Assembly (NCBI RefSeq): GCF_004099695.1
Contig: NZ_SCHL01000013.1
Location: 1 to 64,000 of the forward strand
Length of the DNA: 64,000 nucleotides
DNA from: Methanosarcina sp. MSH10X1
GTDB taxonomy: Archaea; Halobacteriota; Methanosarcinia; Methanosarcinales; Methanosarcinaceae
Direction of reading: 5' to 3'
In this document: positions 1 to 64,000 of the stretch, one piece after another
Position numbering within the stretch: position 1 is the stretch's first letter
Layout of the letters: every line of letters begins with the position of its first letter
Notes under the pieces: model-generated
Told to the model about the DNA's origin: nothing
The model's database searches: none
The model's input: only the letters and a program-made list of their open reading frames with translations
Position numbers and translations under genes: made by a program

Positions 1-25
1 AAATAAGGAGCATTTTTACAATTTT

Positions 26-42
26 ATTTTTATATATTTTTG
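26..42 (+). promoter_or_regulatory. Probable TATA box for the aminotransferase gene
   Basis: An AT-only stretch with the core TTTATATATTTT lies about 170 bases before the chosen start of the first gene. If it is used, transcripts carry a leader of roughly 140 nt. No BRE was scored, so this rests on composition and position only. Confidence 0.4.
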
Positions 43-208
43 GGTAAAAATAGAACTTAGAGGATTTCTACAGAGCCGATTTAGGGTAAGATTTTAACTT
101 TAGTATTTGAGTCACACTCACACTTCCTTTTATCCCATACCTTTTAATATTCCCAATACCGTAACTATGAGAACTACTCATGCCAATCATCTTCAGGTGA
201 CTTTATCA

Positions 209-1366
209 ATGTACTCTGACCGAATCAATGCATTACCCCCATACCTTTTTGCAGCTATAGACGAAGCTAGGGACGAATTAATTGCCAGGGGAGTTGACGT
301 AATCGACCTTGGCGTGGGAGACCCTGACCTGCCGACGCATCCGCATATCGTAGAGGCTATGCGGGAGGCTGTTTGCAATCCGAAAACGCACCAGTATCCT
401 TCTTATGCCGGGATGGCGGATTTCAGGAAGGCGGCGGCCGACTGGTGTAAGAAATATAAGGGAATTGAGCTCGACCCTGCGACTGAAGTCCTTTCCCTGA
501 TAGGGTCAAAGGAAGCGGTTGCACATATCCCGCTCGCTTTTGTCAATCCGGGGGATGTTGTGCTTTATACCGATCCGGGGTATCCGGTTTACAAAATAGG
601 GACGCTTTTTGCAGGCGGAGAGCCTTATCCGCTGCCGCTGACTGCCGAAAATGATTTCCTGCCTGATCTGGACTCGATTCCGGCGGATGTCCTTAAAAGG
701 GCAAAGCTGTTCTTCTTTAATTACCCGAACAACCCGACGGCTGCAACTGCGGACATGCAGTTCTTCGAAAAGGTCGTTGCGTTCTGCAAAAAGCACGACA
801 TCGTTGCAGTGCACGATAACGCTTACTGCCAGATGACCTATGACGGTTATGAAGCTCCCTCTTTCCTTGCTGCCTCCGGGGCAATGGATATTGGCATGGA
901 ACTCTACTCGCATTCCAAAACCTATAACATGACAGGCTGGAGGCTCGGGTTTGCGGTAGGAAACAAAGACCTTATAAAAGGACTCGGCAAAGTCAAATCC
1001 AATGTGGATTCAGGCGTCTTTGATGCCATTCAGATCGCAGGCATTGCAGCTCTGTGCTCTTCCCAGGACTGTGTTGAAGAAACAAATAAGATCTACGAGG
1101 AAAGGCGTGATGCTCTCATCGAGGGGCTCACGGCTATGGGGCTTGAAGTGAAGCCGCCGAAAGCCACCTTCTATATCTGGGCACCTGTCCCGAAGGGCTT
1201 TACCTCAATCAGCTTTGCAAAACTCCTGCTCGAAGAAGCCGGCATTGTTGCCACCCCGGGCGTCGGATTCGGAGACGCCGGCGAAGGCTATATCAGGTTT
1301 GCCCTTACAAAGCAGGTCGAGAGGATTAAAGAAGCTGTAGAAAGGATGAAAACGCTGCAATTCTAA
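209..1366 (+). CDS. dapL: LL-diaminopimelate aminotransferase-like enzyme (DapL type)
   Basis: Fold-type I pyridoxal-phosphate aminotransferase, 385 residues from the chosen start. The probable PLP lysine is K237 in SHSKTYNMTGWRLGF; NYPNNPT and the VHDNAY segment are the usual cofactor-contact motifs. The pattern GDPDLPTHPHIVEAM fits the DapL branch, which makes LL-diaminopimelate from tetrahydrodipicolinate and glutamate for lysine synthesis; related aspartate or alanine aminotransferases cannot be excluded from sequence alone. The reading frame is open further upstream (to a TTG at 107), but ATG 209 is preceded 8 bases away by AGGTGA and starts the conserved MYSDRINALPPYLF segment, so the shorter form is preferred. 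It stands alone and is followed by a hairpin and T-run. Confidence 0.85.
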   Translation: MYSDRINALPPYLFAAIDEARDELIARGVDVIDLGVGDPDLPTHPHIVEAMREAVCNPKTHQYPSYAGMADFRKAAADWCKKYKGIELDPATEVLSLIGSKEAVAHIPLAFVNPGDVVLYTDPGYPVYKIGTLFAGGEPYPLPLTAENDFLPDLDSIPADVLKRAKLFFFNYPNNPTAATADMQFFEKVVAFCKKHDIVAVHDNAYCQMTYDGYEAPSFLAASGAMDIGMELYSHSKTYNMTGWRLGFAVGNKDLIKGLGKVKSNVDSGVFDAIQIAGIAALCSSQDCVEETNKIYEERRDALIEGLTAMGLEVKPPKATFYIWAPVPKGFTSISFAKLLLEEAGIVATPGVGFGDAGEGYIRFALTKQVERIKEAVERMKTLQF

Positions 1367-1390
1367 CTGCTGCGTTTAAGAAATTCGGAA

Positions 1391-1440
1391 AAATAAATCT
1401 GGCCATGCACATGGGATACAGGGCCAGAAATTTATTTTTT
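1391..1440 (+). terminator. Hairpin plus T-run after the aminotransferase
   Basis: TCTGGCC at 1398-1404 pairs perfectly with GGCCAGA at 1422-1428; AAATAAA before and TTTATTT after extend the stem past a two-base bulge, and the 3' side ends in TTTATTTTTT. It lies 25 bases after the stop codon and fits an intrinsic-type terminator. Confidence 0.6.
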
Positions 1441-1501
1441 ATCAAGAATATCCCATATTCTTAAATTTTATTCCTGATAACCTCTAACAGGCTTTAACCA
1501 T

Positions 1502-1520
1502 CTTCTAAAGGCCTTAGAAG
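1502..1520. repeat. Short perfect inverted repeat between convergent genes
   Basis: CTTCTAA and TTAGAAG (7 bases each) flank a five-base AGGCC loop. It sits between two convergent genes, 13 bases past the stop of the minus-strand DUF2148 gene. It could assist 3'-end formation, but there is no clear T-run. Confidence 0.35.
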
Positions 1521-1532
1521 CCTTTAACACTC

Positions 1533-2111
1533 TCATTTTCTATCAAAAAAGATATTCTTCCCGGTTACGCTCAGCGGAATTCCGAAAACGACATGTGCAT
1601 CCTGCATGAATGATACCCTTGCGGCTGCGCCAATTGAATACATAACCCTGTTGTCGATACAGAAATCTTTGGCTTTTGCAGCGGCTGCGCCTATAGCGAT
1701 TCCAAGGTCTACATGTTTGAGCATGCAGTTTGGGCCTCTGAATTCAACTTCTACTTTTTGTCGGTCCAGCATCTCGGCACAGGTTTTAAACCCGCAGGCT
1801 CCGCAGTCCAGCCCTGCAGCCCCGCTGGTTTTAACCCCTATAAGAATTACAGCCCCTGCATTTCGAAGATTTGCAGCGTCTCTTTTCAGAAAAGCGAAGC
1901 CTGGCCCTTTTTCATCCGCCAGCCTTTCCATTGTCGAGGCAAGCGTTTCAATATCCTGTTTTTCAACAAGGGCAGTTACTATATCATCTACTCCTTTGGC
2001 TTTCGGGGCAGTCCTTGCAGCCAGAAGGATGCTCTTTGCAAGTTCTTCAAGCACTTCTGATTCAGGATTGAGGATCATGCTCAGGTATTGGAACTGTCCG
2101 GGCTTAAGCAT
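1533..2111 (-). CDS. DUF2148 ferredoxin-domain protein
   Basis: 192 residues of unknown precise function. The centre carries the DUF2148 hallmark LDCGACGFKTCAEML, a compact cysteine motif, with two further cysteines downstream (PNCMLKHVD and KDFCIDN); the family is thought to bind an iron-sulfur cluster. It lies 31 bases downstream of the beta-CASP nuclease gene on the same strand and is probably cotranscribed with it. Neither ATG 2111 nor the internal ATG at 2078 has a good Shine-Dalgarno sequence; the longer form is given. Domain assignment is firm from the motif; the role is unknown. Confidence 0.8.
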   Translation of the reverse strand: MLKPGQFQYLSMILNPESEVLEELAKSILLAARTAPKAKGVDDIVTALVEKQDIETLASTMERLADEKGPGFAFLKRDAANLRNAGAVILIGVKTSGAAGLDCGACGFKTCAEMLDRQKVEVEFRGPNCMLKHVDLGIAIGAAAAKAKDFCIDNRVMYSIGAAARVSFMQDAHVVFGIPLSVTGKNIFFDRK

Positions 2112-2142
2112 TTCGCAACTTTTTAACGGCGATTTTCCTCAC

Positions 2143-3384
2143 TTAAAAGCTAAATGTATGCCCGTTTGCAGGCGCATATGCATCCACGCCAATCTCTTCC
2201 AGAATCCATTCCGCAAAAGCTTCGGTTTTGTCCCCATGCATTACAAAAACTCTCTCAGTGCCTTTTCTGCAAAAATCCTTCACAACCTGTTTGAGCTCGC
2301 TATCTCCGCTATGGGCGGAAAAATCATACTTCTCCACCCTGGGCTTCAGGGTAAGGATATCTCCTCTGGTCTCGACAAATCCATGTTCAAGCGCCAGTCT
2401 TCCGTTCGTGCCTTCAACCTGGTAGCCTGTAAGCAGGACTTTCGATTTTGGGTCTTTGTAAAGCCGGCTCAGGTAATACAGTACAGGCCCGCCGTTTAGC
2501 ATCCCTGCTGTGGTAACAATGACTGAGGGTTCTTTAAGCACCGAATCCCGCTGCTGGTCTTTTACAGGAATAGCCCGCCCGAAAGCCCGGTCAAGCCGCT
2601 CGGGCTCTTTAAGGTATTCAGGGTACTTTTTAAGAATTTTGTACACATCCCTGCCCATGCCGTCCACGTAAGCCCGAATTCCGTGGGCGTCAAGCAGCAT
2701 GAGTATTTCCTGGGTCCTGCCTATCGCAAAAGCGGGGATAAGAGCAGTACCTCCCCGGTCTACAGTATCCAGTACCGATTCTATGAACCTTTCTTCGGTC
2801 TCCTTTCGCGGGATGTGTTCTTCCCCGAAATACGTGCTTTCAAGGACGAGAGTATCGGCTTCGGGAAACCTGGCTGCCCCGGGCACAAGCCTCGTTTCCT
2901 GAAGGCTGAAATCCCCGGTGTAAAACAGGCTCTCTCCTGCTTCGGATTCCAGGAAGATGCCGGACGCTCCGGGGATGTGGCCTGCATCGTAAAAGCAAAT
3001 CCTGTACCTGTGGCTTTTGAAAGGCTTGTTAAAATCTACCTTTTGTGTTCGCCTGGCAAGCTTCTGGAGGTCATCCGGATCAAAAGGGGATACGCCTGAC
3101 AGGGTACTCTCTGCAAGCTTCAGGGTGTCCCTGCCGAGAAGATAAGTAAATTCTGCGGTTGGCGGGGTCATGAAAACATCGGGATTCTGGTACATCAGGT
3201 TGGGCACAGCCCCGCAGTGGTCAAGGTGCCCGTGTGAAACGAGCACAACCTTAGGTTCCATGCCGTTTAGAGGATATTCCGGGATATCTCCTGCCTTTAT
3301 CCCGTAATCCAGCAGAACCTCCCCATTAACAAGAAAACCCGAACGTCCGACTTCCCTGCATCCGCCTTTAAAGGTAAGCTCCAG
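2143..3384 (-). CDS. KH-less archaeal CPSF-like beta-CASP ribonuclease, CTG start
   Basis: Metallo-beta-lactamase/beta-CASP nuclease of the RNA-processing type, 413 residues. The zinc motif is SHGHLDH (residues 50-56); GDFSLQETR, FAIGRTQE, a HSGD segment and the C-terminal VMHGD follow in normal family order. There are no KH domains, so it matches the short archaeal CPSF2-type proteins rather than the termination factor aCPSF1. The first ATG in frame (3261) would cut off the conserved N-terminus: FKGGCREVGRSGF and LLDYGIKAGD lie upstream in the same frame. The frame opens after a TAA, and the only plausible initiator there is CTG at 3384-3382 (an ATT precedes it). GAGGG lies 7 bases before the CTG. 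Expected substrates are RNA 3' ends; the DUF2148 gene follows it. Confidence 0.85.
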   Translation of the reverse strand: MELTFKGGCREVGRSGFLVNGEVLLDYGIKAGDIPEYPLNGMEPKVVLVSHGHLDHCGAVPNLMYQNPDVFMTPPTAEFTYLLGRDTLKLAESTLSGVSPFDPDDLQKLARRTQKVDFNKPFKSHRYRICFYDAGHIPGASGIFLESEAGESLFYTGDFSLQETRLVPGAARFPEADTLVLESTYFGEEHIPRKETEERFIESVLDTVDRGGTALIPAFAIGRTQEILMLLDAHGIRAYVDGMGRDVYKILKKYPEYLKEPERLDRAFGRAIPVKDQQRDSVLKEPSVIVTTAGMLNGGPVLYYLSRLYKDPKSKVLLTGYQVEGTNGRLALEHGFVETRGDILTLKPRVEKYDFSAHSGDSELKQVVKDFCRKGTERVFVMHGDKTEAFAEWILEEIGVDAYAPANGHTFSF

Positions 3385-3658
3385 AATAAAACCCTCTTAA
3401 AATCTATTAAGACTTTACTATAATATCTGATATAATATTTGCTATAATATTTGTTAAATTCTTCTGTGAGCTCAGGCAGTTAGAATTATTCAATGTCAGA
3501 ATGTTATAGTGTTGTTGAAAGATATACTGGCAGGAAACAATTACCAGATTAAAATCTCGAATTTGTAAAGAATCTGCTTAAATCAGTTTCTTTATATTAT
3601 TCTCTTTTCCAGTTTGCATTTTAGATTCTTATATACCACTTGCACATCTTAAGCAATA
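3385..3658. other. AT-rich spacer with repeated TATAATAT motifs
   Basis: The first part (3417-3450) holds three imperfect copies of a CTATAATATTTG-like sequence. On the minus strand these give TATA-box-like sites close before the beta-CASP nuclease gene and probably include its promoter. I see no gene in the rest of the stretch up to the zinc-finger gene promoter. Confidence 0.35.
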
Positions 3659-3671
3659 TTTTTATATAGTA
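3659..3671 (+). promoter_or_regulatory. TATA box suggesting a leaderless transcript
   Basis: TTTTTATATAG is centred about 27 bases before ATG 3692. Archaeal transcription usually starts about 25 bases after the TATA centre, so the message for the small zinc-finger gene would start almost at its ATG. This agrees with the absence of any Shine-Dalgarno sequence. Confidence 0.5.
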
Positions 3672-3691
3672 TCAAAACATAATTTTTTTAC

Positions 3692-3823
3692 ATGGACGCT
3701 TTCTATCCGTGCATGTTTTGTGAAGCAGTATTTGTTGATCTGGGGTATGCAAAAGATCATATGAAGGAATGTCATTCTAAAGACAGGATGATGTGCAATA
3801 TCTGTTCAGATATCTCCGATTGA
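3692..3823 (+). CDS. 43-residue C2H2 zinc-finger protein
   Basis: A very short reading frame of 43 residues. C7-x2-C10-x12-H23-x4-H28 has exactly the spacing of a classical C2H2 finger, with phenylalanine at the usual core position (F14). A further C35-x2-C38 follows and might bind a second metal or pair with C27. Such single-finger proteins are known in archaea as small nucleic-acid or protein binders; no specific function can be given. The start is the only ATG in frame near a good TATA box. The gene stands alone, followed by the repeat-containing spacer. Confidence rests on the motif spacing, since the length alone would not support a gene. Confidence 0.6.
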   Translation: MDAFYPCMFCEAVFVDLGYAKDHMKECHSKDRMMCNICSDISD

Positions 3824-3887
3824 AGAGTAATCACTTATCCTCAGTAATAATAGGTAGATTATTCTGCGTTCTGTGTGACAAAAACGA

Positions 3888-4020
3888 ACAGATAAGACGA
3901 ATAAGTTATGGGTCAGGATTAGATTCGAATTTATAACCTGCTATAAACACAGCTAAAAATAAAAAGCCAGCGTGAGTGAAGACTATCTTCACACATTCTC
4001 AGCTGTAACGTTGTCCTCTA
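3888..4020 (+). repeat. Diverged copy of the topA 3'-flank (copy A)
   Basis: This stretch aligns over about 135 bases with 5551-5698. Shared blocks include CAGATAAG, AATTTATAACC, GGCTATAAA or TGCTATAAA, ACAGC.AAAAATAAAAA, and the run leading to TTGTCCTC or CTGTCCTC. Copy B runs into the last codons of topA, so copy A is a decayed duplicate of the DNA at the end of topA. A 67-codon open frame across copy A has no start signal or family resemblance and is not counted as a gene. Confidence 0.65.
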
Positions 4021-4231
4021 ATATACTACTAAATGAATCCTACCTACTTTTACCTCGAAATGTGGAATCAGCTCAATGCTCAGGACTTTACATTGACAAT
4101 CAGGATCTTGGAAAATCATATCGTTCAATAGAACAAATATATAGATTATTCTGTGACAATTCCTTAGTTGATTGAAAACTCTGTTACCAATTAGTAGACT
4201 GATAATTACATATTACAAAGGGAAATATAAC

Positions 4232-5356
4232 ATGAAGAAAATGTTTCTTTTTTTAATACTACTTTTCATGTTGGCTATAATTTCACGTGCTGGAGCGGTT
4301 ACAATCACAGTAGATGATGATGTTGAGGGAGCAATTTATAAAAGTATACAGAATGCTGTTGACAACGCTACTGATGGCGATACAATTCTTGTATATCCTG
4401 GAAACTATACGGAAAACGTGTATGTTGATAAAGAGTTAAAAATTCTTTCTCTCTCTGGAAATCCGGCTGATACTGTTATTCGTGCTGCTAACTCTGAGAA
4501 TGATGTATTCAGTGTTGTAGCAGATAATGTAACCATTAGCGGTTTTAGCATAACTGGTGCCAGAATAGATCAGTATGGAGATGATAAAGCCGGAATTTAT
4601 TTTGAGGGTGTAAACAACAGTATCATAAAAAATAATAATTTCTCTTCAAACGGTTATGGCATTTCTTTACTTGACTCATACAACAATATACTTGCCGATA
4701 ATAGTGCGTACATGAGTACCATTGGTGGGATTTTCCTTTGGAACTCCAGCAAAAATAAGGTGGATAATAACCTCATAAATGCGATCAAACATCAAGGTAT
4801 ATTTATATACACATTCAGTAATAATAATGAAATAAGCAATAATACTGTCAATTATTCCAGATCTGGAATTGATTTGGTTTATTGTGAAAACAACACAATC
4901 GTAAATAATACCATATCAAACACTTTTTCAGGAATTTTACTTATCGAATCAAACTGCAGTTCTCTGATTAACAACGTTGTAAAATTAAATGACTGGAGTG
5001 GTATAGATCTTGAGTATAGTGCAGAAAACACACTATACAATAATACTGCAAGTTTTAACAATAATAACGGGATATATTTAGTCGAATCGAGTGATAATAG
5101 GTTGGATCACAATAATGCATCAAATAATATGGGATATGGCATAAACATTAATAACTCAAGCAGGAACAATATATTAACTGGTAACATTGCAAATTCAAAT
5201 GGTAAAGAAAATATACATGTTGTTGATCCAGAGAATAATACAATAAACGGTTCAGCAAACAGTCCAGCTCAAGAATTGCCGTTTAGAGGTTTTGTGCTAG
5301 CAATTATTGCAATTACAACTATAGCTTTAATATTTAGAAAAAGAGGATATAAGTAA
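4232..5356 (+). CDS. Secreted, membrane-anchored parallel beta-helix (NosD-like) protein
   Basis: 374 residues. An N-terminal signal peptide (MKKMFLFLILLFMLAIISRA) is followed by a VTITVDDD segment and a SIQNAVDNATDGDTILVYPG motif that opens NosD/pectin-lyase-like right-handed beta-helices. The rest is a series of short coils with N-rich turns (NNIIKNNNF, NNTIVNNT type) typical of carbohydrate-binding or -lyase repeats. A single C-terminal helix with a basic tail (IFRKRGYK) should anchor it to the membrane, leaving the helix outside. Start ATG 4232 was chosen over an upstream frame opening because AAAGGGA lies before it and it begins the signal peptide. It lies between the two diverged repeat copies A and B. 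No catalytic residues were identified. Confidence 0.8.
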   Translation: MKKMFLFLILLFMLAIISRAGAVTITVDDDVEGAIYKSIQNAVDNATDGDTILVYPGNYTENVYVDKELKILSLSGNPADTVIRAANSENDVFSVVADNVTISGFSITGARIDQYGDDKAGIYFEGVNNSIIKNNNFSSNGYGISLLDSYNNILADNSAYMSTIGGIFLWNSSKNKVDNNLINAIKHQGIFIYTFSNNNEISNNTVNYSRSGIDLVYCENNTIVNNTISNTFSGILLIESNCSSLINNVVKLNDWSGIDLEYSAENTLYNNTASFNNNNGIYLVESSDNRLDHNNASNNMGYGININNSSRNNILTGNIANSNGKENIHVVDPENNTINGSANSPAQELPFRGFVLAIIAITTIALIFRKRGYK

Positions 5357-5550
5357 TTCAGGAGTTAATCAAAAAATTGATTTAAAATTTGATTTAATTT
5401 CCTGCTGCTAACATTACAACTCCTGGGTACGATACTTCTCTGATTTCATATCTGGAAACGCTCATTTACATGATCTATCCAGCTAAGGAACCTTTCTATT
5501 GTGTTTTCTATCTTTTCTGGTAAAAGCCGCTCTCCTTCGTCGAGCGTGGC

Positions 5551-5698
5551 AAAAGCGACCAGATAAGGTGAATAAAAGGTCGCACGGATCAAGAATTAAG
5601 GTTCAAATTTATAACCGGCTATAAAAACAGCCAAAAATAAAAAAACTGACGTCAGTTAAGACAATTTTCATGCGTCCTCAACTGCGCCGCTGTCCTCA
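5551..5698 (+). repeat. topA 3'-flank (copy B of the duplicated segment)
   Basis: The counterpart of 3888-4020, covering the end of topA and its downstream DNA. Together the copies form imperfect direct repeats around the beta-helix gene. The stretch between that gene and copy B (5357-5550) shows no gene. Confidence 0.65.
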
Positions 5699-7959
5699 AC
5701 TGTGCTATTATCTTTAACTGTGCCGTTGCATGAAACCTGCCAGTTTTTAACCTTCTTTACGCTCATTTTTATCGTTTTTGCAAGTTCTATGGGATCGGCT
5801 TCAGCCAGGGCTTCAACGCTTGTAATTCCGGCTTCTTCCAGCTTTCCTGCTGTAGCTTTTCCCACGCCTTCGAGATCCTTGATTGATTTGGGTCTTTCTT
5901 TTTTCGGCTGCTGGGCCTGCTCTTCCTGCTGGGTTTTCTGCCATTCTATGAAATTGCACTGAGGGCAGCCAAGGTCCCAGGGGCGTTTACCTGAATTGAT
6001 TATGCGGATGTGGTGCAGGCCGTGGGCTTCACACATTTTGTCTATAACCACGATCTGTCCGCTTTTTGGCAGAGGGAGGGAAAAGGTACAGTTCGGGTAG
6101 TTGCTGCAGCCTATAAAACGGCCTCCCCTTTTAGAACGGCGGATCATAAGTTCGTTTCCGCAGCCTGAGCAGGTGCCTATTATCTTGTCTTCCCTGAGGC
6201 CTGCCTGAAGGGATTCCACGATTTTCTCCCGGTTTTTGTCGAGTTCCGAGAAGACCTGCTTTAACATCTCCCGCGACTCCTGAAGTACGGAATCCTCTTT
6301 GATCTGACCCTCAGCAATCCGGTCCATGTTTTCTTCAAGCAGCTTTGTCATGTCCGGTTTTGTGATAGTAGGGGAGTATTTCTCAAGGGTGTCCATTACG
6401 GCAAAAGAGGTATTCGTGGGCTGCACGGGATTTCCGTGGATATAAGCCCTTGAATAAAGCTTGCTGATAATCTCGTGCCTGGTTGCTTTTGTCCCGAGCC
6501 CGAGCTCTTCCATAATGTTGATAAGCCTACCCTGTCCATATCGTCCCGGAGGCTGGGTTTCTTTATCCAGCATCTCTTTCTTTATCACTTTAAGGGAATC
6601 GCCTTCGTGGAGCTCGGGGAAGAGCCTGTCTTCAGGTGCATTGTAAGGATAGTACCACCTCCAGCCCGGTTCTACAAGCCTTGCCCCGTTTGCTTTGAAT
6701 TCCTCTCCGTGAATATCGAGTTTCAAGCGCATGGTTTCCCATTCGCTTGGCCCTGCAAAGGTCGCAAAAAACCTCCTGATTACAAGCTCGTAAACCTTCC
6801 ATTCTTCCTCTTTTAAATCGGCCTTTTTTGCAAGGGAGACCGGAAAAATCGGAGGGTGGTCAGTAGTTTCTTTCTTGCCTCGCGTGGGAACAAGTTCGTT
6901 TTTCTCAAGCAGGGCGTTTGCATATTCTTTAAAAGGTCCCTCCCTGAAAATCTCGATCTGGGCTTTCAGGTCCAGGGTATCGGGATAAACCGTATTATCG
7001 GTTCTCGGATATGAAATATAACCGTTAGTGTAAAGAGATTCGGCTATGCGCATTGCATTTGCGGGACTGAGCCCGATTGAGTTTGCTGCGCTTATGAAAC
7101 CTGTAGTATTGAACGGAATAGGCGGCTGATCCGTTTTCTTCCCTTTCTCAATTTCCTTTAATACCGCCTGTTTTCCCAATTTCTTGAAAACTTTTGCTGC
7201 CTCCTCTTTATCCAGAAAGCGGCGGGTTGAATGCTGAGCTGAAAAAATTTCTCCGTCGGCATTCTGAAGTTCGGCATGGATCTCCCAGTAAGGGGTAGGG
7301 ACAAAAATATTCCTTTCTTTCTCCCTGTCAACAATAAGAGAAAGTGTAGGCGATTGTACCCTGCCTACCGACAGGAACATCTTCCCGAGCCTGCCTGCGG
7401 CAAGAGAAATGTAACGGGTAAGGGCTGCGCCCCATACGAGGTCAATGACCTGCCTGGAATGGCCTGCATCCGCAAGATTGAAATCGACGTCTGTCGGGTT
7501 TGAAAAAGCGGCTTCTATTGCCTTTGGGGTAATTGCACTGTATCGGACCCGGTCAAAAGGAACCTCCGGATTCACCTTTTTTATAATATTGAGGGCTTCA
7601 GCTCCTATAAGTTCCCCTTCCCGGTCGTAGTCAGTGGCAATCGTAACCCTGCTCGCCTCTTTTCCCAGGCTTCTCAGGGCAGTTACGATCTTTCGGTTGA
7701 TAGGAGTTGTTATGATCTCGGCATCGATAAGGGCTTTGGCATCTACCTTCTGCCAGTTATTGTACTCTTTGGGAAAATCGATTCCTACTATATGGCCCGA
7801 CAGCCCTACAACTGCAGTTTCCTGCTTATCCCCATCGGACGCGATCTCATACCGGTATACGTCCACTCCGCTGACTCTGTCCTTCTTCGGGTTCTTTGGA
7901 GCCAGAATCGCAGCTATCCTCCTTGCTGCTATATTTTTTTCCGTTACGATAAGGTGCAT
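5668..7959 (-). CDS. topA: DNA topoisomerase I, type IA
   Basis: 763 residues, full length. The TOPRIM domain starts at MHLIVTEKN and has the metal-binding D110-Y-D112-R-E114 in ATDYDREGELIGAEA. The strand-cleaving tyrosine is Y317 in NGYISYPRTDNT. A C4 zinc finger (GTCSGCGNELMIRRSKRGG with GCSNYPNC) lies near residue 600, followed by two more cysteines (DLGCPQCN). The C-terminus has a helix-hairpin-helix segment (LEGVGKATAGKLEEAGITS) and a short acidic VEDSGAVEDA tail. The enzyme relaxes negative supercoils by single-strand passage. GGAG lies 6 bases before the ATG. The very end of the gene is the part duplicated upstream of the beta-helix gene. Confidence 0.95.
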   Translation of the reverse strand: MHLIVTEKNIAARRIAAILAPKNPKKDRVSGVDVYRYEIASDGDKQETAVVGLSGHIVGIDFPKEYNNWQKVDAKALIDAEIITTPINRKIVTALRSLGKEASRVTIATDYDREGELIGAEALNIIKKVNPEVPFDRVRYSAITPKAIEAAFSNPTDVDFNLADAGHSRQVIDLVWGAALTRYISLAAGRLGKMFLSVGRVQSPTLSLIVDREKERNIFVPTPYWEIHAELQNADGEIFSAQHSTRRFLDKEEAAKVFKKLGKQAVLKEIEKGKKTDQPPIPFNTTGFISAANSIGLSPANAMRIAESLYTNGYISYPRTDNTVYPDTLDLKAQIEIFREGPFKEYANALLEKNELVPTRGKKETTDHPPIFPVSLAKKADLKEEEWKVYELVIRRFFATFAGPSEWETMRLKLDIHGEEFKANGARLVEPGWRWYYPYNAPEDRLFPELHEGDSLKVIKKEMLDKETQPPGRYGQGRLINIMEELGLGTKATRHEIISKLYSRAYIHGNPVQPTNTSFAVMDTLEKYSPTITKPDMTKLLEENMDRIAEGQIKEDSVLQESREMLKQVFSELDKNREKIVESLQAGLREDKIIGTCSGCGNELMIRRSKRGGRFIGCSNYPNCTFSLPLPKSGQIVVIDKMCEAHGLHHIRIINSGKRPWDLGCPQCNFIEWQKTQQEEQAQQPKKERPKSIKDLEGVGKATAGKLEEAGITSVEALAEADPIELAKTIKMSVKKVKNWQVSCNGTVKDNSTVEDSGAVEDA

Positions 7960-8143
7960 TTAAAACTCCGGTATAATTTTATTGTATTCTGAGGGAATAC
8001 TGGCTTACCCCAAAGCTCCTGCCAGTCTGAGACAAAGCCTGCCTCCTAATTCATGAAGTTTCCTTTTGCAATATAAATTTTTGGATCGACTCTTAAAATA
8101 TGCTGTCATCCGTAACTAAATTCAGGCACAGAGTTCTTTACTT

Positions 8144-8165
8144 CAAGCCTTTTTTAAAAGGCTTG
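8144..8165. repeat. Intergenic palindrome CAAGCCTTTT / AAAAGGCTTG
   Basis: A perfect 10-base inverted repeat with a two-base loop. The identical arms recur at 40521-40543, 32 kb away, which suggests a dispersed hairpin family rather than a local terminator. Confidence 0.6.
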
Positions 8166-8175
8166 ACCGAAAATT

Positions 8176-8312
8176 CTTTCTTCACCAGGATTTCTTCACC
8201 AGGATTTCTTCACCAGGATTCTTTTACCAGAACTTTCTCTGGTCTTTCCAGTTAATTCCTTCCACACCTTAAGCCTTCTCGAATTTTCCACATCTTAAGC
8301 CTACTCGAACTT
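8176..8312. repeat. Two adjacent short tandem repeat tracts
   Basis: First, a 14-base unit TTCTTCACCAGGAT occurs three times between about 8176 and 8220. Then a 26-base unit beginning TCCACACCTTAAGCC occurs twice, at 8261-8286 and 8287-8312, with a few mismatches. With the palindrome just upstream these fill most of the spacer between topA and the next gene. Confidence 0.6.
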
Positions 8313-8315
8313 TCC

Positions 8316-8798
8316 TCAGGGTGATTTTTCAGGCTTCTCACAGCTTTCAATCAGTCTGAAAGCAAGTTCTACAGCTTCCTCTGGACTTTCTGCCCTGTAG
8401 ACACCTTTGATTTGCCAGCCTGATTCAAGCACGACCACAGGCTTTCCCATTTTCAGGCCAAGGGCTATCTCGGAAAGCGTTCCGTACTCCCCGTTAACTG
8501 CAATCAATGCGTCCGAGGACTGTGCTATGAGCGCGTTTCTGGCATGCCCCATTCCGCTGACGACCGCAAGCTCTATCCAGGGATTTGCTTCCTCTCTCAG
8601 AGTTCCGGGTAGAATTCCCAGGGTTATCCCTCCTTCCTGTTTTGCCCCAAAGGCTGCGGCTTCCATCACTCCTCCCAGTCCTCCGCAGAGCAGAACCGCC
8701 CCTCTTTTTGCCACCTCTCTCCCTACCATTTCTGCAAGTGACCTTGCCTCGCTGCTGCAAACCCCTGCACCTATTACTCCGATCTGTTTTCTGGACAC
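8316..8798 (-). CDS. TIGR00725/LOG-family Rossmann protein
   Basis: 160 residues with a Rossmann-like nucleotide-binding fold: IGVIGAGVC at the start, the glycine-rich LLCGGLGGVMEAAAFGAKQEGG and the closing NGEYGTLSEIALGLKMGKPVV. This is the pattern of the small proteins once called lysine decarboxylase-like, some of which act as cytokinin-type nucleotide phosphoribohydrolases or molybdenum-cofactor carriers. The classical PGGxGTxxE motif appears as NGEYGTLSE, with the first glycine pair replaced, so phosphoribohydrolase activity is uncertain. The start is GTG behind GGTGA. It stands alone on the minus strand. Confidence 0.8.
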   Translation of the reverse strand: MSRKQIGVIGAGVCSSEARSLAEMVGREVAKRGAVLLCGGLGGVMEAAAFGAKQEGGITLGILPGTLREEANPWIELAVVSGMGHARNALIAQSSDALIAVNGEYGTLSEIALGLKMGKPVVVLESGWQIKGVYRAESPEEAVELAFRLIESCEKPEKSP

Positions 8799-8896
8799 GT
8801 TTTCACCGATACTCTAACAGGTAGACGCCCTTTTCTTTGTCCAAGTTTCTTGTTGTTTTCTCATTCCAGAGAACCCGAGCTTGCTTTCAAAAGAAA

Positions 8897-9421
8897 TCAG
8901 ATATAATGGCTCTGGATTTCCACAATTTCAGTACTGTTCTTCGCGGTTGCATATTCCTCAAGCGGTTCCTTATTCAGCTCGAGAAAGCTGTGCCCCCAGT
9001 TAAACTTGGAGAGCACCCTCTCAGCCTGTTCTTTGTGCCCCAGAATGTAAAGGGCTGCTGCAAAAGCCTCGGCTGAGTTAAGTTTGAAGGGTCTTCCGAA
9101 ATTCACAGGATTACCTGCGAGCAGGTAGGGAAGAGCCCTGTGCTCAAGGTTAAGCTTTGCAAGTTCGGGAAAAATCCTTTCTACCTCTTCCCAGGAGCAA
9201 TCAAGTACAACAATCCCTTTTCCGGCGTCGTCGGCAGGAGAGAGGGCTTTTTCTGCAGTCGGATCCAGAAGGATTGCCGATCTGGGCAGCCTTGATATCC
9301 TGTCATAAAGGCGGGCGAGATCAAAGCGAGCCAGTTTCCTTCCTGTGCATTTTTTCGGGTCACACTGTCCTGCATGGTAGATATAAAGGGGAATATCCCG
9401 CTGATTTGTCGGATTCATCAT
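8897..9421 (-). CDS. Tsr3-type rRNA aminocarboxypropyltransferase
   Basis: 174 residues, normal length for the Tsr3/DUF367 family, which transfers the 3-amino-3-carboxypropyl group of S-adenosylmethionine to a hypermodified pseudouridine of small-subunit rRNA. The N-terminal [19 protein letters not shown] and central [28 protein letters not shown] and [14 protein letters not shown] segments are characteristic. Two adjacent ATG codons follow GAGGATCA; the second has the better spacing, so the real product may be one residue shorter. It stands alone. Confidence 0.9.
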
Positions 9422-9717
9422 TGATCCTCTGAGTTAAATTAATCCTCTGAGCTAAAAACTTTTATTTAAACAGTCTCCTTATTTACCTGTTTCGTCTTCT
9501 ATCTGTTTCTTTGCATATCCGTATCAAAGATTTGTTCTTAACTAAAAGTCTTTTAGAATTAATCATAAGTTGATTTATATATAATTGTTTATATATATCT
9601 ATATGCACCACTGCGTTGTCCCCGGGAAAGTGTGGAGAGGAATTGATACTAGAGTTCATATCTTGATAACATCCTATCTTCACGATGTTGAAGTAGTAAT
9701 AAATAGTTATCTTAGCC

Positions 9718-9930
9718 TGCATCACGACATTATTTCATTGATAGGAGATATGCATTCGATCAAACAAGCTTTAGCAATGAACTTGCGGAGCTTGCTGGAG
9801 GATATATCGTATATACTACAGTAAATTTCATCGATGTACAGTAAATTTCATCGATGAACTGACCTGGAAAAAGAGATTGCTTTTCTTTGTGAAAGGGGAA
9901 GGCTATACTCTCTTTGACTTTGGCTATCCT
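9718..9930 (+). pseudogene. Remnant of an unknown gene broken by a 20-base tandem duplication
   Basis: In one frame the DNA encodes a credible stretch: YFIDRRYAFDQTSFSNELAE, then LAGGYIVYTTVNFID, then ELTWKKRLLFFVKGEGYTLF and DFGYPE before TAG 9931. The frame is broken because a 20-base block (9818-9837) is repeated directly at 9838-9857; removing one copy restores one open frame. No start codon or family is recognised. A separate open frame starting near ATG 9603, behind a strong TATA-like run, may represent the old 5' end. The rest of this spacer up to 10059 shows further stop-riddled coding-like sequence. Confidence 0.45.
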
Positions 9931-10059
9931 GAGTAGAAACAGGTTATCCAGAAACATGAAATCCTGTATCCGTAGGGATAATGCCTTTAGCTATGTTTAC
10001 ATCCGTATTCCGGCTACAGGAAGTATGGTTGAAGAATACAGCTTGGGGAGATGGGTTAT

Positions 10060-10629
10060 ATGGAACAACCAGTTGATGTTGCGGAATTCTCAATTGATTC
10101 TGATAGCGAGGTGGAGTTTGAACCACTGGAAGTACCCTGGTGGGTGGTCCTTCTTGAAGGTATCATTGCTATTCTTGTAGGTTTATTTCTCTTATACAGG
10201 CCTGGACAAACCACTATTTTTCTCATACAGGTTCTGGGTATTTTCTGGCTGGCAGAAGGAATCCTTTCTGTTGTAGGAGCTTTAATATTCTCGGGGAACA
10301 GGGTATGGAAATTGCTTTCGGGTATCCTGAGCATTATTGCAGGAGTTGTTATACTGACGTATCCGGTGTACAGTCCTTTCGTAGTTCTCACATTATTCGT
10401 TATTTTCATAGGGATATGGGCTGTTATCAACGGGGTGGTAAAAGTTGTCCTTGCTCTTAAAGGAGGAGGATGGGGTACGGGAGTTATTGGTATCCTTACA
10501 ATAATTTTAGGCTTGCTGCTTTTAGTTAACTTTGTGGCAGGAGTCCTTGTTCTCCCGTGGGTATTCGGGTTTTTCCTCGTTATTGGGGGGATTGGAGCAC
10601 TTATCGGAGGATTTAGAATGCGAACCTGA
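10060..10629 (+). CDS. HdeD/DUF308-family membrane protein
   Basis: 189 residues. An acidic cytoplasmic N-terminus of about 30 residues is followed by six hydrophobic helices arranged as repeated pairs (WVVLLEGIIAILVGLFLLY, LSGILSIIAGVVILTYPV, VIGILTIILGLLLLVNF), the duplicated pattern of HdeD-like proteins. Bacterial HdeD is linked to acid resistance, but no function is proven for the archaeal relatives. ATG 10060 is preferred over ATG 10051 because GGGGAG then lies 9 bases upstream instead of touching the start codon. It is the first of three same-strand membrane genes. Confidence 0.8.
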   Translation: MEQPVDVAEFSIDSDSEVEFEPLEVPWWVVLLEGIIAILVGLFLLYRPGQTTIFLIQVLGIFWLAEGILSVVGALIFSGNRVWKLLSGILSIIAGVVILTYPVYSPFVVLTLFVIFIGIWAVINGVVKVVLALKGGGWGTGVIGILTIILGLLLLVNFVAGVLVLPWVFGFFLVIGGIGALIGGFRMRT

Positions 10630-10668
10630 AGAAAAAATTCTCCAGGAAACAATAGGAGGAGACAGGTT

Positions 10669-11052
10669 ATGGACAGACCTATTGGTGTTACTATTCTGAC
10701 GTTCGTAGCTGTATTGCTGGCATTTATAAATGCAATTGCAATGCTTCGGTTTCTTGGATTCTTGCCCTCTCTAGGGGTACTGGATATCCGTATCTTCAGC
10801 ATTTGGTATGCTCTGTTGTACGGCTTGCTCGCCTATATCTGGGCGTGGGTAGCTTATATGCTCTGGCAGGTGGACAGGGAGGCCTGGATATTTCTTGCCA
10901 TTATCACGATATTCAATCTATGCCTGAGCTTTGTGGTGCTGGTTACTGGAGGTTCATGGTATGATGTAAACTTTACAGTTATCGTGAACACTCTTATCCT
11001 CATCTACATCATGCTGCCGGGGGTGAGAGGGGCATTCAGGACTGAAACATGA
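10669..11052 (+). CDS. Small integral membrane protein, four predicted helices
   Basis: 127 residues, mostly hydrophobic, with helices near residues 5-30, 45-68, 73-93 and 98-118. No family or catalytic residues recognised. A strong AGGAGGAG lies about 8 bases before the ATG. It starts 39 bases after the HdeD-like gene and is probably cotranscribed with it. Confidence 0.75.
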   Translation: MDRPIGVTILTFVAVLLAFINAIAMLRFLGFLPSLGVLDIRIFSIWYALLYGLLAYIWAWVAYMLWQVDREAWIFLAIITIFNLCLSFVVLVTGGSWYDVNFTVIVNTLILIYIMLPGVRGAFRTET

Positions 11053-11269
11053 CTATCGGCTTGCAGTAAGCAGTAATTTAAAAAGGATGAAAAAGGGTTC
11101 TAATCTCCTTTCTTTCCTTCTTGAGGCTAATTCTGGTGTGGAGGACCTCCTGAACCAGAGAGAAACGATAATAGAGCTACCAGTCGATATTTCGGATAGA
11201 GCCGCAGGAGAGAGTACCTTACCGGGGTATAATCCGCTCTTTATATTATTCCATCCAGAAGTGATCGTT

Positions 11270-12913
11270 GTGGAAAGGAAAACTGTACTTGTTGCACTCG
11301 TGCTTGCGATGTTTATACTCGTTATTGACACGACAATTATGAATGTCTCTATTTCGGCACTTATCGAAGATTTTGATACGAATGTTGCCACTGTCCAGGC
11401 TGCTATTACCCTTTATGCCCTTGTAATGGCCTCGTTTATGATCACCGGGGGAAAAATCGGCGATATTACTGGCAGAAAGAAGGCATTCAGGATAGGACTG
11501 GTCATTTACGGTACCGGTTCTCTTCTTACTTCGGTCAGCCCGACAATGACCTTACTGGTCTTGGGCTGGTCGATCCTTGAGGGATTTGGGGCAACCCTGG
11601 TCATGCCTGCTATCCAGACGCTCGTGACTTCAAACTACAGCGGAAGGGACCGTGCCCTTGCTTACGGCATATTAGGGGGAATTGTTGCAGGCGCAATTGC
11701 CCTGGGGCCAATTATAGGAGGCTGGCTGACAACCGAGTACACCTGGAGGCTTGCCTTTGCCGGGGAGGTTGTGATCGTGGTCATTGTCCTGTTGTTAAGT
11801 CGGTATATCCTGGATGCTCCCCTTAAGACTGAAGAGAAGCCCAAACTGGATATAGCTGGCTCTGTACTTTCTGCACTTGGGATGGGGTTTATTGTTTTTG
11901 GCATATTACTCGCAGGGACCTATGGCTGGTGGAAGGCACGTCAGCCTTATTCCATAGGAGGGATTGAAATTTCACCGTTCGGCCTTTCCCCTACCCCGGT
12001 GTTTATTTTAGCTGGAATCGTTATCCTGCTGTGCTTTGCCCTCTGGGAACGTCATCTGATTACTCGGGGGAAGATGCCGCTCATAAGGCTCGATGTGCTC
12101 AGGGATCGCGGAGTTAGCTCAGGCATTCTTGTCCAGCTGGTTCAGACTCTCGTTATAGGAGGTTTCTTGTTCAGCATGGCTCTTTTCTTTCAGATCGCTC
12201 TGGGCCTCAATGCAATGCAGACAGGTTTTCTCTATCTTCCCCTCTCCATACCGCTTTTAATTGCTTCGCTTGCAGCATCCCGCTTATCTGCCCGAGTAGC
12301 CCCGAAGCGCATTATCCAGGTTGGGTTAGTCGTACTTATTGCTGGGCTTTTACTGGCTATTGCAACCATTAATGTGGAGGTTAAAGGGCTCGGGCTATTA
12401 ACCGGGTTTGCGTTAATAGGCATAGGTGCAGGAGTTGTAGCATCCCAGATAATGAATCTCGTTCTCTCAAGGGTAGTTCCTGAAAGGACAAGCGAGACAG
12501 CAGCCCTTATGAGCGCTTCCCAGAACCTGGGCATGTCTATCGGGACTGCCATAATGGGCTCCCTCGTTATAGGGGGTCTGATAGTAGGAGCCACTACCCT
12601 TATAGATGACAGTACTGCTATTCCGGAAGACCTCAAACCCGCTGTGATATCATCAGTAGAGGAGAATGCCCGCTTTTTGAGCGATGAGGAACTGACAGCT
12701 ATCCTGAGGGATGCCCCTCCTGAGCTTTCGCAGGAGATCTTGAGGATTAACGAAACAGCCCGCATTCATGGGATAAAAATCTCCCTCTCGGGGCTGGTAA
12801 TTTTCGCGGTATTCGGCATAATCGCCTCAATCTTCCTGCCGCCTGAGGTTCTGCGTCCTTTGCAAACCGAGCAGAAAAAAGCCGATAGTCTGGAAAAATC
12901 CGAACATATTTAG
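11270..12913 (+). CDS. MFS drug/proton antiporter, 14-helix DHA2 family
   Basis: About 547 residues with the EmrB/QacA-type layout. Helix 1 carries LVIDTTIMNVSISALIEDF, with the family's D-T-T-I-x-N-V motif; loop 2-3 carries motif A (GGKIGDITGRKKAF); the GPIIGGWL segment is the antiporter signature of helix 5. It should export drugs or other amphipathic compounds in exchange for protons. The frame is open back to ATG 11087, but those 61 residues are hydrophilic and unlike the family, and a TATA-like TTTATATTATT lies just before GTG 11270, which begins MERKTVLVALVLAMF. The longer form cannot be ruled out. The soluble stretch of about 80 residues before the last helix is normal for the family. 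Confidence 0.85.
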   Translation: MERKTVLVALVLAMFILVIDTTIMNVSISALIEDFDTNVATVQAAITLYALVMASFMITGGKIGDITGRKKAFRIGLVIYGTGSLLTSVSPTMTLLVLGWSILEGFGATLVMPAIQTLVTSNYSGRDRALAYGILGGIVAGAIALGPIIGGWLTTEYTWRLAFAGEVVIVVIVLLLSRYILDAPLKTEEKPKLDIAGSVLSALGMGFIVFGILLAGTYGWWKARQPYSIGGIEISPFGLSPTPVFILAGIVILLCFALWERHLITRGKMPLIRLDVLRDRGVSSGILVQLVQTLVIGGFLFSMALFFQIALGLNAMQTGFLYLPLSIPLLIASLAASRLSARVAPKRIIQVGLVVLIAGLLLAIATINVEVKGLGLLTGFALIGIGAGVVASQIMNLVLSRVVPERTSETAALMSASQNLGMSIGTAIMGSLVIGGLIVGATTLIDDSTAIPEDLKPAVISSVEENARFLSDEELTAILRDAPPELSQEILRINETARIHGIKISLSGLVIFAVFGIIASIFLPPEVLRPLQTEQKKADSLEKSEHI

Positions 12914-13128
12914 GATTGTAAGAATTGTTTTTGAACCGTATCTCAGGATGAAAAGGCTTTTCCCCTTTTTTATTTCTTTCATTGAGGTCAAAAACCTTTT
13001 GTCCATTTTCCTGATAATTCCTTTAATAAAAGGGTTTTTTTTGCCGATCAAAATTTTTGGGCTAAATTATTAAGGAATTATTATATGAGGATGAAAAAAT
13101 ATATATATCTACAATTCTTGCAGTAGAG

Positions 13129-13407
13129 ATGATGAGATCCCCCCTTATCACAGTGCTGCTTTCTTCCGAAAAAAGAACTGAGCTACTTCTCCTTCTCAAA
13201 GAAAAGCCCTGTACTATTGAAGAAATCAACAATGAGCTCGGTACGAACTCCGTCGCGATCCTGCCCCAGCTTAAAAAGCTAAAGGAAAACGGGCTCGTGA
13301 TTCAGGAGGATAGGGTATATGATCTTTCCCTGCTCGGGAGGATTATTGTCCGTAAAATGGAATCTCTTGTAAAAGCCTTCAGGCAACTTGAGGAAGACTA
13401 CGATTAA
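13129..13407 (+). CDS. Winged-helix regulator reduced to its DNA-binding domain
   Basis: 92 residues: a single ArsR/FilR1-like winged helix (SEKRTELLLLLKEKPCTIEE, then LPQLKKLKENGLVIQ) followed by YDLSLLGRIIVRKMESLVKAF. In methanosarcinal relatives this head is followed by a ligand domain of about 170 residues; here a stop codon comes directly after the linker (QLEEDYD). The protein is therefore either a truncated remnant or a DNA-binding-only variant. A TATA-like AAATATATATAT lies about 30 bases before the start and there is no Shine-Dalgarno sequence. It follows the MFS exporter, which it could have regulated. Confidence 0.7.
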   Translation: MMRSPLITVLLSSEKRTELLLLLKEKPCTIEEINNELGTNSVAILPQLKKLKENGLVIQEDRVYDLSLLGRIIVRKMESLVKAFRQLEEDYD

Positions 13408-13514
13408 ACCGCCTTTATATATCTGGATACTTATACCGAGAGCCGTTACAGAAACTTTTTCCTTAAACTGCGAATCCGACAGACCACAAAGGTACTGAAC
13501 AGACTTTTTTATGC

Positions 13515-14090
13515 TTATTCCTGCTTTCCAAGCTGCTTTTGAGCGTTTTCCCTCACATCTGCAAAGATATCCTTTCCTTTAGCATCAATTCCTACAATAA
13601 GCGGCCCGAAATCTTCCACCCTGAGCACCCAGACTGCTTCAGGCATTCCAAGATCAAGCCAGTAGACGGTTTTTACTTCCCTGATTAACTCTGCGGCAAG
13701 GGCTGCACATCCGCCTGTGTAAGCCAGATAAACGCATCGGTCCTTCAGGGCATCGGTTACGCCTTTCATACCGCCTTTTCCTATGATTGCCCGAACTCCG
13801 TGAGCCTTAAGGAGGGGAGGCGTCATTTTTGACATCCTGCCGCTGGTTGTAGGGCCTGCCGAAATTACATTCCAGCCGATTTCTGTTTGCTGCATAAGCG
13901 GGCCGCAGTGGTAGATTACTCCCCCTTCAAGGGAGAAAGGAAGTTCTTCTTTTTTCTTGTCCATCTCAAGAATCCTTGCATGGGCTTCATCCCTTGCTGT
14001 CAGGATTTCTCCTGAGATATAAACAATGTCCCCGGCATTGAGTTTCTTGATATCCTCGATTTTCAGCGGGGTTTGCAGGTGATGTTCCAT
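13515..14090 (-). CDS. Fumarate hydratase class I, beta subunit
   Basis: 191 residues, corresponding to the C-terminal swivelling domain of class I iron-sulfur fumarase. [16 protein letters not shown], the [16 protein letters not shown] segment and GKGGMKG are family landmarks. Together with the upstream alpha subunit it interconverts fumarate and malate. The frame opens at 14138, but ATG 14090 begins the conserved [14 protein letters not shown] and overlaps the alpha stop codon as TAATG, which fits translational coupling. Confidence 0.9.
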
Positions 14091-14932
14091 TATTCTTCCT
14101 CCCCGAACACGACCGAAGCATGCCGGTTTGCCCAGCACTGGATATTTACTGCAACCGGAAGGGACGCTGTGTGGCAGTGAGCAGTTTTCACGTTCACTGC
14201 AAGGGCGGTTGTACTGCCTCCGAGCCCCATGCAGCCTATCCCTAACGCATTTACAGCCTCAAGGATTTCGGTCTCCATTTCTTCCATAGGAGCATTGAGG
14301 GGCTCAAGCAAAGCTTCTTTTGCAAGCCTGGCTGCCGCATCGAAAGAACCTCCTATTCCGATACCTATGGTCAGGGGAGGACAGGGCATTCCTCCGGCAT
14401 TTACTATGGTTTCGAGCACGAAATTTTTGATGTTTCCTGATTCCGTCGGGTTAAACATCCGCAGCGAACTCATGTTTTCCGAGCCTGCGCCTTTAGGGGC
14501 AGCAGTAATCTTTAACTGGTTTCCGGGAACGAGCTTCCAGTGAATATCCGGAATTCCAGCTCCGGTATTGTTGCCGCTGTTCTTCCGGGTAAGGGGGTCT
14601 ACGGCATTCGGCCGGAGAGGGATCTCGGCTGTTGCAAGGATTACAGCCTCCCTGATTGCGGCCTCAATGTCAAAACCGGGCTGAAACCCTGTCCCGATCT
14701 CTGCGAAAAAGATCATTATGCCCGTATCCTGGCACATGGGTACCCCATGCTTCTTTGCAATCTCAATGTTTTTCAGGATTGCCTGGAGCTGAGACTTTGC
14801 AACAGGATTTTCTTCTGCGGCTTCAGCTTTCCTGAGCGCATCAACTACATCGTCAGGAAGCTCGATTTCCGCTTTTCTTAAAAGGTCTGCAATAGACCGG
14901 ATAAAATCTTCACGGCTGATTTTCGAAGACAA
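14090..14932 (-). CDS. Fumarate hydratase class I, alpha subunit
   Basis: 280 residues, the catalytic part of the two-subunit oxygen-sensitive fumarase. Three cysteine sites that would hold the 4Fe-4S cluster are visible: [24 protein letters not shown] and [11 protein letters not shown]. In methanogens the enzyme belongs to the partial citric-acid cycle and to recycling of fumarate released in purine and arginine synthesis. It overlaps the beta gene by one base and is first in the pair; the AT-rich DNA upstream should hold the promoter. Confidence 0.92.
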
Positions 14933-15325
14933 AAGATCACCATTTTATGAGGAAAAATTAATTTTCGTAAGATAAAGGCATGAATGCAGAGTATATTGTG
15001 AGCACCTTAAAGTCTAAAATACAGGGAAAATTAGTGTTTTTAATATTTAATATCGAGCGTCTGGTAACTTGAAACTTATAAATTGCTAACAAGAAAACAG
15101 ATTTGAGAAATGATTATGATAAGTTATATAAAATAAAGTATACGCTGAAAAGGAAGACGTTGAATAAGTGACGATTGTAAATCAGTTTTCGCAAAGAGAA
15201 TTAGCAGTCCAGTTTTTGCAAAATTTGTCTTGTCTATTCTTCTCTTTCCTTCTGGTTTTTTATACTATTCTCTTTATCTGCTAGTTCTTCCTGGGCTTTT
15301 CTGTCGATTCTTATAATTTTTCAGC
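14933..15325. other. AT-rich spacer between fumarase and the caspase gene
   Basis: About 390 bases without a gene. The part next to the fumarase alpha start should hold its promoter, and the part from 15230 is pyrimidine-rich just past the stop codon of the caspase gene. No repeat or hairpin stood out. Confidence 0.3.
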
Positions 15326-17989
15326 TTATCTCTCAACCGTTCTCGCTACATATACTTTTGATCCATCTGGACTGACGGTTATCTCCGTCAGAGTGCTTGT
15401 TGCAAGTCCTTCTAGAGCGTTTCCTACATCAGCTACGGCTATGACATTATTCGTCTCTGTATCAATTACAGAGACTGTGTCACTCTCGCTCTTTGCTACA
15501 TATACCTTTTTCCCATCCGGGCTGACTGTGACTATATCAGTCCAGCCCCCTATATTCACTGTTGCTATAACATTGTTTGTGTCTGTATCAATTACGTAAA
15601 TATGGGGGTCGGAAGCCACATATATCTTTTTTCCATCCGGGCTGACTACAAAGTCATTAATAGAATAATCTTCTATATTCGCTGTTGCTGTAATATTGTT
15701 TGTATCTGTGTCAATTATGTAAATATTGGGCTCGGAAGCAGCATATATCTTTTTTCCATCAGGACTAACTAAAACTCCAAAAGGCGAGCCTCCTACAGGC
15801 ACCGTGGCTGTAACCTCGTTTGTGTCTGTATCAATTACATAAATAGAGGAGTCGGTAGTCACGTATATATTTTTTCCATCCGGGCTGACTGTGATTCCTT
15901 TAGACCAGCCACCTACATTCACTGTTGCTGTAACTTCGTTTGTGCGTGTGTCAATTACGTAAATATTGGGCTCGGAAGCCACATACACCTTCTTTCCATC
16001 CGGGCTGACTGTGACGATATTAGCCGAGCCCCCTGCACTAATTCTTACTATAACAGTGTTAGTATCTGTGTCAATTGCGTAGATATTGGGATCAGAAGTC
16101 ACATATATCTTTTTCCCATCCGGGCTTATTACAAAATCATTAATTAAATCATCTTCTACATTCACTATTGCTGCAACAGTGTTTGTGTTTGTGTCAATTA
16201 CGTAAATATTGGAGTCGGAAGTCACATATCCCTTTTTTCCATCCGGGCTTACTATAAATCCCCGAGAATGATAAAATCCCGCCATTGTCGCTGTAATATT
16301 GTTTGTGTCTGTGTCAATTACAGAAACGGTGCTATATGCGTTTAGGGTTAAAAATAAAATAAATACTAAAAATATTCCAAAAAGAGTTAAGATAACAACG
16401 CCGAAATGACGGTTTTTTTTCCTTAAAGACCCTTCCTGCATTTTTGGAGGTAATTTACTGTCGGAAGGACCATGAACTGCTTGTTTTGCTTCTTGAGCTT
16501 TTCTTGCTTCCTCAAACTTTTCTTTCTCAGGCTCTTCATTTGCTTTTTCTTCAGCTTTTTCTCTTCTAATTTTCTCCTCTGCTTCTCTCCTGGCTTTATC
16601 TTCTTCCTTTATACCTTTTCTTTCCTGGTCTTCTAGCTGCTTTCTTTCGAGGAGTTCTTCCTGTTCCTTTTTTCTTCTCTCTACTTTTTCCTGAGCCTTT
16701 CTTTTGCTTTCCTCTAGTTTCTCAGCTTCTTCCTTCTCTTTCCGTAAGCTCTCCTGTCCTTCTTTTTCCTCTCTGACTTCCTCTTCTATACGCCTTTTTT
16801 TCTGTTCTTCCCTCTCCAGTCTGGCTTTTTCTCCTTCTCTACGTTTTCTTTCCTGTTCTTCTTGCTGCTGTCTTTCAAGGAATTCTCTCTCTTTCCTTCT
16901 TTCCTCCTCTTCTTTTTGTCGCTGGAGTTCTTCATCTCTTTGCTTTCGAAGCCTCTCCTTTTCCTCTTTTCCCCTTTTCTCTCTTTCCATGCTTTCTTTT
17001 TGTTTTTGTTCTTCTTCCTGTTGCTTTCGAAGCTTTTCCTGATACTTTACGATATCTATGTAGGCTTCAACCTGAATTTCGTCGTTAAGAAGGGACTCAA
17101 GGTGTGGTTTTATTTTTACTTCAGAAGGTTCTAGAGCAGAAGTATTGTTATGGATTTTTTGAAGGATTGTCAACGACTTATATAACACAAAAGAAGGGGC
17201 GGAATTGAGAGATTGAATCAATTTATCTTTTCTTTGTTCAAACTCTCTATCTCTAATTTTTTGAGGGTTTCTCCCAAGAACCATTTCTCCTTCATATGAT
17301 CCTTTTATCTGGGGGCGCTGCAGGCCTTTAGCTTTAGTTTCATTAAACGTGTACCTGTAAAGATCTTCGACCGTTATAATTCCATCACTGTCATAGTCAG
17401 CAACCCAATCCTTCAAGCCTTTTAACAGGTAGTGTGTAAAAACTCCATGTTTGAGTTCTTTATCTTCTTTTGCTATGTTTGAGCCTAATTGTCCTGTTGA
17501 AGTAAGCAAAATCGTACCGGAACCAGAGTACTTTGAGAGCGTCTCTTGAAGGAAATCCCCTTTCATGCCAGCAGTTCCACTATAGCAGCAGTCAAGAATT
17601 ACAACCACGCGGTTGCAGGCTGACTGATCTTTACATTCGTTAATATAATCGAATTTTAATGAGGTAGAGAGCAGGCTTTCGGGGTCAGTATCTTTGAATA
17701 ACAGGCATAAATCAAATTTATAGCTTGGTTTTCCGTGGCCTGAAAAATAAATCAGAATCTCATCTTCTTTTTTTGCGTTTTTAAAGACTTTTTCTATTCT
17801 GTGAGAAACTTCTTCTTTAGATTTGTTTATTAACTCGATAACTTCATCAAATCCGCAGATTTTTTGATCTAGCAGAACTTCTCCCATCTCTTTTGCGTCG
17901 CTCTCTGCGAACTCTAATTTTTCCACCTTTGAATACTCGTTGGTGCCGATTATAACCGCAATTCTTCTGCCAAGCTCATTGTTAGTCAC
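15326..17989 (-). CDS. Caspase-like protease with coiled coil, membrane helix and YVTN beta-propeller
   Basis: 887 residues in four parts. (1) Residues about 8-240: C14 caspase/metacaspase domain with catalytic H85 (IYFSGHG) and C135 (ILDCCYSGTAG), plus an EF-hand-like loop at 198-209 with D198, D200, D202, T206 and D209. (2) Residues about 315-505: one very long, highly charged E/K/R/Q coiled coil. (3) Residues 529-550: a single hydrophobic helix preceded by the basic RKKNRH, which predicts the N-terminus inside. (4) Residues 553-887: eight repeats of about 40 residues, each with a VIDTDTNNV-like strand and a VSPDGKKIYV-like strand, i.e. a YVTN/SMP-30-type beta-propeller that would lie outside. 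The layout suggests an outside sensor coupled to an inside protease. The start is GTG behind GGGGAG. It lies 12 bases after the small gene at 18002-18403 and is surely cotranscribed with it. Substrates are unknown. Confidence 0.9.
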   Translation of the reverse strand: MTNNELGRRIAVIIGTNEYSKVEKLEFAESDAKEMGEVLLDQKICGFDEVIELINKSKEEVSHRIEKVFKNAKKEDEILIYFSGHGKPSYKFDLCLLFKDTDPESLLSTSLKFDYINECKDQSACNRVVVILDCCYSGTAGMKGDFLQETLSKYSGSGTILLTSTGQLGSNIAKEDKELKHGVFTHYLLKGLKDWVADYDSDGIITVEDLYRYTFNETKAKGLQRPQIKGSYEGEMVLGRNPQKIRDREFEQRKDKLIQSLNSAPSFVLYKSLTILQKIHNNTSALEPSEVKIKPHLESLLNDEIQVEAYIDIVKYQEKLRKQQEEEQKQKESMEREKRGKEEKERLRKQRDEELQRQKEEEERRKEREFLERQQQEEQERKRREGEKARLEREEQKKRRIEEEVREEKEGQESLRKEKEEAEKLEESKRKAQEKVERRKKEQEELLERKQLEDQERKGIKEEDKARREAEEKIRREKAEEKANEEPEKEKFEEARKAQEAKQAVHGPSDSKLPPKMQEGSLRKKNRHFGVVILTLFGIFLVFILFLTLNAYSTVSVIDTDTNNITATMAGFYHSRGFIVSPDGKKGYVTSDSNIYVIDTNTNTVAAIVNVEDDLINDFVISPDGKKIYVTSDPNIYAIDTDTNTVIVRISAGGSANIVTVSPDGKKVYVASEPNIYVIDTRTNEVTATVNVGGWSKGITVSPDGKNIYVTTDSSIYVIDTDTNEVTATVPVGGSPFGVLVSPDGKKIYAASEPNIYIIDTDTNNITATANIEDYSINDFVVSPDGKKIYVASDPHIYVIDTDTNNVIATVNIGGWTDIVTVSPDGKKVYVAKSESDTVSVIDTETNNVIAVADVGNALEGLATSTLTEITVSPDGSKVYVARTVER

Positions 17990-18001
17990 GCTGCTCCCCG
18001 T

Positions 18002-18403
18002 TTATACTTGACTCGTTTGTATTGACTTCTCAAACAGGTCTAAAACATCAGATTTGGAGAATCCCGTTACTTCCGAAATCTCAATCAGATTTCCATTTGG
18101 AAATTTCATTACGACTTTTGCTCTCGGTCTGACATCCAACCACATTTTGACTAAATCAAATATGTGACCAACGCTTTTTATAGATAAACCAGAAGCTGAA
18201 AGAGTACTAAATAGTGTAATTAATCCAGCTCTCTCACCCTCCGCAGCCTTACAGGTTAAAGGTTCTATTGAGCCTTCCTCAATATTTTGTTTAATTGTGT
18301 TATAAAGAAAACAGCACTGCTTTTGCCAGTATTCACTCAACTCTTCTGCTTCTTCCGATTCCAGTAAAAGCTGAAATGAAGGTAATTCCGCATTCTCTTG
18401 CAT
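18002..18403 (-). CDS. Small partner of the caspase, possibly an EACC1-like effector-associated component
   Basis: 133 residues, soluble. The C-terminal half (VGHIFDLVKMWLDVRPRAKV, then VMKFPNGNLIEISEVTGFSK) follows a pattern of L-x3-W-L-x2-R, a V-rich strand, then P-x-G-x3-E-I-S. That resembles the EACC1 component reported beside caspase, trypsin and other effector genes in prokaryotic conflict systems. The match is by eye only. The N-terminal half holds two adjacent cysteines (QKQCCFLY). It is the first gene of the operon; GGGGT lies 5 bases before its ATG and the caspase gene starts 12 bases after its stop. It could be an adaptor or regulator of the caspase. Confidence 0.75.
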   Translation of the reverse strand: MQENAELPSFQLLLESEEAEELSEYWQKQCCFLYNTIKQNIEEGSIEPLTCKAAEGERAGLITLFSTLSASGLSIKSVGHIFDLVKMWLDVRPRAKVVMKFPNGNLIEISEVTGFSKSDVLDLFEKSIQTSQV

Positions 18404-18432
18404 CTTCTACCCCAACTTTTAACGCTCATACT

Positions 18433-18448
18433 TCATTTTTATATTAAG
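18433..18448 (-). promoter_or_regulatory. TATA box of the caspase operon
   Basis: On the minus strand TTAATATAAAAATG is centred about 37 bases before the ATG of the small partner gene, leaving a leader of about 12 bases that carries its GGGGT ribosome site. Confidence 0.5.
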
Positions 18449-18960
18449 CCCATCATGGATGTCTGCTATTATTGAAATCTCGTTTTTGAGTTCTTTTTTT
18501 ATTTACTCCCTGCGTAGGACAAAAAAATATTATACCATCGAAAAATGAAAAAAACTTAATCTACCTGCTAGAATAAAATGAGTCTTAAATTATGCTTATA
18601 ATTATATAATATGATTATCATTATTGAGAGTAGCAGAACCAAAACTACGGAAAAAAGGTAACTTAGAATTACAGTGGCGGTTTTTGGAGCGGGGTGAATA
18701 TGCATCAAATTCGGGAAGAACCAGTTAACTCTCGTTACTGGATAAAGCCTCTGGAGCCAATAAAAGGTACAATTCCCAGGTAAAATTCCCTGCCTTTTCC
18801 TGAAAACGAAAGTTACTGCATAAATTGCCTGGCAATTAGCTGGCTGAAACTATTTTTGGTGTTTCTTCTGCCAGCTTTTCAAATGCCGGGCTCATAGCTT
18901 GAATATTCTCCGATTATCTGCTATTCGGTACTACAACGTGTAGCGTGAGATTTATGCGCG
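18449..18960. other. Spacer with one doubtful 27-codon reading frame
   Basis: No convincing gene. A 27-codon frame at 18700-18783 (plus strand, starting MHQIREEP) sits directly behind GGGGTGA, a good ribosome site, but has no recognisable features. The plus-strand DNA around 18590-18640 is strongly AT-rich. Confidence 0.3.
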
Positions 18961-19755
18961 TCATCGCTTTTCTGTACCCTTTATATGCGGTTTTATAACC
19001 ATAAGTTTCTCAGGATACGCTATCATGCTCCGCTTGCAGATAAAAGATTCTTTCAGGTCGGCTCCCATCTGCTGTGCCAGTGCCGAAGGAATGCCCATAA
19101 TCATTAATTCAGGAGGCAGCCAGGGGTTTCCCGTAGGATCGACAGGCCCGACAAAAGCCGAATTTTTAGGCGCATTTTCTGCCATGCCAGCCGGGAAAGC
19201 GATCATAGTAGTGCAGGTAGGTCCTCCGGGAATCACGGTTTTAAAGAACGGATCAGAACTGCTGAACTGTGCCAGCCCGCATAGATTCCTGATCTGCTCG
19301 GCGCCTGCAAAGACAATAAAAGCCCTGACAATTTCAGGTGCAATTTCGTCAGTGCAGGGAGCAATAACCATGTATTTGCCATATGGGAGGATTTTTCCTG
19401 CTCGTTCTCTCTGCTCCTCGAACAGCTCAGGGGTCGCCTTTAAATGTTCGGCAGCGCCGCCACGGAAATCTGGCGCGCCCACAGTCACGAAGTACTTTAG
19501 TTTTGGATGCGGTTCTGCGAGCCCCATCCATAATAATCCGCCCGTGCAGCACTGTTCGTGGCCTGCCTCAACATAGAGGGAAGGCGTTGCTTCAAAAAAA
19601 GCGGAGATATAAACCGCCTTTGCTATACAGCGGTCTACAGTGTATGAAGGAATAGCTCCTTCGGGAATTTCGTCCGTCCCGTAAACACATAAGGGACGCA
19701 GTTTCAATCTACCGGCTTCTGTAAGTTTTTTTCCTAGCTCTTCAGGGCTTAACAT
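18961..19755 (-). CDS. DUF169-family protein
   Basis: 264 residues of the DUF169 family, common in methanogens and anaerobes and of unknown function. Recognised by the overall pattern, including the cysteine-containing EAGHEQCCTGG segment, the GGAAEHLKATPELFEEQR stretch and the central APCTDEIAPEIV. ATG 19755 is preferred to an upstream opening at 19785: GGTGGG lies 6 bases before it, and the extra ten residues are not typical. It lies 44 bases downstream of the flavoprotein gene and probably shares its transcript, hinting at a redox or cofactor-linked role. Confidence 0.8.
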   Translation of the reverse strand: MLSPEELGKKLTEAGRLKLRPLCVYGTDEIPEGAIPSYTVDRCIAKAVYISAFFEATPSLYVEAGHEQCCTGGLLWMGLAEPHPKLKYFVTVGAPDFRGGAAEHLKATPELFEEQRERAGKILPYGKYMVIAPCTDEIAPEIVRAFIVFAGAEQIRNLCGLAQFSSSDPFFKTVIPGGPTCTTMIAFPAGMAENAPKNSAFVGPVDPTGNPWLPPELMIMGIPSALAQQMGADLKESFICKRSMIAYPEKLMVIKPHIKGTEKR

Positions 19756-19799
19756 AACGTTCCCACCAGAAAAACTAACTGACAATTTTTCTCAAAGGC

Positions 19800-20471
19800 T
19801 TATTCTTTTAACCAGCCTTTTTCCATCCAGTAATCACAATTATGCATCCAGTGCTCTTTGTTTGCAAGGATCACGTATTTGAACCGCTCTTTCCAGGCTT
19901 CCTGTCTGGCTTGCTGTTCAGGGTAGGGTCTCTTCACTTTTATCGCTGTAACAAGATCTTTGCCCATTTCACGGGACTTTACAATAGCCGCTTCCATTGC
20001 CGAAGGACCTTCTGACATTGCGCAGCCCACTCCTCCTATGGTTTTGCCTCCGCACTGTACGATATAATTATCCATTATACCGAGTACAAAATCGATTTCG
20101 CCGCTACCTGCCGTTGTTAAGGAAAGGCTGTATTTTCCGTCAAAGAGCTGTTCGTGGATAACAAGCGGGCTTCTGTCGAACAGAGTTTTGAGCTGGGCTG
20201 TTACATTCGTTATGTAATTGGGGCTGCTCAAAACTATGCCGTCGGCAGCCAGTAACTTTTTCAGTACAGGCTCAAAGTCATCCTTTATTGTGCATACCCC
20301 CGTCTCATGACAGGAATTACATGCAGTGCAGTATTTGATCTTCATCTTTGCAATGTCGATTGATTCGGTTTCTGCTCCTGCATCTGCGGCTCCCTCCAGA
20401 ACGGCGTCCAGTAGTTTTAAAGTATTGCTCTGCTTGCCTCTCGGACTTGATTGTATCCCAACGATCTTCAT
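19800..20471 (-). CDS. Iron-sulfur flavoprotein (Isf family)
   Basis: 223 residues with a flavodoxin-like fold: MKIVGIQSSPRGKQSNTLKL is the FMN phosphate loop. The compact cluster motif C48-x2-C51-x2-C54-x5-C60 (YCTACNSCHETGVC) matches the 4Fe-4S site of the Methanosarcina Isf protein, a homodimeric electron carrier that can draw electrons from ferredoxin and reduce O2 or peroxide. The ALxxLFDRSP-like segment (QLKTLFDRSPLV) is family-typical. First gene of a likely two-gene unit with the DUF169 protein. Confidence 0.88.
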   Translation of the reverse strand: MKIVGIQSSPRGKQSNTLKLLDAVLEGAADAGAETESIDIAKMKIKYCTACNSCHETGVCTIKDDFEPVLKKLLAADGIVLSSPNYITNVTAQLKTLFDRSPLVIHEQLFDGKYSLSLTTAGSGEIDFVLGIMDNYIVQCGGKTIGGVGCAMSEGPSAMEAAIVKSREMGKDLVTAIKVKRPYPEQQARQEAWKERFKYVILANKEHWMHNCDYWMEKGWLKE

Positions 20472-20747
20472 AAGTTTCCTCTCGGTTTATTTTAAAAAGT
20501 TACAATACTGTATTTAACTGAAGCTTTATTATCCCTCTTATAACTTTTAAAGAGCTATGTTTGATATGAATGATTTTGGTAGTGGGGTTTTTCTATTTCC
20601 TGAATTCTCTCAGTAGTCCGAAGCGGCTTTAGAACTATGTATTAAGTACCGGGATACCTGAGTACCGGATTACAGGAGAATCTCTCACAGGAAAATTTGA
20701 ATATGTGTAAAGCATATAAGCTATAACAAAATTAGGGGTATGTAGTC

Positions 20748-20849
20748 GTGGCAAGAATTAAAAAAGTTATAAAATATCTAGTCTTAGGCAGTTTCGTTGG
20801 AATGATACTGATTTACCTTAAGTTTAAGAGAGTAAATGTGGAGGGATGA
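20748..20849 (+). CDS. 33-residue single-pass membrane protein
   Basis: GTG start followed by a basic segment (ARIKKVIKY), one hydrophobic helix (LVLGSFVGMILIYL) and a basic tail (KFKRVNVEG). AGGGGT lies 8 bases before the GTG. The positively charged ends around a single helix look like a real membrane microprotein, but length prevents certainty and no family is known to me. Confidence 0.45.
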   Translation: MARIKKVIKYLVLGSFVGMILIYLKFKRVNVEG

Positions 20850-21199
20850 ACTTAGAAAATTCTAACAATTTTTTGAATAACATTATTTTAATTCTTTTTT
20901 GTTTTAATTTTTTATGTTAAAGGAGATTTTTAATTCGTATATGCTTAAGGGTACCCTCTCCCTGTCTGATGCCGGCAAAGGATTATGAATAAATCCTTCA
21001 AGAAGTAGGAGTCACGGCTGATAATTATCCTTGAATGTCCCGAAGGAAAAATGACGGTTTTTTCTCCAGTTCTTACGATCTCTAATTCAAATAACCTCAA
21101 TTAGCATCTAACAGCATAAATATAGAAATATGCGGGATAAATTTTTAATAATCTTCGTCATATAACGACTGCTAATTATAAATACTATTTTTTTCTTTA

Positions 21200-21298
21200 T
21201 TGTACTCTACGTTGTAAGTCCGGGATCAAGTACAACTGGTAAGCTGAAAGCAAGTAACACTATTCCGGAATCAGCCCGGACTTGGAGTAATTTTTTAT
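21200..21298 (+). ncRNA. Candidate structured small RNA
   Basis: AAGTCCGGG (21216-21224) pairs perfectly with CCCGGACTT (21275-21283), and an outer helix TACTC (21203-21207) with GAGTA (21285-21289). An inner TTCCGGAA palindrome and a small GCT/AGC hairpin lie in the loop. A TATA-like AATTATAAATA is centred near 21178, and a run of six T follows at 21291-21296. It has no tRNA T-arm. No coding frame covers it. The T-run places transcription on the plus strand. Confidence 0.4.
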
Positions 21299-21421
21299 AG
21301 TTTCACATATTTATTTAACCCTTCCACTAGTAGTGGGGTTCTGTTGTGAGTTGAGAAGAATAAAGTGCATAACTGCATAATTATAGCTTAATTCACTGGA
21401 AAAACTGAGGTAGTTTAGGGA

Positions 21422-22876
21422 ATGAAAAAATACGATGTGATTGTTGTCGGGGCGGGCATTAGCGGGCTTCTGGCGGCGCTGACGCTCTCAAAGCATGGGA
21501 AAAAGGTCCTTGTTCTCGAAAAAAGACGGCATCTGGGTGGGAACTGCAACAGCTACATGGTAGACGGCTATCAGGTGGACACTGGAGCACATGCAATAAC
21601 CCATCTGGTTGAAGGCCCCCTTAAAAGACTGATGGATAACTATTTCGATTTTCTGCCTGTATTCGAGGATTACGGGCGCTACTATATCAGGACTGAAAAT
21701 GCTCTTATTAAGGTTCCTTCTAACCTGAAGGATTTCGTGACTTTTGATGTGCTTCCGAGAAAGGATAGAGTACTGCTTTCGCAAACCCTGACGAAGGCTT
21801 TTACTCTGTCTTCATTCGGAATAGATCTTTCTGACAAGTCAGTGTATGATTTCCTGCCAAAGGGTCTTTCAAAGGAAACCTATGATTTCGTGGATACAAT
21901 ATCAGCTTTCCTTTCAGGCAGGTCCATGAAAGAAACCTCTGCCCAGCGCGTCCTGTCAGGCAGCAGTTTTGTCAGGGACAGCATCACCCAGGAACAGTTT
22001 GATGCAATGATAGGGAAGCTGGAGCCGAAAAAACCCCAGTCTACAGAGTCTATCCTTGCCTCAATCCTTCCTTATCATCTCCACGCTTCCCTTCAGTCCA
22101 GGATGACCAGGGTCACCCAGCCCTTTACCTCTCTGGAAAGGCTTGCAACGAATGATGTAAATTACTCTCAGGGCTACCCCAGAAAGGGCTTAAAAGCCCT
22201 GCTCAATGCAATTCTTTATTCTCTGCCTGAGACCGTTGAAATCAAGACAGAATGTGAGGTTAAATCCATCCTTGCACAGGATGGAAAAATTTCCGGTGTA
22301 GAATCCGACGAAATTTACGTTTCTGATCTTGTTATTTACACAGGTTTTGCAACCGAACTTCCCAGGCTTATAAAAGACCTCCCACGGGAGTATGCGGAAG
22401 ATCTGGGAGGTATAGTCCATAGCAAAAGCCTTACTATCTGGCTTGGACTGGAGAGAGAGCTTCCCGAGTTTAATTATACAGGCTCGGAGATCTGGTTCAA
22501 GGACTTTGCCTACTGGGCAATGCCTATCAGTAACTATGACCCTTCGCTTGCCCCCAAGGACAAACAGCTTATAGGCTTTTCCTTTGTGATCGACGAAAAT
22601 AATAATGAGAAACAGGAGCTTAAAAGGGCCTATGAAATGATTCTCCGCGCACATCCGAATCTCGAAAAGCATATAGATATGAAACATGAACAGATTATGG
22701 TTCCGGAAAAAGCCGCAGTCACGATTAACGGGAAATTCGCAGATATTCGAACTCCTATCCGGAATCTCTATATAGCGGGAACGGATACGGATAAACGTAG
22801 TATGGGAATTACACGGGCTTCATACTCAATCATCGAGCTTTTAAAAATTCTTAATGAGGACGGAAACCTCCATTAA
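21422..22876 (+). CDS. FAD-dependent phytoene desaturase-like oxidoreductase
   Basis: 484 residues. The N-terminus has the FAD dinucleotide-binding signature VVGAGISGLLAALTLSKHGK ending in VLEKRRHLGGN; the C-terminal NLYIAGTDTDKRSMGITRAS is the second FAD contact of the CrtI/amine-oxidase fold. Relatives desaturate or isomerise carotenoids, or act on other isoprenoids; in Methanosarcina, which makes no typical carotenoids, the substrate is open. GAGGTA lies about 9 bases before the ATG. No prenyl-synthase gene lies beside it. Confidence 0.8.
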   Translation: MKKYDVIVVGAGISGLLAALTLSKHGKKVLVLEKRRHLGGNCNSYMVDGYQVDTGAHAITHLVEGPLKRLMDNYFDFLPVFEDYGRYYIRTENALIKVPSNLKDFVTFDVLPRKDRVLLSQTLTKAFTLSSFGIDLSDKSVYDFLPKGLSKETYDFVDTISAFLSGRSMKETSAQRVLSGSSFVRDSITQEQFDAMIGKLEPKKPQSTESILASILPYHLHASLQSRMTRVTQPFTSLERLATNDVNYSQGYPRKGLKALLNAILYSLPETVEIKTECEVKSILAQDGKISGVESDEIYVSDLVIYTGFATELPRLIKDLPREYAEDLGGIVHSKSLTIWLGLERELPEFNYTGSEIWFKDFAYWAMPISNYDPSLAPKDKQLIGFSFVIDENNNEKQELKRAYEMILRAHPNLEKHIDMKHEQIMVPEKAAVTINGKFADIRTPIRNLYIAGTDTDKRSMGITRASYSIIELLKILNEDGNLH

Positions 22877-22977
22877 AATATTGGCTTTATGTACGAGCAG
22901 GAGAGAAGGATCGGCTCCCGGTTAGAACTGAAAAGCAGATCAATATTCCACCGGAACTTCGGGCAGGAGGAGATAAA

Positions 22978-23244
22978 ATCAGCGGCATTTCAGCGTCGAA
23001 GGGAATTCTCAGCCTTACATCGGGGATAATAAGTGTACTTATTTCCCTTTCTTTCTGGCTTGGAGCAGGAAGCTTATTCTTAACCTCTTTCGCAATACCT
23101 TTTTCCATTCTCGGAATCATCCTTGCCAGATCCCGATTGAAAGAAGCCGAAGACTCGGTTGCGAAAGCAGGGCTTACAGCAAGCGTGTTTGGTTTTTTAC
23201 TTAACATTGCGTCCTTTATCTTTTTCCTCATCCTTTTCAGGTGA
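22978..23244 (+). CDS. Small DUF4190-like membrane protein with no AUG start
   Basis: 88 residues with three hydrophobic segments (GILSLTSGIISVLISLSFWL, LFLTSFAIPFSILGIILA, AGLTASVFGFLLNIASFIFF) and an R-S-R-L-K-E-A-E-D linker before the third, as in DUF4190-like proteins. The frame is open from a TGA at 22855-22857 but contains no ATG, GTG or TTG before the first membrane segment. AGGAGG at 22965-22970, a perfect ribosome site, stands 7 bases before ATC 22978. I read ATC as the initiator, or as a mutated ATG. The upstream open part (residues like NIPPELRAGGD) may be chance. The opposite-strand frame here is its shadow. Confidence 0.55.
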   Translation: MSGISASKGILSLTSGIISVLISLSFWLGAGSLFLTSFAIPFSILGIILARSRLKEAEDSVAKAGLTASVFGFLLNIASFIFFLILFR

Positions 23245-23329
23245 AGTCGGGGTTAAAAGAACTTTTTTCATTTTAATTTCCAATTTAATCTCTAATATTT
23301 TCCACACACTTTTATCTGATCTCTAGAAG

Positions 23330-23500
23330 ACTTACGCAAAGGCATCCGCAGGAAAGACCTTTCAGGAGTGCTACAACGTAGAGATCGTAACCCAACTGAC
23401 GAGTACATGAGGGTTTCAACGGAGCAAGAAAGAAGCTCGAAGAGCGCGGACTTATATTATGAGATCAAATTGAAACCCCTTTTGGAATAAAAACCGGTTA
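23330..23500 (+). pseudogene. Possible remnant of a winged-helix gene
   Basis: One frame reads GFNGARKKLEERGLIL, a stop, then DQIETPFGIKTGY and another stop. This resembles the recognition helix and wing of a winged-helix regulator. No start, no full domain; the rest of the 23245-23788 spacer shows no gene. Confidence 0.25.
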
Positions 23501-23788
23501 TTAAATATGGTGGCTTAAAAAAGCGGTACGCAGGCTGCTTACCTCGATCGTGCCCGGGCTTCCGGGCTCGCCCCTGTCATTTCTCTTCGATTCCCTGTCA
23601 TTTCTCTTCGATTTTTAACAGTTTACCAGGCTTTGACCTCATATTCCCATAGAAAACCCCGAAAATAAAAGTTTATAGAGTTAGTAATCTTTTTAAGCTT
23701 TTTTAATACCGGATGTACTCAGTCTAAAGATTTCCGGCTCTTTCCGATCTTCCTGCTAAGAAAAATTCCTTAACAGTGCTTTTTTCCC

Positions 23789-24730
23789 ATGATAAAGCTC
23801 ATATCCTCACATATCCATACTTACTTGAGAGAGAACCTGGGGGCGCGAAGGATTCTACCGCTCGACGAAAATGAAGCTCTGGAACTGGGGCTTACTCTGG
23901 TTGATGAAAAGAATGAAGCCGACATTAAAGAAGTCCTTAGCTACCTTTCCGAGCTTGCAATGAAATATGCAAAAGAAGGGCAGGAAAGCGACACAAAAAG
24001 ACTGATCGAGTATATTAAAGAGATAGGGAAAGCGGCGGCTATTGCCGGTCTTGAGCCGATAGTTGTCAATACGCTTCTGCTTCTTTCTCCGGTTGCCAGA
24101 GAGGCATGCAGAAATCACATGGCGAATGCTCTAGTGAGCATTGCACTTGCGTTCGGAGAAATCGGGAAAGCCGCAGCAGGACAAAAAATGGAGATTCCCG
24201 CAAAGATTGCAGCTTCCTGCCTTGGCGAGATGGGAAACACTGCAGCTTCCAAAAAAGGCAAAAAGGAAACTATTGCAATCATTTTCGCTCTTGGCGAAAT
24301 CGGAAAAAGCGTTACATGGCAGAGGTTAGGGGATGTCGCAAGCAGCACAGTAGCCCTTCTCGGAGAAACCGGAAAGGTCGCGGCAAGTCAGAAATTTGAG
24401 GACGCAGCGTTAAATGCCGAGCTATTGCTTCAGGAAATCGGAGCCGGAGCTATTGAGAAAGACCTGAGCGAAACTGTGGATATAAGTGTACGTTTTATCC
24501 GGGATATAGGAAAAACCGCAGACAGGCAGGGGCTTGATAGGGCTTTACTCCAGGCAGCTTATTCGCTTGAAACGATTAAATTCAATGCCGAGGATCGCTA
24601 CCTGATGAGCGCGTCTATAATAGCGGAAGTGGCTCTCCTGCAATTTGAAAAACTGGAAATTCAAAGACTGGAAGATAAACTGAATAGGATTTCCAGGGGA
24701 AAGAGGAGATCGCCAGGTACAGGGTTATGA
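23789..24730 (+). CDS. 23-residue-repeat alpha-solenoid protein, paralogue 1
   Basis: 313 residues, soluble, family not recognised. From about residue 51 to 280 it is ten consecutive repeats of exactly 23 residues without a gap, consensus G-E-I-G-K-x-A-A-x-Q-K-x-E-x3-x-A-x4-L. Examples are GEIGKAAAGQKMEIPAKI, GEMGNTAASKKGKKETI and GETGKVAASQKFEDAAL. Each unit would form two short helices, so the whole should be a rod or solenoid. A conserved head (LDENEALELGLTLVDEKNEAD) precedes the repeats and is shared by the three other copies nearby. The first twelve residues before this head are not conserved, so translation may start later. HEAT-like annotation would be misleading, as HEAT units are about 37-47 residues. 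Confidence 0.8.
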   Translation: MIKLISSHIHTYLRENLGARRILPLDENEALELGLTLVDEKNEADIKEVLSYLSELAMKYAKEGQESDTKRLIEYIKEIGKAAAIAGLEPIVVNTLLLLSPVAREACRNHMANALVSIALAFGEIGKAAAGQKMEIPAKIAASCLGEMGNTAASKKGKKETIAIIFALGEIGKSVTWQRLGDVASSTVALLGETGKVAASQKFEDAALNAELLLQEIGAGAIEKDLSETVDISVRFIRDIGKTADRQGLDRALLQAAYSLETIKFNAEDRYLMSASIIAEVALLQFEKLEIQRLEDKLNRISRGKRRSPGTGL

Positions 24731-24904
24731 ACTTTTCCACTCAGGTTAGTTTGTATTGTTGTTAAGTTAATCACTCAGTATCAGTTAAAATCACCAGGTA
24801 TTGAATCGAGATACCTGCCTTCCTTACAGGGGAAGAAGTGAAGGAAGAATTATCTGGCTTTAAGGTACCTTTCCCGAAATAAGAATTTTAGTGGGGTGTT
24901 CTGA

Positions 24905-25741
24905 ACGTCTATTTTAAACGAATCTGGGGCAACGGACCTCGGGCTGACTTCAGTTAAGGATAATGACGAACTTGGTGTGCTACGATCCATAGATTTCCTT
25001 ACGGAACGCGGAACCGAGTATATAAATAAGAAACTTGAGCCTGATGCGAAAAAGGCTGTCATCAGCATAAGGGATATAGGTAATGCGGCTGTTTTCCAGA
25101 AAATGGAAATTGGGGTTTTTTTATCGCTCTTTTCGCTTGGAAAGATGGCTGAAATCGCAAGAGAGCAGAAAATGACCGACACCGGCTTGAGCATCCTCTA
25201 CTCTCTGTGTGCGATCGGGAAAGCGGCAGTCGGGCAGAATATGGAGTCAGCGGTCAGGATTGCAGTTGGGTACCTTGGAGAAATTGCAAACTCCGCATCG
25301 CTTCAGAAAACTGAGAGAGAAGCTCTGGCTGCGGCTCTTGCCATAGGGTCCATAGGAAAAGAAACTTTCGGGCAGCAAAGCATCCATGTTCCGGAGAACG
25401 GAGGTTTTCTTCCTCCTAAGTCATATGTCCTCTTATCTCACCCTTACGGAAAAGAGGCAGTTATCCTTTCCGGAGAATTTCCGGGTATTTTAAGTTTGTT
25501 TATTCAGCAAGCAGGAGAAGCAGATCTCTCTCAGCATACTCCTGCCCTTTCCGATAATGAATCCTCTTACACGGATTTCAGTGACTTTGAAAATATAATC
25601 ATGAAAGCTGCCAACTCCCTGGGAACAATGATTTTCGAAGTCAAAGAAAGGTTTCTAATAAGCCATATGCTTATGACGAAACTTGCCCTTGACACTCTCA
25701 ATGGTTCGGAATATATACACGAAGCCGAATCTCTCGACTGA
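24905..25741 (+). CDS. 23-residue-repeat protein, paralogue 2, with ACG in place of the start codon
   Basis: 278 residues when read from ACG 24905. The head SILNESGATDLGLTSVKDND aligns with the heads of paralogues 1, 3 and 4, so the true start must be there, but the codon at the Met position is ACG; GGGGTG stands 6 bases before it. Otherwise translation would begin at GTG 24977, inside the head. At least five exact 23-residue units follow (RDIGNAAVFQKMEIGVF, GKMAEIAREQKMTDTG, CAIGKAAVGQNMESAV, GEIANSASLQKTEREAL types). They are then interrupted by about 70 unrelated residues (from IHVPENGGFLPPKS to SYTDFSDFE) before a final unit. Either a divergent family member with a non-AUG start or a gene in decay. 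Confidence 0.65.
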   Translation, partial: TSILNESGATDLGLTSVKDNDELGVLRSIDFLTERGTEYINKKLEPDAKKAVISIRDIGNAAVFQKMEIGVFLSLFSLGKMAEIAREQKMTDTGLSILYSLCAIGKAAVGQNMESAVRIAVGYLGEIANSASLQKTEREALAAALAIGSIGKETFGQQSIHVPENGGFLPPKSYVLLSHPYGKEAVILSGEFPGILSLFIQQAGEADLSQHTPALSDNESSYTDFSDFENIIMKAANSLGTMIFEVKERFLISHMLMTKLALDTLNGSEYIHEAESLD

Positions 25742-26219
25742 AAACTTCGAGAGGGCTGAATTGCCTCTCTTCCGAATAGTTCCGATCTGATTTTCAGTCC
25801 GGGAAATCTCCGGATTTCAGGATAGGCTGTTAAACTCAGAGCTCCGGATAAGTAAACTGTCAATTCTCGCACTGGCAGCCCTGACCTGCTTCAATGCATA
25901 ATCTAATAAAAGCATGCCAGGTAAAAGCTGCAAATTATAAAGCTGGGAACCGCTGGAAATGGTTTAATAAAGGTTTTTACTATTTTTGAATTTTAGCTGA
26001 TTATATAGTATAGATGACTGCATTTACAGAGCACTGGAAACAATGCTAATTCTAGCTAGCCCTAAAAATAATAAGATCATATGAAATTTAAGGTTTATTT
26101 TTCAGAATATGTATTTCAAAATGATTTTATTATCCCAAATTATTATTCTTACGCGTTGTTATAAAAGCAGGATTTATTCTTTGTCGGAATATCCTTATTA
26201 ATTAGGGGGCTAGTGGTTA
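25742..26219. other. Spacer upstream of the beta-helix/thioredoxin gene
   Basis: About 480 bases with no gene. TATA-like runs near 26000 and 26155 could serve the downstream gene. No repeat stands out. Confidence 0.3.
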
Positions 26220-27722
26220 ATGAAAGGGAATTTAGTTCAGATTATTATTATAATCTTCCTTTTTATGCTTGGGACAGCCGTAACCCAGGCCGATGCTGTG
26301 GTTATTACAGTAAACAACAGCGAGGAAGGAGACTATGCTTCGATTCAGGAAGCCGTCAATAATGCACAGAATGGCGATACTATTCTTGTAAGCCCTGGAG
26401 TATACAGAGAGAATATAATAGTGGATAAGGAACTCACAATTCTCTCAAGTTCCACTCTCTCGGGTCTGCCGACTAATCGTACCTATGTAATAGGTGCAGT
26501 ACCTGACAATGCTGTCTTCAGCATCAGTTCTGGCAACGTAACAATAGACGGCTTTCATATTGCAGGAGATCCTTCCGGAAAGGATATGTACGGGAATGCC
26601 GGGCTTTACCTTGAGAATGTCCGGAACTGTTCATTAGGCAATAATACGCTGATACTCAATGATCTGGGCATTGTGCTCAAGAATTCCCGGGGCAACTATC
26701 TTAAAGGAAACCTTGTAAGTTCTGGGAACAGGGGAATTACGCTTGACAATTCTGAGGATAATATACTATCAAACAATCTGGTAGTAAGAAATAGCCAGGG
26801 AGTTTTATTGAGTAATTCCGTTAATAATACCCTTGTTAACAATACCGCAGGTTCCAACGAAATCGGCGTTTTCCTGCTAACGTCTCAGGGGAACAGGCTT
26901 GCTAATAACCTTATTTTGAAAAACGAATATGGAATCCGTGGGCAGACGGCAGGGTCAAACGTTTTGATCAGTAACAACCTGTACCTTAATGATATTGGAG
27001 TGCACCTTAACGATTCTTCTAACAATTCATTCTCTGAGAATGAATTTATTAATCTGGTCAATGCCGTAGACGGAGGAAGGAATCTCTGGAACAGCAGCCT
27101 GGCAGGTAACTTCTGGGATAGCCATACAGGAGCAGATGCTGACGGAAACGGTATAATAGATACTCCCTATGCCATAAACCGGACGGCAGGAGCTACGGAT
27201 TATATGCCTCTGGTAAACAGGCTCTCCTCAGGCAAAGGTTCCCAAACTCTGAGTATTAACTGTAATGCCTTATTGAACCTGTTTAATAAAAAATACCCTC
27301 CGAACACTCCCAGTACTCGGGAAAAAAATGTTGTTGTCGAGACGACCGAGCTTGAGCAGATAAACGCATCCCTTGAGGAAGGCCCGGTTTTTTTGAGGCT
27401 CGGAGCTGAATGGTGCGGAGCCTGCCAATCCATGGGACCTATACTTGACGAACTGGCAGTCAGGTACGGGGAAAAAGCAACAATTATGTCCATAAATATA
27501 AACCAGAACGTCCAGCTTGCAACCTATTTTGAGGTAGGCTACATCCCTGATTCCTCCGTAATTATGGGCATTGAGAATGGGAAATACGTTTACATGCAGC
27601 AGGATGGGAATATTACCACAGATAGAGCTCAAGCAAGGATTGTTGGGCTTGAAGATAAAAGCGTCTTTGAAAAAGTTTTGGAACATGCCATAGCCTACGA
27701 AGAAAGAGTCAAATCCGGTTGA
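26220..27722 (+). CDS. Secreted beta-helix (NosD-like) protein fused to a thioredoxin domain
   Basis: 500 residues. A signal peptide (about residues 1-27) leads into a right-handed parallel beta-helix opened by SIQEAVNNAQNGDTILVSPG, with repeated N-rich coils (NLVSSGNRGITLDNSEDN type) to about residue 290, then a DADGNGIIDTPY calcium-loop-like end cap. From about residue 375 a complete thioredoxin domain follows: W398-C399-G400-A401-C402 active site in LGAEWCGACQSM, the IMSININQN strand and the GYIPDSSVIMG cis-proline region. The whole should lie outside the membrane, putting a dithiol/disulfide enzyme on a surface scaffold. It sits on the same strand between paralogues 2 and 3 of the 23-residue-repeat family, after an AGGGGG ribosome site. 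Confidence 0.88.
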   Translation: MKGNLVQIIIIIFLFMLGTAVTQADAVVITVNNSEEGDYASIQEAVNNAQNGDTILVSPGVYRENIIVDKELTILSSSTLSGLPTNRTYVIGAVPDNAVFSISSGNVTIDGFHIAGDPSGKDMYGNAGLYLENVRNCSLGNNTLILNDLGIVLKNSRGNYLKGNLVSSGNRGITLDNSEDNILSNNLVVRNSQGVLLSNSVNNTLVNNTAGSNEIGVFLLTSQGNRLANNLILKNEYGIRGQTAGSNVLISNNLYLNDIGVHLNDSSNNSFSENEFINLVNAVDGGRNLWNSSLAGNFWDSHTGADADGNGIIDTPYAINRTAGATDYMPLVNRLSSGKGSQTLSINCNALLNLFNKKYPPNTPSTREKNVVVETTELEQINASLEEGPVFLRLGAEWCGACQSMGPILDELAVRYGEKATIMSININQNVQLATYFEVGYIPDSSVIMGIENGKYVYMQQDGNITTDRAQARIVGLEDKSVFEKVLEHAIAYEERVKSG

Positions 27723-28002
27723 GGGAAACCTTTGACCGGTAGGCTTGACCCTGACTCGGCTTCATAATGCCTCAGAATAAAAGGATAAGATTCTTTTTAA
27801 ATGAGACGTCCTGGTTACAAAACAGTAACACTAATAATCCCGTAACTTCATAGAGTAAGCGCGACTCTACTTCCTGTGCGAGCTATACTTCAGGTAACAA
27901 ACTGACGTCAGGTGTGAATTAAATGCACAGGCAATGATTAAAAGATCTATAAGAAAAAACTGAGACTAGATGTATTAATATCACTAAAGAGGGGCAAAAA
28001 GG

Positions 28003-28887
28003 ATGATTACATTAAACGAAGCCGAGGCCGTTGAAGTAAGTTTATCTGCAATTGACGAAGGAGATGAGAGAAGAGTTTTCGAGGCTCTGGATTCCCTTAC
28101 AGGGATTGCGGCAGATTTCCTTTCTGAAAACGAAGAAGCAGATGCCAGGAGAGTTATTCTATCCATTGAAAATGCAGCACAGGTGGCTGCAGAAAGATAT
28201 ATGGAGCTTGTTACCATCAATTCTATCCTGTCTCTCGGGAAGCTGGCAAGGGTAGCAGCAGATAAAGGATTTGAATACGCCCTGAACAGGACCTTTATAG
28301 CAATAGGTAAAGTGGGAGAGACTGCAGCTACACATTTACTTGGAGCAGGTTCGAAGGTCGCTGCTACAACCCTTACGGAGATCTGGAAATTCTCTTCAGA
28401 ATCATGGGATCAGGAGAAAGTAATTGCCTTTTCTTTGCTCTTTAAAGAGATAGGAGCCTCTGCTGCCAGAAAAGATATGGAGGAAGTCGTGCTCAGTGCA
28501 GTTACAGGTCTGGGAGAAATCGGGAAAAATGTTGCAGCAAGAAGCCTTGAGATTGAGACTGTCAGCACCCTGCTTTTGCTTGAGGAAATCGGCAAGCTTG
28601 CGGCGGAAAGTTACTTCGACGAAGCCCTGAGTTCAACAGCACTTTCCATAGAAGAAATAGGAAAACTATCTATCAAGAAAGGACTTGGTGACGCGGTTTT
28701 GCAGTGCCAGTGGGCGCTTGAGTCCCTCCGTATTCAGGCTGAGGAGAAGCTCCTGAATAACTCTTCAGTAGTGGCGGAACTGGCTCTGGATAATTTCATA
28801 GATGCAGGTTATACGGATTCTGAGGAAAAAGTGGAAAAATTCCAGGAAATAAAAGCCCTTCAGAAAGAAATCCAGTCTGCCCTGTAA
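28003..28887 (+). CDS. 23-residue-repeat alpha-solenoid protein, paralogue 3
   Basis: 294 residues. Head ITLNEAEAVEVSLSAIDEGD, then ten gapless repeats of exactly 23 residues from about residue 41, for example GKLARVAADKGFEYALNR, GEIGKNVAARSLEIETV and EEIGKLAAESYFDEAL. It ends with ESLRIQAEEKLLNNSSVVAE, equivalent to the last unit of paralogue 1 (ETIKFNAEDRYLMSASIIAE). It is the cleanest member of the family. GAGGGG lies before the ATG. Function unknown. Confidence 0.85.
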   Translation: MITLNEAEAVEVSLSAIDEGDERRVFEALDSLTGIAADFLSENEEADARRVILSIENAAQVAAERYMELVTINSILSLGKLARVAADKGFEYALNRTFIAIGKVGETAATHLLGAGSKVAATTLTEIWKFSSESWDQEKVIAFSLLFKEIGASAARKDMEEVVLSAVTGLGEIGKNVAARSLEIETVSTLLLLEEIGKLAAESYFDEALSSTALSIEEIGKLSIKKGLGDAVLQCQWALESLRIQAEEKLLNNSSVVAELALDNFIDAGYTDSEEKVEKFQEIKALQKEIQSAL

Positions 28888-29103
28888 ACCCATACCAGGA
28901 AGGTTATGTGTCCACTTCTCTGTACATAAGCCCCTTATATAACCAATTCTCAACATAATAGCTCCCACGTAACCAGAATCCTTATATAATCGGGCTCTTC
29001 ATTTTTATCCACAGTCCGGACTTATCCGGACTTTATAAGTTTCTATTTAACTTTTAATTAACATATTCTCTTTTTTCTATTTTTGCTTGATTTTTGAATC
29101 TTA

Positions 29104-29232
29104 TCGAAAAATGGGACAAATAATCTCCTGGATGTTCCTGAAACTTACAAGCAATTTCTAGATGGAGGTAAAATTTTGCTTTTAGCAGAAACTCTTCCTC
29201 CCGAGTACGGGTATCACGTGGCTCAGGCATGA
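29104..29232 (+). pseudogene. Short coding-like remnant
   Basis: One frame reads NLLDVPETYKQFLDGGKILL, then LAETLPPEYGYHVAQA and a stop, preceded by a stop and lacking any start codon. It looks like the C-terminus of a lost gene; family unknown. Confidence 0.25.
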
Positions 29233-29296
29233 TAAAAGACTAACTTCTTAAGAAATAATTAAGTCAGGTTAACCAGATATCAGGATTGCCGGCTTA

Positions 29297-29414
29297 TTTT
29301 CGGATATAATTCCAGATATAATTTCGGATAAGATTTCGGATATAATTTCGAATATGGTTTCGGATATGATTTCGGATAAGATTTCGGATATGATTTCGAA
29401 TATGATTTCCGTAT
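29297..29414. repeat. 12-base tandem repeat ATTTCGGATATA
   Basis: About ten imperfect copies of a 12-base unit, varying at the last four positions (ATAA, TATG, ATAT). The period is a multiple of three, so opposite-strand reading gives a KSYP-type peptide repeat, but without gene signals. Located in a 1.27-kb spacer. Confidence 0.75.
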
Positions 29415-29559
29415 GAGAAGTACTTTAAAAAAGCAGTTTCGGCAGAAACTGCAAAAAACGCCCGAATACTTTTTGAAAATTACTTGCTTACTTGAAACCA
29501 TAAGTTTTAAATAAATTACTGAAGTATTTCTTTAAGGCAAAGCATCGTTCTACCAGTAA

Positions 29560-29737
29560 AAAACTTGAGGTTTCGAAGTGAAGTAATTAGATTTACCATT
29601 TGTATTTTACTGTGCATAGTATTCAACACAGTTGTTCAGGTAGGAGGAAGGTAAGGAGTTGAACCCTCCCCCCTACCATGGAGTTTTGTCTCTCTCATGC
29701 AGGAGAATATGCCAGAAAACCTGCATGAGTTTTTTTA
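29560..29737 (+). ncRNA. Candidate small RNA ending in a hairpin and T-run
   Basis: Two hairpins follow one another. The first has GGTAGG (29639-29644) against CCTACC (29672-29677), with purine-rich and C-rich inner strands. The second is a perfect 8-base stem CATGCAGG (29696-29703) with CCTGCATG (29720-29727), followed by a run of seven T. A TATA-like TTTTAAATAAATT lies near 29505. No coding frame covers this DNA, and the next gene starts over 400 bases later. The 5' end is a guess. Confidence 0.4.
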
Positions 29738-30159
29738 CTCATATGATATATATTATGCATGAAATGTATATAACTCTTTCTATTTAGTTAGTATGTGGGC
29801 TTTTCGGGTTGGTTTCTCTTCCGTATTTAGCAAAAAAAGTAACTGAAGTTTATGAGTAAATCCGGACTATTTTCTGCATTGCTATTTTTTATTCTAGCAA
29901 TTTTTTAAAATTTTTACTTTTACAGCCTTTTAATTTATCTAATCTATTTTCTCAGTTTATCCGTTAATTGATAAAGTTATCAAGGATCTTCTGTTTATTG
30001 ACAGGGGTTTTAAAAAGCTTTTTTTGGAATAATAGCCCTGAAATTCCCGATATACTTTTAAAATATAGGAAGCCTAATATCCGAGTAAACCTATATAAAT
30101 AATTAAATTCTTAAAATCCGAGCAATTTCTAAAGGATTTTACTGGAAAGGGGTTTTAAT

Positions 30160-30912
30160 ATGTTCTCACTGAATGAACAAAAAGCTATCGAACTTGGAGA
30201 AAACGGAGAGCGAGCATTAAGAGAACAGAATGAATACGATGCGCTCCAATATGTTGACTACCTCCGGGAACTCGGAGAAGAACTGCTTGAGGCAGATTTA
30301 GAGGCGGACCTAAGAAGGGTCGTTATTTCGCTCCGGAATATTGGCAACAAAGCCATCCAGAAAAAGATTGAGGGTATTGCGTCAATGGTCCTTAACGACC
30401 TTAAATCTCTTTCTGAAACTGCTCTCAGCAAAGATTTCTCAAACGCTATGTGGTCTTTTTCAAAAGCTGTACAGGAGATTGGAAAAGGAGCAGTACAGTT
30501 CCAGATGCTTGAACCTGCAAAAACTGCGCTCGATACTCTTAAGATGATAGGGCTGGGAGCTGTTGAGAAGAAGATGGAAGTCGTAACCCTGTGGACAACC
30601 CTTGCTATCGGGGAAATGGCTTATCTTGCAAACCGGCAGCAACTTGAAGATTTAAGTAAGGCAGCAGTAGATGCCAGAGAAGAAATTATAGAAGCTTCAG
30701 AATTATCTGGCTTCAAGACAAGAGATGAAATTGAAATATACCCTCAGCTTATTGCGCAGACTGTAAGTCAATATTCAGAGCTCCAGGATCTACAGCCTGC
30801 AGGCTATGAGGCAAAACCCAATGAAGAATTCACAGAAGAGGAATTCTTTGAGGATGAAGGAGATATTGGAGAACAGGAATCCCAAACTGAGGGTGCCAAA
30901 AAAGAAGAATAA
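30160..30912 (+). CDS. 23-residue-repeat protein, paralogue 4, with acidic tail
   Basis: 250 residues. Head FSLNEQKAIELGENGERAL, then six units of 23 residues (RELGEELLEADLEADLRR, RNIGNKAIQKKIEGIA, QEIGKGAVQFQMLEPAK, KMIGLGAVEKKMEVVT and others) and a C-terminal acidic, low-complexity tail (NEEFTEEEFFEDEGDIGEQE). It stops right after a run of six A (30898-30903). In the next frame the DNA goes on as four NEPEAQEI-type repeats, so a one-base slip in the A-run would add about 45 residues. GGAAAGGGG lies before the ATG. Confidence 0.8.
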   Translation: MFSLNEQKAIELGENGERALREQNEYDALQYVDYLRELGEELLEADLEADLRRVVISLRNIGNKAIQKKIEGIASMVLNDLKSLSETALSKDFSNAMWSFSKAVQEIGKGAVQFQMLEPAKTALDTLKMIGLGAVEKKMEVVTLWTTLAIGEMAYLANRQQLEDLSKAAVDAREEIIEASELSGFKTRDEIEIYPQLIAQTVSQYSELQDLQPAGYEAKPNEEFTEEEFFEDEGDIGEQESQTEGAKKEE

Positions 30913-30913
30913 T

Positions 30914-31002
30914 CCTGAAGCTCAGGAAATAAATGAGCCCGAGGCTCAGGAAACAAATGAGCCTGAGGCTCAGGAAATAAATGAGCCCGAGGCTCAGGAA
31001 AT
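30914..31002 (+). repeat. 24-base tandem repeat encoding NEPEAQEI
   Basis: 3.7 copies of a 24-base unit (CCCGAGGCTCAGGAAATAAATGAG type) with only third-position-like differences in the frame that reads E-P-E-A-Q-E-I/T-N. It starts directly after the stop codon of paralogue 4 and looks like the out-of-frame end of that gene. Confidence 0.75.
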
Positions 31003-31005
31003 GCT

Positions 31006-31041
31006 TCTGGCTGTTTACACAGCCGGCTGGCTTTTTTTATA
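31006..31041 (+). terminator. Hairpin and T-run after the repeat protein
   Basis: GGCTGT and ACAGCC form a 6-base stem with a four-base loop (TTAC), followed by GGCTGGC and seven T. It ends plus-strand transcription against the convergent trp operon and overlaps the end of trpG. Confidence 0.55.
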
Positions 31042-31617
31042 ATTTTTGGAAAGCTCCAGAAAATTCTCGATTATTTTCAGCCCATTCGGAGTAAGTACGG
31101 ATTCGGGATGAAATTGAAGGCCATAAATCGGATACTGCACATGTTCCACAGCCATGATGCTCCCGTCCTCAGCCCTGGCAGTAATTTTTATCCCGGGCGC
31201 AGGCTCGCCAATCTCAAGGGAATGATATCTGCCTGCTTCGAATGGGCTCTCAAAGGCTGAGAATAGTGCAGACTCCTCGTGCAGGATCTTAGAACTTTTC
31301 CCGTGCACCGGTCCTACTTTGCTTCTTCGGACCAATCCGCCAAAAGCCACATTGATTGCCTGGTGCCCGAGGCAGACTCCAAGCAAGGGGATTTCCCTGC
31401 CCAATTCCCTGATTATCTCCAGGCAGTTACCTATATCCCTTGAGTCAGAAGGACTCCCCGGACCCGGAGAAATAACCAGGGCATCAGGTTTTATCTGCCG
31501 GAGTTCTTCCAGGGAAACCGTATTGGGAAGTACCAGAGTATCTTTTTCGAAATAAGATATATAATCTACCAGATTCCAGACAAAGGAATCTTTATTGTTT
31601 ATGAAAACTATCTTCAC
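31015..31617 (-). CDS. trpG: Anthranilate synthase component II (glutamine amidotransferase)
   Basis: 200 residues. Class I glutamine amidotransferase with the nucleophile in LLGVCLGHQAINVAFGG and the catalytic His-Glu in GLQFHPESVLTPNG. It supplies ammonia from glutamine to TrpE. GTG 31617 (MKIVFINNKDSF) is preferred to an upstream opening at 31659: a GGGGG lies 9 bases before it and the sequence matches the family start. It is the last gene of the operon, separated from trpE by 165 bases that hold no gene. Confidence 0.93.
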   Translation of the reverse strand: MKIVFINNKDSFVWNLVDYISYFEKDTLVLPNTVSLEELRQIKPDALVISPGPGSPSDSRDIGNCLEIIRELGREIPLLGVCLGHQAINVAFGGLVRRSKVGPVHGKSSKILHEESALFSAFESPFEAGRYHSLEIGEPAPGIKITARAEDGSIMAVEHVQYPIYGLQFHPESVLTPNGLKIIENFLELSKNYKKSQPAV

Positions 31618-31782
31618 CTGAAAAAGCCCCCTGAGCTTGCCGTTTCTGGTATTTCGCATCCCCGTTATTCATCTTCAAACTCTCCTTCTCTGCGAACCTG
31701 TTTTCTGGATACCCTTCCTGTAGAAAGCCTTTCGTTAAACTTCTTCTCATATATTCCACCCCGGAATTACTTTGCCACCGCT

Positions 31783-33426
31783 TTAAAGCTCTCCGTCTAT
31801 TGCCGCAAGCATTGCAGCCATCTTGCGCTCGGTTTCCCGGTACTCGTATTCCGGATCGGAGTCCGCTACGATTCCTGCCCCGGCCTGTACTGAGGCTTTC
31901 TTGCCCTGTACAAGCACGGTCCGAATTACTATTGCAAAATCAGCATCGCCATTCCAGCTGTAGTATCCGACCCCCCCGCCGTAAATCCCTCTTGGGGAAG
32001 CCTCAAGCTCGGAGATAATTTCCATTGCCCGGATTTTCGGGGCTCCCGAAAGCGTCCCTGCCGGAAATATTGCCCTGAAAGCGTCAAACTGGTCGCATTC
32101 CGGCCTCAAAGTTCCTGAAACCGTACTTTCTATATGCTGGACGTGGGAATATTTCAGGACTTTCATAAACTCGGAAACCTTTACCGAGCCGCTCTCAGCA
32201 ACCATCCGAACATCGTTTCTCCCCAGGTCTACAAGCATTACGTGTTCAGCCCTTTCTTTTTCATCATGCAGCATGTGTGAAGCAAAAGCTTCATCCTCGG
32301 CTTCAGTTTTCCCACGGGGGCAGGTGCCTGCAATCGGATTTGTGATTAGAGTCCTTTTATGGACCGTCAACAGAGTCTCAGGGCTTGCCCCGACGATAGC
32401 CAGCCCTCCAAACTCGAAAATATACATGTAAGGGCTCGGATTGATTGCCCGGAGCTGCATGTATAGTTCGAAGGGCGACTGCTCAAGCCTGAATTCGCAT
32501 TTTCTGGAAAGGACTGCCTGGAAGATATCTCCTGCAAAAATATGCTCTTTTGCCTGGAGTACGGATTCCTCAAACTCCTGCTCTCCGATGCCGCAGTCCG
32601 AAGCAGGTAAGCCTGTGCAGTTGGATTCGCCTGGCACTGTTGTTCCTGTCAAACCTCCTGGAAGGATAGCTTCCCTGAATACGGAGCAGAGCCTTTCAGC
32701 CTCCAGAAGGGCTTTTTCATAGATTTCTCCGGCATCCGAGCCCGGATTTACAAAAGGTGAAACCACAATATACATCTCATCAGTTATATGGTCGAACACA
32801 AAAGTTTTCGAAACCAGCAGGTACTGGAGTTCAGGAATTTCGGACTCGAAGCCTTTTTCGATTCCAAGCCAGCTGTCATAGACAGCATCATAAGCTGTAT
32901 AGCCTATGGCGCCGCCAAGGAAAGTCTGCCTGTCAAAACGCTGTGCATTCAGAATCCCCATCCCGTTTGCAGGAGGAAAAGCCAGGCGAAGGGCATCGAA
33001 AGCATCTTTTCCCTGAGGAACCGGAGCCGTGAACTTTATATTTTTCAGTCCTGAGCGTTTTTTCTCCGGATTTTCCTCCTGCACGGTTCCAGGCCCGCAG
33101 ACCTTCTCGACTCTTGACCGGACATCCTCATAGAAAGGCAAAGCGTCCGGGTTCAGGAGCGCAAGACACATCTTCCTGTCATTTATTTCAATTAAGGCAT
33201 CCGGGTCATTTCCAACAAAGGAATACCTTGCCCGGCTTGCCTGTTTTTCCACGGATTCCAGCAGGTAGGAGTAGCCCGAAGTTCCTGAGGTCCGCAGGAT
33301 GCGGTAAAGTTCAAGGGGAGAACAGGTAACGGTATCGATCTTTGCAAGGAGCTGTATAAAACCTGGCTGGCTTATCCCTGAAGCAAGCTCTTTGAATTCT
33401 TCTTTTCCAAGGTCAAAGGAAAGCAT
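31783..33426 (-). CDS. trpE: Anthranilate synthase component I
   Basis: 547 residues. It converts chorismate and ammonia to anthranilate with TrpG. The N-terminal YSYLLESVEKQ holds the LLES element used in tryptophan feedback inhibition. The chorismate-binding core is at the C-terminus (IFAGDIFQAVLSRK, NPSPYMYIFEFG, FPAGTLSGAPKIRAMEII). ATG 33426 has GAGGTG 5 bases upstream and is preferred to GTG 33432. It overlaps the end of trpF by 14 bases. Confidence 0.95.
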   Translation of the reverse strand: MLSFDLGKEEFKELASGISQPGFIQLLAKIDTVTCSPLELYRILRTSGTSGYSYLLESVEKQASRARYSFVGNDPDALIEINDRKMCLALLNPDALPFYEDVRSRVEKVCGPGTVQEENPEKKRSGLKNIKFTAPVPQGKDAFDALRLAFPPANGMGILNAQRFDRQTFLGGAIGYTAYDAVYDSWLGIEKGFESEIPELQYLLVSKTFVFDHITDEMYIVVSPFVNPGSDAGEIYEKALLEAERLCSVFREAILPGGLTGTTVPGESNCTGLPASDCGIGEQEFEESVLQAKEHIFAGDIFQAVLSRKCEFRLEQSPFELYMQLRAINPSPYMYIFEFGGLAIVGASPETLLTVHKRTLITNPIAGTCPRGKTEAEDEAFASHMLHDEKERAEHVMLVDLGRNDVRMVAESGSVKVSEFMKVLKYSHVQHIESTVSGTLRPECDQFDAFRAIFPAGTLSGAPKIRAMEIISELEASPRGIYGGGVGYYSWNGDADFAIVIRTVLVQGKKASVQAGAGIVADSDPEYEYRETERKMAAMLAAIDGEL

Positions 33427-34123
33427 TGGCACACCTCACTTCCTCAATAAAATTTTTGATTTTCACGGCATCTTTTTTTCCGCAGGTTTCAACCCCGGAT
33501 GCCGTGTCCACAGCATATGGGGAGACAGCCCTGATAGCTTCCTGCACATTACCTGGCTTGAGCCCCCCTGCAAGGATAAGGGGAAGCCGTGTTTTCTCTG
33601 AAATTCGCCGGCTCAGCGCCCAGTCATGCACACAGCCTGTGCCTCCGGGTTTCCCGGACCTTGCCGTATCGAGCAGGATGGAATCCACAACATTAGTTTC
33701 TTCTAGAAGACTGACTTTTTTGAGCAGATTTGAAACAGGAGCCGTATTTCCGGCTTTTTCGCCTGAACTTTCTCCCTGTATGGCTACGGATAAAGTTTTT
33801 ATGATAGGGATGTCCGTTTTTTCTTTAATTATTTCAAGTTCGAGAAGGGGCAGCCTGGAATGGATCTGCACGATGTCTGGATTTACTTTTTCAATCAGCT
33901 TCACGGCTGTATCCGAATTTTCAGGCATAATAACCAGCACGGAGCTCAGGGTTTGAGGGACTCTGGAAACCAGATAGGCAGCAGTATCGGAATCGAGCTT
34001 TCTTGGGCTCTGAACAGGGACTTCGGTGATAAATCCGACTGCGTCGGCTCCGTAAAGAGCCGCGAGCTCGATTTCTTCAGGGCTAAGGATTCCACAGATT
34101 TTCGTTCTTGTTTTTGATTTCAA
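33413..34123 (-). CDS. trpF: Phosphoribosylanthranilate isomerase
   Basis: 236 residues, a TIM-barrel enzyme. The N-terminal TKICGILSPEEIELAALYGA holds the catalytic cysteine (CG) and the C-terminal half has the catalytic aspartate region (DSILLDTARSGKPGGTGCVH) and the phosphate sites LAGGLKPGNV and AVDTASGVE. It performs the Amadori rearrangement of the pathway. Its ATG overlaps the trpD stop as ATGA. Confidence 0.93.
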   Translation of the reverse strand: MKSKTRTKICGILSPEEIELAALYGADAVGFITEVPVQSPRKLDSDTAAYLVSRVPQTLSSVLVIMPENSDTAVKLIEKVNPDIVQIHSRLPLLELEIIKEKTDIPIIKTLSVAIQGESSGEKAGNTAPVSNLLKKVSLLEETNVVDSILLDTARSGKPGGTGCVHDWALSRRISEKTRLPLILAGGLKPGNVQEAIRAVSPYAVDTASGVETCGKKDAVKIKNFIEEVRCANAFL

Positions 34124-35220
34124 GCCCTTTCCCCCGATGCCGGGCTTAATACAGAAGATCTGGAGCGTATTACGATGTCTTTTCCCGGAAGAGTGACCTT
34201 ACTGTTCTGTCCGTAAAACCCCGAGGTAAAAATCCTGAACTGGTTGAATTTTACCATGACCTTTCCGCTGTCAATGGCATCCTCGGCAATAGGAATTGCC
34301 TGCCGGATAGAGCCCACAATCCCGCTCACATAAAGAGCTGCGGCTGCATTTATGACTACAAGATCCCTTTTCGGGCCTTTTTGACCTTTGAAAATCCGCA
34401 GCAAATCCCTGGCATTTTCTTTCGGAGTACCGCCCACAATTTCTTTCTGGCTTGCCCTCAGCATACCCAGGGCTTCAGGGGTCAGGGTATAGGTGGAAAC
34501 CCTTCCATTTTTGAGCTCTGCTACATAGGTCTCACCTGTGTTTGAAATTTCATCCATCCCATCCCCATGCACCACAAGGGCATGCTCGGTTCCCAGCTCG
34601 GCAAGAGCAAAAGCTATTGGTTCGCAGAGTTTTTTATCAAAAACCCCTATGACCTGCCCTTTTGCGCCCGCAGGATTGGTAAGGGGTCCCAGGATATTGA
34701 AAACCGTACGGACTCCAAGTTTTTTCCTGATCCCTGCAACCCTTTTCATCGCAGGGTGGAAAACCGGGGCAAACATGAACCCGATTCCTATTTCTTCTAT
34801 TGTTTGCCTGACGGGTTCGGGTGCCAGGTCAATTTTAATTCCCAGGGCTTCAAGCACATCCGAACTTCCTGACATTGATGTGGCAGCCCGGTTTCCGTGC
34901 TTGGCTACAGGGACGCCTGTAGCTGCCGTTACAATAGCTGCGGCTGTCGAGACATTGATAGTGTTAAGGCCGTCCCCTCCTGTCCCGCAGGTATCTACAA
35001 GCCTGAAAGGTGTCCTGGGCCGGATTGTATTTGCAGCTTTCTTCATTCCCCTTACAAAGCCTGCAATTTCTCCGGGCTTCTCACCTTTTGCCCTCAGGGC
35101 AAGCAGAAATGCCCCAATTTCTCCGTCATGTGCGGTACTTAAGATCTCGCCTACTGCCGCTTCGGCTTCGTCCGGGCTCAGGTCACAGCCTTCTTCCAGC
35201 TTTTTAATGTACCTCTGCAT
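34120..35220 (-). CDS. trpD: Anthranilate phosphoribosyltransferase
   Basis: 366 residues. The PRPP-binding GTGGDGLNTINVSTAAA and the anthranilate-side KHGNRAATSMSGSSDVLEALG and RKKLGVRTVFNILGPLTNP are all present. It joins anthranilate to phosphoribosyl pyrophosphate. A gap of 97 bases separates it from trpA upstream; it overlaps trpF by four bases. Confidence 0.95.
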   Translation of the reverse strand: MQRYIKKLEEGCDLSPDEAEAAVGEILSTAHDGEIGAFLLALRAKGEKPGEIAGFVRGMKKAANTIRPRTPFRLVDTCGTGGDGLNTINVSTAAAIVTAATGVPVAKHGNRAATSMSGSSDVLEALGIKIDLAPEPVRQTIEEIGIGFMFAPVFHPAMKRVAGIRKKLGVRTVFNILGPLTNPAGAKGQVIGVFDKKLCEPIAFALAELGTEHALVVHGDGMDEISNTGETYVAELKNGRVSTYTLTPEALGMLRASQKEIVGGTPKENARDLLRIFKGQKGPKRDLVVINAAAALYVSGIVGSIRQAIPIAEDAIDSGKVMVKFNQFRIFTSGFYGQNSKVTLPGKDIVIRSRSSVLSPASGERA

Positions 35221-35317
35221 TTTCTCCTGCCTCCTTTCAATTCCTGATTTCTCCCCTTCCGCGTTGTTTCAAAATTTTCGTGATTGCCTGCGTTCCTGAT
35301 TTTCCGGGTTTTTTCCT

Positions 35318-36109
35318 TCAACTGGCTCTCCTTATCCCGGATTTGAGCTCTTCTGCAAGAGCTTTCAGCCTATCGTTTACATCTTTTCCTTCTTCTATAA
35401 TCCTGACAAAAGCCGAGCCGACTATGACTGCGTCCGCTCCTGCTTCCCTGACTTCTGCAGCCTGCTTTCCCGTGGATATCCCGAACCCTACAGCTTTTGG
35501 AATCCCGGTTTCTATTCTGGAAAGCAATTCTCTGGTTGAGGATGAGATATCTTCCCTGGCACCGGTGACCCCGAGCCTTGAGACCAGATAGAGAAAACCT
35601 GAACCCTTTTCCAGGATCTTTCGGACCCGTCCTTCGGTTGTTGTAGGCGCAACCAGAAAGATCAGGTCAAGCCCGTACTTCTCACAGCTGTTATTCAGGT
35701 CAACCGCTTCCTCTACAGGGATATCAGGCACTATCAATCCGCTTATCCCGGCGTCGGCAGCCTGTTCTACAAATTTTTCCACGCCGTACCTGAATACCGG
35801 GTTGTAATATGTCATACAAACAAGAGGAATCCGGACCTCAAGGGTTTTAACAAGCTCAAAATAACGCCGGGTATCCATGCCGGCTGCAAGTGCCCGCTGG
35901 CCTGCCACCTGGATGGTCGGGCCGTCAGCCACAGGGTCAGAAAAAGGGAAACCGAGTTCTATGATATCCGCGCCTCCGTCTACCAGAGCCTTTACAATCT
36001 CCCCGGTTCCTTCCGCAGATGGATCTCCTGCCATTACATAGCAGATAAGGGCTCCTTCTTTTCTTTCCCTGAGTTCGGAGAATTTTTCGGAGATTTTTTG
36101 CCTTCTCAT
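35318..36109 (-). CDS. trpA: Tryptophan synthase alpha chain
   Basis: 263 residues. The catalytic glutamate lies in IIELGFPFSDPVADGPTIQ and the catalytic aspartate is the second D of DPVADG. FGISTGKQAAEVREAGADAV and VGSAFVRII complete the phosphate-binding end of the TIM barrel. It cleaves indole-glycerol phosphate and channels indole to TrpB. It begins one base after the trpB stop. Confidence 0.95.
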   Translation of the reverse strand: MRRQKISEKFSELRERKEGALICYVMAGDPSAEGTGEIVKALVDGGADIIELGFPFSDPVADGPTIQVAGQRALAAGMDTRRYFELVKTLEVRIPLVCMTYYNPVFRYGVEKFVEQAADAGISGLIVPDIPVEEAVDLNNSCEKYGLDLIFLVAPTTTEGRVRKILEKGSGFLYLVSRLGVTGAREDISSSTRELLSRIETGIPKAVGFGISTGKQAAEVREAGADAVIVGSAFVRIIEEGKDVNDRLKALAEELKSGIRRAS

Positions 36110-36110
36110 T

Positions 36111-37391
36111 TCAGATCCCCCCTCTCAGGCTCAGGACGGTTTCCAGGTCCTTATCGCCTCGCCCGGAAAGGTTTACAACCACGATCTCTCCAAGTTCTCC
36201 GGCTTCCGATGCTTTCTTCAGGTAGGCAAGGGCATGGGAGGATTCCAGTGCAGGAATTATTCCTTCAAGCCTGCTCAGTTCATGGAAAGCTTCGAGCGCT
36301 TCATTGTCAGTAGCATACCGGGCTGTGACCCGTCCGCTTTCGGACAGATAAGCCAGTTCAGGCCCGACTCCTGAGTAGTCAAGTCCTGCTGAAACGGATT
36401 CGGATTCAAGGATCTGTCCATTTTTGTCCTGCAGTACTTTTGTTCGAGCTCCGTGCAGGATTCCTTCTTCGCCTGCACAGAGGGAAGCTGAGTGCAGGGC
36501 TGCTTTTTCCGTACATTTCAGGGATTTTCCACCGGCTTCGACAGCAATCAGTTCAACTTCGGTATTCTCGACAAAAGGGTGGAAAATTCCCATTGCATTG
36601 CTTCCGCCGCCTGCACAGGCAATGATGGAATCAGGCATGAGCCCTTCTTTTTGCAAAATCTGTTCCTTTACCTCACGCCCTATAACGCTCTGGAAATCCC
36701 TTACTATTACAGGATAGGGATGGGGTCCTACAACCGAGCCTATGAGGTAATGCGTGTTTCCTATGTTTGTGACCCAGTCCCTGAAAGCCTCGTTAATGGC
36801 ATCCTTAAGGGTTTTTGAGCCGGTTTCCACGGGCTTTACTTCCGTGCCCATTAATTCCATGCGGTAGGCATTCATCTGCTGGCGTTTGACATCCTTTGCG
36901 CCCATGTATACAACGGTTTCAAATCCGAGATTTGCCCCTGCCATAGCTGTTGCAGTCCCGTGCTGCCCTGCTCCGGTTTCGGCGATCAGCCTGGTTTTCC
37001 CCATGTATTTTGCAAGCAAAGCCTGCCCAATGGCATTATTTAACTTGTGGGCTCCTCCGTGCACAAGATCTTCCCTTTTGAGATAGATCTTTGACCCGTA
37101 CTTCCTGCTCAGGTTTCGGGCAAAATAGAGCGGGGTCTTCCTGCCTGCAAATTCCTTCAGGTAATAGTCTAGTTCGGAAAGGAATTCAGGGTCGCTTTTG
37201 TACCGCTCGTAGCCTTCTTCCAGTTCTTCCAGGGCTGGCATGAGAACTTCTGGTACGTACTGTCCTCCATATTTCCCGTATTTCCCTTTTACCGGGCTTG
37301 TCTCACCAATTCCGGAATTTTCCTTTGAATCTGCGAGCTCACTTAAAGATGAGATTTTTGTCGGAAATTCTGAAATGTTAATTTCTGTCAA
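36111..37391 (-). CDS. trpB: Tryptophan synthase beta chain
   Basis: 426 residues, the TrpB1 type that works with TrpA. The PLP lysine is in [27 protein letters not shown] and the phosphate-cup [14 protein letters not shown] follow. It condenses indole with serine. The N-terminus is about 25 residues longer than usual before [13 protein letters not shown], with no better internal start visible. A 226-base spacer with no gene separates it from trpC upstream. Confidence 0.95.
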
Positions 37392-37617
37392 TTCAACTAC
37401 TCCCTTGTCTTTTTGATATAAACCGTGGCGTTATTTCAACTACATTGCAACATGGTTTTTAGCGTGATAGCTGAAGCAAAATTTAGTTTTTAACGGACCT
37501 TTGCCGGATCCTGAAAGAACCCTTAACGAATCCGGAGTGAATTTTAAATTGATTTTAAGTGCATTTTTCAACCCTGTCCAGCAGGCTGAAAGCACCGAAA
37601 AGTCTGAAAAACAGTTA

Positions 37618-38421
37618 TTAACGCCAACCGGCGCTCTGGACGAATTCTTTCGTTTTATCAAAAACAGAAGCGCTTTCCATAAGTACAGATCCTATAAGCA
37701 CGGCGTCCGCACCTGCCTGAATTACCCGCCTTACATCCCCTGCGCCGTTCATACCGCTTTCGCTTATTATAAGGTGATTTGTCCCGTGGTCAAGGTCATA
37801 TTCCCGGATAACGGGTGCAAGTCCTTCCGTGGTAGCGAGGCTGATTTTTAGTGTCTCAAAATCCCGGTTATTAATTCCTATAATTCTTGCACCGGTTTTC
37901 AGGGCGAAATCAAGTTCTTTCCTGTTATGAACCTCAACCAGTGGCTCAAGTCCCTTCTCAAGGGCAAGCTCGACAAAAGCTTCAAGTTCTTCCCCGAGAA
38001 TGCCCGCAATAAGGAGCACAAGATCACTTTTTGCTTCTTCAAGCTGCACCCTGTCTATAATAAAGTCTTTTCTCAGGACAGGCAAGCATATGGTTCTCCG
38101 GACTGCGTCCAGGTTTTCAAGCGAACCCCGGAACACTCCGGGCTCGGTCAGGACCGAAACTGCAACAGCACCTGCTTCTTCCATCTCCCAGGCAAGCCTG
38201 GCAGCCGTTGCAGGTGAAATCTCCCTGAAAGTTCTCCCTGGCGATGCAGGCTTGACCTCAGCAATTACAGGCACCCGCCCGTCATTCTTTGCATCTGCCA
38301 CCGCAGAGAAAAAATCCCTTCTCTCAAAGCCCCTGCTCAGGTCTTCAAGGCAGGTTTGTGACCCTAAAGCCTGTACGCGGGTTTTTGTTGTGTTGAGAAT
38401 ATGGAGAATTGAATCGTGCAT
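37618..38421 (-). CDS. trpC: Indole-3-glycerol-phosphate synthase
   Basis: 267 residues. The TIM-barrel enzyme has the catalytic lysine and phosphate-binding signature VIAEVKPASPGRTFREIS, the LRKDFIIDRVQLEEAK segment, and IIGINNRDFETL and ISESGMNGAGDV near the end. It closes the indole ring. First gene of the operon; GTGA lies 7 bases before the ATG and a TATA box with a TGTACA palindrome lies just upstream. Confidence 0.95.
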   Translation of the reverse strand: MHDSILHILNTTKTRVQALGSQTCLEDLSRGFERRDFFSAVADAKNDGRVPVIAEVKPASPGRTFREISPATAARLAWEMEEAGAVAVSVLTEPGVFRGSLENLDAVRRTICLPVLRKDFIIDRVQLEEAKSDLVLLIAGILGEELEAFVELALEKGLEPLVEVHNRKELDFALKTGARIIGINNRDFETLKISLATTEGLAPVIREYDLDHGTNHLIISESGMNGAGDVRRVIQAGADAVLIGSVLMESASVFDKTKEFVQSAGWR

Positions 38422-38444
38422 TGTTTATCACTGAAGTATATTTG

Positions 38445-38483
38445 TGTACATCAACGTCTAATGAAGTACTTTCTATAAAAAGG
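38445..38483 (-). promoter_or_regulatory. Promoter and possible operator of the trp operon
   Basis: On the minus strand a TATA box (CCTTTTTATAGAAA, about 38483-38470) lies 25-30 bases before TGTACA at 38450-38445, which would cover the transcription start. AGTACT (38465-38470) sits between them. TGTACA is the box bound by the tryptophan repressor TrpY in Methanothermobacter; whether a TrpY-like protein acts here is inferred. Confidence 0.5.
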
Positions 38484-38732
38484 TTTTGGATGAAGGCTAA
38501 AACAGGAGCAGTGAATCACTCAGGGGTTTTTACTCACAAAAACAGAAATCGATGAGCTTCTTGCACTGAAGCGGGCTTATCTCCGGTAGCTAGACCCACA
38601 TTTTATCCTTTTTACCTAAAAGTCTGTGGCTTTTTCGAGCCAGCCGTCACCATTTACTAGAAAACCGCCCGGGTGCCATGGCGAACCCTATATATATTTA
38701 ACCAAACGTATGCACCGGATTAAGGTGCGTTT

Positions 38733-39368
38733 ATGGAAACGAAAACGATTAAAATCAGTGCAGAATTATATGCAGCGCTCGATTTTTGCAGAGATAGGGA
38801 CAGTGACAGCGGATGGGAATCCAAAGGCACGATAATTACAAAACTGCTGGCACGATATGATGATACCTGTCAACTTACACATGAGAAAGGTAATTACTGG
38901 TTTCTGATTAACCGCAGGAGACGGAAGTTTCATGAACTGTCGAATGCTACGGAGAATGTAAGAATCACTCAAGACCTTTACAACAGGCTTGATGAAGCTA
39001 AAATTCACCCTGATGAATCAATAAACACGGTCTTGCAACGCTTGCTGCTTTCATACTGTGGCAATAAGCTGGTGTACCGTATAAATACAAAATCAATTAA
39101 CTGCAAGGATTGTCAGGACTTGGCACTTTTCATGCGTGAGCTACTGCTGACAGAACCCAAATTCAGCAATGCATTGTCTATTGAGGTACTGAGCATAGAA
39201 AACTGCCCGGAATTGAAGAATAGGTACGAGAAAAATACGTTGCCTCTATCAATATTATACGACTTTGAAGAACGTGAGGTCTGGCGCATGGAAGGGAAAC
39301 ATGATCCGGAAGAGGTGAGAAGGAAATTAGAGTCGTTTATCGACTCTTCAGAAGAGTTAATTGGTTAA
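38733..39368 (+). CDS. Putative ribbon-helix-helix / thioredoxin-like fusion protein
   Basis: 211 residues, family not recognised as a whole. Residues 1-40 (TIKISAELYAALDFC to GTIITKLLARY) and 75-110 (NVRITQDLYNRLDEAK to SINTVLQRLLLSY) each read as a short strand followed by two helices, the CopG-type ribbon-helix-helix pattern. Residues 112-205 read as a thioredoxin fold: strand YRINTKSI, C124-K-D-C127, helix, strand SIEVLSIENCPELKNRY, cis-proline P171 in NTLPLSILYD, strand REVWRMEG and final helix DPEEVRRKLESF. The alignment to thioredoxin in the last 60 residues is striking. A redox-sensing DNA-binding protein is the natural inference. A TATA box CTATATATATTTAA lies about 40 bases upstream. 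It stands alone. Confidence 0.7.
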   Translation: METKTIKISAELYAALDFCRDRDSDSGWESKGTIITKLLARYDDTCQLTHEKGNYWFLINRRRRKFHELSNATENVRITQDLYNRLDEAKIHPDESINTVLQRLLLSYCGNKLVYRINTKSINCKDCQDLALFMRELLLTEPKFSNALSIEVLSIENCPELKNRYEKNTLPLSILYDFEEREVWRMEGKHDPEEVRRKLESFIDSSEELIG

Positions 39369-39597
39369 CGTGCGGCTGAAGCTGGCAGAAGGACGATGGA
39401 ATTGCCTGCGCCAGCGCATACCATATATTCTGCAAAGTCTTTCCTGCAGACCGCTAAAAAAGAAATTAATCTGCCGACAGGATATCGGCTTAAAATGACC
39501 GGATAATCAATCTGGATATTTGCAAAACATAAGCTTATTAGCCTGTGTTCAAAATAATATTACTCTCAAATATCATTCTCAATCCTAATTATCAACC

Positions 39598-40008
39598 TCA
39601 GTTCAGCACCTCTAACATAGTTTTCAAACTGTAGGACATGCCTTCGATCACGGGTATGGTACTGTCAGGCACTCCAGGGGTCGAATTGGCAGCTTCCATC
39701 ATATCTGTATCCTCGATTGCAGGCTGCAGGAAAATATATTCCCCAACAAGGGCGTCCAGAGCCCCGTTTATGAGGTTAAGGTTGGGATCAAGCATTTGAA
39801 GCATGGATTTAGAGAAATTGAAACTTGAGCCCACTTCCTGTACCATCAGTTCAGTTTCATTTTGTGTTGTTATAGAATCTGTCCCACCGATTTGATCCTC
39901 CAGAATATCCTCCATTTTCTGATCCAACGCTACTGAGACCGGAAGCATCAGTAGCATAACCAGGAGAATTGCTGCTATCCGCAGGTAAAAAACCTGGCGT
40001 CTGCTCAT
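39598..40008 (-). CDS. Small secreted protein of unknown function
   Basis: 136 residues. An N-terminal signal peptide (MSRRQVFYLRIAAILLVMLL, then MLPVSVA) precedes an acidic, N- and E-rich soluble domain with no recognised family and no cysteines. ATG 40008 is preferred to GTG 40023, because GGGGGA then stands 9 bases upstream. It stands alone, with a TATA-like region beyond 40040. Confidence 0.65.
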   Translation of the reverse strand: MSRRQVFYLRIAAILLVMLLMLPVSVALDQKMEDILEDQIGGTDSITTQNETELMVQEVGSSFNFSKSMLQMLDPNLNLINGALDALVGEYIFLQPAIEDTDMMEAANSTPGVPDSTIPVIEGMSYSLKTMLEVLN

Positions 40009-40362
40009 AAGAATTTCCCCCACTATTACTTCACTAATTTAATAGAGATCCTCTATTGTTAATGTATAAACCAACTTGACTATAAAGAATTACCGATTCG
40101 TATAAAATTATAGAACAAGTATAACATATTCACAAAAGTAACGGACTTCTAAAAGAAACCCTGTAGTTAAGTAAAATCCAGCTTTTTAGCTGTTACTTTA
40201 TCTGAGCGAAGAAAAAGCAGCACTATTTATTCATAATATCCTCTTCCGTGAGCTCAAAAACAATTTTTTTTCTTCCCTTGAGTCCGCTTTTTCAATCGTA
40301 ACTCAGCATCTTTTTCCTTGAATTAGCCTTCTTGAGCGCAAGTATAGCGTCACTTGATCAAA

Positions 40363-40412
40363 ACCATTGCATTGAAACCGTTGTGTTGCGACCGTTGACC
40401 CGAAACCGTTGC
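40363..40412. repeat. Imperfect short direct repeats GAAACCGTTG
   Basis: Four related blocks (AAACCATTG, GAAACCGTTG, GCGACCGTTG, GAAACCGTTG) occur in 50 bases, 16-18 bases apart, in the spacer before the cyclophilin gene. Role unknown. Confidence 0.45.
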
Positions 40413-40456
40413 GCCGGTTTATCACGCCCCGGTTACACCGGTCTAGATGGAGCATG

Positions 40457-40499
40457 GGTTTTATCGCAAACTTTTTCAAAAAAAGTTTGCGATAAAACC
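40457..40499. repeat. Perfect 20-base-pair hairpin
   Basis: 40457-40476 and 40480-40499 are exact reverse complements (arms begin GGTTTTATCGCAAAC) with a three-base loop. It lies 21 bases before a second perfect hairpin. Its perfection argues for recent origin or selection. Confidence 0.75.
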
Positions 40500-40520
40500 T
40501 TTTCTCAAAATGTTTTCGCT

Positions 40521-40543
40521 CAAGCCTTTTACAAAAAGGCTTG
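40521..40543. repeat. Second copy of the CAAGCCTTTT / AAAAGGCTTG palindrome
   Basis: A perfect 10-base inverted repeat with a three-base loop (ACA). Its arms are identical to those at 8144-8165. Confidence 0.65.
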
Positions 40544-40657
40544 CGGGACTCGGGCAGCGAAGCATTTACATGTAAGGTGAGCATAAAGTGCACAAAAAGC
40601 CGACAGAAAGTCCGGAACAAATAAAAATAAAATTAAAAGACTGGCAGAGGAAAAGCA

Positions 40658-41125
40658 ATGGCTGTATGGAAAGGAAAGAAAGTGGTTCTGCACACCACTA
40701 TGGGCGATATAACAATAGAACTATTTGAGGACATGCCGATTACGGCAGGAAATTTCGCAAAACTCGTAGAGAAAGGCTTCTATGACGGAGTTATTTTCCA
40801 CAGGGTCATTGACAAATTCATGATCCAGGGCGGAGACCCGACAGGCACAGGTATGGGAGGTCCTGGCTACGAGATTCCGGATGAGTTCACGAACCACAAC
40901 CGGAACGACAGGGGCACCCTGTCAATGGCAAACGCAGGCCCGAACACAGGCGGCAGCCAGTTCTTTATCAACCTTGTGAACAACAATTATCTTGATAAAA
41001 TGCACCCTGTCTTCGGGAAAATAGTTGACGGCATGGACGTCATAGATTCTATCGGTAAAGTAAAAACTGACCGCCAGGACCGCCCGAAAACTGAAGTGAA
41101 AATTATAAAGGCTGAACTGGTCTGA
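40658..41125 (+). CDS. Peptidyl-prolyl cis-trans isomerase, cyclophilin type
   Basis: 155 residues, minimal single-domain cyclophilin. Active-site blocks are present: [19 protein letters not shown], the [11 protein letters not shown] stretch and [15 protein letters not shown]. The catalytic arginine is in FHRV. The tryptophan that binds cyclosporin in human CypA is not evident. No signal peptide, so it acts in the cytoplasm on folding proteins. GGCAGAGGAAAAG lies before the ATG. Confidence 0.95.
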
Positions 41126-41387
41126 ACTTTTAAGCTTCAGGGCAACCCTATTCTTTTTTTCTTAGTTCCTTTTTTACTTTTTATCTTTTAGTTTATATTT
41201 TTACTCTTTATTCTTTCTTACATACACATTTTATGGATCTCTCTTTCTCATCATAAGTTCTAACCGCATTTTCGGATACAATGATAAAAAAGCCCGTCCA
41301 ATATGAATATAACTTCTTTTAGCGGAGATTGAAGCCTGCTGGATGTTCACAGGAGAAAAGATTTTTGTGTAGGAAACAGGAGAGGAA

Positions 41388-43040
41388 TTGGATTTTCTGG
41401 TAAGTGAGACCCTTAAAGCCAGATATCTGCGCGAGGGGGAAAAAAATTGGGAGGACGTTTGCGAGAGGGTTGCAAAGGCAATTTCGATGACTGAGGAAGA
41501 GTATCTGAAATTTAAAGACCTGATGGTCAGAAAGATTTTCCTTCCGAGCTCACCCACGTTCATGAATGCGGGTACTGAATTCGGACAGCTTGCAGCCTGT
41601 TTTGTGATTCCCGTGGAAGACGGCGTTGAGGAGATCTTTGATTCGATCAAAACCGCAGCCCTGATCCAGAAAACCGGGGGAGGGACAGGTTTTGATTTCT
41701 CAAAAATACGCCCTTGCGGCTCTCCCGGTCTCAATGAAGATGATGCGACGTGCGGCCCGGTAGCTGTCATGAAACTTTTCAATGAGGCAACTGAAATCGT
41801 AAAACAGTTCGGAAGGCGCCGGGGAGCCAATATGGGCATCCTTAATATTTCCCACAATGATATCCTTTCTTTCATCAGGGCAAAACAGGTCGAAGGGGAA
41901 TTGAGTAATTTCAATATCTCGGTTATGGTCCCTGATGCTTTCATGGAGCTTGTTGAAGCCGATAGGGCCGGCGAAATCTGGAACAGACAAACAGGTGTGA
42001 CAGTCGGGCAGATATTCACCGAAATTGTCGAGGGAATCTGGAGAAACGGGGAACCGGGTATCCTCTTTTACGACCGCATAAACAGGGATAATTTCACGCC
42101 TGCAATTGGCGATATCTCAGCCACGAATCCCTGCGGAGAAGAGCCGCTTCTGCCTTTTGAATCCTGCAACCTGGGCAGCATAAATCTTTCACTTTTCGTC
42201 GTGGATGAAAAATTAAACTGGGACTTTCTCAGGCAGGCAGCCGGAAGAGCTATTCGTTTTCTGGACAACGAAATTGATAAGAATACATATCCTGTTCCGG
42301 AGATTGAGGCTGCGACAAAGAAGACCCGGAAAGTAGGGCTTGGGGTAATGGGTTTCCACGATATGCTTTTGAAGCTCGGGCTGCCCTATGACTCCGAGGA
42401 AGCTCTCGTGCTTGGGGAAAAACTTATGGAACAGGTTACCTGGGCTGCAATCCGGGAATCAAGAAAACTTGCTACGGAAAAAGGACCTTTTCCTGAGTAC
42501 GAGGACTCCACATGGGAACTTCCTATAAGAAATGCTACACTAACGGCCGTCGCTCCGACAGGCACGATCAGCATTCTTGCCAGCTGTTCGGCAGGAATTG
42601 AACCTGTTTTTAGCTGGGTATACAGGCGGACCCGGACCGTAGGCAGGGAATTTATGCTTGTTCATCCTTATTTTAAGGCACATTTCAAATCAAAACTGCC
42701 TGAAGCTGACTATAACTGGCTTACTGAGCACGTTTATAAGTACGGTACCCTGCAGAATGTTGATAACCCGGAACTCGTAAACAAAGAAGAAAAGCGACTC
42801 TTCAGGTCAGCGCTTGATATTGACTGGAAGGCTCATATTGATGTGCAGGCAGCGTTTCAACGGCACTGTCACGCCGGAATTTCGAAAACTATCAATATGC
42901 CTGATTCCGCAGGAAAGGAGGATATCAGGCAGGCTCTGATTTACGCCTGGAAAAACGGGCTCAAAGGGCTTACTATCTACAGGACGGGAAGCAGGCAGCT
43001 TGTGGTGCTCAATCTGAAAAACTTCAAAACTGAACTATGA
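41388..43040 (+). CDS. nrdJ: Adenosylcobalamin-dependent ribonucleotide reductase (class II)
   Basis: 550 residues. The N-terminal VSETLKARYLREGEKNWEDV and KIFLPSSPTFMNAGTEFGQL are the family start; the first redox cysteine is in QLAACFVIP; GDISATNPCGEEPLLPFESCNLGSINLS carries the active-site cysteine, glutamate and asparagine; TAVAPTGTISILASCSAGIEP follows. It makes deoxyribonucleotides with a B12 radical and is oxygen-indifferent. The start is TTG behind GGAGAGG. The C-terminus ends soon after GLTIYRTGSRQ. The redox-cysteine tail used to re-reduce many class II enzymes is not visible, so it may be absent or supplied in trans. Confidence 0.93.
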   Translation: MDFLVSETLKARYLREGEKNWEDVCERVAKAISMTEEEYLKFKDLMVRKIFLPSSPTFMNAGTEFGQLAACFVIPVEDGVEEIFDSIKTAALIQKTGGGTGFDFSKIRPCGSPGLNEDDATCGPVAVMKLFNEATEIVKQFGRRRGANMGILNISHNDILSFIRAKQVEGELSNFNISVMVPDAFMELVEADRAGEIWNRQTGVTVGQIFTEIVEGIWRNGEPGILFYDRINRDNFTPAIGDISATNPCGEEPLLPFESCNLGSINLSLFVVDEKLNWDFLRQAAGRAIRFLDNEIDKNTYPVPEIEAATKKTRKVGLGVMGFHDMLLKLGLPYDSEEALVLGEKLMEQVTWAAIRESRKLATEKGPFPEYEDSTWELPIRNATLTAVAPTGTISILASCSAGIEPVFSWVYRRTRTVGREFMLVHPYFKAHFKSKLPEADYNWLTEHVYKYGTLQNVDNPELVNKEEKRLFRSALDIDWKAHIDVQAAFQRHCHAGISKTINMPDSAGKEDIRQALIYAWKNGLKGLTIYRTGSRQLVVLNLKNFKTEL

Positions 43041-43140
43041 CCTGTAAAAAATGTTTGTAATCTTACGGATGAATGAGTAACCTTATAAACGCTATCGGGA
43101 CCAAACTTCATAAACATTATTATGGAGTATTATCTTACTA

Positions 43141-43155
43141 AAAATATATATACAT
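43141..43155 (+). promoter_or_regulatory. TATA box of the first EamA exporter
   Basis: AAAATATATATACA is centred 28 bases before ATG 43176 and there is no Shine-Dalgarno sequence, so the message is probably leaderless. The second exporter shows the same arrangement. Confidence 0.45.
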
Positions 43156-43175
43156 TCGTTCCCTCTAAATAAACT

Positions 43176-44141
43176 ATGACTGCCGTTTTTAAACATCACC
43201 TGGAACTATTAATCGCTTGTATAATTTACGGCACTGTCGGGATTTATATGCAGTGGTTGGGGGATATGTCCGTAGGCTCAATTATTTTCTACAGAGTATT
43301 CTTCGGGCTCGCAGCCATTCTATTTTATCTTGCAGTTACCGGGAATTTAAGTCAGCTCGCTCTGAAAAGAAAGAAAAATTATCTGCTCCTTCTGGGAATC
43401 CTGTATGTTTCACAAATGTTCTCCTATTATTCGGCAATCCGTTATTTAGGAGCTTCATCAGCCGTGCTGCTGCTTTATACGGATCCTATTTACCTGACAA
43501 TCCTTGCCCCTCTCTTGCTTGGAGAAAAAAATACGGGAAAAACCATACTTGCTCTCTTCCTGGGTTTAATAGGCGTTTTCTATGTGACAAGGCCGGAAGG
43601 CGGCTTCGAACAGCTTGACTTTGGGGGCAACTATCTTAAAGGAGTACTTTTCGGGCTCACAGGAGGCCTTTTCAGCAGTGGGGTAATAATCTCTGTTCGC
43701 TACCTGAGAGATGAATATAACGGGCTTACCCAGCTCTTCTGGCAAAGTGTGATAAGCCTGTTCTTCCTTTCACCTTTCGCAGTTTCCGTACCACGGGATG
43801 TGCTTGTCGAAAGCCTTCCAGTTCTTATGCTTTTCGGGTTACTGATTACAGGCATCGGGGCAGTGTTTTATATAAGAGGCGTGACAGGCGTGAGCGCTAT
43901 TACGGGCAGTATACTTACTCTGCTTGAACCGGTTTCCTGCATATTTTTTGATTATACGGTACTCGGAAATCCGATTCACAGCGGGATGCTTACTGGCTGT
44001 ACTTTCATCCTTGCTGCGGCGATTGTCATAAGCCTTGACGGCTCGGTTTCTCTAAGAAAACTGTTCATTCTGGACAGAACAGTTTTTAGCAAGAAAACTT
44101 TTGTCAGGAGAAAACCGGTTTTAAGAATCCATAATAAGTAA
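43176..44141 (+). CDS. EamA/DMT-family exporter, copy 1
   Basis: 321 residues with ten predicted helices in two EamA repeats. IIYGTVGIYMQWLGDMSVGS opens the protein and SAVLLLYTDPIYLTILAPLL and SILTLLEPVSCIFFDYTVLG mark the repeat ends. Relatives export amino acids or metabolites; substrate unknown. A cytoplasmic basic tail of about 35 residues (from SLRKLFILDRT) is missing from copy 2. It is a tandem paralogue of the next gene, sharing about the same residues throughout. Confidence 0.88.
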   Translation: MTAVFKHHLELLIACIIYGTVGIYMQWLGDMSVGSIIFYRVFFGLAAILFYLAVTGNLSQLALKRKKNYLLLLGILYVSQMFSYYSAIRYLGASSAVLLLYTDPIYLTILAPLLLGEKNTGKTILALFLGLIGVFYVTRPEGGFEQLDFGGNYLKGVLFGLTGGLFSSGVIISVRYLRDEYNGLTQLFWQSVISLFFLSPFAVSVPRDVLVESLPVLMLFGLLITGIGAVFYIRGVTGVSAITGSILTLLEPVSCIFFDYTVLGNPIHSGMLTGCTFILAAAIVISLDGSVSLRKLFILDRTVFSKKTFVRRKPVLRIHNK

Positions 44142-44235
44142 AAATCTTATCTTTTAACTTTTTTTTATTTTTATTCTTTAAAATCATTTAAAGTTTTCCG
44201 GTTCTGACTTTTCCGAAGCCCAAAAAAGTATCCAA

Positions 44236-44248
44236 AAAAGTATATACC
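44236..44248 (+). promoter_or_regulatory. TATA box of the second EamA exporter
   Basis: AAGTATATACC is centred about 28 bases before ATG 44271, again without a Shine-Dalgarno sequence. Confidence 0.4.
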
Positions 44249-44270
44249 TGCAAGCTTTTAACTCTCGGCC

Positions 44271-45152
44271 ATGCCTGTGCAGGAAAATTTTCTGAAGCCC
44301 TATTCGGAAGTCGTAGCTGGCAGCATAATTTACGGCACTATCGGGGTTTTCCTGGATAGAATTCAGGATATGTCAGCCGGATCTATCCTTTTCTTCAGGC
44401 TTTTTTTCGGCTTTTGCATGATTTTCATTTATTTGTCGCTCAGTCAAGGGCTTCGACAGCTCAAACCCGGAAAAAGAAGAGAGTACCTTCTGCTCCTGGG
44501 CTTTTTGAATGCAATAACAGGTATATGTTACTTTTCATCTATTCGCTACAGCGGAATCTCGGTTGCTGTCCTTCTGCTTTATACGGCTCCGGTGTACGTT
44601 AATTTGCTCGCTCCGTCGATTCTCGGGGAGCGCAGGAATAATAACAGCTTTCTTCCCCTCCTGCTTGCAATTGCAGGAGTCTTACTGATCGCCCGCCCGG
44701 GAGAAATCCTGATGGATACGGGCCTTGATTTCCAGAAAGGACTTATATTCGGGCTGCTGTCAGGGCTCTCATTCGGTGTCACTATAATAACGATCCGGTA
44801 TCTCAGGGACGATTACTCAGGAATAGCTCAGACTTTCTGGCTAACTGGAATAAGTCTTCTCTTTATGCTACCGGCTGCACTCGCCACCCCACCAGGCGTT
44901 TTCGTTAAAAACCTTGATACTCTGCTTCTCTTCGGCTTAACTGTTACCTTTGCGGCTGTAATCTACCTGAAGGGAATATCTGGAATCAGGGCACAGACTG
45001 GAAGTATTCTCGCCCTGATCGAACCTGTTTCCGGAATTTTCTTTGACGTTACTGTCCTCAAAAATCCTCTTTATATCTCGACGCTTCTTGGCTGCAGTTT
45101 CATTCTCGCAGCAGCTTATATGATAAGTAAAAGGGATGGGGTAAAGGTCTGA
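44271..45152 (+). CDS. EamA/DMT-family exporter, copy 2
   Basis: 293 residues, ten predicted helices in two repeats. IIYGTIGVFLDRIQDMSAGS and SVAVLLLYTAPVYVNLLAPS match copy 1 position by position, so the two arose by tandem duplication and have since diverged. Substrate unknown. It lies 129 bases after copy 1 with its own promoter. Confidence 0.88.
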   Translation: MPVQENFLKPYSEVVAGSIIYGTIGVFLDRIQDMSAGSILFFRLFFGFCMIFIYLSLSQGLRQLKPGKRREYLLLLGFLNAITGICYFSSIRYSGISVAVLLLYTAPVYVNLLAPSILGERRNNNSFLPLLLAIAGVLLIARPGEILMDTGLDFQKGLIFGLLSGLSFGVTIITIRYLRDDYSGIAQTFWLTGISLLFMLPAALATPPGVFVKNLDTLLLFGLTVTFAAVIYLKGISGIRAQTGSILALIEPVSGIFFDVTVLKNPLYISTLLGCSFILAAAYMISKRDGVKV

Positions 45153-45305
45153 AATAAGAGAGCAGTATAGAAGTCTCCTCTCGGATTAAAAGGAAGGGTT
45201 GCCTCAAAATAGAATTTCTCTACAAGATCCTGCGCTCTGCCCAAAAGCTATTTACTTATGAGCTCTCTATTTTTATTATAATGGTTTTGAAAACGCAGGA
45301 AAAGC

Positions 45306-45989
45306 ATGACTGAGGAAAGCCCAATTATCGAGCTTAAAAACCTGACAAAAACATATAAGAACGGAATGGAATTTCGCGCGCTCGACAATGCAAATTTGAA
45401 AATTAAAAAAGGGGAATTTGTAGCAATTGTCGGGCCATCGGGTTCAGGCAAAAGCACCCTTATGCATCTGATAGGCCTTCTGGACACTCCGAGTCTGGGG
45501 ACACTCTTTATAGACGGCAGGGATGTGACGAAAATGTCGGATAAGGAACGCTCCGAGATGCGTAACAGGATGCTCGGTTTTGTCTTCCAGTACCACCACC
45601 TGCTCCCGGATTTCACGGCTCTGGAAAATGTAATAATGCCGCTCTTGATTGCAGGAAAAAGCAGGAAAGAAGCTAAAGAAATTGCAGAAAAACTTCTGAA
45701 AGAAGTAGGGCTTGAAGACCGGATGGATCATAAACCCGGTGAGCTTTCAGGAGGCCAGAACCAGAGGGTAGCGGTAGCGAGGGCACTGAGCTGTTCTCCT
45801 GCAATTGTTCTCGGGGACGAGCCTACAGGAAATCTTGATACAAAAACGGGGGATCTGATCTATGAGCTGCTCAGGCGGCTGAACAGAGAGTATAATCAGA
45901 CCTTTATAGTGGTTACTCATAACGAAGACCTGGCTTCGAAAGCTGATAGGATTATCAGACTTGTGGACGGGAAAATCACAGATCAGTGA
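45306..45989 (+). CDS. ABC transporter ATPase, MacB/LolD type
   Basis: 227 residues, complete nucleotide-binding domain: Walker A GPSGSGKST, Q-loop FVFQYHHLLPDFTALENV, signature LSGGQNQRVAVARAL, Walker B AIVLGDEPTGNLD and H-loop FIVVTHNEDLA. The FQxxxLLPxxTALENV pattern is that of MacB/LolD ATPases, which pair with FtsX-like permeases. Such a permease gene is at 49252-50421, 3.3 kb away, separated by a regulator and enolase. They may work together, though the genes are not adjacent. Confidence 0.92.
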   Translation: MTEESPIIELKNLTKTYKNGMEFRALDNANLKIKKGEFVAIVGPSGSGKSTLMHLIGLLDTPSLGTLFIDGRDVTKMSDKERSEMRNRMLGFVFQYHHLLPDFTALENVIMPLLIAGKSRKEAKEIAEKLLKEVGLEDRMDHKPGELSGGQNQRVAVARALSCSPAIVLGDEPTGNLDTKTGDLIYELLRRLNREYNQTFIVVTHNEDLASKADRIIRLVDGKITDQ

Positions 45990-45998
45990 GGGGAGGAG

Positions 45999-46453
45999 AT
46001 GGAGTACTCAAAGGGAAGGATAGGCAGAATATTTGCCGTCAGGATTGACGATGGGGATGACCTGATTCTGGAGCTTATCAAACTTGCTGAACTGGAGCGC
46101 ATCGAATCTGCGGTCTTTATGCTGCTGGGTGCATTAAAAGAAGCAAAACTTGTTACGGGGCCAAAAGAAAATAAAATCCCTGCGGAGCCTGTATGGTCCG
46201 GCTTTAATGACGCCCATGAACTCTGGGAATAGGAAATATTTTTCTAAAGGATGGAAAACCGAAGATCCATCTGCATACAGGTGCAGGCAGAGGGGATAAT
46301 GTAAAACTCGGGTGCTTAAGAGGTGAGAGCGAAGTTTTTATGGTAGTTGAGGCTTTCGTCTTCGAGCTGGAGGGTATTTCTGCCAGAAGAATTGAAGATG
46401 AAGAGCAGGGTTTTGATCCTGTAGGTTTTGAGCAGGTCTCGAACCTGGAATAA
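45999..46453 (+). pseudogene. PPC/DUF296-domain protein broken by a one-base deletion
   Basis: The first 77 codons (GRIGRIFAVRIDDGDDLILE, then LIKLAELERIESAVFMLLGA) end in a stop at 46230, but the domain continues in the next frame: GNIFLKDGKPKIHLHTGAGR, then GDNVKLGCLRGESEVFMVVE up to a stop at 46453. Adding one G to the GGG at 46225-46227 restores a single frame of about 150 codons, the normal length. The HLH metal motif of the family is in the second part. PPC/DUF296 proteins bind DNA or small ligands; function unknown in archaea. It starts 9 bases after the ABC ATPase stop, behind GAGGGGAGGAG, so it was cotranscribed. Confidence 0.8.
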
Positions 46454-46553
46454 CACTCAAGTAGAACAGGCTATAATCAGGGTTCGAAAGTTCAGGCGTA
46501 ATACTGGAACTAAAAATACAGACCTGCAAAATGTCCGGCAGTTTTCCTCAAGC

Positions 46554-46943
46554 TCAATTTTGCATTACTATCTCCAGTTCGCGAAGCCTTTTGAGTGCAA
46601 TAATTTTTTCCTTATTGTCTTTTAAGTATTCTCCCTCGAGTACCCTTACAATTTCAGGGAAAGGCACTGTTAACTGGTAGTATTTTACAGGTCTGCCTTT
46701 TCCTTTATTCTTTTTTTCAGACCTTTCATCCACCCAGCCTCTATCCCTCAGGGGACGCATGGCCACACTCACTTCAGGTTGTCTCAGCCCTGATACAAGT
46801 TCGATATGGAGGGATCTTAACTCTCTACAGTCTTTCAGACATACGATCGCAGTGGCTTCCGTCCTCGGGAGTCCCAGGCTCTGGAGCATATCAATTATTG
46901 AATACTCTTTTTCGGTTAAATTAACTGGAGAATCGTCAGTCAT
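46554..46943 (-). CDS. Winged-helix transcriptional regulator
   Basis: 129 residues. A winged-helix domain (NLTEKEYSIIDMLQSLGLPR, then SLHIELVSGLRQPEVSVAMR and PLRDRGWVDERS) has the pattern of TrmB/MarR-like archaeal regulators, with a basic wing (EKKNKGKGRPVKYYQL) and a C-terminal helix likely used for dimers (LKDNKEKIIALKRLRELEIV). No ligand domain. TATA-like DNA lies 30 bases upstream. It could act on neighbouring genes, but no operator was identified. Confidence 0.8.
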   Translation of the reverse strand: MTDDSPVNLTEKEYSIIDMLQSLGLPRTEATAIVCLKDCRELRSLHIELVSGLRQPEVSVAMRPLRDRGWVDERSEKKNKGKGRPVKYYQLTVPFPEIVRVLEGEYLKDNKEKIIALKRLRELEIVMQN

Positions 46944-47548
46944 CGAAAGTGAATAATACTTTCATGTTTATATATTTTATGTAGATAAAATTATTTTTTT
47001 GAATAAATTGAGTATTGTTAGGGAGTAAAATAACTATCAAACCCGGATAATTTCTTTTTTGGAAAGTTTTAATATAAATACTCATATTAGAAAATCTCTG
47101 GAAAAAAAATCGGTTTTGTAATCCTGACCAAAACCTTTAAAGCTAGTGTTTACAGGAAATGGACATTCCTGAAATTCGGAGAGCCTGAGTTAACGGTTAC
47201 AGAGTAAGAGAATCTCCTGCAGGCACTCGGGATCTCATATTCCCGGATTCTGAAATGTAAGGATACCCGATACTTGAGGCAAAAGTAATTCCGTCCTCGG
47301 GAATCCTGAATATAATCTTTATGTGCTAATCAGGGTTTCTTATGAGAAAATAGCGTAAGACTTAATTAAAATTATTCGCGTTAACCGGATAAAGAATTAA
47401 ATACAATTCGGACATGTAACGATTAAGTCTCAAGTTAATTAAGTTTCACGTTAAAATAAGCTTCAAACCAAGATTTAGCTTCAAATTAAGGTTAAGTTTC
47501 AAATAACAGAATATATGTATAAATAGATCAGAGATTAAAAAGGGTGAA
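46944..47548. other. Long spacer upstream of enolase
   Basis: 600 bases without a clear gene. One frame near 47115-47210 reads ILTKTFKASVYRKWTFLKFG, then EPELTVTE and a stop, coding-like but with no start. Between 47425 and 47505 four imperfect copies of an AAGTTTCA-type unit occur, then the TATA-like ATATATGTATAAATA (47511-47525) that should start enolase transcription. Confidence 0.35.
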
Positions 47549-48838
47549 ATGATGTCGTATATCGGTCTACAGCAGGATTCTGGAGAATATAAAATCCAAA
47601 AGATACATGCTCGGGAGATCCTGGATTCAAGGGGAAATCCCACTATTGAAGTTGATGTGTTTACGCCGAAGGGATTTGGCAGAGCCAGTGTCCCTTCAGG
47701 GGCTTCTACTGGTACGAATGAAGCTCTTGAACTGCGGGATGCAGACCCTAACAGGTACGGAGGAAAAGGAGTTCTCACTGCAGCAAAGAATGTGAACACC
47801 ATCATCCAGAAGGAATTGCTGGGGCTTGATGTCAGAAACCAGCGGGAAATCGATGAGCTAATGATCGAGCTCGACGAGACCGATAACAAGTCAAATCTGG
47901 GGGCAAATGCAATCCTTGGGGTATCCATGGCTGTTGCAAAAGCCGCTGCCGATTCCCTCAACATTCCACTATACCGTTATTTTGGGGGCTCAAACGCCTT
48001 CACTCTGCCAGTACCCACAATGAATGTCCTTAACGGGGGCAAGCATGCAGGCAACGAGCTTGCAATCCAGGAATTCATGATTCAGCCCAAAGGTGCGGAA
48101 ACCTTCTATGAAGCTCTCCAGATAGGGGCGGAAATTTATCAGACTCTTGGAAAACTGCTGGAAAAAAAATACGGCAGATCTTCTACTAACGTGGGCTATG
48201 AAGGAGGATATGCTCCCAAGATGAGCGAGTCAACTGAAGCCCTTGATGCTCTTGTCCAGGCTATCGAGGAAGCCGGCTACACCGATACCGAGGTTACTAT
48301 CGGGCTTGACGCTGCAGCCTCCGAGTTTTACGAGGACGAACTCTACACGATTGACGGAAAGAAGCTTGCTGCTTCCGAGCTGATGGACTACTACGTTGAG
48401 CTTGTGAACTCCTATCCAATCCTCTCAATTGAGGATCCCTTCTATGAGGAAGCCTTTGAGGATTTCGAAGCCCTGACCAACGAGCTCTGGGACACGATTA
48501 TTGTCGGTGACGACCTTTTTGTTACAAACATTGAAAGGCTTTCAAAAGGCGTTGATATGGGAGCTGGAAATGCCCTTCTTTTAAAGATCAACCAGATCGG
48601 AACACTGTCCGAAGCTTTTGATGCCGCAAGCATGGCTTCCAGGAACGGCTATACCGTAATAGTAAGCCACCGTTCTGCCGAAACCGAGGACACCACAATT
48701 GCGGACCTCTCAGTCGCAATCGGGGCAGAAATGATCAAAACAGGCGCTCCGGCCCGTGGAGAAAGGACTGCAAAATACAACCAGCTCCTCAGAATCGAGG
48801 AAGATCTGGGTGAAGTTGCACATTATGTGCAACTCTAA
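47549..48838 (+). CDS. eno: Enolase
   Basis: 429 residues, full length. Family blocks: [19 protein letters not shown], the catalytic loop [16 protein letters not shown], metal-binding aspartates and glutamates in [23 protein letters not shown] and VGDDLFVTN, the catalytic lysine in [14 protein letters not shown] and [10 protein letters not shown]. It interconverts 2-phosphoglycerate and phosphoenolpyruvate in glycolysis and gluconeogenesis. GGGTGA lies before two adjacent ATG codons. An extension of about 15 residues precedes the usual start. Confidence 0.97.
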
Positions 48839-48861
48839 CCTTTTTAATTTCCCATTACAAC

Positions 48862-48960
48862 TTTTTTCCATCAATTTTTTCCATCAATTTTTTTCATCAA
48901 CCTTTTTCATCAACTTTTTTGAGCTTCTTTTTTCAGCTTCTTTTTTCAGCTTCTTTTTTA
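48862..48960. repeat. T-rich short tandem repeats after enolase
   Basis: Two tracts follow the stop codon: TTTTTTCCATCAA repeated four times with small changes, then TTTTTTCAGCTTC repeated about three times. The T-runs on the plus strand could also end enolase transcription. The rest of the spacer to 49251 shows no gene. Confidence 0.65.
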
Positions 48961-49251
48961 ATTTTTCCTGTTTTTTTCTTTATTGTAATTCACACATTGC
49001 AGATTCAGCACTCTCAACTGGTTGTTTGAGGCTGTTCCCGAGAATACTGGAAACTAATTTATAATCAGCTTCACAAGAATAATTACAGGAATAATTCCAG
49101 ATGCCTGACAGGCAGGAAAAATAGGTCGCTGACTGTAACTGGCAAGAAAACTTTCTTACGCATCCGGAATTCATTATACAGGATTTATCCGATTGGAATT
49201 GTCCAGATAGAATTTGATCTTGATACGTCCATCCGATAGGAGTTTTTCAAT

Positions 49252-50421
49252 ATGTACGAGCTGAAAATCGCTTTAAGGCAGGTTTTATCCCGAAGAAAGC
49301 AAACCTTTTTTGCCATTCTGGCAGTTGCCCTTGCCGTAGCCGTCATTACGGTAATGATGGCTATGCTTTCGGGTTTTCAGGCGGAGCTCGTGCAGTCAAG
49401 CATTGAAAATAATCCGCATATTGTTATAACTCCTCAAGATAAAGAAGAAGAGTTTATTCACCTTTACAGGTATAACTCCGCCCGGATTGCGGAAAAAGAA
49501 GGAGTTGTAGCGGTATCTCCCAAATATATGGGTCAGGCAGCCCTGGAATACCGGGATAATGCCGAAGGAATTTCACTGCAGGGAATTGATCCTGAAGCTG
49601 AAGATACGGTTATGCGAGTAAGCGAAGATGTGATAGAAGGGAGCTTCCTGTCGCTTGTCCATACAAGGCACGGAATAGTGCTTGGGGATAAGCTTGCAGA
49701 AAATCTTGAGGTTCATGCCGGAGATCGTGTAGATGCAGTTTTTCCTGGCTCGCAAACCACTTCCTTTAAGGTTGTGGGCCTGGTTCACACCGGAACTGGT
49801 GCAGATGAGGTAACAGCCTATGCAAGGCTTGATTCGGTACAGAATTTCTTCAATGAGCCCGGAGTTGTGAGCACTATAGGCGTCAGGGCCGCAGACCCGT
49901 ACCAGGCTGAGATTATCGCAGATTCAATTGAGGGAGAGTCCGGACTTGATGCTGTCAGCTGGCTCGAAGCAAATGCGGAAATCCTGAATCTCCTTAATAC
50001 CCAGAGAGTCTTTGTAAACATTTTCTATTTATTGATCTATGGAATTGCAGGTTTCGGGATCGCAAATACCCTGATTACCATTGTTGCCCAGAGAACTCCG
50101 GAAATCGGGATCCTGAAAGCTATGGGAGCCTCTCAGAAGAGCATAATGACTATCTTTCTTTTCCAGTCCCTTATTCTTGGAGCAATAGGGCTTGTGCTCG
50201 GCACCTTTCTTGGCTACGTTGCAACTGTCATACTTCAAAACTACGAGATCGAGGTTCCGCAGGAAATGTATTTCGGACTCCAGACCCTGCCTCTTGAGGT
50301 TGAGCCCCTTAATTTTTTGTATGCGGCTATCTTCGCTTTCATAATCAATATAATTTCAGGCATCTACCCGGCACGGAAAGCTGCAAGACTCGATCCTGTA
50401 GAGGCTATTGAAAGTGCCTGA
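49252..50421 (+). CDS. ABC transporter permease, MacB/FtsX type
   Basis: 389 residues. One N-terminal helix (FFAILAVALAVAVITVMMAM), an outside MacB-like domain of about 220 residues, and three C-terminal helices starting with VNIFYLLIYGIAGFGIANTL. IVAQRTPEIGILKAMGASQK is the coupling segment that contacts the ATPase, and ISGIYPARKAARLDPVEAIE is the typical FtsX end. Substrate unknown: lipoprotein- or toxin-type export is possible. Its likely ATPase partner is 3.3 kb upstream. A GGAG lies about 10 bases before the ATG. Confidence 0.9.
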   Translation: MYELKIALRQVLSRRKQTFFAILAVALAVAVITVMMAMLSGFQAELVQSSIENNPHIVITPQDKEEEFIHLYRYNSARIAEKEGVVAVSPKYMGQAALEYRDNAEGISLQGIDPEAEDTVMRVSEDVIEGSFLSLVHTRHGIVLGDKLAENLEVHAGDRVDAVFPGSQTTSFKVVGLVHTGTGADEVTAYARLDSVQNFFNEPGVVSTIGVRAADPYQAEIIADSIEGESGLDAVSWLEANAEILNLLNTQRVFVNIFYLLIYGIAGFGIANTLITIVAQRTPEIGILKAMGASQKSIMTIFLFQSLILGAIGLVLGTFLGYVATVILQNYEIEVPQEMYFGLQTLPLEVEPLNFLYAAIFAFIINIISGIYPARKAARLDPVEAIESA

Positions 50422-50437
50422 AGGGGATTTCTGTTAA

Positions 50438-50579
50438 GATATTATATCAAAATATTATATCAAAATATTATCTCAAAATGTTCTCAAAAATATTATCTCA
50501 CAATGTTCTCAAAAATATTATCTCAAAATGTTCTCAAAAATATTATCTCAAAATGTTCTCAAAATATTATCTTAAAACC
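50438..50579. repeat. 25-base tandem repeat after the permease gene
   Basis: About five copies of AATATTATCTCAAAATGTTCT plus TCAA, with partial copies at each end, fill the spacer between the convergent permease and TauE-like genes. Confidence 0.75.
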
Positions 50580-50620
50580 TTATCATAAGGTACCGATATA
50601 ATTTTTCCAGTAGTAAATTT

Positions 50621-51433
50621 TCAAATAATTCCTATCATTTCCAGCCCTACGTAGACCATGAGAAGCACAAAGAGGTGTTTCAGGTGCTCCGGGTTTACCA
50701 GATGGGCAATTTCCGCGCCCTTTCTTGCTGCAAGAAATCCGGGGACTGCAAGCATAACCCAGTTAATGAGATTGATATATCCAAGAGAATAAGGGGGAAG
50801 TCCCGGCTGTCCCCAGCCATTGATTATGTACCCTATTGACCCTCCGAAAGAGGTAAAAATTATCACCGCAGCCGAGGTTCCGACAGCTTTCCGCATTTCG
50901 AAATGTAGAATAATAAGCATGATAGGGATCGCAATTACTCCTCCGCCGATGCCGAGAAGCCCTGAGAAAAAACCAATGGAAACGCCGGCAAGGATGTAAA
51001 GTTCAGGTTTTGGGCTAATTTCACTCTGTTCTCGGACCGCAGGCGTCACATAGGTTCGCAGCGCTCCGATTATGACCACGATCCCGAAAATTGCGCTCAG
51101 GGTTGAAGCCGATAACCGGGAAGCTATGGCTGCTCCCCCAAAACTGAAAACCGAGCCCGTAACCCCCATAATCATTGCCTGCCTCCACAGGACTGCCTGC
51201 TTTTGGTTATACTTTAGAGCAACAGTCATGGAGTTTAGCAGGATCACGAAAAGGCTTGTGCCGAGAGCTATTCTTATAGCCAGGTCAGGTTCCAGCCCGG
51301 TTTCCTGCAAAAGCCAGTACTGGACAGGAGTCATGACAAAGCCCCCTCCTACACCGAGCAGGCCCGAGATAACGCCGGTAAACACGCCTGTGAAAATTAA
51401 AATTACAAGATAAAGAGGTTCTACGGAAATCAT
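50621..51433 (-). CDS. TSUP-family (TauE/SafE) anion exporter
   Basis: 270 residues with eight predicted helices in two repeats, each opened by a glycine-rich helix: GVFTGVISGLLGVGGGFVMT and IGFFSGLLGIGGGVIAIPI. This is the TauE/SafE signature. Members move sulfite, sulfoacetate or other organosulfur anions; substrate unknown here. The spacer beyond it (51434-51820) shows no gene. Confidence 0.9.
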   Translation of the reverse strand: MISVEPLYLVILIFTGVFTGVISGLLGVGGGFVMTPVQYWLLQETGLEPDLAIRIALGTSLFVILLNSMTVALKYNQKQAVLWRQAMIMGVTGSVFSFGGAAIASRLSASTLSAIFGIVVIIGALRTYVTPAVREQSEISPKPELYILAGVSIGFFSGLLGIGGGVIAIPIMLIILHFEMRKAVGTSAAVIIFTSFGGSIGYIINGWGQPGLPPYSLGYINLINWVMLAVPGFLAARKGAEIAHLVNPEHLKHLFVLLMVYVGLEMIGII

Positions 51434-51818
51434 TTCGATCCAGTGCTTTTTTCATTCCGGTTTCCGAGTTCGGGAACAGCCAGATTTAAGTAGAGGTTTC
51501 TGGCTGTTTTTTAAAAGGGGCTGCGAGTTTATCTAAGTTAACAGTCTCGTACGGATAGAATACGATGCTGCTGCTCATAGTCAAACGGAAATACCCGGAA
51601 CTCGCAGAAAAGTCATATCTGACAGGATAAAACATGGGTTAAGAGGGTAACTATTTCTCTTAAATAATTTCCCCTCCGAGAGCAATGGCTACTTTTTTAA
51701 ATAGGCTGGCTCAATTTCCCTGCAGTCTAAAATAAGCTAACCTATTTAAAATCGGTCATTTGCTAAAATAAATTATTTGTTTAAATCAGTCAGTTTATGA
51801 GCTGGTTTATTTACGATG

Positions 51819-51892
51819 GACAGGTTTATAAATTGCTTACCACGTCGTTTTATGAATCATTCACAACAAACAGATTTATAAATTGCCTATCG
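51819..51892 (+). repeat. Direct repeat containing two TATA-like boxes
   Basis: GACAGGTTTATAAATTGCTT (51819) and AACAGATTTATAAATTGCCT (51868) are near-identical blocks 49 bases apart, each with a TTTATAAA core. Either could drive the next gene; ATG 51916 is about 40 bases from the second. Confidence 0.55.
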
Positions 51893-51915
51893 TAATGGGT
51901 TTAAGAGGCGCTTTT

Positions 51916-52560
51916 ATGATTGAAATGAAATTACACGGTACATACAATATCTATTATGCTATTCTCGGCATGAGGAATCCTATGAATTCCTGGCACCTTA
52001 TAGACAGCAGTGAGCCTGACGAGGCGGGGAACTGCAAGCTCGGGGAAAAGGACCTGAACCTGGCCCAGCGCCTGACCCTTGCAGGGAATGAGCACGGCAA
52101 GTTCTTAAGGTTCATTACGGTCTGTTTTGACCTTACGGCTCCCCTCTACTGGTGGAAGGAATTTGACACCTACAAGTTCACAGAAAAGAACTCCACCTCA
52201 ACGATGCACAAACTGACAAGCAAGGAGCTTGCTCCCCACGACTTTTCCTACGATACGCTGACCGATTACAGGAACGACCAGATCCGGCACCTGAATAGCC
52301 TTATCAAAGCCTACAAATCCCGCGAGGGCGACAGCGAAGAGGACAACGAATACCGGAAAGCGGTTTTCAGGGAACTCGTCCAGGACCTGCCGAGCGCATT
52401 TCTGCAGAAAAGGACCGTTATAACCAATTATGCCGAGCTCCGCAACATTTACTTCCAGCGCCGCCACCACAAGCTTGACGAGTGGAGGGATTTCTGCGCC
52501 TGGCTGAAAGAGACCCTGCCGTACGCAGAAGAACTCATTTGCATTGAGAAGAAAGAGTAA
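51916..52560 (+). CDS. Uncharacterised soluble protein resembling phage-encoded proteins
   Basis: 214 residues, no membrane segment or cysteine motif. Distinctive stretches are YYAILGMRNPMNSWHLIDSS, LAQRLTLAGNEHGKFLRFI, LTAPLYWWKEFDTYKFTEKN and STSTMHKL. I recall this TAPLYWWKEFDTYK pattern from hypothetical proteins of phages and prophages, with a general likeness to the ThyX flavin thymidylate synthase fold, but from memory and not tested. The frame opens at 51883; ATG 51916 is preferred because GAGGCG stands 6-8 bases before it. It stands alone with no other phage gene around. Confidence 0.6.
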   Translation: MIEMKLHGTYNIYYAILGMRNPMNSWHLIDSSEPDEAGNCKLGEKDLNLAQRLTLAGNEHGKFLRFITVCFDLTAPLYWWKEFDTYKFTEKNSTSTMHKLTSKELAPHDFSYDTLTDYRNDQIRHLNSLIKAYKSREGDSEEDNEYRKAVFRELVQDLPSAFLQKRTVITNYAELRNIYFQRRHHKLDEWRDFCAWLKETLPYAEELICIEKKE

Positions 52561-52654
52561 AACCGGAAATATCTTTTCAGCAGCTCCGGCTGGAAAGAAT
52601 TAATCTTAGAACCCTTGCTGGAAATGAGTTGATCTTATAACCTCAGGCTCTCAT

Positions 52655-52681
52655 CGGTCGTGTCCGCACGACCGGTCTTTT
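52655..52681 (+). terminator. Hairpin with T-run
   Basis: CGGTCGTG (52655-52662) and CACGACCG (52667-52674) form a perfect 8-base stem with a TCCG loop, followed by GTCTTTT. It is 95 bases after the preceding gene. Confidence 0.55.
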
Positions 52682-52920
52682 ATTAATTTGATAAATAGAT
52701 TTGAAAATCTACCTCCTTAAGCGTTGTATTACAGGTTTTTTTCAGTTAAACATGCATTAATGGACTAAATTTTCATATTTTTAACCTGTCTGGTTTATAG
52801 GATTTTTACCGCTGGTACTCCTAAAAGCTTATATATTTAAGATACCTGACTCTTCCCCTGTCATCCTGGTAGATCAGAACTTTATTTTCATACCTTTTCC
52901 GTATGCTTTTCACATGTTTT

Positions 52921-52985
52921 CCATATGTCTTCCATATGTCTTCCATATGTCTTCCATATGTCTTCCATATGTCTTCCATATCCAT
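52921..52985. repeat. 11-base tandem repeat CCATATGTCTT
   Basis: Five exact copies and a partial sixth in head-to-tail order. They lie in the spacer before the amino-acid transporter gene and contain no spacers, so this is not a CRISPR array. Confidence 0.85.
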
Positions 52986-53121
52986 TTCTTCTCTCTACTG
53001 AAGGGCGGGATAGAAAATATCTAATGACACATCAATAGTCGGAAACCTGTTAAAGATCCGAAAGCCTGTTTGCGAACGAATAAATATATCAAACATTTTA
53101 CAGATAATTTAAGAGCTAAAA

Positions 53122-54441
53122 ATGACCGAACTTGAAAAAACAATTTCCTTCAGCCGGGGTATGGGGCTTGCAATCTGCATGCTTATAGGTACAGGCATTC
53201 TGGCGCTGCCGGGCCTGGCACTCGATGCAGGCACGGTCCATGAAGCGATTCTCGGCTGGTTCCTTATAGCCGCTGCTGCAGTCCCGCTTATTGCGATCTG
53301 TTCCCGCCTTGGTTTGAGATTTCCTTCGACAGCCGGGCTTGCCGGGTATGCTGAAGAAGCGGTGGGACCCTGGGGAGGATATGCGGTTTCGTATCTTGTG
53401 GGAGGCTCTTTCTTTTTCGGGCTTCCTGCGGTTGCCCTTATAGGCAGCGAATATATGAGGCAGCTTTTCCAGCTGTCCGGGGTAGAAGCAGCCCTTTTTG
53501 CGGTCCTGCTTGTAACCCTGATGTTTCTTTCCAATCTGGCGGGAATGAAGGTTATTTCCATGATAAATTACGCAGCTCTGGCTGTCCTTTTCCTGCTTAT
53601 AGGCCTGCTCATTGCCTTTAACCTTGATTTTCTGGGCTCCGGTCTCGGAATTGCCAGTGAAGTGGTTAACGGCGGAGGGCAAATAAACCTGAATAACATC
53701 TGGAAAGTTGCAGCCCTGCTTTTCTGGGCTTTCCTGGGCTGGGAAAATCTTTCTTTTTCCCTGGGGGAGATAAAAAACCCTGAGAAGAACGTGCCACGCC
53801 TTTACTGGCTTAGTTTTGTCCTCGTGACTTCGATATACCTTGTGCTCGCTCTTATCAGCGCGGGAGCCAGTACTTCAGGCAGGACACTTGAGGGCGCAGC
53901 CGGGCTTTCCGGGCTCGTGCTTTTTACACCCGGAGGGAGCCTGCTCATCTGGCTCATGATAATAGTTATTGCCGCAAATGCCTGCTCATGGAACTTTACT
54001 GCAAGCCGCCTGCTCTATGCCGGGGGCAGGACAGGCATTTTCCCTCAGGTTTTCGGAAAGCTCTCAACAGGGAACATCCCTGTAGCCAGCCTGATAGGGC
54101 TGTATATTCTTTCAATCTTCCTGATCGGCGGAAGTTACCTCTTCGAAATTCCAGTGTCAGCCATGATGCTGCTCGTAAACCAGAACTTCGTTTTTCTCTA
54201 CGCCTTCATTATAATCGCTTACTGGAAAACCGAAACTGGCTGGCAGAAATGGGTTTTTTCCGTTCTTTCACTCCTATCCCTGAGTTTTTTAGTCTCGGGG
54301 TTTACCTGGAAAATCGTTTATCCTGTCTTTTTGATAGGCTTTGGATATTTCAGGTTTCTCAGGAACACGGATAAAATTCCCGAATCCGGATTCCCTGCAT
54401 CCGGAAGTTCAGAATCCGCAGGTCCTGTATCCGGAAAATAA
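53122..54441 (+). CDS. APC-family amino-acid transporter
   Basis: 439 residues, about twelve predicted helices. ISFSRGMGLAICMLIGTGIL holds the broken first helix typical of APC carriers; FWAFLGWENLSFSLGEIKNP is the helix 6 region that binds substrate. The length and layout resemble bacterial YjeH, an exporter of methionine and branched-chain amino acids; direction and substrate are open. The C-terminus ends in a short S/G/P-rich repeat (FPASGSSESAGPVSG). Confidence 0.88.
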   Translation: MTELEKTISFSRGMGLAICMLIGTGILALPGLALDAGTVHEAILGWFLIAAAAVPLIAICSRLGLRFPSTAGLAGYAEEAVGPWGGYAVSYLVGGSFFFGLPAVALIGSEYMRQLFQLSGVEAALFAVLLVTLMFLSNLAGMKVISMINYAALAVLFLLIGLLIAFNLDFLGSGLGIASEVVNGGGQINLNNIWKVAALLFWAFLGWENLSFSLGEIKNPEKNVPRLYWLSFVLVTSIYLVLALISAGASTSGRTLEGAAGLSGLVLFTPGGSLLIWLMIIVIAANACSWNFTASRLLYAGGRTGIFPQVFGKLSTGNIPVASLIGLYILSIFLIGGSYLFEIPVSAMMLLVNQNFVFLYAFIIIAYWKTETGWQKWVFSVLSLLSLSFLVSGFTWKIVYPVFLIGFGYFRFLRNTDKIPESGFPASGSSESAGPVSGK

Positions 54442-54571
54442 GGTATTTCGTGAATAGAAAGTATTTTGGAAAAATTTGAGGGAAATCTATAAATTATATG
54501 TCTTGTAAAATAATAAAACAGTTTAAAAGAGTTTACCGCCAATTTCTTAAGATTTGCAGGACTCTGGTCAT

Positions 54572-54973
54572 ATGTTGAAGATAAGCGTGAAAGATTCACC
54601 TGGAAAAGGTAGAGGGGTATTTGCACAGCGGAATTTTAAGCGAGGCGAGGTAATAGAAACCTGTCCCGTTATAGTTTTACCCGCTAAAGAGATAAACTCA
54701 CTTGAACTTACCGAACTCTATAATTACTACTTCGCCTGGGGTCCGGATTCAAAAGATGCAGCTATCGCCCTGGGGTATGGATCACTCTACAACCACTCAT
54801 ACACCCCGAATGCAAGGTACTGCAAGGATTTTGACAACAGCTTTTTGAGATATATCTGTATAAGAGATATCGAAGAAGGCGAGGAAATTACAATAAACTA
54901 TAACTGCGACCCTGAAGATACAACCCCGGTCTGGTTTGACCTTGCAGGCCAGGAAGATCTCGAAGTTTGCTGA
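54572..54973 (+). CDS. SET-domain lysine methyltransferase
   Basis: 133 residues, a minimal SET domain: DSPGKGRGVFAQRNFKRGE, YGSLYNHSYTPNARY and EGEEITINYNCDP are the S-adenosylmethionine-binding and catalytic blocks; a C-terminal cysteine (EDLEVC) stands where other SET proteins have a post-SET segment. The homologue in M. mazei was shown to methylate the chromosomal protein MC1-alpha. ATG 54572 is preferred to TTG 54554, since it directly precedes the conserved part; neither has a strong ribosome site. Confidence 0.88.
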   Translation: MLKISVKDSPGKGRGVFAQRNFKRGEVIETCPVIVLPAKEINSLELTELYNYYFAWGPDSKDAAIALGYGSLYNHSYTPNARYCKDFDNSFLRYICIRDIEEGEEITINYNCDPEDTTPVWFDLAGQEDLEVC

Positions 54974-55239
54974 AAAATAAGTTGTTGGCAATGTTTATCT
55001 TTTCTTCGAAAAAAAGTATTTAATTCTTTTAACCTTATTTTAAGCTTGAAAGCTTTTAAACTTGAAAGCTTTTAAGCTCTAAAGCTTTTCTCTTCCCGAG
55101 CCCGTTTCCATCTGTATGCGGCAGGCACGGAGGTTATATTTTCTTCAACCACCTTATAGTAAAAAACTTGCCTGTGGTATTCGATCAGGGACAATTTAAA
55201 GCTGGAGCTTCATTAAAATACAGATAAAAGGAATTAAAA

Positions 55240-56055
55240 ATGGAAAACATACTTCTTACGGTTTTTCGGGTAAGCCTGTTCGAAACCTTCTGCGTCACAG
55301 GCTCTCTCATTCTTGTCGGCATGATACTCGGCTTTCTTGAGAATCGCGCCAATTTCTATATCCAGAAAACATTTGGCAGAAAAGGAATTCTGGCTACAGC
55401 CTGGATAGGCACTCCCATCCATGAACTCGGCCACCTGCTGATGTGCTACGTATTCCGTCACAGAATAAATAAGTTCAAACTTTTCGACCGCAAAGCAAAG
55501 GACGGAGTCCTTGGATACGTCAACCACAGCTGGAACCCTAAAAGCCTCTACCAGAACATAGGGAATTTTTTCATAGGTATGGGCCCTATCTTTAGCGGGA
55601 CTGCGGCTCTAATCCTGGGGATGCACCTGCTCCTGCCGGATTCCTTTGCCAGGGCTGCCGATTATCTTGCCCTTGAACCCGCCCGGCCGGACCAGTATAT
55701 GTTGACAAAAATCTTCGCCCTTACCACGGGCCTTTTTGAAAGTATTTTTTCGGCAGAAAACCTGCTTTCCCTCAATTTCTGGATTTATTTTGCTCTCGCA
55801 ATCGGCATCTCTTCCCATATAGCCCTGAGCCGGGAAGACCTTAAAGGTGCAGGCAGGGGTTTGATAACGATTTTTACCTTTATTATGCTGGTTAACCTGG
55901 TTGCTCTGATCCTAAATGCCGATTTTTCCGGGCTTTTTGTGGACATTCTGGCTCTAAACGTATATCTGCTGGCTTTCTCAATGATTTCGATTGTATTTTC
56001 TTTAATCAGGCTAGTTTTAAGCGCTTTTGCTTATTATCTGGCTTATTTTCATTAG
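55240..56055 (+). CDS. Integral membrane protein with a zinc-protease motif
   Basis: 271 residues, about six or seven predicted helices. Near the end of the second helix lies WIGTPIHELGHLLMCYVFRH, an H-E-x-x-H motif as in M50-like site-2 proteases. A later aspartate suited to the third metal position is not obvious. Relatives of known function were not recognised, so protease activity is inferred. It stands alone on the plus strand. Confidence 0.75.
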   Translation: MENILLTVFRVSLFETFCVTGSLILVGMILGFLENRANFYIQKTFGRKGILATAWIGTPIHELGHLLMCYVFRHRINKFKLFDRKAKDGVLGYVNHSWNPKSLYQNIGNFFIGMGPIFSGTAALILGMHLLLPDSFARAADYLALEPARPDQYMLTKIFALTTGLFESIFSAENLLSLNFWIYFALAIGISSHIALSREDLKGAGRGLITIFTFIMLVNLVALILNADFSGLFVDILALNVYLLAFSMISIVFSLIRLVLSAFAYYLAYFH

Positions 56056-56177
56056 TTTGTGTGCTTGGTATATGTCCTAGCGCAGTTCAATAAACAGTTA
56101 TCTATCTAACTGCATTAAATACCAAAATTAAATTAGTAACAAGAAAAAGAATCAAAGTCACTCAAAATCGAAAAACG

Positions 56178-57602
56178 TCAATAGACGATTATCTTTGCTT
56201 CAGCTTGCTTAAAAAGATCAGGCTTTTCGGTGTGGACTGGAATAACACTATCAGGTTTTATCTCGTTTATCATTTTTATTAGTTCTAGACCAGATGCATG
56301 GCCTGAAGCATGTGCTGAGTATTTTACAATTTTAAAGCGATCCAGCCAGTTTTGCTTTCTTTCCTCATCAAGTTCCATTTCCTCACAAAACGGTTCGCAT
56401 GATGACTTTATCCAAATAGCATTTTGTGGTTGAATGTCTACAAGCTGGTTTATTTCCCATAAACTCATGGAGACCACATAATTTAGGGGATTCTGACGCA
56501 ACTCTTTACAGGTTATTGAGTTTGATCGATGAATATAATTTTGTTCCCAAGAGTCATAGTCTTTATTTATCAAATCCTGCTCATAACCTTCTTTATAAAT
56601 TAATCCCCAGCTCTTCCTAGGTACTAAGATTTTCACGTCATCAAGGCAAAAGGGGCATAAATTACCTAGCGATTCAATCAGGTAGGCAGCTTTTAGAGGA
56701 ACTACAAAATATCTACCATTGGTTCTTGCGGATTCGAAAATGCTTTTCACTCTATCAAGGTCTCTTATCGGGTGTTCAACAAAAGCCAGACCTCTGGCTT
56801 TTGAGATGAATCTGGTAATTTCCTCTTTTACTCTATCTTCACTGTCTATCTCCTGCTTGTCTATTCGCGTGCCCTCGCAGATTAGCCATCTTGGGTTGAC
56901 TGATTTGGCTTTTTCTACAAACTTTCTACTTAATTGTCTGTTTGAACCATGAAAACGGATATCACCAGTGTAAACTAAATTTCCTTCACTTGTATAAATT
57001 ATGTATCCACAAGCACCAGGTAAAGAATGATCAACCGGAACCATTTCGATTTCGAGACTGCCGATCTTCAGTTTCTTTTCAGGTTCCATTAAGTGGAAAT
57101 TTCTTTTATGCAAAAAGTCTTGTTGTTTCTTAGTAACTCGCGAGAAGCTTCCTTTTGTATTTCTATAAAATTTAAAGGCTTCACAAGCTTTAATGTAATC
57201 TGAGAATGTATTACTTCCTGTTTCTTCCAAACACTGTAATATGATTTTTGTTTCTTTTGTGCATAAAATTGGTACATCAAATCTTAAGAAATGGATATAT
57301 TGAGCATGATCAGCATGGGCATGAGTAAGGAGAACAGCATCTATTTCTCGTTCTTCTGGTTGTCTTCCCATGTGTTCGAGATAGTCAGTTCTGTAAATCC
57401 CCTTTATGTCAGGTAAAAGACCCAGCTCAAAGAAATCAGTTAAAGCAGAACATTTTCTTGGTTGTAAAAATTCAGAAAAGTATTTAGAGTTTTGATTAAA
57501 GCTCATTCCAAAGTCAAGTATGATCCTTGTTCCCTCATGCTCTACAAGAATTTTATTGCCACCGATTTCATTCTTTCCTCCAAGAATATCTATCTGAACC
57601 AA
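56178..57602 (-). CDS. RNase J-like metallo-beta-lactamase hydrolase
   Basis: 474 residues. The metal-binding motif is LLTHAHADHAQYIHFLRFDV; DHSLPGACGYIIYTSEGNLV, YTGDIRFHG and the C-terminal SAHASGHASG and VIPVHTEK complete the RNase J/beta-CASP order, though the region between them is unusual. Nuclease activity on RNA is likely by family. The start is TTG 57602, 9 bases after AGGGGA. It is preceded on the same strand by a CARF-type regulator 189 bases away. The codon use is visibly more AT-rich than that of the neighbouring metabolic genes. Confidence 0.85.
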   Translation of the reverse strand: MVQIDILGGKNEIGGNKILVEHEGTRIILDFGMSFNQNSKYFSEFLQPRKCSALTDFFELGLLPDIKGIYRTDYLEHMGRQPEEREIDAVLLTHAHADHAQYIHFLRFDVPILCTKETKIILQCLEETGSNTFSDYIKACEAFKFYRNTKGSFSRVTKKQQDFLHKRNFHLMEPEKKLKIGSLEIEMVPVDHSLPGACGYIIYTSEGNLVYTGDIRFHGSNRQLSRKFVEKAKSVNPRWLICEGTRIDKQEIDSEDRVKEEITRFISKARGLAFVEHPIRDLDRVKSIFESARTNGRYFVVPLKAAYLIESLGNLCPFCLDDVKILVPRKSWGLIYKEGYEQDLINKDYDSWEQNYIHRSNSITCKELRQNPLNYVVSMSLWEINQLVDIQPQNAIWIKSSCEPFCEEMELDEERKQNWLDRFKIVKYSAHASGHASGLELIKMINEIKPDSVIPVHTEKPDLFKQAEAKIIVY

Positions 57603-57791
57603 ATATAATATCCCCTATATAGTTAAGCATGAAAGACTTCCTCCAAATTTACGTTTATATGTATAAATATCTTATCTTTTATATTCAGATAAGACGTTTT
57701 TTAGTACATATGGAATTTTATTTAACTACCATAATATCATATTGTTCAGTTTACATTGATAGTTATATAAATTATTAAAGTTCTATTTTTG

Positions 57792-58520
57792 TTATTTGTA
57801 ATCTTCTTGCACTTTCTTAATGAGCTTCGAAATAATAGTTCCTTTCGTATAAATTTCACCCAAAATGCTTCTAGAGATGCTTAACATTTTATCTCTTTTC
57901 TCAGTCTCTACAAACCCAGCATCTTTTAACTTTTTTATGTGATGACTTAGACGTGAGCGTTCATTATCAAATTGTGGTGTTCCTTTATCTAGTTCCGGTT
58001 TTAGCCTTGAAATTAATGTGTCAAGAGAGTTCGTTCTTTCATCTAATTGATTAAGTATTTCCATCTGTTCTCGAGAAATTTCTTTTATAGGAAATATGGG
58101 GATTTCCATTATTCCTTTTATTACATATCCCTTTTCATTATTTGATTCTGGTATATCCGTATACACTGTGACTTTGGACACTAGTGAAGCAATATAAGAA
58201 GATATTCCAAGATTTCTCATTCCACCTGCAATATTAATTTTTATATCGCTTCCTTTCATTGCCTGCTCTTTTATAATATCTAAAATATCTAGAGTTGCTT
58301 GAAAAATATTCTCTCTCGTTACAATTCTTTCTTCAATTTCTATTCCTTTAAACGCTTCTTTTACCTTTGTTACTGCCTGCTGTACTAGCTGTCTTTGATC
58401 GTCGCCTTCTACCATAATTAAAATGATTTTATGAACTGGATATTGCCGAATGCTGGCAATTAATTTGTCATATTCATAACCAACTGGTAGAATATGAACT
58501 GTTTTTTTCGCTTTTTCCAT
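57792..58520 (-). CDS. CARF-like sensor with winged helix (DUF6293/Csa3-like)
   Basis: 242 residues. The first 130 residues are a Rossmann-like CARF domain: strand TVHILPVGYEYDKLIASIRQ, VHKIILIMVEGDDQR, and the loop DIKINIAGGMRNLGISSYIA, where CARF proteins bind cyclic oligoadenylate. The last 90 residues are a winged helix (SRLSHHIKKLKDAGFVETEK). Such proteins regulate CRISPR and other defence genes, but no CRISPR or cas gene lies in this window. Nothing resembling a ribosome site precedes the ATG, so the message may be leaderless. Confidence 0.8.
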   Translation of the reverse strand: MEKAKKTVHILPVGYEYDKLIASIRQYPVHKIILIMVEGDDQRQLVQQAVTKVKEAFKGIEIEERIVTRENIFQATLDILDIIKEQAMKGSDIKINIAGGMRNLGISSYIASLVSKVTVYTDIPESNNEKGYVIKGIMEIPIFPIKEISREQMEILNQLDERTNSLDTLISRLKPELDKGTPQFDNERSRLSHHIKKLKDAGFVETEKRDKMLSISRSILGEIYTKGTIISKLIKKVQEDYK

Positions 58521-58620
58521 GAGGATAAAACCAATTCAATTGAATAAATAATTTTTTATTATAAATTATCTTTATTATTGAAATATATTGTCATACTTGA
58601 AAGAAAAATTTAAGTATCTT

Positions 58621-58887
58621 ATGTTCGTATTAAATAATGTAGCTAAGTTATTGACAAAGCATCAATTTGACAGGAATGAATCAGCAAAATTCGAATTTAC
58701 TATCAATGGGTGGGATGCCAAAAAAATCAGCAATTACTTCATTTGGTCTTATTTAAGTCAAAGATGTTCTAACGGGAATTGTCAACAATATCGAGAATAT
58801 GTTTCTGTTGAATGGTTAGGGCAGGATTGGTTAAAGAACAATTCTAATTCATTTTGTTGGAAAGCTCCACTCCTAAATATTAATTAA
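58621..58887 (+). CDS. Small hypothetical protein
   Basis: 88 residues from ATG 58621, soluble, with three cysteines (QRCSNGNCQQY and NSFCWKAP). No family recognised. The frame is open to a TTG at 58588. A TATA-like GAAATATATTG lies 35 bases before the ATG; no Shine-Dalgarno sequence. It lies divergent from the CARF gene, in the same AT-rich segment. Confidence 0.45.
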   Translation: MFVLNNVAKLLTKHQFDRNESAKFEFTINGWDAKKISNYFIWSYLSQRCSNGNCQQYREYVSVEWLGQDWLKNNSNSFCWKAPLLNIN

Positions 58888-58934
58888 AACAGTTAATTAA
58901 AATCAAATTATGAAAATAAAGGGGATATCAAATA

Positions 58935-59642
58935 ATGAATCTTGGACTTGATTTAGCATTCTTGATACCAATTGATTTTTGGGACTACATGCGGTACGCT
59001 GCCTTATTTGCCGTGCTCGCTACAATCTCAGCAGTATTGAGTTTAATAGATTATAAAGAAACATCTGTAATTCAGATTTTGCTTTCCGTGGTTGGATCGG
59101 TTGGTATGATTTATAGCTTGTTTAAAGCATGGTTCGTCGTTCCTTCTGATGGTTCTTTGCAATACCTTGTATTAGCTGGCTTCGTAGCCGTGCTCGCTGT
59201 GCTCGCAGGTCTCAATTTCTTATTAAACGCCGAATGCAAGATTGAAGGAACGTCTTCTAATGGGTGCTTCATTAGCTTATTTGGTCTTGCAATTTTCGTC
59301 ATTATGGCACTCATTTCCGTGTTAAAAGCATGGTTTGTAATCCCTCCCGATGGTTATATGGATTACTTAAGATTCGCAAGTATATGGGGTATATTTGCTT
59401 TTCTATGTGCTGTAGGTTTAGCAAGTTTAAAACTTACGCATAACAGTTTCAAAGGTGATTGGCTAATTTTCGTAGGTATAGATTTCTTTTTTTTAATGGA
59501 AACGATTTACAGCCTGCAGAAAACGTGGGACGCTATGCCAGACAGTTTAAAACTTGGAATTATGGTAGCCATAGGTATAATTTTCGTTCTTTTTACAGGC
59601 GGTGCAGTTGGCGCAGGAACATCTGGACATCAATCAGAGTAA
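58935..59642 (+). CDS. Membrane protein with internal repeats
   Basis: 235 residues, about seven hydrophobic helices. A unit recurs: LFKAWFVVPSDGSLQYLVLA, LKAWFVIPPDGYMDYLRFAS, and a degenerate first copy with IPIDFWDYMRYAALFAVLA. The last helix is followed by a GAGTSGHQSE tail. No family recognised. AAGGGGAT lies 8 bases before the ATG. It could be a partner of the neighbouring defence-like genes, but there is no direct evidence. Confidence 0.7.
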   Translation: MNLGLDLAFLIPIDFWDYMRYAALFAVLATISAVLSLIDYKETSVIQILLSVVGSVGMIYSLFKAWFVVPSDGSLQYLVLAGFVAVLAVLAGLNFLLNAECKIEGTSSNGCFISLFGLAIFVIMALISVLKAWFVIPPDGYMDYLRFASIWGIFAFLCAVGLASLKLTHNSFKGDWLIFVGIDFFFLMETIYSLQKTWDAMPDSLKLGIMVAIGIIFVLFTGGAVGAGTSGHQSE

Positions 59643-59768
59643 TACATTAAAAATCAACGCGATGATGTATTAAAAGTTCCGTATTCAGAATTCAGGCATG
59701 ATGCAGGGATGAAATTGGAAAGAAAGTTTCTGAATTGAGACGAGAAAACTGATAATGAGGAAGGAAAA

Positions 59769-60185
59769 ATGCCACCGGGAATTATTCACGAAATTATAAA
59801 CTTTTTTATAGCTTTTCTAATAGCCGCCTTCTTATTTGAACAAAATTATCTCTGGCCAATTCCAGCAAAAGTCTTCTTTGGTCTAGCTATATTGTCTCTA
59901 CTGTTCTCTCCAGACCTGGATGTAAAGAGTAGACCATTAAACAGATGGGGGATATTTAAAGTCATATGGCTTCCATTTGTTGTAGCTGGACATCGAAGAA
60001 TACTACATAATCTTGTTTTGGGTCCTTTGATATTATGTTTAGTTCCAGGGATTATTATGTGGGTAAAATTTGAAGATTTATGGGTCGTTACCGGTCTAGC
60101 TCTATCAGTAGTAATCCACATCTTGACTGATAGGATAGTAACTGGTGTAAAAAGAGGAATCCCTTTTTGCACCAATTTTCATTAA
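59769..60185 (+). CDS. DUF2227-like metal-binding membrane protein
   Basis: 138 residues, about three or four hydrophobic helices. Possible metal-binding residues are H7 and E8 (GIIHEIINF), LFSPDLDVKS, AGHRRILHN and VIHILTDRI, spaced as in the DUF2227 family of predicted metal-dependent membrane proteins. Function unknown. GGAAGG lies before the ATG. Confidence 0.7.
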   Translation: MPPGIIHEIINFFIAFLIAAFLFEQNYLWPIPAKVFFGLAILSLLFSPDLDVKSRPLNRWGIFKVIWLPFVVAGHRRILHNLVLGPLILCLVPGIIMWVKFEDLWVVTGLALSVVIHILTDRIVTGVKRGIPFCTNFH

Positions 60186-60199
60186 AACTAAAATATAGC

Positions 60200-60329
60200 T
60201 TGAGCTCATCCAAAAACTCGGTTTTTTAATCAATAAGAGTTTCAGAACGTTTTTTATGATAAGAAACTCAATTGATCGTTCAAAATTCGAGATTTAGAGA
60301 ATCAAGTTTGAGTTTTAGGATGAGTTCAA
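60200..60329. mobile_element. MITE-like element with terminal inverted repeats
   Basis: 130 bases bounded by TTGAGCTCATCCAAAAACTC and, at the other end, the reverse complement of TTGAACTCATCCTAAAACTC (about 18 of 20 match). It encodes nothing. The size and inverted ends fit a miniature inverted-repeat element of a DDE-type insertion sequence; a target duplication is not obvious. Confidence 0.5.
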
Positions 60330-60383
60330 TAATATGCGGTTAAAGAATACAATTGTTCAAAAAAATTAATTCCGATATATTTT

Positions 60384-60578
60384 TCAAAATCCATTCTGCT
60401 TTCCTGTCATCTCTTCAATCTCAATCTCAATAACGAACAGCCTGTTAACTTTCCATTCTTCAAATTCAAAAGGCCCTTTTTTCCGGAACCCTTTATCAAT
60501 GGTTTATAACAGGTTCAGGCTCTTCTCTGATACTTTAACTGATATCAGGTCCGGGGACTCCTCAACGCACTGACGCAG
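60384..60578 (-). pseudogene. Remnant of an unidentified gene
   Basis: On the minus strand one frame reads LRQCVEESPDLISVKVSEKS LNLL, a TAA stop, TIDKGFRKKGPFEFEEWKVN, then RLFVIEIEIEEMTGKQ NGF and a stop. The coding-like composition on both sides of the internal stop suggests a decayed gene. No start codon or family is recognised. Confidence 0.4.
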
Positions 60579-60686
60579 ATTAAAAAACTCATCTTAAGGA
60601 TTAGCTTATCGCTTTCTATCTTGGAGAAATCCAGGAAACTTTCTTATACAATAACTAATTTAACCCTTCAGGGGGGACTGCAAGTT

Positions 60687-61502
60687 GTGAACAACAGCAC
60701 ATCAAAAAGGTCACCATTTCTATTCTTTGTACTGGTTTACGCACTTTCTATTCCACTCTGGGTGCTTAATATCATTTATCCGATTAAGCTTCCAGTGGAT
60801 AATCTTCCCTTGACCGACATTGTAGCTACTTTTTCCCCAATGGTAGCGGCATGCATCCTTGTTTACCGGGAAGAGAAACTTTTAGGGGTAAAGAATCTGT
60901 TGAAAAGAACCTTCGATTATAAGAGGATCAAGAAAAAAGTCTGGTATGTTCCCATCATTTTCTTGATGCCGTTTATCTACGTGCTGGCCTACGTGATAAT
61001 GCGTCTCGTCGGGCTACCGGTCCCAGCGGTTTGGAACCCGCCTCTTCTGACACCGCTCCTCTTTATTGCGTTCTTTTTAGCCGCTGCAGGTGAAGAACTG
61101 GGCTATTCGGGATACGTTACCGATCCTATGCAAGTCCGGTACACCACACTGACAGCCAGTATCATTATTGGGTTGATCCATGGAGTATGGCATTTCCCAT
61201 CGATGCTTTCAATGGGCATGTCTCCGGGATTGTTTATATGGGGAGGATTTATACTGGCCGTTAGTTTCAGGATTCTGACCGTCTGGCTTTATAACAACAC
61301 TGGAAAAAGCGTTTTTGCAACCATACTCTTTCATGCCGTGACCAATACCGGAAGGAGCATATTTCCCGGTAGCCGTTCGGTCTTCCAACTGTACGACGGG
61401 GCTATCGGCTATGGGCTCATTGCTATTACGGCTGTGATCGTGGTGTTCTTATGGGGACCAGAGACGTTAACCCGAATTAGATATGCTCGCAAAGCGGCGT
61501 GA
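60687..61502 (+). CDS. CPBP-family intramembrane metalloprotease
   Basis: 271 residues with about eight predicted helices. The diagnostic motifs are AAAGEELGYSGYV (E-E) and LIHGVWHFPSM, with a third histidine in TILFHAVTNTGRS. These proteins include CAAX prenyl proteases and bacteriocin-immunity proteins; the exact role is open. The frame opens at 60621, but GTG 60687 has GGGGGG 10 bases upstream and precedes the first helix, so it is preferred. Confidence 0.82.
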   Translation: MNNSTSKRSPFLFFVLVYALSIPLWVLNIIYPIKLPVDNLPLTDIVATFSPMVAACILVYREEKLLGVKNLLKRTFDYKRIKKKVWYVPIIFLMPFIYVLAYVIMRLVGLPVPAVWNPPLLTPLLFIAFFLAAAGEELGYSGYVTDPMQVRYTTLTASIIIGLIHGVWHFPSMLSMGMSPGLFIWGGFILAVSFRILTVWLYNNTGKSVFATILFHAVTNTGRSIFPGSRSVFQLYDGAIGYGLIAITAVIVVFLWGPETLTRIRYARKAA

Positions 61503-61663
61503 GGCAGGCATTAGGGGAGTGTTGAAGAGATTTGGGCTCTGCGGATTGTGATAGATTGCCCTCTGGATAGACATTGAGCATGAGTCTTCTCTTTATCAAC
61601 TCCGGACACCAAAATTTCTATAAATTTAATGGTTAAAGATGTTTCCTTTTTCATAAGAATTAG

Positions 61664-62773
61664 TCACGTAAAATCCGTAATCAGGGTCTGCCTCGCGTCT
61701 CTTTCCCTTAGTCTTGAAACCCCTACACCTACAAGCCTTATCTTCTGCCTTCCGATAAACTCGGAAAGAAGCTGCATGGCTGTCCTCTTAATTACGAAGA
61801 TATCCGAAGTCCAGACTGGGATAGTCTTTGAGCGTGTATACGTAGAGAAATCATCATAACGAACCCTGATTGTTACAACTTTGTAAAGGAATTGGTGCTT
61901 TACGAGAGATTTATGCACACTCTCAGCAAGCAGCTCTAAATATCCTGCTATTTTTACAGGATCATTCGTATTTTCCTTAAAAGTACTGCTCCGGCTAATT
62001 GATTTTACAGCTCCCTCACTTTCTTTTATTTCACTGAAATCCAGGCCATGTGCCGCCTGTTTTAACCAGAGACCCATCTTCCCGAACCTTTCTGTAAGCC
62101 TCTGGATATCACAGTTCGCAAGCTCTTCGACTCTGGTTATTCCCATGAGTTTAAGTGCCTCGGTTGTTTTTTGGCCTATTCCGGGGATTTTTGAAACATC
62201 CAGCGGGAAAACAAAATCCTGAACGTTTTCAGGTCTTACAATAGTAAGCCCATCCGGTTTTTGAAACTTTGAAGCAATCTTTGCAATTAACTTATTAGGT
62301 CCGACTCCTACCGAACAGGTAATTCTTTCCTGTCTCTTTATTTCGTCCTTTATCCTTAGAGCGCAGAGTGCAGCCTCTTCAAAGCTTTTAATATCCGGTC
62401 CCGGAACCAGAAAGGCTTCGTCAATGCTGTACTGCTGGAACTTCCCGGCAAAACCCTTCATTATTTCCATTACGTTATCCGAAACCTGTACATAGAGCCT
62501 TATGTTCACAGGCAAAAAGGCAGCATCCGGGCATAGTTTGTAAGCCTGTGATACTGGCATTGCAGAATGAATACCATATTCCCTTGCTTCATATGAGCAG
62601 GTACATACGACACCTCGACCTTTTCCTCTCTTCGGGTCGGCGCCTACTACAACTGGAAGCCCTGCCAGTTCAGGCTTTTCTCTGACCTCTACAGAAGCAA
62701 AGAAACTATCCATATCCACATGGAGGACAATTTGCTGTTCGTTGCTCTTTGTATGAGGATTGAGCGAGAGCAT
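61664..62773 (-). CDS. dinB: DNA polymerase IV, Y family
   Basis: 369 residues. Catalytic residues are visible in LHVDMDSFFASVEVREKPEL and the second carboxylate pair in QYSIDEAFL; the helix-hairpin-helix KIPGIGQKTTEALKLMGIT and a little-finger domain with a C-terminal end of RLRERDARQTLITDFT follow. It copies past damaged bases. ATG 62773 is used; a TTG just before it also opens the frame. The gene is divergent from the SRAP protease gene, with 137 bases between the starts, likely a shared control region. Confidence 0.95.
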   Translation of the reverse strand: MLSLNPHTKSNEQQIVLHVDMDSFFASVEVREKPELAGLPVVVGADPKRGKGRGVVCTCSYEAREYGIHSAMPVSQAYKLCPDAAFLPVNIRLYVQVSDNVMEIMKGFAGKFQQYSIDEAFLVPGPDIKSFEEAALCALRIKDEIKRQERITCSVGVGPNKLIAKIASKFQKPDGLTIVRPENVQDFVFPLDVSKIPGIGQKTTEALKLMGITRVEELANCDIQRLTERFGKMGLWLKQAAHGLDFSEIKESEGAVKSISRSSTFKENTNDPVKIAGYLELLAESVHKSLVKHQFLYKVVTIRVRYDDFSTYTRSKTIPVWTSDIFVIKRTAMQLLSEFIGRQKIRLVGVGVSRLRERDARQTLITDFT

Positions 62774-62910
62774 CAAAGAAATATTTGGTGAAAAAATATA
62801 ATAACTTGAAGAAAGCTGAGTGAAAGTATTAAACTGATAGACGTATTATTCTTTAATTAGTCCAAATCTATATAAAGAATATAATTATTTTAAATAGAGA
62901 GGTAAGTGCC

Positions 62911-63630
62911 GTGTGTGGAGCATATGGACTGTCGGTAAAAACCATAAAAGATATAATTAACAGGTTTGACCTTGAAATTGAAGATGAAAACGTCGAGGAT
63001 TTCAAACCGAGATGGAACATTCGGCCAGGACAAAATAATCCAGTCGTGGTCAAAAAGGCGAAAAGTGAGAAAAATCAAATTGAGATGATGCATTGGGGAC
63101 TGCTACCTCACTTTGCCCGTGATGATCAATACAAACACAAACCGATAAATGCCAGGGCAGAAACAGTCGAAGAATTACCTTCATTCCGCCATCCGTTTCA
63201 TCGTACCCGTTGCTTAATTCCATTCACAGGCTTTTATGAACCAGATAAAATTCATTTTTCAAAAAACCCATTCCCCTGGCGCTACTTCCAGATGAAAGAC
63301 CATTCAATTTGCGCCTTTGCTGGTCTATATGATTTCTGGAAAGACAAAAACAGCGGCAAAGAAATCCATAGCTACACAATCATTACCACAGTACCGAATA
63401 CAATAGTTGGAAAATATCATGATAGAATGCCTGTTATTCTGGAAAAAGAGGATGAAGACACATGGCTGAATCCTGGCATTGAGGCTCAAAAGCTTCTTCC
63501 ACTGCTGAAATCGTTCAATTCTGAAAAAATGGAAGAATGGGAAGTCGGAGCCGCAGCAAGAAATCCGATAAACGATTATCCGGAACTTATTGAGCCAGTT
63601 AAAAGCAGCAGGCAAGGAACCCTGTTTTAA
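62911..63630 (+). CDS. SRAP/HMCES-family abasic-site DNA-protein crosslink protein
   Basis: 239 residues. The start is GTG, followed by C2 (MCGAYGLSV), the residue that forms the thiazolidine crosslink to abasic sites after Met removal. The other active-site residues are N and E in INARAETVEELPSFR, and the histidine in KYHDRMPVIL; FTGFYEP is a further signature. It shields abasic sites in single-stranded DNA. GAGAGGT stands 8 bases before the GTG. Divergent from dinB. Confidence 0.93.
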   Translation: MCGAYGLSVKTIKDIINRFDLEIEDENVEDFKPRWNIRPGQNNPVVVKKAKSEKNQIEMMHWGLLPHFARDDQYKHKPINARAETVEELPSFRHPFHRTRCLIPFTGFYEPDKIHFSKNPFPWRYFQMKDHSICAFAGLYDFWKDKNSGKEIHSYTIITTVPNTIVGKYHDRMPVILEKEDEDTWLNPGIEAQKLLPLLKSFNSEKMEEWEVGAAARNPINDYPELIEPVKSSRQGTLF

Positions 63631-63710
63631 GTGTTATAAATGTTAGCTTAGCTAAAGACTTATAGATTCTCTTTACCATATTATTGACTAATAACCAGAA
63701 TACCAATCAG

Positions 63711-63793
63711 TACTGTATTACTGTATTACTGTATTACTGTATTACTGTATTACTGTATTACTGTATTACTGTATTACTGTATTACTGTATTAC
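63711..63793. repeat. 8-base tandem repeat TACTGTAT
   Basis: Ten uninterrupted identical copies and a partial one, with another single copy after a short break (63800-63807). It lies between the SRAP gene and the CDGSH gene. Such perfect microsatellite-like tracts change length easily. Confidence 0.9.
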
Positions 63794-63803
63794 ATCCAGT
63801 ACT

Positions 63804-63865
63804 GTATTATAAGAGGGTAATGGGATCTATAAGAGGTAATGGGATTTATAAGAGGTAATGGGGGA
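63804..63865. repeat. Triplicated TATAAGAGGTAATGGGAT-type repeat
   Basis: Three near-identical copies of a 17-18-base unit directly upstream of the last gene. Each holds a TATA-like core and a GAGG, so they could set up promoter and ribosome-site variants of the CDGSH gene. Confidence 0.6.
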
Positions 63866-63873
63866 TTATGATT

Positions 63874-64000
63874 ATGGCAGTCAATGAGAGAGAAATGAGG
63901 ATTAAGATAATCAAAGACGGACCGTATCGGGTTACAGGCGGAGTGCCGCTTTTCGAACAGGTAATTGTCGCAGACGACACTGGCCACACCAGAGAATTGA
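63874..64000 (+). CDS. CDGSH iron-sulfur protein, N-terminal part (cut by the window edge)
   Basis: The first 42 codons are present. IKIIKDGPYRVTGGVPLFEQ, then VIVADDTGHTREL is the usual head of small archaeal CDGSH proteins; the iron-sulfur motif itself would lie beyond the window. ATG 63874 has GGGGG 8 bases before it; ATG 63868 also opens the frame. Confidence 0.75.
   Translation, partial: MAVNEREMRIKIIKDGPYRVTGGVPLFEQVIVADDTGHTREL

Follow-up and report, generated by a model that had tools for sequence, protein, structure and literature searches.

The window, a 64,000-nucleotide stretch of Methanosarcina DNA, carries a cluster of four genes, P1 to P4, whose products contain tandem units of 23 residues (Table 1). 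Two tandem repeats are present in the DNA around P4. One is an array of about nine copies of the 12-base unit TTTCGGATATAA at 29298–29409, between P3 and P4, and the other a 24-base repeat, GCTCAGGAAATAAATGAGCCCGAG, in 3.5 copies at 30920–31002, just 3' of P4, which in another frame would read as EINEPEAQ repeats.

Table 1. Features of the repeat-protein cluster, with positions in the window
Feature	Position	Strand	Evidence
P1 leader, conserved at the nucleotide level (AAAGCTMATATCCTCACATATCCATA...CTGGGGGCATGAAGG), with short upstream ORF MIKLISSHIHTYLRENLGA	23786..23851	+	Alignment
P1, solenoid protein (predicted) of 292 aa; 11 gapless 23-residue units	23852..24730	+	Unit profile; start-codon alignment; dN/dS 0.12–0.15
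P2, 278 aa; six units of 23 residues with an irregular stretch after them; ACG start	24905..25741	+	Unit profile; start-codon comparison; dN/dS
Secreted protein, NosD-type beta-helix and thioredoxin; outside the repeat family	26220..27722	+	Pfam; gene-order comparison
P3, 294 aa; 11 units in register	28003..28887	+	Autocorrelation; unit profile; AF2 model
Gap, site of a fifth paralogue (P5) in relatives; erased in the window	28888..30159	+	Comparison with relatives
P4, 250 aa; six to seven units, then a conserved acidic C-terminal tail	30160..30912	+	Autocorrelation; unit profile

The boundaries of P1 and P2 depend on unusual start codons. Of 24 distinct P1 sequences from Methanosarcina and a sister genus (L016–L099), 23 have ATT at the aligned start, and the remaining one has ATC directly 3' of a GTG. 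This ATT aligns with the ATG of P3 and P4 within the motif M-x-x-L-[ND]-E, and a GGGG(G) site lies 7–8 nucleotides upstream of it, about the spacing seen to the ATG in P3 and P4. In most species a TGA interrupts the frame two or three codons upstream of the ATT, and in two species (L046 and L049) no ATG, GTG, or TTG is found in frame from the upstream stop to P1 codon 59. Codons 2–36 of P1 are under purifying selection. In the window itself, the start of P1 is most likely ATT 23852 and not ATG 23789, because the extra 21 residues correspond to the leader and that frame is broken by a stop in most relatives. In the window and three relatives the TGA has become CGA, which joins the upstream ORF to P1 in one frame, and the gene could thereby gain a canonical ATG. 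The stop of the upstream ORF adjoins the P1 start in one clade. A conserved upstream peptide as the general function of the leader was rejected, since the ATG of the ORF is missing in one clade, and no conserved RNA structure was found in the leader, column-shuffled alignments folding about equally well.

P2 appears to begin at ACG 24905, 24 codons upstream of the first GTG, which the ORF finder had taken. Eight genomes, that of the window and those of seven relatives in its clade, have ACG here; in other species the position holds ATG or GTG in most and ATA in one. The possibility that P2, lacking an ATG, is a pseudogene was rejected on the basis of a dN/dS of about 0.1 and a conserved frame. 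A survey of 36 bacterial and archaeal genome groups recorded a change to AUU at only 1 of 61,358 ancestral AUG starts (PMC5622118). Archaeal aIF1 has been reported to counter non-AUG initiation (PMC6237735), so the conserved AUU could, we propose, limit the synthesis of P1.

The period of the repeat is exact. In each of the four proteins the autocorrelation of BLOSUM62 self-similarity shows sharp peaks at a lag of 23 and at multiples of 23, with no peak at 22 or 24. The lag-23 value of P1 and of P3 was reached by none of 500 shuffles, each maximised over all lags; that of P2 was reached by 11 of 500 and that of P4 by 1 of 500, and for these two proteins the lag-46 values exceeded those of all 500 shuffles. 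An iterated 23-column unit profile located 155 units in 18 related proteins, in which 117 of 137 spacings were exactly 23. An earlier note on this DNA, made by reading the sequence, had claimed an exact 23-residue unit, and both analyses bear it out. The positions it gave for the four ORFs were likewise confirmed, apart from the starts of P1 and P2. Its consensus (G-E-I-G-K-x-A-A-x-Q-K-x-E-x-x-x-x-A-x-x-x-x-L) is close to that of the profile, GEIGKKAAEQKLEDATLEAAISL, and its unit counts (ten in P1 and P3, six in P4, at least five in P2) were correct to within one unit, with 9 of the 11 positions in P3 scoring above the profile threshold. The head motif it had described as common to the four paralogues is likewise present, as M-x-x-L-[ND]-E-x-x-A. 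All four genes are under purifying selection (dN/dS 0.08–0.20).

A structural model of P3 was calculated with AF2 from an alignment with 30 homologues, yielding a pLDDT of 94.4 and a pTM of 0.91, values to be read with the tendency of AlphaFold to over-regularise repeat proteins in mind. DSSP assigns thirteen helices to the model. Ten helices begin at positions 22, 45, 68, 91, 114, 137, 160, 183, 206, and 229, exactly 23 apart, and are 20–21 residues long (22–41, 45–64, 68–88 ... 229–248) with intervening turns of two to three residues. In the model, the P3 unit is a single helix of about 20 residues followed by a three-residue turn, and the predicted stack of 12–13 regular helices places the protein in the alpha-solenoid class, which is defined by stacked tandem helical units. 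Because each 23-residue unit contributes one helix, a helical hairpin comprises two units and has a period of 46. Of the two-helix superhelix that had been anticipated, the regular solenoid is thus retained in the model and the assignment of two helices to each unit is not. Alternating unit types, as expected of a two-helix unit, were also rejected, for adjacent units resemble each other as much as next-but-one units do and the parity signal is not significant, with a trend in P2 and P4 (p about 0.09). The two layers of the solenoid are thus not clearly specialised in sequence.

Among the matches listed in a Foldseek comparison of the model with the PDB, the best come mostly from de novo design and comprise helical repeat proteins, filaments, and toroids (E 3.4e-5 to 1e-3), and natural TPR, 14-3-3, and SNAP folds rank later with low TM scores. 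The local TM score normalised to the target is 0.77–0.80 for 6e9x and 8fin, and the query-normalised score is at most 0.56 among the 50 PDB matches listed. The resemblance to the designs, such as DHR54 (5cwl), the DHF filaments, and the circular tandem repeat 7rdr, lies in the length and regularity of the helices and in the very short turns between them. Such designs have two different helices per unit, whereas in the P1–P4 family one helix sequence would serve both layers; the designs are not homologous to it. TPR, Sel1, and SNAP solenoids share the arrangement of antiparallel helix hairpins in a superhelix, but the Foldseek matches are weak (TM about 0.2–0.4), and their units comprise 34–36 residues in two shorter helices. 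Viral structures gave just weak matches of this TPR/Sel1/SNAP kind.

With respect to catalogued families, Pfam, NCBIfam, and PADLOC gave no convincing match for P1–P4, the anti-phage defence models of PADLOC included, and none of the PDB sequence families covers the four proteins. The earlier claim that none of the helical repeats it listed (HEAT, ARM, TPR, PUF, mTERF) has a 23-residue period is supported. TPR is excluded by the lack of a Pfam match in P1–P4 and by a period of 23 instead of 34. The leucine-rich repeat variant, named in the note as the nearest and built of alternating alpha and 3-10 helices, has a unit of nearly equal length (24 residues) and matches in Pfam neither any of the proteins nor an idealised unit consensus. 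The best PDB sequence-profile match of the family, LIC11098 (E 6e-4), is presumably a Leptospira leucine-rich repeat protein whose period is also 23; a relationship was rejected, and the match is read as a chance agreement of period and composition.

The only catalogued repeat family that comes near to accommodating the units is HEAT_PBS (PF03130). It is matched by the idealised consensus at 33.7 bits (cut-off 20.9), through the motif A..LGEIG, and by L062, a relative with a DUF2254 domain, at 35.7 bits, and alphaRep proteins appear as weak profile matches in the PDB sequence search. On this evidence P1–P4 could be divergent PBS-lyase-type HEAT repeats, cut to 23 residues and folded as ordinary two-helix units, and descent of both from a HEAT_PBS-like ancestor, a remote common origin, is possible. 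We nevertheless regard this explanation as unlikely. P1–P4 themselves do not match HEAT_PBS at E<=10 in Pfam, and the likeness consists of the local motif and a helical solenoid. HEAT_PBS and alphaRep units contain two helices in 27–31 residues, with the A..LGEIG motif at the end of a helix, whereas the units of P1–P4 measure 23 residues and in the P3 model consist of one helix each, with LGEIG in its middle. Literature searches turned up no paper describing a helical repeat of 23 residues or a repeat made of one helix. P1–P4 constitute a real and apparently uncatalogued family of archaeal repeat proteins, a variant of the alpha-solenoid whose predicted architecture is clean.

The family is not confined to the cluster. 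Two further full-length paralogues are encoded elsewhere in the genome, on contigs C11 and C55, which brings the total to six members, and an order-wide search found a family match in 118 of 186 genomes. Congeners and the closest sister genera encode full-length soluble paralogues, usually six to eight per near-complete genome. In a tree of 67 proteins these form seven clades (P1, P2, P3, P4, P5, C11, and C55), each with members from Methanosarcina and from a sister genus, which indicates that the duplications are older than the genus. The local expansion proposed in the earlier note is therefore not supported. The gene order P1-P2-P3-(P5)-P4, on one strand, is kept in most of the genomes looked at, with P4 apart from the cluster in at least one (G178). 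P5 has 310 residues in the sister genus and about 204 in several Methanosarcina, and is reduced to remnants in others. Only close relatives of the window carry the gene for the NosD/thioredoxin protein between P2 and P3, and other genomes have the cluster without it, which argues against the common role with the secreted thioredoxin fusion that had been suggested. Beyond the cluster itself, no conserved gene neighbour was found across genomes, nor was a constant partner gene found next to the dispersed paralogues in the genomes compared, and plasmids and viral contigs contained no relatives. At L117:253-1332 and 1408-4237 the C55 paralogue is divergent to an ECF-type transporter operon, an arrangement that G080 and G156 share at least partly and that G154 and G177 lack.

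Outside Methanosarcina and its sister genera, the family profile finds proteins in which a DUF2254 membrane domain at the N-terminus is followed by a tail made of 23-residue units, with E-values for the tails down to 7e-39 and matches in several families of the phylum. In most of these tails the autocorrelation is strongest at lag 23, and they share the consensus of the P1–P4 units; profile, period, and consensus together establish homology between P1–P4 and this unnamed tail repeat. The Pfam entry for the domain, PF10011, covers just the N-terminal part of the tail-bearing relatives and not the repeat, and it has no match in P1–P4, which carry the same units as these archaeal members without the membrane domain. 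In the literature consulted, DUF2254 figures solely as a family predicted to be knotted (PMC11184937). Given the common repeat, the soluble family probably arose by separation of a tail from its membrane part, or the reverse took place.

The relationship also raises the possibility that soluble P1–P4 act as detached tails, competing with or capping the cytosolic tail that DUF2254 membrane proteins carry. The genome of the window also encodes a 903-aa DUF2254 protein (L114:1129-3840) in which degenerate 23-residue units were seen by eye. Such a function is decidedly unlikely, however, as the soluble family occurs in all congeners, DUF2254 is matched in three of the five Methanosarcina genomes listed (that of the window included) and at threshold in neither of the other two, and the soluble genes are not linked to DUF2254 genes in the genome. 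A comparison of the neighbours of DUF2254 proteins across genomes yielded no constant gene.

The reading we prefer, with a probability of roughly 0.6, is that P1–P4 are part of an old family of soluble alpha-solenoids, with seven members and a single-helix repeat, in Methanosarcina and its sister genera, that they serve as protein-binding scaffolds, and that the output of P1 is limited by its AUU. In the predicted structure, consecutive 23-residue units run antiparallel, and the stacking of about 12 units produces a rod of two layers, both of which would be built of sequence-equivalent units. The motif L-G-E-I-G-K-x-A-A, mid-helix in each unit, would probably provide small Gly/Ala contacts for close packing. 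Protein binding, the most frequent role of such solenoids, is established for TPR and HEAT, and the family searches with P1–P4 recognised no catalytic, transmembrane, or secretion domain. By analogy, P1–P4 are most likely protein-binding scaffolds, rigid and cytosolic, which would hold their partners by patches of conserved surface residues. Among the positions of P3 presumed to be exposed, as deduced from the repeat pattern, conservation is highest in units 2 and 9 (Y204, D206, E207, S210, S211, and others), making these units candidate binding sites. The paralogues may have diverged in their choice of partner, and the conserved cluster together with the old paralogy suggests that the members cooperate and are non-redundant. 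P1 would probably be produced at a limited rate, as its translation seems to begin at an AUU behind a GGGGG site.

Assembly of the paralogues end to end, as subunits of a mixed filament or ring, would be in keeping with the conserved gene order on one strand and with the designed filaments and toroids among the top structural matches, but is distinctly improbable, since those matches reflect only helical-repeat geometry, the C-terminal caps and tails differ among paralogues, and the lineage of the window has lost P5 while keeping the others.

Descriptions of helical solenoids found in nature usually have them composed of two- or three-helix units. We give even odds to the broader proposition that the soluble proteins of Methanosarcina and the DUF2254 tails define a natural class of solenoid, in which a single 23-residue helix is equivalent in both layers, with one AUU-started member behind a conserved leader. 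If this is true, a one-helix unit serving both layers would make about the simplest kind of solenoid, and nature would have in this family its own equivalent of designed helical repeat proteins, of use in the design of binders. The 23-residue repeat offers an entry point to the cytosolic tail found in DUF2254 proteins, and the conserved AUU start of P1 provides a ready test of non-canonical initiation in archaea.

Follow-up and report, generated by a model that had tools for sequence, protein, structure and literature searches.

A gene of Methanosarcina for a predicted tandem RHH and thioredoxin-fold protein, with a candidate operator upstream

The gene and its surroundings

The window, by which we mean the whole stretch of 64,000 nucleotides analysed from Methanosarcina sp. 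MSH10X1 (contig NZ_SCHL01000013.1), contains an open reading frame that opens with ATG and encodes a protein of 211 residues (Table 1). This open reading frame is a real gene. Its coordinates were confirmed in the sequence, as were the residues C124, C127 and P171 singled out in a preliminary description. We take the gene to be monocistronic and to lie between trpC and a gene for a small putative membrane protein, the next gene presumably encoding a cyclophilin-type isomerase.

Table 1. Positions in the window of the gene, its predicted parts and the upstream elements
Feature	Positions	Strand	Basis
Whole gene, 211 aa, predicted tandem RHH and thioredoxin-fold protein	38733..39368	+	ORF, orthologues, pN/pS 0.14
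Conserved promoter block GTGCCATGGCGAAC (core palindrome GCCATGGC), candidate operator	38673..38686	+	Upstream alignment, motif scan
TATA-box-like run, 36 bp upstream of the start codon (putative)	38689..38696	+	Read from sequence and alignment; assignment inferred
Predicted first RHH unit, residues 1-45 (strand 3-9, helices 10-18 and 31-41)	38733..38867	+	Predicted structure (pLDDT blocks 90, 85, 62, 88), internal similarity to second unit; weak by profile
C19	38787..38789	+	Kept in 11/11
Predicted three-strand linker, residues 46-72 (strands 47-51, 54-59, 62-65)	38868..38948	+	Predicted structure
C46	38868..38870	+	Kept in 11/11
Predicted second RHH unit, residues 73-110 (strand 73-79, helices 80-88 and 97-112), VapB/DUF7557-like	38949..39062	+	Pfam, hhalign, predicted structure
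Predicted thioredoxin-fold domain, residues 111-210	39063..39362	+	Predicted structure, Foldseek, structural Z, hhalign
CKDC, residues 124-127	39102..39113	+	This genome alone; aligned with CGNC of paralogue fragment
P171, candidate cis-proline	39243..39245	+	Kept in 11/11

An intact full-length copy is present in 11 of 30 Methanosarcina genomes, the window genome being counted among the 30, and the 10 other orthologues are full-length and ungapped with 73-79% identity. Purifying selection on the gene is strong, with a mean pN/pS of 0.14 over all pairs (pN 0.066, pS 0.466); by part, the ratio is 0.10 for the first RHH unit, 0.18 for the linker, 0.07 for the second RHH unit, which is the most constrained, and 0.17 for the thioredoxin part. 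Outside Methanosarcina, no full-length relative was found in searches covering the phylum (392 genomes) and the order (185 genomes), where matches were short and mostly covered the second RHH unit. The viral contigs, phages and plasmids that were searched also held no relative of the protein, and a virus or plasmid origin was rejected on that ground. In genomes that lack the gene, the trpC-side stretch showed no recognisable gene remnant at ten loci; the best matches at these empty sites (E 5.7e-5 for a 21-bp nucleotide match and E 0.35 for protein) are chance-like.

Neighbours vary among the genomes while the gene itself persists. The interval from trpC to the gene (38422-38732 in the window, and loci L062-L069) is hypervariable: it measures about 0.3 kb here, whereas in other species it can reach several kb and hold unrelated genes. 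Downstream, the small putative membrane-protein gene (39598-40023) is convergent, is found in carriers and non-carriers alike and has no Pfam match at the curated level, and visual inspection showed two apparent inverted repeats at 40460-40545, ahead of the isomerase gene (around GCAAACTTTTT...AAAAAGTTTGC). In another genome, trpB (G018:C10:55786-56730) is recovered as separate matching segments and contains an in-frame TAG, perhaps an assembly error.

Predicted architecture of the protein

Within the model of the whole protein the N-terminal half was poor (pLDDT 27-45). Folded alone, residues 1-112 formed two beta-alpha-alpha units, the best of five models reaching a mean pLDDT of 80.0 and a pTM of 0.75 with the strand blocks of both units at about 90, and the remaining four having mean pLDDT of 64.5, 54.6, 52.9 and 51.0. 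The rows supplied for this model comprised the orthologues, a fragment from genome G024 and seven lone RHH proteins (7 of the 16 loci L020-L035). The best Foldseek E-value for the model was 0.12, the leading matches being RHH pairs, and in a second structural comparison 8 of the 9 rows listed were AvtR, chains of the F-plasmid relaxosome or permuted single-chain Arc, with Z of 4.5-5.1, the best of which lies in the middling range for this tool. VirC2 and MJ0366, described as knotted RHH proteins in PMC5425179 (a further reference is PMC7555446), were not among the rows listed in the structural searches of the N-terminal model, which excludes nothing.

Against lone archaeal RHH proteins of the VapB/DUF7557 type, the second unit scored 94.9% in hhalign, the alignment having been built from 10 of the 16 loci after leaving out L023 (a near-copy), L025 and L031 (long unaligned leaders), L027, L028 and L030; the first unit reached 4.3% against the profile, a weak sequence support of its own, and its internal alignment with the second unit scored 46, a value without a shuffle control. 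Residues 75-105 matched the Pfam families VapB_antitox (PF02697, E 6e-4) and DUF7557 (PF24434, E 4e-4), both below the curated cut-offs; for VapB_antitox this means 20.9 bits against a cut-off of 27.9. By this computation the second unit is related by descent to RHH proteins of the VapB/DUF7557 type. The strand residues T3, T5, K7, S9 and E74-Q80 are invariant in 11/11, and the linker is the part least conserved between the window and the orthologues (0.589). The N-terminal half is predicted to be a single-chain RHH pair, and the two RHH-like units of the preliminary description are both present in the best model.

Residues 112-205 were predicted in thioredoxin order with block-mean pLDDT of about 58-82. 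The predicted elements (strand 113-119, helix 125-139, strand 148-154, helix 159-162, strands 172-176 and 182-187, helix 192-209) follow the beta-alpha-beta-alpha-beta-beta-alpha succession, with a proline preceding the third strand, by which we recognised a thioredoxin fold. Foldseek returned 96 PDB matches at E<=0.001, and the best 50 of the 96 were nearly all thioredoxins, thioredoxin fusions or designs. The second structural comparison was led by KaiB (5n8y_G, Z 10.5), Thermus thioredoxin (9.9) and SasA (6x61_D, 9.4), with a further SasA structure (1t4y) at 8.8. Against archaeal thioredoxins, hhalign gave 96.1% when a paralogue fragment was included and 65.5% for the orthologues alone; the archaeal alignment took 5 of 6 loci (L042-L045 and L047), L046 being omitted since its open frame is an unrelated 527-residue protein. 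The Pfam Thioredoxin family was matched by the paralogue fragment only, at E 0.0045, below the cut-off. As modelled, the last 100 residues or so adopt a thioredoxin fold, P171 taking the place of the expected proline, in agreement with the preliminary description.

These structural matches bear on what the domain may do. One reading, which we consider possible but rather unlikely, is that it is a redox-dead protein-docking domain resembling SasA or KaiB: KaiB 5n8y_G and the SasA N-terminal structures 6x61_D and 1t4y rank, together with thioredoxins, within the best five structural matches, and active-site cysteines are missing in 10/10 orthologues. However, Z values within 1 of one another are tied, so that KaiB and SasA do not stand clearly apart from thioredoxins, the KaiB Pfam family gave no match at E<=10, and the CGNC motif of the paralogue fragment points to descent from a thioredoxin.

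Cysteines and the history of the allele

The window protein has cysteines at positions 19, 46, 109, 124, 127 and 158. Amongst the ten orthologues, C19 and C46 are retained in all and C158 in two, C109 is peculiar to the window, and both C124 and C127 are missing throughout, position 124 being N, S or D and position 127 S or N. The preliminary description had suggested that DNA binding could follow redox state if C124 and C127 alternate between dithiol and disulfide, and had named homologues without the CxxC pair as evidence that would refute it; the orthologues are such homologues. Since a redox-active thioredoxin would be recognised by a family-wide CxxC and 0/10 orthologues have one, redox switching by C124 and C127 fails as a property of the family; of that description, the architecture holds and the cycling as a family trait does not. 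A redox role of CKDC is possible only as a special property of the divergent allele of the window genome. The C-terminal domain is under purifying selection in the absence of CxxC, which argues for a conserved function independent of C124 and C127, and any thiol sensing by the family would need C19 and C46, because these are the sole cysteines shared by 11/11.

In an alignment of 8 of the 11 orthologues together with locus L013, CKDC lines up with CGNC of the paralogue fragment; it also lines up with CPYC/CGPC of stand-alone archaeal thioredoxins. Between the window gene and five orthologues (five pairs with the window), dS is 1.56-3.0 as against 0.63-0.83 for trpC in the same genomes, and between genome G018 and three others it is alike for both genes (0.61-1.05 for the RHH-thioredoxin gene, 0.79-0.89 for trpC). 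Base composition is similar between the window gene and the compared orthologues. The high dS of the window copy relative to trpC points to a divergent allele, which transfer may have brought in as a replacement. Because on this clock the window allele lies outside the others compared, CKDC is plausibly ancestral. The trpC tree (15 genomes) and the trpB tree nest the window genome within the group, and the root of the RHH-thioredoxin gene tree is not fixed; had the gene not been replaced, the position of the genome inside the clade would make CKDC a secondary gain.

Three observations accompany this history. The window copy lies at an unchanged chromosomal position and has silent-site distances 2 to 4 times as large as those of trpC to the same genomes, a pattern suggesting that a divergent allele took over the site. 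Beside the intact copy of genome G018 lies the decayed paralogue fragment (L013:1474-1842), with a TGA just ahead of its RHH end and a thioredoxin domain with CGNC; it adjoins two ORFs of 328 and 330 aa that have no Pfam match. A second, more distant fragment in genome G024 (L012:1483-2040) retains a linker, an RHH unit and a probable thioredoxin-like part with GGEC, and has no usable start codon upstream.

It is improbable, in our judgement, that dithiol-disulfide cycling of C124 and C127 switches DNA binding by redox state even in the window genome alone. The column shared with CGNC and CPYC/CGPC, the dS that places the window allele outside the others tested and hence a retained CKDC, and the methanogen regulator MsvR, whose cysteine-based redox-sensitive DNA binding is described in PMC3729527, all speak for such a switch; the lack of both cysteines in every orthologue and the nested position of the window genome in the housekeeping-gene trees speak against it. 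We give equally little credence to a broader account in which a tandem-RHH regulator of Methanosarcina acquired a thioredoxin as its sensor, the ancestral dithiol switch survives in the window lineage, and most species lost the switch and kept the domain, thiol sensing there having perhaps moved to the invariant C19 and C46 of the first RHH unit. On that account the genus would contain natural variants of one regulator, redox-on and redox-off, acting at the same operator.

Promoter block, proposed mechanism and known systems

The 14-bp block GTGCCATGGCGAAC stands 60-61 bp before the start codon in 11/11 carriers, exactly in nine and with one change in two. Most of the upstream DNA past about 80 bp cannot be aligned; conservation is confined to the block, the TATA-like run and the sequence leading to the start codon. 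This conservation is seen although silent sites of the window gene are near saturation (dS 1.56 or more). Elsewhere in the 30 genomes, GTGCCATGGCGAAC occurs at 3 sites with at most one mismatch, against 7 for a reversed control pattern. Its near-uniqueness in each genome argues against a regulon beyond the gene itself. A wider regulon was accordingly rejected, given that the 14-bp block lies almost only at its own gene and that the window holds a single copy of the 8-bp core GCCATGGC, close to the chance expectation.

Conserved in all carriers and nearly unique in each genome, GTGCCATGGCGAAC is a candidate operator of the RHH-thioredoxin protein. It may instead be bound by another regulator, and its GCGAAC portion could be a BRE. 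A site directly upstream of promoter elements is usual for archaeal activators. A scan for bacterial promoters, a type of scan unsuited to archaea, gave nothing useful.

We regard as probable, with some reserve, that the gene encodes a monocistronic autoregulatory tandem-RHH regulator with a degenerate thioredoxin-fold sensor domain. This reading builds on the computed gene and its constraint, the thioredoxin fold, the descent of the second RHH unit, the loss of CxxC in 10/10 orthologues and the conserved promoter block; binding of the protein to GTGCCATGGCGAAC, the sign of the regulation and what the thioredoxin-fold domain senses are the parts that we infer. Both RHH units of one chain would pair with each other as a built-in 'dimer', as in AvtR, and contact DNA with the N-terminal strand of each unit (residues 3-9 and 73-79), the pair binding the conserved block directly upstream of the TATA box of its own gene. 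The C-terminal domain would descend from an archaeal thioredoxin whose dithiol enzyme function is gone in most species, and may now serve as a sensing or docking surface that alters DNA binding. A role as RHH regulator is favoured by the strongest selection falling on the RHH units, the invariant strand residues, the single-chain RHH look-alikes and the presence of the block in 11/11; it is weakened in that the first RHH unit depends on one structure model with almost no profile support.

A solitary antitoxin-like RHH protein left over from a toxin-antitoxin module, as the closeness of the second RHH unit to VapB/DUF7557-type antitoxin-like proteins might suggest, is very unlikely: no adjoining toxin gene was found, the downstream ORF of the window giving no Pfam match at the curated level, the neighbours change between genomes while the gene persists, and the RHH unit lies inside the chain, with a thioredoxin fold after it instead of a toxin-neutralising tail. 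PADLOC gave no match for a defence system; with no toxin-like neighbour found either, toxin-antitoxin and defence readings were rejected.

The preliminary description knew of no family with the order RHH-RHH-thioredoxin, and the open literature searched likewise held no description of a tandem RHH and thioredoxin fusion. Taken separately, both tandem RHH regulators and thioredoxin folds have precedents. If confirmed, the fusion would be a case of a thioredoxin taken up as the input domain of an RHH switch. As CxxC occurs in one divergent allele and in none of the ten orthologues, with a near-identical candidate operator, the role of the dithiol is directly testable in one genus. Methanosarcina genetics is established.

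Several known systems share part of this design. VapB_antitox and DUF7557 match the protein in sequence at residues 75-105, but consist of a single RHH, whereas the protein here has two predicted RHH units and no toxin partner that could be found. Archaeal thioredoxins (L042-L045, L047 and 3hz4 of Methanosarcina mazei) share the fold, the proline and the order of elements; they are, however, stand-alone proteins with active cysteines (CPYC/CGPC), which are lost in 10/10 orthologues here. Chains of the F-plasmid relaxosome (9f0x_E and similar), which we take to be probably TraY, and the permuted single-chain Arc 1u9p resemble residues 1-114 as single-chain RHH pairs; the former are a conjugation factor and the latter is engineered, and neither has a thioredoxin fold.

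MsvR, the redox-sensitive regulator of methanogens, would be the counterpart in function should the redox reading hold: according to PMC3729527 it binds its own promoter and carries its cysteines in a V4R domain, for which the protein here gave no match at E<=10. AvtR of Acidianus filamentous virus 6 (PDB 4hv0) lacks a thioredoxin-fold domain and matches with a Z of only 5.1 and 13% identity, but its two RHH motifs per chain correspond to those predicted for the protein described here, with which it also has in common an archaeal setting, a predicted monomeric mode of DNA binding and probable autoregulation; according to PMC5569661, the tandem-RHH AvtR monomer binds DNA and represses its own gene.
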